6,000 bases of DNA from Candidatus Poseidoniaceae archaeon. GTDB taxonomy: Archaea; Thermoplasmatota; Poseidoniia; Poseidoniales; Poseidoniaceae. Under the pieces are notes generated by a model. That model was not told where the DNA came from, ran no database searches, and worked only from the letters and a program-made list of their open reading frames with translations. Shown piece after piece: positions 1 through 6,000 of the stretch. The number at the start of each line of letters is the position of its first letter. The stretch's first letter is position 1. The stretch covers positions 1 to 6,000 of the forward strand of contig JAKMFF010000327.1 in the NCBI GenBank assembly GCA_022425585.1, written 5' to 3'. The position numbers and the translations under genes were made by a program.

Positions 1-1573
1 TTCCGGGCATGGATTACATTGTGCAGGAAGCATTCACTGGAATTTACCCGTGGAGAAACTGGTCGAATTGGCAGTTGCTCGAGGCGAAGGAGTCTACAGT
101 GCTCACAAAGCGTTAGTTACTGAAACTGGTGAAAGAACTGGCAGATCTCCCAACGACAAATACATAGTCGATGAAGCAAGCACCAATTCCGATATCAATT
201 GGGGGGATGTCAATGTTTCAACCGATTTGGCGACCTTTAACAGAATGAGGGCGAAAGTGGTTGATTATTTATCCAAGCAAGAAGATTTGTTTGTCCAAGA
301 CCTATATTGTGGCGCAGATTTTAGTGAAGCCTTACCAATACGGGTCATCAATCAAAATGCTTGGCACAATGCCTTTGCCAGAAATATGTTCATCAGGCCA
401 AGTGCAGACCAAATGAAACACCACTCTCCCGAGTTCACCGTATTTCATGCACCGCATTATGAAGCAAACGCAGAGCAAGACGGGCTAAACTCTCAGTGTT
501 TTGTGATGGTGAACTATGATGCGAAAGAAGTCATCATTGGAGGGACAAGGTATGCTGGAGAAATCAAGAAATCAATCTTTTCAGTTATGAATTTGATACT
601 ACCAAAGAAAGGCATCCTGCCTATGCACTGTTCAGCTAATACCACTGGTGAAAACACGGCCATTTTCTTTGGCTTGTCTGGTACGGGGAAAACCACACTT
701 TCAGCGGACCCAAAGCGCGCTTTAATCGGGGATGATGAACACGGCTGGGGAGCAAACGGAGTGTTCAATTTTGAAGGTGGGTGCTACGCAAAACTCATCG
801 ATTTATCTGAAGAGGACGAGCCAGCAATTTTTGGCACCACTAGAAAATTCGGCTCAATTTTAGAAAATATAGTGATGGATGATAGCGGAGTTCCTGATTT
901 CCATGACACCTCTTTAACCCAGAACACCAGGGGGTCATACCCGATAGAATTCATTGACAATCGAACTACTGATTCTAAAGGGGGGCACCCACAAAATGTT
1001 ATTTTCCTTACTTGTGATGCTTTTGGTGTTTTACCCCCGATTTCTAAGTTAAGCCCAGATCAAGCAGCGTACCACTTTATCTCCGGTTATACCGCCAAAG
1101 TTGCAGGAACTGAAATTGGCGTAAAAGAGCCACAAGCGACATTTTCGGCATGCTTTGGCGAGCCATTTATGCCCATGCACCCAGGCGTTTATGCCGACCT
1201 ACTTGCGCAGAAAATGGAAGAGCATAACGCCACAGCTTGGTTAATCAATACCGGTTGGTCTGGAGGCCCTTATGGTGTTGGCAATCGAATGAAAATTAAG
1301 TACACAAGAGCAATGTTGAATGCCGCATTAGATGGTGATTTAGACAACGTTGAATATGTCAAAGATAGTAGATTTGGCTTTGCCGTGCCAACATCCTGTC
1401 CTGGAGTGCCAAGCGACGTACTACAACCCATCAAAACTTGGAAAAATTCGGATGATTATCACACCTCTGCAAATAATTTGGCAAGTATGTTTATCGAGAA
1501 TTTCAAAAGGTATCAACAAGGAGTCTCAGAAGCAGTAAATGCATCGTCTCCAAAACCATTGTCTGTTAACTGA
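1..1573 (+). CDS. pckA: Phosphoenolpyruvate carboxykinase (ATP), 5' end outside window
   Basis: Converts oxaloacetate and ATP to phosphoenolpyruvate, CO2 and ADP in the cytoplasm, the entry step of gluconeogenesis. Numbering from the first complete codon (base 2), I see the substrate-binding TGRSPNDK near 46-53 (Arg48), the PEPCK-specific block GGTRYAGEIKK (Tyr184, metal-ligand Lys190), MHCSAN (His209), the P-loop GLSGTGKTT at 224-232 (Lys230, Thr231), the metal-binding GDDEHGW at 243-249, and ENTR-type Arg310 (here QNTR). All key residues of the ATP-dependent family are present. A GTG at base 50 is not the start: the frame is open back to the window edge, and the preceding residues IHWNLP match the conserved N-terminal family motif just before the VEKLVE helix. 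About 523 residues are visible; compared with the roughly 540-residue E. coli enzyme, only some 15-20 residues are missing. It ends in TGA, 50 bases before the next gene. Identification is very secure. Confidence 0.97.
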   Translation, partial: SGHGLHCAGSIHWNLPVEKLVELAVARGEGVYSAHKALVTETGERTGRSPNDKYIVDEASTNSDINWGDVNVSTDLATFNRMRAKVVDYLSKQEDLFVQDLYCGADFSEALPIRVINQNAWHNAFARNMFIRPSADQMKHHSPEFTVFHAPHYEANAEQDGLNSQCFVMVNYDAKEVIIGGTRYAGEIKKSIFSVMNLILPKKGILPMHCSANTTGENTAIFFGLSGTGKTTLSADPKRALIGDDEHGWGANGVFNFEGGCYAKLIDLSEEDEPAIFGTTRKFGSILENIVMDDSGVPDFHDTSLTQNTRGSYPIEFIDNRTTDSKGGHPQNVIFLTCDAFGVLPPISKLSPDQAAYHFISGYTAKVAGTEIGVKEPQATFSACFGEPFMPMHPGVYADLLAQKMEEHNATAWLINTGWSGGPYGVGNRMKIKYTRAMLNAALDGDLDNVEYVKDSRFGFAVPTSCPGVPSDVLQPIKTWKNSDDYHTSANNLASMFIENFKRYQQGVSEAVNASSPKPLSVN

Positions 1574-1583
1574 ATAACCGTAC

Positions 1584-1595
1584 TTTGATAACTTA
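1584..1595 (+). promoter_or_regulatory. Possible TATA-like box before the surface-protein gene
   Basis: The stretch TTTGATAACTTA lies about 25 bases before GTG 1615 and about 34 before ATG 1624, roughly where an archaeal TATA box would sit for a leaderless or short-leader transcript. It is a weak match to a TATA consensus and the assignment rests on position alone. Confidence 0.22.
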
Positions 1596-1623
1596 GCGGC
1601 GCGCACAAGAAATTGTGAGAGCC

Positions 1624-4600
1624 ATGCGTAATCTACGATTTTTAGTTGGAATTATGTTCATTATTACTGCATTATCCCCGATAATGACTATCCATAATCC
1701 ACTTAATTTAGAAACATTTGACGAAGAAGAAAGCAAGAATCCATTTGGCGAACCAATCTTATTGGACGATTTAAGAAAGGACATTAGAAATGCGGTTGGC
1801 CAACCCTGCCCAGCAATACAAAATGATGGAGGGTCTCCAGGTGACGCAGGAAATGCAACAACCAATACCGCTAAAGATCTAGGTTCAAACCCCACAACCT
1901 CGTTCACTAGTTGTGCTGACACCACCGATATTGAAGATTGGTATGAATTTACCATGGACCAAGACTACAATATCGAGGTTACCATGTCTAACTATCAAAA
2001 CGATTACGATTTAGCGATTGCTTACGATGATAACGGGTCATACTTTGCCGCAGACACATCATATTACGGCGATCCAGTAGAAACGGTAACTAGTGTTGGC
2101 TCAATAATCGAATCAACACCTGGAACCTATTGGGTAGTTGTGTTTCCTTACAACCAAGGCGCAAGCTCCTCAATTGGCGATTATGATCTAGACATATGGA
2201 CAAACTACACCGAATCATGCGCTGATTGGTTTTCACCACAAAACGATGCAAATACTGGGCAAGACGCCCCTCAAAACTGGTCGGAGTCCCCGACCAACAT
2301 GGGTAACAATGTGACTGCTAGCTACACCGGGTGCCTCGACGGTTCTGATGGCGGCGACGTTTTCGCTTTTGACGTGCCGGTAAATCACACTATTACCGCT
2401 ACTTTAACAATGGATTCTGGAGTAGACTTCGACCTAATAATGCACCAAACAAACGGGACAATAATTGATTCCTCTGGTGGCAGCAATGATGCTGATGAAT
2501 TTATCACATCACTTGATAGCACATTTGAAAATCAACAGGGAACATATTACATCAACGTCACACACTTCTCTGGCAGTGGCAATTATTCATTAGACGTCTG
2601 GACAAATTTTAGCGTCCCAATTCCAAACCTAGCAATCGATAATATTAGTTTTGGACTGGCGGCAAACCCGGGAGATATAGTTCCGGTAGACATAACAGTA
2701 ATCAATGACGGAACTTTAGATTTAACAGATTCTTTCATGGCTGAAGTTATCCTAAGCGTTGATTCAGGACAAACTTGGGTAGATCACAATCTCGGTAATG
2801 CAAGTTGGACCTCAGGTTTGGCAATTAATGCAACCCAAGTTCTTACGGTTAACGGAGCGATACCGACAAATATCGTTGAGGGGGAATACAATGTATTTAT
2901 TGTCCTTGATTCAGACGAAATGGTTGCCGAAAAGAGTGAAACAGATAACGTCGAGTTAGCCGATGACACAATGGAAATTGGTAATTCTGTCAACGCCTGC
3001 GCAACTCCGCAAGATGATGCTGCATCAGGCTCCGATATTGGCGAAACGGTTGCGACATCCTTCGATTTGGGATCTGACCCTGAGCTAGAAGTAAGGGGCT
3101 GTATAGACTCATCTGATGAAGCCGATCTTTACAAGGTGACAATCACGCCTAACCAGCCGCTTGAAGTTACTTTAGTTACCGCACCAATTGACGGCGCAGA
3201 CTTCGACCTTAGCCTCGACTTACCGAATGGCACATCAATTGACACAAGCCTTTCGATAAATGACGATTTCGTCACTCTAGAAGGTACTGATTACGAAAAT
3301 ACCGCAGGAGACTATTACATCAATATCACCTATTGGGGCGGCTTTGGCTCTAGTAATCCTGGTGGAACTTACCGATTACTAATTGGTGAGCCAGACCAGA
3401 CAACATATGTTCCACCGTTTACTTGTGGCAATCAAAACGACCTTGGCTTAGGCCAAGATGCTAGTTCATCCGGAATCCCGCTTGGGACAAATAATCCAAT
3501 CAGTGGTACAGGTTGTTTGAGCAATTCAGATACTGAAGATGTTTACAGCTTCACTATTGACGATTACTACAACACAGAAGTCAGATTTAATGCTTCTATG
3601 TCTGCACCTTTCACAGCTACGCTAACCAATAGTGCTGGCAACTTAGTGGCTTCAGTTGACAACATGAGTTACGGATTGGTCTTTGAGTCTATGGATAACG
3701 AGACCTATGAAGGGCAAACAACAACCTACACACTAACAATCGATTCCAATGGCGGTCAAGGTGATTATGACGTTGAACTTGTAGTCGTTAACCCAGCACT
3801 ACCAGACCTGATTCCAGAATCATTAACCTGTCCTACTACCGAAGCATACACCGATGAAGAGATTACTACTCAATGGATAATTCACAACGCCAGAGGCCCT
3901 GCATTTGGCCAAAGTATGGTTGTTCAAATTGAGTTGGTTGATTCAGATAATGTGACACTTACTACAATGTATTCTTCTGAATTAGAATCAGAAAACCCAA
4001 GTATAAGCAATGCAATGTCGTACGAGCAATCCAGCGTACAAGATAGTTATGCATTCTTTACCATTCCAACCGATACGCCATCAGGAGATTACCGTTGTAA
4101 GTTAATTATTGATAGTAATAATGACGTCACTGAAGCCAATGAATCCAATAACGTTCACTTTTCTGAACCATTCTATGTTCAAAATGAAGATGAATTGTGG
4201 GCTAATGATGTAGATAGAGACGGGTTCAATTCAACCGATGCCGGAGACGGAATTATCGACGACTGTCCTAACAATCCAGGGACCTCAACTGTCGACAGAT
4301 ATGGCTGCCCAGATCTCGATAGTGATGGAGTTTCCAATGATAATGATATCCTGCCAAATGACATGTCTCAGTGGTACGACACCGATGGCGACGGATTCGG
4401 AGACAATCCACTAGGTACTAATGGCGACCAATGTCCAGCTGTTGCTGGAGTCTTCTCGGGAGATGATGGTGTTGGCTGTCCAATTCTAGATTTGGATTCG
4501 GACGGCGTTCTTAATGAGAACGATATCTGCCCTGAAACCCCACTAGGCACGATCGTCGGTTCGGATGGTTGTGAATTGCCCGATGAGCCAGATGAGCCGG

Positions 4601-5022
4601 AAGACAACACAACAGATCCAATCGACCCAGTTGACCCAGTTGACCCAGTTGACCCAACTGAACCCGGGGATGATACGGACTTGGGCGATGATACCACAGA
4701 TTCTACAGATGAAGCAGAATCTGAATCAGGTATATTCGGTATGTCGTATACGCTCATTGGAATAATTGGTGCAGTGATAGTCTTGCTCTTAGTTACGGCA
4801 TTCTTTGTTAGAGGAAGAGGCTCTAAGAATGATGAATGGTCGATGCAGGAGAAGGCGTATTCTGATGCTGGATTCGCCGCAGTAGCGGGTATGCCAGCGC
4901 CGGATACATCAATTACGCCAGAGCAACTCGCTTATGAGCAACAATTAATCGCAGCAGGCTATCCTGCAGACTATGCAAGAGCATATGCAGATCAGCATTT
5001 CCGACCTTGGCTAAAGCAGTGA
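1624..5022 (+). CDS. Large modular cell-surface protein (PPC, CARDB, thrombospondin type 3, C-terminal anchor)
   Basis: Predicted exported protein of 1132 residues; function not recognised. Numbering from ATG 1624: signal peptide (MRNLR, then hydrophobic 6-20); PPC-like beta-sandwiches at about 62-196, 199-331, 459-590 and 601-722; CARDB-like (Ig-type) domains at about 334-453 and 725-853; Asp-rich thrombospondin type 3 calcium repeats at about 862-983 (DVDRDG, DLDSDG, DTDGDG, DLDSDG); a Pro/Asp/Glu/Thr-rich stalk at 984-1039; one membrane helix at about 1043-1062; basic stop-transfer RGRG; and a 70-residue cytoplasmic tail. Topology is therefore outside N terminus, inside C terminus. Each PPC unit has one Cys at its start and another 30-38 residues later. 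Adhesion, substrate binding or protease-accessory roles are all possible; no catalytic domain is visible. GTG 1615, in frame nine bases upstream, is an equally possible start and would fit a leaderless transcript better; ATG is chosen for codon strength. Confidence 0.9.
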   Translation: MRNLRFLVGIMFIITALSPIMTIHNPLNLETFDEEESKNPFGEPILLDDLRKDIRNAVGQPCPAIQNDGGSPGDAGNATTNTAKDLGSNPTTSFTSCADTTDIEDWYEFTMDQDYNIEVTMSNYQNDYDLAIAYDDNGSYFAADTSYYGDPVETVTSVGSIIESTPGTYWVVVFPYNQGASSSIGDYDLDIWTNYTESCADWFSPQNDANTGQDAPQNWSESPTNMGNNVTASYTGCLDGSDGGDVFAFDVPVNHTITATLTMDSGVDFDLIMHQTNGTIIDSSGGSNDADEFITSLDSTFENQQGTYYINVTHFSGSGNYSLDVWTNFSVPIPNLAIDNISFGLAANPGDIVPVDITVINDGTLDLTDSFMAEVILSVDSGQTWVDHNLGNASWTSGLAINATQVLTVNGAIPTNIVEGEYNVFIVLDSDEMVAEKSETDNVELADDTMEIGNSVNACATPQDDAASGSDIGETVATSFDLGSDPELEVRGCIDSSDEADLYKVTITPNQPLEVTLVTAPIDGADFDLSLDLPNGTSIDTSLSINDDFVTLEGTDYENTAGDYYINITYWGGFGSSNPGGTYRLLIGEPDQTTYVPPFTCGNQNDLGLGQDASSSGIPLGTNNPISGTGCLSNSDTEDVYSFTIDDYYNTEVRFNASMSAPFTATLTNSAGNLVASVDNMSYGLVFESMDNETYEGQTTTYTLTIDSNGGQGDYDVELVVVNPALPDLIPESLTCPTTEAYTDEEITTQWIIHNARGPAFGQSMVVQIELVDSDNVTLTTMYSSELESENPSISNAMSYEQSSVQDSYAFFTIPTDTPSGDYRCKLIIDSNNDVTEANESNNVHFSEPFYVQNEDELWANDVDRDGFNSTDAGDGIIDDCPNNPGTSTVDRYGCPDLDSDGVSNDNDILPNDMSQWYDTDGDGFGDNPLGTNGDQCPAVAGVFSGDDGVGCPILDLDSDGVLNENDICPETPLGTIVGSDGCELPDEPDEPEDNTTDPIDPVDPVDPVDPTEPGDDTDLGDDTTDSTDEAESESGIFGMSYTLIGIIGAVIVLLLVTAFFVRGRGSKNDEWSMQEKAYSDAGFAAVAGMPAPDTSITPEQLAYEQQLIAAGYPADYARAYADQHFRPWLKQ
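4624..4656 (+). repeat. 9-bp in-frame tandem repeat encoding Asp-Pro-Val units
   Basis: GACCCAGTT is repeated three times without a mismatch, followed by a partial fourth copy (GACCCA). It encodes the Asp-Pro-Val part of the extended stalk between the thrombospondin type 3 repeats and the membrane helix. Identical codons in each copy suggest recent expansion by slippage, so copy number probably varies between strains. Confidence 0.9.
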
Positions 5023-5064
5023 AGTAGAGGCAATACTCATGACCTGCCGATTATTGGCACAACC

Positions 5065-5547
5065 ATGCAGGTAATGATGAAGACCAGTGCTGGAGATATA
5101 CAGATTAAGCTATACAATGAAGAGGCGCCCAAAACCGTTGAGAATTTTCTCAAACTCGTCCAAATGGGACATTATGATGGACTTCACTTCCATCGAGTAA
5201 TCCAGGATTTCATGATCCAAGGCGGATGCCCGCATTCCAAAGACCCATCTTCTCGTAGAGCGGGCACTGGCGGGCCGGGCTGGCAAATACCTTGTGAGGC
5301 TTCTGCTCTTGCACTAAAGCACGACAGACCAGGAATACTTTCAATGGCTAATGCAGGTAGGAATACTGGTGGATCACAATTCTTCCTTACCACTGTTGCA
5401 ACACCGTGGCTTAACGGTAATCACGCAGTTTTTGGTGAGGTAGTCGGCGGAATGGATGTCGTGAAAAACATTGAGAATTGCCGTAAGTTGCCTGGCGACA
5501 GACCCGCTGAGCCACAACAAATCATCAGTTGTACTGTAGTTGCTTGA
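5065..5547 (+). CDS. Cyclophilin-type peptidyl-prolyl cis-trans isomerase
   Basis: Catalyses cis-trans isomerisation of peptide bonds before proline, assisting protein folding. At 160 residues it is a single cyclophilin domain with no signal peptide or membrane segment, so cytoplasmic. The residues that form the active site in human cyclophilin A are all present: Arg44, Phe49 and Gln52 in HRVIQDFMIQGG, Asn97, Gln105 and Phe107 in NTGGSQFF, and Trp115 and His120 in WLNGNHAVFG. The segment CPHSKDPSSRRAGTGGPGW around 55-73 is a longer loop of the kind I recall from haloarchaeal cyclophilins. ATG 5065 gives MQVMMKTSAGDI; ATG 5074 or 5077 are also possible, since many family members begin at the MKTS equivalent. 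No Shine-Dalgarno is visible. It starts 42 bases after the surface-protein stop and could be read through from it, but no functional link is evident. Confidence 0.96.
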   Translation: MQVMMKTSAGDIQIKLYNEEAPKTVENFLKLVQMGHYDGLHFHRVIQDFMIQGGCPHSKDPSSRRAGTGGPGWQIPCEASALALKHDRPGILSMANAGRNTGGSQFFLTTVATPWLNGNHAVFGEVVGGMDVVKNIENCRKLPGDRPAEPQQIISCTVVA

Positions 5548-5568
5548 GCGCTAGAATTAATTTACAGT

Positions 5569-5586
5569 TTGCTGGTAAGCCAGCAA
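5569..5586. other. Hairpin-forming inverted repeat between cyclophilin and the fumarase fusion
   Basis: TTGCTGG and CCAGCAA form a perfect 7-bp stem around the 4-base loop TAAG, beginning 21 bases after the cyclophilin stop. A T-rich stretch follows (TCGATATTATTT) but there is no clean T run, so a terminator is only a possibility. It could equally be a second protein-binding site upstream of the next promoter. Confidence 0.5.
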
Positions 5587-5590
5587 TCGA

Positions 5591-5604
5591 TATTATTTAA
5601 TAAT
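5591..5604 (+). promoter_or_regulatory. Likely archaeal promoter (TATA box) of the RHH-fumarase gene
   Basis: A pure A/T tract beginning TATTATTTAATAAT lies about 20-33 bases upstream of ATG 5624. TTTAATAA at 5596-5603 is centred about 25 bases before the ATG, the expected TATA spacing if transcription begins at or near the start codon. No Shine-Dalgarno precedes the ATG (bases are AAGCCCAGACT), which fits a leaderless mRNA. The position and composition are seen; use as a promoter is inferred. Confidence 0.55.
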
Positions 5605-5614
5605 TAATTATTAA
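5597..5614. promoter_or_regulatory. 18-bp perfect AT-only palindrome, candidate operator
   Basis: TTAATAATTAATTATTAA reads identically on both strands and ends 9 bases before ATG 5624. It overlaps the likely TATA box. Because the gene it precedes starts with an RHH domain, a family that binds short palindromic or tandem operators as dimers, self-regulation is a reasonable hypothesis. A/T-only sequence yields palindromes by chance more easily than mixed sequence, so symmetry alone is not proof. Confidence 0.5.
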
Positions 5615-5623
5615 GCCCAGACT

Positions 5624-6000
5624 ATGTCCAAACATCGCGTCGGAGACCGTAGAATAATTAGTATTAGTTTGCCAGAAGACTTAGCCTCAAGATTAGATCG
5701 CAGTGTCGGCAAGGGCAAATCCGGTCGAAGTGCCACAATTAGCAAGATGATTGAGACCGCCCTCTCGCCACAATCGCCAAACAAAGTAGAACCAAACTCT
5801 AAGCCCAAGGCAAAGCCATCTGGGGGGTATAGAGTAGAAAGTGACACGATGGGCGACTTGGAGGTTCCAAACGACCGCTATTTTGGTTGCCAAACCGCTC
5901 GTTCGCTGATAAATTTTGATATTGGAGATGATAAAATGCCTAGAGGCGTAATACGATCTTTTGGCATCCTGAAACAAGCCGCAGCCAAGACTAACGTTTC
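5624..6000 (+). CDS. fumC: Ribbon-helix-helix domain fused to class II fumarase, 3' end outside window
   Basis: Class II fumarase interconverts fumarate and malate in the TCA cycle; the 125 complete codons visible cover only its N terminus. Residues 9-47 look like a CopG/Arc-type RHH domain: strand RRIISISLP, helix [12 protein letters not shown], a Gly/Lys turn, then [14 protein letters not shown] as helix two, with basic residues ahead of it. Residues 48-67 are a Ser/Pro/Lys linker. From 68 on, [30 protein letters not shown] and LKQAAAKTN match the fumarase N terminus, closer to FumC than to aspartase. The frame has no stop or shift across the join. There is no ATG, GTG or TTG between Met42 (inside the RHH helix) and Met76 (inside the fumarase motif), so the enzyme has no sensible start of its own. 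The catalytic Ser loop lies beyond the window, so activity cannot be judged. Aspartase or another family member is less likely. Confidence 0.88.

Follow-up and report, generated by a model that had tools for sequence, protein, structure and literature searches.

Gene organization at the locus

The DNA analysed here is a stretch of 6,000 nucleotides, referred to as the window. Its last gene is an open frame that starts at the ATG at 5624, continues for 125 residues without a stop in the window translation, and runs past the window end. Its product comprises, in order, an RHH DNA-binding domain, a linker that varies between relatives and the first part of a class II fumarase, and a palindrome lies immediately upstream of the gene. 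The features are as follows.

5593 to 5603, forward strand: probable TATA-like element over the left palindrome arm, assigned from its position
5597 to 5614, no strand assigned: perfect 18-bp palindrome TTAATAATTAATTATTAA, a probable operator, found by repeat search and ending 9 nt ahead of the ATG
5624 to 5767, forward strand: RHH DNA-binding domain, residues 1-48, whose basic N-terminal arm is conserved in the alignment
5768 to 5827, forward strand: variable linker, residues 49-68, diverging in sequence and length among relatives
5828 to 5998, forward strand: class II fumarase start, residues 69-125, running off the window end

A cyclophilin gene precedes the fusion gene with a spacing of 76 bp, and in two related loci (L003 and L007) the next gene is convergent with the fused gene. 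The fused gene thus stands alone, and a site at its promoter would therefore control only fumarase. Elsewhere in the window, positions 2-1573 encode an ATP-type PEP carboxykinase (PF01293), another C4-acid enzyme, three genes ahead of fumarase. Positions 1615-5022 encode a protein of 1135 aa that looks like a surface protein: it has CARDB and PPC domains, a repeat of DPVDPV and a hydrophobic segment close to the C-terminus.

The sequence-only reading of this DNA had claimed an RHH domain in frame with a class II fumarase, with about 68 residues ahead of the enzyme and no alternative start between the domains. The same layout is present in many Poseidoniia genomes, and in the window gene ATG, GTG and TTG are all absent in frame from linker residues 49-68. 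The in-frame start candidates lie solely within the RHH domain, a TTG at residue 16 and an ATG at residue 42. In several relatives the codon at residue 42 is TTG (leucine), so the ATG there is not a conserved internal start, and production of a plain fumarase from an internal start was rejected. A chimera or a sequencing error joining two genes, which would have undone that reading, is very unlikely because the continuous frame recurs across many genomes.

Identity of the RHH domain and integrity of the enzyme

Scanned by themselves, window residues 12-43 match Pfam RHH_1 with an E value of 1.3e-3 and 19.0 bits, slightly missing the curated cut-off of 20.5. The match is stronger in relatives: when 23 related N-terminal domains were scanned one at a time, 21 reached RHH_1 at E <=0.01, the best at 5.6e-6. 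The earlier identification of the domain as an RHH holds, with the window copy just under the Pfam threshold. When full-length proteins were scanned, 10 of 26 rows (three of the 26 being unfused) gave an RHH_1 match at the E value of 0.01 or better. NikR matches in the profile search were weak, and some partial copies carry the NCBI name 'ribbon-helix-helix domain-containing protein'.

The head of the protein is much better conserved than the linker in the alignment of relatives. Mean pN/pS was 0.15 for the RHH domain, 0.60 for the linker and 0.10 for the enzyme (91 pairs from 14 sequences of the window's group), ratios that are rough because synonymous sites are near saturation. The RHH domain is under purifying selection. 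Structure models of the domain were of low confidence. The monomer model of the domain (pLDDT 62) places helices at residues 18-27 and 36-47, and the full-protein model places low-confidence strands at 2-6 and 9-13. A Foldseek search with the low-confidence RHH model returned no match, and among sequences of solved RHH proteins the nearest matches were not significant (E 0.41 and above).

The class II fumarase profile TIGR00979 aligns with window residues 69-124, starting at profile position 1 (E 3.4e-17), in line with the expectation that a lyase begins at about residue 68. The complete gene in L003 encodes 530 aa and scores 760.9 bits against a TIGR00979 cut-off of 664.75 over residues 69-526; its domains above threshold are Lyase_1 and FumaraseC_C, with no others. 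The catalytic motifs, GRTH and the SS loop GSSIMPGKVNP, do not vary across the 26 aligned rows, of which 23 are fused. The full-length enzyme with its catalytic Ser loop, which the sequence-only reading had asked to see confirmed, is present in relatives. L003 matches solved fumarases with E values down to 1.7e-236, and the full-protein model retrieves fumarases from the PDB. Judged by profile and motifs, the fused fumarase enzyme is intact.

Distribution and evolution of the fusion

Nineteen loci were collected from genome contigs. Ten (L001-L009 and L019) encode the RHH domain plus fumarase, and nine (L010-L018) encode a plain fumarase that begins just ahead of the ExDTMG motif. The ten fused loci are 74-98% identical across the 125 residues. 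Eight of them (L001-L004, L006, L007, L009 and L019) hold a complete fumarase gene of 530 aa; L005 is masked and L008 is cut by a contig end. The fusion protein was matched at E <=0.001 in 332 of 339 Poseidoniia genomes, strongly in 292 by hand count and at the level of the lyase family in the remainder. The first 50 residues were matched at E <=0.01 in 183 of the 339 genomes. Setting aside a weak match in the unfused G043, the RHH part is present in 182, and the search of related marine archaea that had been suggested thus recovers the same fusion widely. Absences of the RHH part are soft because many assemblies are incomplete. Among the matches listed for the first 50 residues, the open frames are at least 308 aa long except for G167:C16 (47 aa).

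A quick tree built from 86 cores requires 8 changes of the RHH label, and well-supported branches force at least 4 of them. This tree fits an ancient RHH fusion that was lost several times. Outside Poseidoniia, an RHH-like N-terminus was seen by eye in none of nine fumarase frames parsed from 20 loci fetched, and no relative was found in the viral contigs searched. Of 110 short RHH matches eight were read, and a true standalone copy may exist among the other 102. Five of them (P0060, P0072, P0094, P0115 and P0116) resemble fusion copies with frame shifts in or after the linker, P0081 extends into the fumarase motif, P0096 joins an RHH to a dehydrogenase-like piece, and P0091 is short. Nine full-length protein-database matches are annotated with lyase domains only, and the sole named one is a class II fumarate hydratase; the fusion is easily missed in such entries. 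Two assemblies carry two fumarase genes each, G182 (L106 and L107) and G170 (C9 and C13). Bin contamination is likely in G182 since the DNA upstream of L107 is nearly identical to that of L111 from G063.

A predicted operator ahead of the fused gene

With up to 2 mismatches allowed, a search of 26 genomes places the palindrome TTAATAATTAATTATTAA ahead of the fumarase gene in all 17 fused genomes and in none of the nine unfused ones. The other occurrences in these 26 genomes are a single place in G005 and another in G078, each with 2 mismatches. The backwards pattern matches 0 to 2 times on each strand of a genome, so chance matches with 2 mismatches do occur. The sequence ATTTATTAATAA is present once each in six of 13 genomes, five times ahead of fumarase and once elsewhere. 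A wider regulon is unsupported, the full site being almost confined to the fumarase gene in the genomes tested.

Other fused clades carry a two-armed variant, TTTATTAATAA[GC]T[AT]ATTAAT, found with up to 2 mismatches in 23 of 30 fused and none of nine unfused genomes (for two of the nine, G207 and G052, unfused status rests on the search with the first 50 residues). It lies directly ahead of the gene in 22 of the fused genomes, and in G266 it borders a masked stretch about 330 bases upstream. The site is missing from seven of the 30 (G276, G274, G286, G192, G189, G291 and G295), and its backwards control matched four of 39 genomes (G237, G291, G212 and G152). Within 150 nt of the gene, 25 of 79 fused rows have a perfect palindrome of at least 14 bp, which in 21 cases lies at the predicted operator element; none of 36 unfused rows has one. 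Palindrome scores reach p <=0.05 against shuffles in 21 of 59 fused rows and one of 23 unfused rows, which is modestly unusual and weak by itself. Directly upstream of the palindrome, at window 5569-5586, there is an inverted repeat, TTGCTGG-TAAG-CCAGCAA. Its arms covary in L001-L004, so a second site or an RNA hairpin is possible.

An exact half-site, TTATTAA or TTAATAA, lies within 60 nt of the start in 74 of 74 fused rows and in none of 36 unfused rows. Four of the 78 fused rows are left out of this count, their upstream DNA being short or masked, and L056, with two half-sites, is counted from a GTG start. Of 34 unfused rows searched to 300 nt upstream, none has a half-site. When the half-sites are searched for more loosely, as an inverted pair with one mismatch allowed, the pair is present in 52 of the 74 fused rows, missing from the other 22, and missing from all 36 unfused rows. 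Five of five independent pairs agree in site and domain on well-supported branches (p 0.0625), with eight pairs on all branches; this co-loss is given limited weight because the site adjoins the domain, and one deletion could remove both. By eye, two unfused loci (L106 and L113) retain the final codons of the upstream gene seen in fused L042-L049. One unfused clade (L102-L111) has a conserved leader of its own, CGTACGAACGGTGAAGAAGTACCGC or near variants, at about -40 to -15 from the fumarase start.

The position of the half-site raises the question of a core promoter. In 55 of 56 fused rows the first half-site begins between -31 and -25, the place expected of a TATA box, so the left arm possibly doubles as one and may owe part of its conservation to the core promoter. 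In some fused clades the left arm is the only arm kept. The palindrome might accordingly be the AT-rich core promoter of a leaderless gene, with the RHH domain doing some other job. We regard this as unlikely. A half-site is absent from all 54 other upstream regions in ten fused loci, whose neighbourhoods overlap so that the genes are not independent, and an all-AT 8-mer at -40 to -17 occurs in just 3 of 99 other upstream regions, for which start calls are crude. Second copies of the palindrome lie farther upstream in several genomes, and in the deep-branching group described below the paired site is upstream of a separate TATA-like box. A scan for sigma-70 promoters and terminators gave signals at the level of shuffles only, its models being unsuited to archaea.

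Many archaeal regulators use AT-rich palindromes, and the site could belong to one of them, with the fumarase RHH domain binding elsewhere or acting otherwise. This is improbable: the site is nearly unique and tracks the RHH domain, so any dedicated regulator would have to have been lost together with that domain. The palindrome is instead the probable target of the RHH domain of the fumarase itself, as its distribution suggests. Overall, the genome comparisons indicate that the fusion is real, is conserved across much of the class Poseidoniia, and has a nearly unique matching site at its own promoter.

Other N-terminal domains in Poseidoniia fumarases

The most divergent group of genomes (G012-G033), perhaps MGIII, has a fumarase with a different N-terminal extension in 18 of 22 genomes; in one more, the C-terminal part only is present. 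Homology of this domain to RHH is unsupported (hhalign probability 0.24%; an RHH family in none of ten members). It has no detectable RHH similarity and is therefore not called an RHH. Deep-branching loci L178-L195 combine this domain with a paired inverted repeat, GTATGCA..TGCATAC, upstream. Seventeen loci were parsed of 19 fetched, and they carry the paired element GTATGCA...TGCATA..TTATGCA...TGCATAC, or a near variant, upstream of the gene. Of the 17, 13 show the strict pattern, which lies around -65 to -31 and has TTTTAATA or TTTTTATA after it. Single-arm matches with zero mismatches are confined to the vicinity of fumarase in 17 of 17 deep-branching genomes searched; with one mismatch, they occur elsewhere in several of these genomes and in one of four outsiders. 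Since the paired site is upstream of the TATA-like box, activation is possible in this group.

A third kind of N-terminal domain is found in G057 (L159), inside an otherwise unfused clade. It matches YlcI/YnfO with an E value of 9.2e-7, slightly below cut-off. TTATTAA half-sites are present upstream of this fumarase, and it satisfies the exact half-site count within 60 nt (1 of 1). The loss and replacement of modules inside one class make the evolution of enzyme-repressor fusions traceable.

A proposed model for autogenous control of fumarase

We propose, with a probability of about 0.72, that this class II fumarase also represses its own gene, which forms a transcription unit by itself. Its DNA binding, the direction of its regulation and its control by metabolites are inferred. 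The RHH domains of the fumarase tetramer would pair as dimers and bind the palindrome. Since the palindrome spans the probable TATA and start region, the bound protein would block TBP/TFB or RNA polymerase, and fumarase would thereby cap its own level. By analogy with proline and PutA, the balance between DNA-bound and free protein may depend on the substrate, the product or the state of assembly.

Since class II fumarase forms homotetramers and RHH domains work in pairs, each tetramer would have two DNA-binding units. The bridging of two sites by one tetramer would fit the paired sites seen in several lineages. A second copy of the palindrome lies 46-47 bp upstream of the first in G065, G079, G088 and G114, and tandem 14-bp palindromes lie upstream of the fused gene in L163 and L171. 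These arrangements suggest something beyond the needs of a TATA box alone.

Eukaryotic and Bacillus fumarases have been linked with DNA damage responses, and the N-terminal domain might be a module for assembly or localisation that lacks sequence-specific DNA binding, with a role at damaged DNA for example. RHH domains dimerise, and that of PutA mediates dimerisation (PMC5293562). We consider such a function very improbable here, for it leaves the nearly unique palindrome unexplained and the enzyme is retained without the domain in unfused relatives.

Beyond autorepression by the RHH fusion, a broader interpretation may be offered tentatively, and we hold it to be somewhat doubtful. Poseidoniia fumarases may form a self-regulating set whose DNA-binding module has changed on more than one occasion. 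Their tetramers would bridge paired operators, with gating by their own substrates, so that TCA flux would set the dose of the enzyme without a separate regulator. The modules of this set, equally tentative, would be the widespread RHH, the unrelated-looking domain with its own paired operator, and the YlcI/YnfO-like domain of G057. The autorepressor model gives a precise predicted binding site, and it is testable with one recombinant protein and short synthetic DNA.

Comparison with known systems

PutA is the best known fusion of an RHH domain to an enzyme that represses its own gene, and no other is known to us. A description of an RHH-fumarase fusion was not found in a search of 5.39 million open-access papers, and a prior description may exist elsewhere.

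The fused protein resembles FumC in its full-length match over the curated cut-off and in its invariant catalytic motifs. What sets it apart from FumC is an N-terminal extension of about 68 residues that contains a DNA-binding domain, together with the palindrome ahead of the gene. The RHH_1 profile match and the weak NikR matches relate its N-terminal domain to repressors of the CopG/NikR type. In contrast to those repressors, the partner here is a TCA-cycle enzyme and not a metal-binding or toxin-binding part.

The closest parallel is PutA. Trifunctional PutA of Gram-negative bacteria carries an N-terminal RHH domain on a metabolic enzyme and represses its own genes; it also represses putP and relocates to the membrane (PMC5293562). 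The fumarase fusion likewise carries an N-terminal RHH domain on a metabolic enzyme, and the PutA-like layout proposed in the sequence-only reading stands. The fusion is not a member of the PutA family itself, since the proline dehydrogenase and P5C dehydrogenase domains are absent from L003, which has only Lyase_1 and FumaraseC_C above threshold. With a DNA-binding domain on the enzyme and a predicted operator at its own gene, it has, on sequence evidence, what would be expected of a PutA-type autogenous repressor. It differs from PutA in its enzyme and pathway, in being archaeal, and in having a site almost confined to its own gene. The logic of PutA would thus extend to uncultured marine archaea and to an enzyme central to their TCA cycle.
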